DNA from: an uncultured Ruminococcus sp.
GTDB lineage: Bacteria > Bacillota_A > Clostridia > Oscillospirales > Acutalibacteraceae
NCBI GenBank assembly: GCA_902773395.1
Contig: CACYEJ010000161.1
Coordinates: 1 to 5,478 of the forward strand
Length of the DNA stretch: 5,478 nt
Direction of reading: 5' to 3'
Part shown: one piece after another, positions 1-5,478 of the stretch
Position numbering within the stretch: position 1 is the first letter of the stretch
Layout of the letters: every line of letters starts with the position of its first letter
The notes under the pieces: model-generated
What the model saw: the letters and a program-made list of their open reading frames with translations, nothing else
Told to the model about the DNA's origin: nothing
The model's database searches: none
Made by a program: the position numbers and the translations under genes

Positions 1-1167
1 GATAAGTATAGTGTTTCAGACGAATTGCTTGATTACGCAAAGAAACATACTCCGTACATTGGTAATCATGATGACGTGGGACGTATTGAGTCTTACATAA
101 GAGAGACAAAATTTAAGCAAATGTACGGAGACTTTTCTCGGAATGTAATCAATATTGCTGACAAACACCATATCGAGTATTCTGCTCAGATACTGAATAT
201 TATCCTTGATTCTATGGGTGTAGATGAAGATTCACCGTACCGTGCTGATATTATTGATGCTTTGAAAACAGAGATTGCTGTCTTTAGAAGTGATTTGCTA
301 ACATCTGATCATAGTAATGAGCTATATTATCAGAGCCTTATCGAGCGTTATTCACGCTACATATATCAAATACTTGTTTTAAGCCAATACAATTCCGAAA
401 GACTTAGAGAATTCTATGATAGCATTGACAATTTTTACAGTTTGTCAGTTTTCTATAGGAAACCTGATTGCGAGAATGATTTAGCATACATAGACATTGC
501 CCCGAAAGATCAGCCGCTTTGTATGATGCTTCTTTTTCATCATTATCTTAATATTGCAGATTCGCTGCGCTTGCTTTCGGATGATATTTGCAGAATTACA
601 GGTTTACGTGAAATTCCGGAAGAAATTTCAGGATTTCTTGATAAGGCATTTTCTGCAACGGGAGGTGATATAAACAGTATAGTTGATAAGGTTAAGAAAG
701 CAATCGGTAGAGCTATGGATAAAACCGAAGATTTCAAGGTAAACCTCGTAAAGAACACACTCTACACCTTGATTGAAAGCAATGAACCTTGTAGTGTTGC
801 AGATAAAGCAGCGTTCACTCGCTACTATGATCGTTATCATAGCTCCATAAGAGCAGGCAATTTGTATTCAGTTGATGATTTCAGAGCTGATTTTGATGTT
901 GACATTCAAATATTGCAGGATGTACTTGTAAATGCGTTTGTCCGTGCTATTAGTATGGAGAAGCCTTTTGTTGCAAGAGAGGCAAAATCAATAGATGACA
1001 TCATTGATTATATTGACAGTAAAAGTTTTGGAGCTTTCCTGAGTTCTAATTTTTATAGAATTAAGTATAAGGAAACTCAGCTTTTAGACAAACAGCGACG
1101 TGAGCAAGAACAGAATGCGGCAATTATTAGTGCAATTAGCGGTATTCTTGATTCACTTGATAACTAA
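1..1167 (+). CDS. Large helical protein of unknown function, 3' part only
   Basis: The reading frame is open from base 1, and 388 residues lie in the window before the TAA at 1165-1167. The first in-frame start-like codon (TTG at 25) has no ribosome binding site, so the gene almost certainly begins upstream. I do not recognise the family. The visible part is rich in charged and aromatic residues, looks almost wholly alpha-helical, and shows no signal peptide, transmembrane segment or nucleotide-binding motif. The last ~35 residues are charged, then hydrophobic in heptad-like spacing (KQRREQEQNAAIISAISGIL), suggesting a terminal coiled coil. The next gene starts 15 bp downstream, so the two are probably co-transcribed and may act together. 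Because bacterial dynamins often occur as adjacent pairs, this could be the helical stalk of a second dynamin-like protein whose G domain lies outside the window. That is inference; a scaffold or effector is equally possible. Confidence 0.85.
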   Translation, partial: DKYSVSDELLDYAKKHTPYIGNHDDVGRIESYIRETKFKQMYGDFSRNVINIADKHHIEYSAQILNIILDSMGVDEDSPYRADIIDALKTEIAVFRSDLLTSDHSNELYYQSLIERYSRYIYQILVLSQYNSERLREFYDSIDNFYSLSVFYRKPDCENDLAYIDIAPKDQPLCMMLLFHHYLNIADSLRLLSDDICRITGLREIPEEISGFLDKAFSATGGDINSIVDKVKKAIGRAMDKTEDFKVNLVKNTLYTLIESNEPCSVADKAAFTRYYDRYHSSIRAGNLYSVDDFRADFDVDIQILQDVLVNAFVRAISMEKPFVAREAKSIDDIIDYIDSKSFGAFLSSNFYRIKYKETQLLDKQRREQEQNAAIISAISGILDSLDN

Positions 1168-1182
1168 TTGGAGAAATGAGTT

Positions 1183-3903
1183 ATGAAATATAAGGAATTA
1201 TTTGGTAATAGTATCAAAGACGACGTATGCGTAATCAAGACAGATCTTGGTGATGATCCCAATACAGTCTTTGTATATTCCGGTTCAGATACACTTTATG
1301 ATTATATTGACTCCCTTTATGATAGAGGCAGAGGTCTTGATGCGGAGTATTTATATAAATTTAAGGTTTGCTACGAAAAAAAGGATTTAAGTGTTTCTTA
1401 TTCTGCAAGAAATGGGAAAAGAAGCAGAAAAATCACTTCTATGAGCAGCCTTGTTAACGAATTGGACGGCAAGGATATGTGCAGGATAGTTGTTGAAAGC
1501 AATGATCGTGTACAGCTTGCTTTTATAGTTCAACAGCTGATCTTTATTGAGTATCCTTTGGAAAAGGTCGATATACTTCTCAGAAAGGAAGAAAGGGATG
1601 CTGACAAAACAAAACGTTTCATGAAAAATGTCAACGAGCTGCTTGATGGCTGCGAGGTCGCTGTTACAAAGCTGCTCGATCTCAGGCATAAAATTGAAAA
1701 GGAAATAGATAAGAATAATCCTACGAAAGCTGAAAGACTCAAAGACATTGACGATGCACTTGATTCCTGCACATCAATTAAAGCTCAGATACATAAAGCT
1801 ATTGATGTTGAACTGAAATTTGCTGTAGCCGCTTCCAAAAAAGCAGGAAAGAGCGTAATAGTTAATTGTTTCCTCGGTGAGCAGATTGCTCCTACGAGCA
1901 CTGAGCTTGCAACGCCGAATAATTGCATTTATAAGAAAAGTCCTGATAATATGTACCATCTACAGCTTGAAGGTGGTGTACAGCAAGAGTTTAATACTCG
2001 TGAGGATATTTACGATGTAATTAACGAGCATTTTAGAACAGCTCAGAACAACAGAGAACAGGGATTTGCTTTGCCTGATATGCATATCGGATACGTTACA
2101 GAGGAAAACAATTTCTCCTCATACACCATTTTCGATACTGCGGGTCCGGATGCGGCAGGAACAACACATGCAGATGTAGCTGAAAGAGCGATGCAAAAAT
2201 GTGATGTAGCTGTTTTTGCTATTGATTATTCAAAATATCTTACAACATCTGAAGAAGAGTACCTTCGTAAGGTAAAAGAGACGTTCACCGCTCATAGTAA
2301 ATTCCATTCTCTTATTTTTGCATTGAACAAAATTGATGTCAGATATACAGATACACAAAGTCCTAAATCTTTTGTATTGTCTGTTGACTTTTTGAAGACA
2401 AGGCTTGCCAATATCGACGAGGCTTATAAAGATTGTATTATTTTTCCCACTTGTTCATTAGAGTATTTTAATGCAATAGAAGCTGAAAAGGCTGGTGTTA
2501 CTGAACTTAATGCGGAAAATAATCTTCCTATCGGAGAAATGAAGCGCGTTAAGATGACTCATAGAGATGTTCCTGCTCTTGCTTGGTTACATACCCATTC
2601 TGAGAATCTTGAGTATTATCATGGAGTTCAAACGATTTCCTATGATGTATTCAAAAAAGACAGCGGTATGCCGGCACTTATGAGCTATGTATCTTACGTT
2701 GCGCAAAGTAAGGCAAGGGATGAAATCGTAAATAATGTTACTTTTGAGATTTCATCTCAGAAAAATAAGATTCAAAGTATTCTTGACTATATTGCTAATA
2801 TTGAATCTCTTATTTTTGATGACGACGAAAAGATTTGTAAAATATCCGGCATTATTAGTGACTACACCAATAATGTTCAAGGTATTTTAAGTCCTGATTT
2901 TAATCAAGATGATCTTAAGCGTCTTGCCCCGTTTAGTCTTTTAAGAACATTTCACGGCGATTATAGAAAGATAATTTCAAGTCAGCGTGGGTCATGCAGC
3001 AGTCGCTGCGAAATGAAAAATATAGCTGAGGCAATGTATTCTATGATGGTGGACACTGTTTGGAAAAGGGTGTCTAATTCTTATGAGTTTGACGGTCATA
3101 AGATCGACTCTTTATTTACAGCAGATGATTTCAAGGTAATTGCGAACCGGGTTGCAAAAAAAATAGTGGAAGATACAGCAAACGACATTTATAACCAGCT
3201 TTCAAAACTTAACAGTGAGGTTAAAGAAATTGTTAAGTACAGACAGCAGTTACTGAGTACCGAGAGTGAGATTTGTCGCAGTAATCTTGAAAAAGAACGT
3301 ATAGCCCTGGAATTACCCAGACTTCCAGAATTTGAGTTTGCTACAAAAATGGTACATCCCAGTAGTGTCATAATTGAAGTTGGCTCTATAGATTTTGATC
3401 TCTATGGCAACCTATCTACTCTTTTTGAAAAGAAGTTTTTAACAAATATTACCACATTCTTTAAAAAGTTATTTGGATTTGCAACTCATAAAGATTATAA
3501 GTTGATTTTTTCAGCTTCAAAAGATGATTTCCGAAAAGTCTGCGATGAAAAGTTGAAAGAAAGGTTTAAAATTGCCGTATATGAGAATCATATAGCTAAA
3601 ATAATTGGCGACACGCTGAAAAATTCGGTCATTGATCAGTACATGACATCCTTGGTTAATGAACTCGAACAAGCCTTTGATAATATGAATGAGAGATATA
3701 AGATTTGTTTTGAGCGTTTTCGTTCTGCAGTTGATGATAGAGATAAATATAAATCAGAAATTGAATCGTATAATCTTCGCAAATCTAACATTATGGCTAT
3801 TGGTGAATGTACAGCGACATTTATGGATACATGGAGCATTATTGTCAGCGATTTCATAGAAGATGATAAAACCGAGACAGGAAATAATTCTGTTTGTGTT
3901 TGA
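1183..3903 (+). CDS. Dynamin-like large GTPase with long N-terminal extension
   Basis: The 906-residue product has the GTPase motifs of the dynamin superfamily in order: G1 ASKKAGKS (217-224), a G2 region APTSTELAT with probable switch threonine T244, G3 DTAG (318-321) and G4 NKID (382-385). Dynamin-like proteins hydrolyse GTP to tubulate, fuse or sense membranes. The G domain (about 211-440) is preceded by about 210 residues: a probable mixed alpha/beta module (12-127), then charged helices (128-210). Residues 505-906 are mainly helical, as expected for neck and stalk. A hydrophobic/basic patch at 744-766, including FFKKLFGF, is a candidate membrane-contact paddle. No transmembrane helix or signal peptide is visible. 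The ATG at 1183 follows GGAG at 1170-1173 with good spacing. G1 is unusual in having Ala for its first Gly. The GTPase family call is strong; the cellular role is unknown. Confidence 0.93.
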   Translation: MKYKELFGNSIKDDVCVIKTDLGDDPNTVFVYSGSDTLYDYIDSLYDRGRGLDAEYLYKFKVCYEKKDLSVSYSARNGKRSRKITSMSSLVNELDGKDMCRIVVESNDRVQLAFIVQQLIFIEYPLEKVDILLRKEERDADKTKRFMKNVNELLDGCEVAVTKLLDLRHKIEKEIDKNNPTKAERLKDIDDALDSCTSIKAQIHKAIDVELKFAVAASKKAGKSVIVNCFLGEQIAPTSTELATPNNCIYKKSPDNMYHLQLEGGVQQEFNTREDIYDVINEHFRTAQNNREQGFALPDMHIGYVTEENNFSSYTIFDTAGPDAAGTTHADVAERAMQKCDVAVFAIDYSKYLTTSEEEYLRKVKETFTAHSKFHSLIFALNKIDVRYTDTQSPKSFVLSVDFLKTRLANIDEAYKDCIIFPTCSLEYFNAIEAEKAGVTELNAENNLPIGEMKRVKMTHRDVPALAWLHTHSENLEYYHGVQTISYDVFKKDSGMPALMSYVSYVAQSKARDEIVNNVTFEISSQKNKIQSILDYIANIESLIFDDDEKICKISGIISDYTNNVQGILSPDFNQDDLKRLAPFSLLRTFHGDYRKIISSQRGSCSSRCEMKNIAEAMYSMMVDTVWKRVSNSYEFDGHKIDSLFTADDFKVIANRVAKKIVEDTANDIYNQLSKLNSEVKEIVKYRQQLLSTESEICRSNLEKERIALELPRLPEFEFATKMVHPSSVIIEVGSIDFDLYGNLSTLFEKKFLTNITTFFKKLFGFATHKDYKLIFSASKDDFRKVCDEKLKERFKIAVYENHIAKIIGDTLKNSVIDQYMTSLVNELEQAFDNMNERYKICFERFRSAVDDRDKYKSEIESYNLRKSNIMAIGECTATFMDTWSIIVSDFIEDDKTETGNNSVCV

Positions 3904-3904
3904 G

Positions 3905-3919
3905 AAAGGAACGGGGTGA
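3905..3919 (+). promoter_or_regulatory. Ribosome binding region fixing the start of the 118-residue gene
   Basis: AAAGGA (3905-3910) and GGGGTGA (3913-3919) both match parts of the Shine-Dalgarno complement and sit just before the ATG at 3921. They favour this ATG over the in-frame TTG at 3894, which lies inside the end of the GTPase gene and has no such signal. Which of the two elements pairs with the ribosome cannot be told by eye. Confidence 0.7.
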
Positions 3920-3920
3920 A

Positions 3921-4277
3921 ATGGAGTTAATACCATCAACGAGTTTTGCATCTGCCGTTGCAAGCTCCAGAGAACAATTAAACAATATTTCAAATATTGT
4001 ATCTAAGTATTGTGGGCAAGGCAAAGCAGTCGAGTTCCGTAAGGCTTGCGATGATCTTGATTTCACAAAAGCAAATACTATTCTTGATGATACAGTAAAA
4101 GAATTAACAGGATATGATTCTGTTTTTATAGCTCTAAGTGCATTTGTGGAAAAGTTCCCTCAATTATCTCCTGAACTTGAAGAAAAAGTATCAGATTCAT
4201 TGTCTGAGTCCGACAAAGTTAAAGCAATTGAAAGCTATAGAACGAGAATTATCAACATAATTGATGGGATGTGCTGA
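3921..4277 (+). CDS. Small soluble helical protein, probable paralogue of the next gene's N-terminal domain
   Basis: The product has 118 residues, with no signal peptide, transmembrane helix or recognisable catalytic motif. I do not recognise the family. It appears to be a helical bundle: helices are likely around 14-31, 35-45, 48-63, 67-78 and 97-115, with an acidic linker (SPELEEKVSDSLSESDK, 83-99). Residues 29-62 align without gaps to residues 30-63 of the next protein (shared Y, A, F, A, D, I-L, T, K), and an FP pair follows in both, at 79-80 here and 83-84 there. This suggests duplication of one small domain. The gene starts 17 bp after the GTPase stop and ends 2 bp before the next ATG, so all are probably translated from one message. 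A role as adaptor or regulator of the GTPase is inference from position. The ATG was chosen for its ribosome binding site; an in-frame TTG would add nine residues. Confidence 0.82.
   Translation: MELIPSTSFASAVASSREQLNNISNIVSKYCGQGKAVEFRKACDDLDFTKANTILDDTVKELTGYDSVFIALSAFVEKFPQLSPELEEKVSDSLSESDKVKAIESYRTRIINIIDGMC
4266..4269 (+). promoter_or_regulatory. Weak ribosome binding site for the transmembrane-protein gene
   Basis: GGGA inside the end of the preceding gene lies 10 nt before the ATG at 4280. It is too close to the alternative GTG at 4271 to serve that codon. The 2-bp gap between stop and start also suggests translational coupling, with ribosomes finishing the upstream gene restarting here. 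Confidence 0.45.
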
Positions 4278-4279
4278 TA

Positions 4280-4846
4280 ATGAGTAACTCGCAGTTATTT
4301 AACTTTGAGGCTTTGAAAGAATTGACCATTGATAGCTTTATTATTAGATGCAAGGAATATGTGGAGCAGTATCTTTCGAATTCAGAGGCTACTCGTTTTT
4401 ATGATGCATATAAGGAATCCGACTTAGCTGAGGTCAAAAATATTCTTTTGAACACACTTAAGAGTATGAAAAATATAGTTAAGGATTCGGAATATCAAAA
4501 TGCAAAAAAAGCTGTGATGGACGAATTTCCGGATGTAAAAAAGCTGATTTTTTCTTTCGATAACAAAGAAGGGAGGCATCATGAAGAGATGGGTGATGAA
4601 CACATGGGCACAGGTAGCGGAATGATTGCTGTAATTGTTATTCTTATTGCGATAGTTATTGCGATTGTTGGTACTTGCTTAAAAGTAAAGAATAAGACCG
4701 TAGGCGAAGTTCTTTCGTTTGGATCAAAAAAGAATAATGGTTCTGGTAAAACATATGAATACAGCGATAAAGATAGAGATATGTTGGCATTGATACATGA
4801 ATTGTCCGTTATTTATGATAATACAGAGAAATACTTGGACGAATAA
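4280..4846 (+). CDS. Small single-pass membrane protein, putative anchor partner of the GTPase
   Basis: The product has 188 residues and is of no family I recognise. Order of parts: an N-terminal helical domain (about 5-95) resembling the preceding protein; a His/Glu/Gly linker (97-114); one strong transmembrane helix (about 115-134, MIAVIVILIAIVIAIVGTCL); a lysine-rich juxtamembrane stretch (135-151); and a charged C-terminal tail (about 158-188) that could form a helix. There is no N-terminal signal peptide. Charges flanking the helix are acidic before and basic after, so the positive-inside rule would put the C-terminus in the cytoplasm; this conflicts with a cytoplasmic N-domain and leaves topology open. 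It lies 2 bp after the previous gene. As the only visible membrane-spanning protein in the cluster, it could recruit the GTPase or the soluble paralogue to the membrane (inference). The start could instead be the overlapping GTG at 4271, adding three residues. Confidence 0.83.
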   Translation: MSNSQLFNFEALKELTIDSFIIRCKEYVEQYLSNSEATRFYDAYKESDLAEVKNILLNTLKSMKNIVKDSEYQNAKKAVMDEFPDVKKLIFSFDNKEGRHHEEMGDEHMGTGSGMIAVIVILIAIVIAIVGTCLKVKNKTVGEVLSFGSKKNNGSGKTYEYSDKDRDMLALIHELSVIYDNTEKYLDE

Positions 4847-4923
4847 TGTCGTTCAACACGTAATATCGTAGTATTAATGGCAAGATAAAGATGCATTAAA
4901 TATGGGTTCTTTTCAAGTATGTA

Positions 4924-4951
4924 ACCATTGCATATTAAAATTTGCAATGGT
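4924..4951. repeat. Inverted repeat, 9-bp perfect stem, 10-nt loop
   Basis: ACCATTGCA (4924-4932) pairs perfectly with TGCAATGGT (4943-4951) around an AT-rich loop. It is the first clear hairpin after the operon, 77 bp past the last stop codon. The following bases (AGAAATAAAAATTATAC) are A-rich rather than a T-run, so it does not look like an intrinsic terminator on this strand. It could protect the 3' end of the message or be a protein-binding site. Confidence 0.6.
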
Positions 4952-5045
4952 AGAAATAAAAATTATACATTATGTTCATATTCATATATACTTTTTGGAG
5001 TTCTTTATTCGGAATTCTTTATTTATTTTGATAAAATATATAAGT

Positions 5046-5090
5046 CTACATTTACACGATTTACAAAAAAACTACACCCTACACGATTTA
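5046..5090. repeat. Imperfect direct repeat, two units of 18 and 19 bp
   Basis: Unit 1 (5046-5063) is CTACA-TT-TACACGATTTA and unit 2 (5072-5090) is CTACA-CCC-TACACGATTTA. The two share CTACA and the 11-mer TACACGATTTA, differing only in the 2- or 3-base spacer. Corresponding bases lie 26-27 bp apart, about two and a half helical turns. This may be a paired binding site or an iteron-like remnant; with only two copies, chance or decay from an older element is possible. Confidence 0.6.
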
Positions 5091-5210
5091 AAGTCGAGTT
5101 TGCAAAAGCTAAATCAAAAATAAGCATCTTTTTATTAATCCAAAAACAATCCAAATGCCCCAAAAGTCCCATTACAAGCCACTTTTTGGACATTTTTAGC
5201 TATTACTATT

Positions 5211-5262
5211 TTATATCCATAGTGTAAAGCAATTCCAAATCTCCTTTACACTATGGATATAA
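5211..5262. repeat. Perfect 19-bp inverted repeat with 14-nt loop
   Basis: TTATATCCATAGTGTAAAG (5211-5229) is exactly reverse-complementary to 5244-5262, separated by CAATTCCAAATCTC. A perfect 19-bp match in non-coding DNA is unlikely by chance. Neither strand has a T-run directly after the stem, so it is not a standard intrinsic terminator. It could be an RNA hairpin, a dyad operator, a recombination site or the remnant of a small mobile element. Its position about 190 bp before the next start codon is compatible with control of that gene, but nothing else links them. Confidence 0.85.
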
Positions 5263-5387
5263 TCTGACACCTGAAACTATTTGAAGAAAAAAAGCGACAC
5301 CCTAAACCGACAGTAATATAAATGATATATATTTATAAAACAATAATATGTTGTCAAATAATTTCAGCAGCTTTTTTCAATTTTATG

Positions 5388-5417
5388 TTGCTATCACACC
5401 TTTAGATATGGTAAAAT
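5388..5417 (+). promoter_or_regulatory. Possible sigma-A-type promoter for the 3' gene
   Basis: TTGCTA (5388-5393, four of six bases of TTGACA) and TAAAAT (5412-5417, five of six bases of TATAAT) are 18 bp apart. Transcription would begin near 5424, leaving a leader of about 30 nt with a good ribosome binding site. An alternative -10, TATATT at 5423-5428, is possible with a poorer -35. Many chance matches occur in DNA this AT-rich, so confidence is modest. Confidence 0.4.
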
Positions 5418-5440
5418 AAGAGTATATTACTATTATGAAA

Positions 5441-5447
5441 AGGGGAG
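5441..5447 (+). promoter_or_regulatory. Strong ribosome binding site of the 3' gene
   Basis: AGGGGAG ends 6 nt before the ATG at 5454, an ideal spacing. It decides between this start and the out-of-frame ATG at 5435, which lies upstream of the site and so cannot use it. Confidence 0.75.
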
Positions 5448-5453
5448 AGAGAT

Positions 5454-5478
5454 ATGGGAATGTATTTAAATCCGGGCA
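5454..5478 (+). CDS. Start of a probable AAA-ATPase-like/PD-(D/E)XK family protein, 5' fragment
   Basis: Only eight codons are visible, reading MGMYLNPG, behind a strong ribosome binding site and a plausible promoter. From memory, this opening is typical of a multi-copy family in gut Clostridia that carries an N-terminal AAA-ATPase-like domain (Pfam AAA-ATPase_like, PF09820) and a C-terminal PD-(D/E)XK nuclease-like domain (PF08011, formerly DUF1703). In those proteins the next residues are usually N-x-G-F followed by Y-V-D-K. Their biological role is not established to my knowledge; they are often found among accessory genes. The separate promoter and the 607-bp gap argue that it is not part of the dynamin operon. 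Eight residues are little evidence, so the family call is tentative, though a start of translation here is likely. Confidence 0.6.

Follow-up and report, generated by a model that had tools for sequence, protein, structure and literature searches.

The window, by which we mean the whole stretch of 5,478 nucleotides analysed here, carries four plus-strand open reading frames (ORFs) at positions 1–1167, 1183–3903, 3921–4277 and 4280–4846, with intergenic gaps of 15, 17 and 2 bp. These ORFs were re-derived and agree with an earlier sequence-only reading of this DNA, which had claimed four tightly spaced genes on this strand. Together they make up a cassette encoding a pair of dynamin-like GTPases (DLP1 and DLP2), a protein of 118 aa that is predicted to be helical and a membrane protein of 188 aa with a single span. 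Past the cassette, 364 bp downstream of gene 4, lies an inverted repeat whose two 19-bp arms match perfectly around a loop of 14 nt (TTATATCCATAGTGTAAAG; window 5211–5262). It has no adjoining T-run and could be a hairpin or the end of a mobile element. What appears to be the start of a fifth plus-strand ORF, beginning MGMYLNPG... on reading by eye, was noted at window positions 5454–5478, where it is cut by the window end.

Two dynamin-like GTPases and two small proteins

The cassette had previously been thought to be built around one dynamin-like GTPase, with gene 1 (1..1167) encoding an unknown helical protein. Both points require revision. Gene 1 is open at the left edge of the window and supplies the C-terminal 388 aa of a protein whose full form is about 864 aa. 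It is identical to the full-length protein P0176 (864 aa) at 385 of 388 positions, and the complete 864-aa orthologue in a related locus from a Ruminococcus metagenome-assembled genome (MAG), L001, contains a Dynamin_N domain (1.1e-17) with the P-loop GMEKAGKS and is matched by SynDLP and BDLP1 in a sequence search of the PDB. Gene 1 is therefore a second, truncated dynamin-like GTPase, and two such proteins are encoded. The orthologue in a locus from a Riflebacteria MAG, L002, likewise shows Dynamin_N above the Pfam cut-off, and in the DLP1 family alignment the G1 motif is canonical, with an invariant G68. By the sequence criterion of a Dynamin_N domain in both, the cassette DLPs are members of the dynamin superfamily.

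Gene 2 (1183..3903) encodes DLP2, a protein of 906 aa that had been recognized as a dynamin-like GTPase from the outset; a Pfam Dynamin_N match of 3.4e-10, above the cut-off, bears this out. The alignment and the predicted model (pLDDT 85.9) indicate an extra N-terminal α/β domain at residues about 1–132 (1183..1578), which is aligned along the family and also in a distant homologue from the genome G619 (see below). The G1 motif or P-loop, ASKKAGKS (residues 217–224; 1831..1854), has an alanine in place of its first glycine, and this residue, A217, is invariant in all 30 aligned sequences. Despite this alanine, the DTxG and NKxD signatures are kept in these 30 sequences: D318, T319 and G321 of the G3 motif DTAG (residues 318–321; 2134..2145) are invariant in 30/30, as are N382 and D385 of the G4 motif NKID (residues 382–385; 2326..2337), with K383 being nearly invariant. 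A sequence search of the PDB with the DLP2 profile recovered nothing credible (best E 0.026), and hence the fold was taken from the predicted model, in which the G domain is followed by helical bundles forming a neck and a trunk; this model gives fold matches to BDLP1, IniA, the mitofusins, LeoA (4aur) and the Campylobacter DLPs. One relative of 1471 aa, P0001, looks like two fused DLP2 copies with two Dynamin_N stretches, and shares the length of its longest contig with another DLP2 and a DLP1.

Gene 3 (3921..4277; 118 aa from the ATG) is predicted to be all-helical, in a model with a pLDDT of 82.5 that was obtained from an alignment of only 4 rows and that recovered no structural match in the PDB at E 0.001. 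Its counterpart in L001 weakly resembles the N-terminal bundle of MLKL, at an E of 0.04 that does not pass the cut-off. Gene 4 (4280..4846; 188 aa from the ATG) had been described as a small single-pass membrane protein. Hydropathy concurs, with one strong hydrophobic segment forming the predicted transmembrane (TM) helix at residues 116–134 (4625..4681; Kyte-Doolittle 19-mer mean 3.3). The protein has a conserved C-terminal motif of the form YxxKDxD...LIHELSxIYDNTxxYL, and 31 homologues of it were found among 239 candidates. Neither small protein matched a known family significantly. A search of PADLOC-DB 2.0.0 left the window DLP2 unmatched and gave nothing convincing for genes 3 and 4.

Conservation, linkage and distribution of the cassette

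Scanning reference-genome contigs for close relatives of DLP2 yielded two loci, L001 and L002, from 35 pattern matches. Both of them repeat the order of the window, with DLP1 and DLP2 followed first by a protein of about 118 aa and then by one with a single TM segment, so that DLP1, gene 3 and gene 4 all stay with DLP2 in the three loci and the earlier suggestion of a conserved cassette with partner genes is upheld. DLP1 also lies 5' of DLP2 in a further locus (L016), as it does in the window, L001 and L002. To obtain a broader measure of linkage we matched the length of the longest contig of each cluster between homologue lists, a proxy that is blind to gene order and to any other contig. With the best 120 of 255 DLP2 homologues and the best 120 of 667 DLP1 homologues, 33 distinct longest-contig sizes were held in common, as against 0.66 expected from a jittered null (maximum 5). 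For gene 4, whose 31 homologues fall on 30 distinct longest-contig sizes, 12 of the 30 were shared with a DLP list (0.3 in the jittered null, maximum 3), and among homologues on contigs of at least 4 kb the figure was 12 of 17. The preservation of the four-gene order in L001 and L002, combined with linkage far above the jittered null, indicates a grouping beyond chance. As to whether the small genes occur widely without the GTPase, the profile of gene 3 matched just one of 199 genomes, namely the cassette-bearing Ruminococcus genome G001.

The distribution of the DLPs is very patchy. Whole-genome searches with DLP2, in which each count includes the genome serving as centre, found it in 1 of 394 genomes of the order of G001, 1 of 11 of its genus, 2 of 199 of its phylum and 1 of 39 of the phylum of G002. 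The corresponding counts for DLP1, again with the centre included, were 2 of 398 at the phylum level, 1 of 59 in the class of G619 and 1 of 391 in that of G001, G619 being the sole additional genome across these searches. Source names among the homologue matches listed include Ruminococcus, Anaerobutyricum, Prevotella and Succinimonas, several of which are MAG labels and possibly misbinned; in Succinimonas, DLP1 and DLP2 were found on longest contigs of equal size. The module is best explained as accessory and probably horizontally spread. A prophage-like site had been named among the settings to look for. No relatives of DLP1, DLP2 or gene 4 were detected in viral contigs; DLP2, the only query run against phage records, found none there, and neither DLP had a relative among the plasmids. 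Hence a prophage or plasmid site is unsupported in those collections at the sensitivity used.

Comparison with Eleos and other dynamins

The presence of two dynamins makes this a paired-DLP system comparable to LeoBC-LeoA or Cj-DLP1/2. Eleos, comprising LeoBC and LeoA, is a dynamin-pair anti-phage system that is modelled in PADLOC and is not known to have conserved small partners beside its DLP genes. The cassette resembles it in having tandem dynamin-like GTPases with the LeoBC-like one first, even if the profiles do not settle which partner equals LeoA or LeoBC. It also shows partial profile similarity to these proteins: P0176 matched the PADLOC profiles of LeoA (1.9e-8) and LeoBC (4e-7), each over part of the profile, and the distant DLP2 of G619 matched LeoA at 2.6e-14 over positions 103–540 of 559, to which may be added the fold match of the DLP2 model to LeoA 4aur. 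The window fragment of gene 1 matched PADLOC PDC-S49 (1.4e-4). At the limits used, the LeoA and LeoBC models matched neither the window DLP2 nor that of L001, and likewise neither the DLP1 of L002 nor that of G619.

There are also differences from Eleos. PMC11811056 presents Eleos as a defence system of dynamin-like proteins, and passages of PMC4159319 describe a hydrophobic paddle at the trunk tip of LeoA and neighbours of leoBCA that are not conserved. The cassette DLPs, in contrast, lack a hydrophobic paddle: only 1 of 31 DLP2 and 1 of 31 DLP1 sequences reached a paddle measure of at least 1.6, as compared with 1.53 and 1.82 in a control Eleos pair. The cassette proteins are also larger (about 860–906 aa versus 576 and 678 aa in one control pair, L041), DLP2 has its extra N-terminal domain and the alanine at the first P-loop glycine, and two additional small genes are kept in the window, L001 and L002. 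A tree built from 34 G domains over 291 columns placed the control Eleos pair outside both the DLP1 and the DLP2 clades, whose branches have a support of 1.0; as other deep nodes were weak, the tree was used only for this placement of one control pair. A family search with LeoBC matched 129 of 199 genomes, with most of the matches short and confined to the G domain of some other GTPase, and was too unspecific for any count of Eleos to be drawn from it; it served only to find control pairs. We considered filing the cassette as Eleos and rejected this, since the paddle and the absence of small partners, the latter being general background on Eleos, both failed to apply, and the alanine at the first P-loop glycine of DLP2 is present in 30/30 sequences.

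Other DLP genes came to light in the course of these comparisons. G001 has two more DLP pairs without a paddle (L044 6121–13403 and L045 4350–10388), followed by a protein of 372 or 368 aa, respectively, in L044 a 367-aa TM protein, and a protein of 94 or 98 aa; they are possibly another paired-dynamin type with partners. Given these four other paddle-less DLPs, loss of the paddle is not unique to the cassette. Paddle-type DLP genes placed after a 210–310-aa protein with a C-terminal hydrophobic segment were seen at L042 5486–9878, L043 8197–11134 and L046 2–4856.

The Campylobacter jejuni tethering pair Cj-DLP1/Cj-DLP2 (PDB 5owv, 5oxf) resembles the cassette in its paired DLP genes and in the fold match of the DLP2 model. 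Cj-DLP1 has an extra N-terminal domain of 119 aa, described as an assembly domain in part of PMC6104087; its likeness to that of DLP2 (residues about 1–132) is one of position and not of demonstrated homology. More generally, the cassette DLPs are predicted to share a G domain with a helical neck and trunk with BDLP1 of Nostoc, IniA, SynDLP and the mitofusins. According to passages of the same source (PMC6104087), BDLP1 has a lipid paddle and the mitofusins have membrane-attached tip helices, whereas the strong TM helix of the cassette sits in a separate small protein, the product of gene 4.

Genomic context and possible function

The distant DLPs of G619 occur beside known anti-phage systems. 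Its DLP1 (860 aa) was recovered with a profile E of 1.6e-170 and its DLP2 (841 aa) is matched from the first residue by profile comparison (probability 100%, E 1.3e-79, 27% identity); both contain Dynamin_N above the Pfam cut-off. They lie directly upstream of BREX and Zorya I, in the order DLP1, DLP2, a 95-aa ORF, a 71-aa one-TM ORF, 256 bp, BrxA-BrxB-BrxC-PglX-PglZ and ZorA1-ZorB1-ZorC1-ZorD1, all on one strand. HsdM-like and HsdS-like genes precede them, as does a nuclease/helicase pair. The two small ORFs are equivalents of genes 3 and 4 by position, size class and, for gene 4, one TM only: homology did not emerge from profile comparison, where the probabilities were 0.3% and 2.8%, and a search with the profile of gene 3 did not recover the small ORF. 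In G619, ZorA1-D1 (L018 3111–10636) comes immediately after PglZ in the same orientation, and BrxL is missing between them.

Defence neighbours were found at this one locus; the position of a distant DLP pair beside known anti-phage systems suggests that the cassette is probably an anti-phage module, and the G619 island, taken with the partial matches to the LeoBC and LeoA profiles, points to anti-phage membrane surveillance. Our preferred interpretation, which we hold with about as much confidence as doubt, is that of a paired-dynamin module, most likely anti-phage, which would work in the manner of Eleos and Campylobacter DLP1/2 and be anchored differently. By analogy, DLP1 and DLP2 may form a hetero-oligomer, possibly via the extra N-terminal domain of DLP2; gene 4 could provide an inner-membrane anchor in trans, replacing the trunk-tip anchor of other DLPs, and gene 3 might be an adaptor or regulator coupling the GTPases to it. 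Upon a phage-induced disturbance of the membrane the complex would assemble at the inner membrane and spend GTP on its tethering, sealing or remodelling, such that phage entry or lysis would be blocked. Tentatively, and with rather more doubt than confidence, we suggest a distinct four-component anti-phage system, with two paddle-less dynamins as a soluble GTPase engine, one of them serving with its non-canonical P-loop as regulatory partner, and a dedicated small anchor that recruits them to the membrane in trans via a helical adaptor, that has spread between phyla. If so, motor, adaptor and anchor would be separable parts of a bacterial dynamin machine. Bacterial dynamin pairs are already known and some, such as Eleos, are classed as anti-phage; an anchor and adaptor in separate conserved genes would be a different version of this theme, and as each could be removed singly, the mechanism of dynamin-based defence would become directly testable. 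The cassette is also an added candidate for catalogues of defence systems. A literature search leaving out most subscription journals found no published description of it.

The flanks of L001, which starts only 1 kb upstream of DLP1 and hence covers the downstream side, present a different picture. Three of eight flank proteins matched PADLOC models (PDC-M43B, mads_3 together with mads_8 and AriA, and PDC-S01), which we take to be cross-hits from a kinase, an ABC protein and an ATPase. The eight, about half of the proteins of at least 100 aa in the stretch read, included no recognisable defence system. The defence role raised in the sequence-only reading was worth testing and is inferred from the one distant DLP pair in a BREX and Zorya island. 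By eye, the downstream genes of L001 look metabolic, two-component and ABC-type. Such flanks count in favour of general envelope maintenance, an unlikely though credible alternative, in which the pair would repair or tether the membrane under antibiotic or envelope stress and the adjacency to BREX in G619 would be coincidental. Such repair or tethering has been proposed for Cj-DLP1/2 and B. subtilis DynA, the general repair role of the former being offered as speculation in passages of PMC6104087. However, the patchy presence and scattered taxon labels are unlike those of a housekeeping system, and one copy of the DLP pair is found with BREX, Zorya and HsdM/HsdS-like genes.

The evidence from the G619 island applies equally to abortive infection, in which the GTPase pair and the membrane protein would break the host membrane once a phage is sensed, and the infected cell would die. 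The accompanying membrane protein and small helical protein, and the weak MLKL match of gene 3 in L001, are compatible with this, but we regard it as rather improbable, as no pore-like or multi-TM effector was seen, the MLKL match falls short of significance and the model of gene 3 found no counterpart in the PDB at E 0.001. A vesicle or secretion function, as LeoABC was first interpreted on account of its link to vesicle release (passages of PMC4159319), appears very improbable: several named hosts, such as Ruminococcus and Anaerobutyricum, are Gram-positive and lack the outer membrane of the LeoABC model, and inspection by eye of the surroundings in L001, L002 and G619 revealed no dedicated secretion system. 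A chance grouping of four functionally unrelated genes is hardly believable, for although genes 3 and 4 match no known family significantly, the gene order kept in L001 and L002 and the contig linkage above the jittered null largely contradict it.

The short contig of L002 carries further GTPases. Past the cassette, at 8107–16344, we noted a second DLP2-like gene, which contains a hydrophobic insert. It is accompanied by a protein of 760 aa that has a TM segment and matches DO-GTPase1 (7.9e-7), by a TM protein of 436 aa and by a third DLP2-like gene, which is cut by the end of the locus and has an open frame of 690 residues in the full contig; this region is a cluster of several GTPases.
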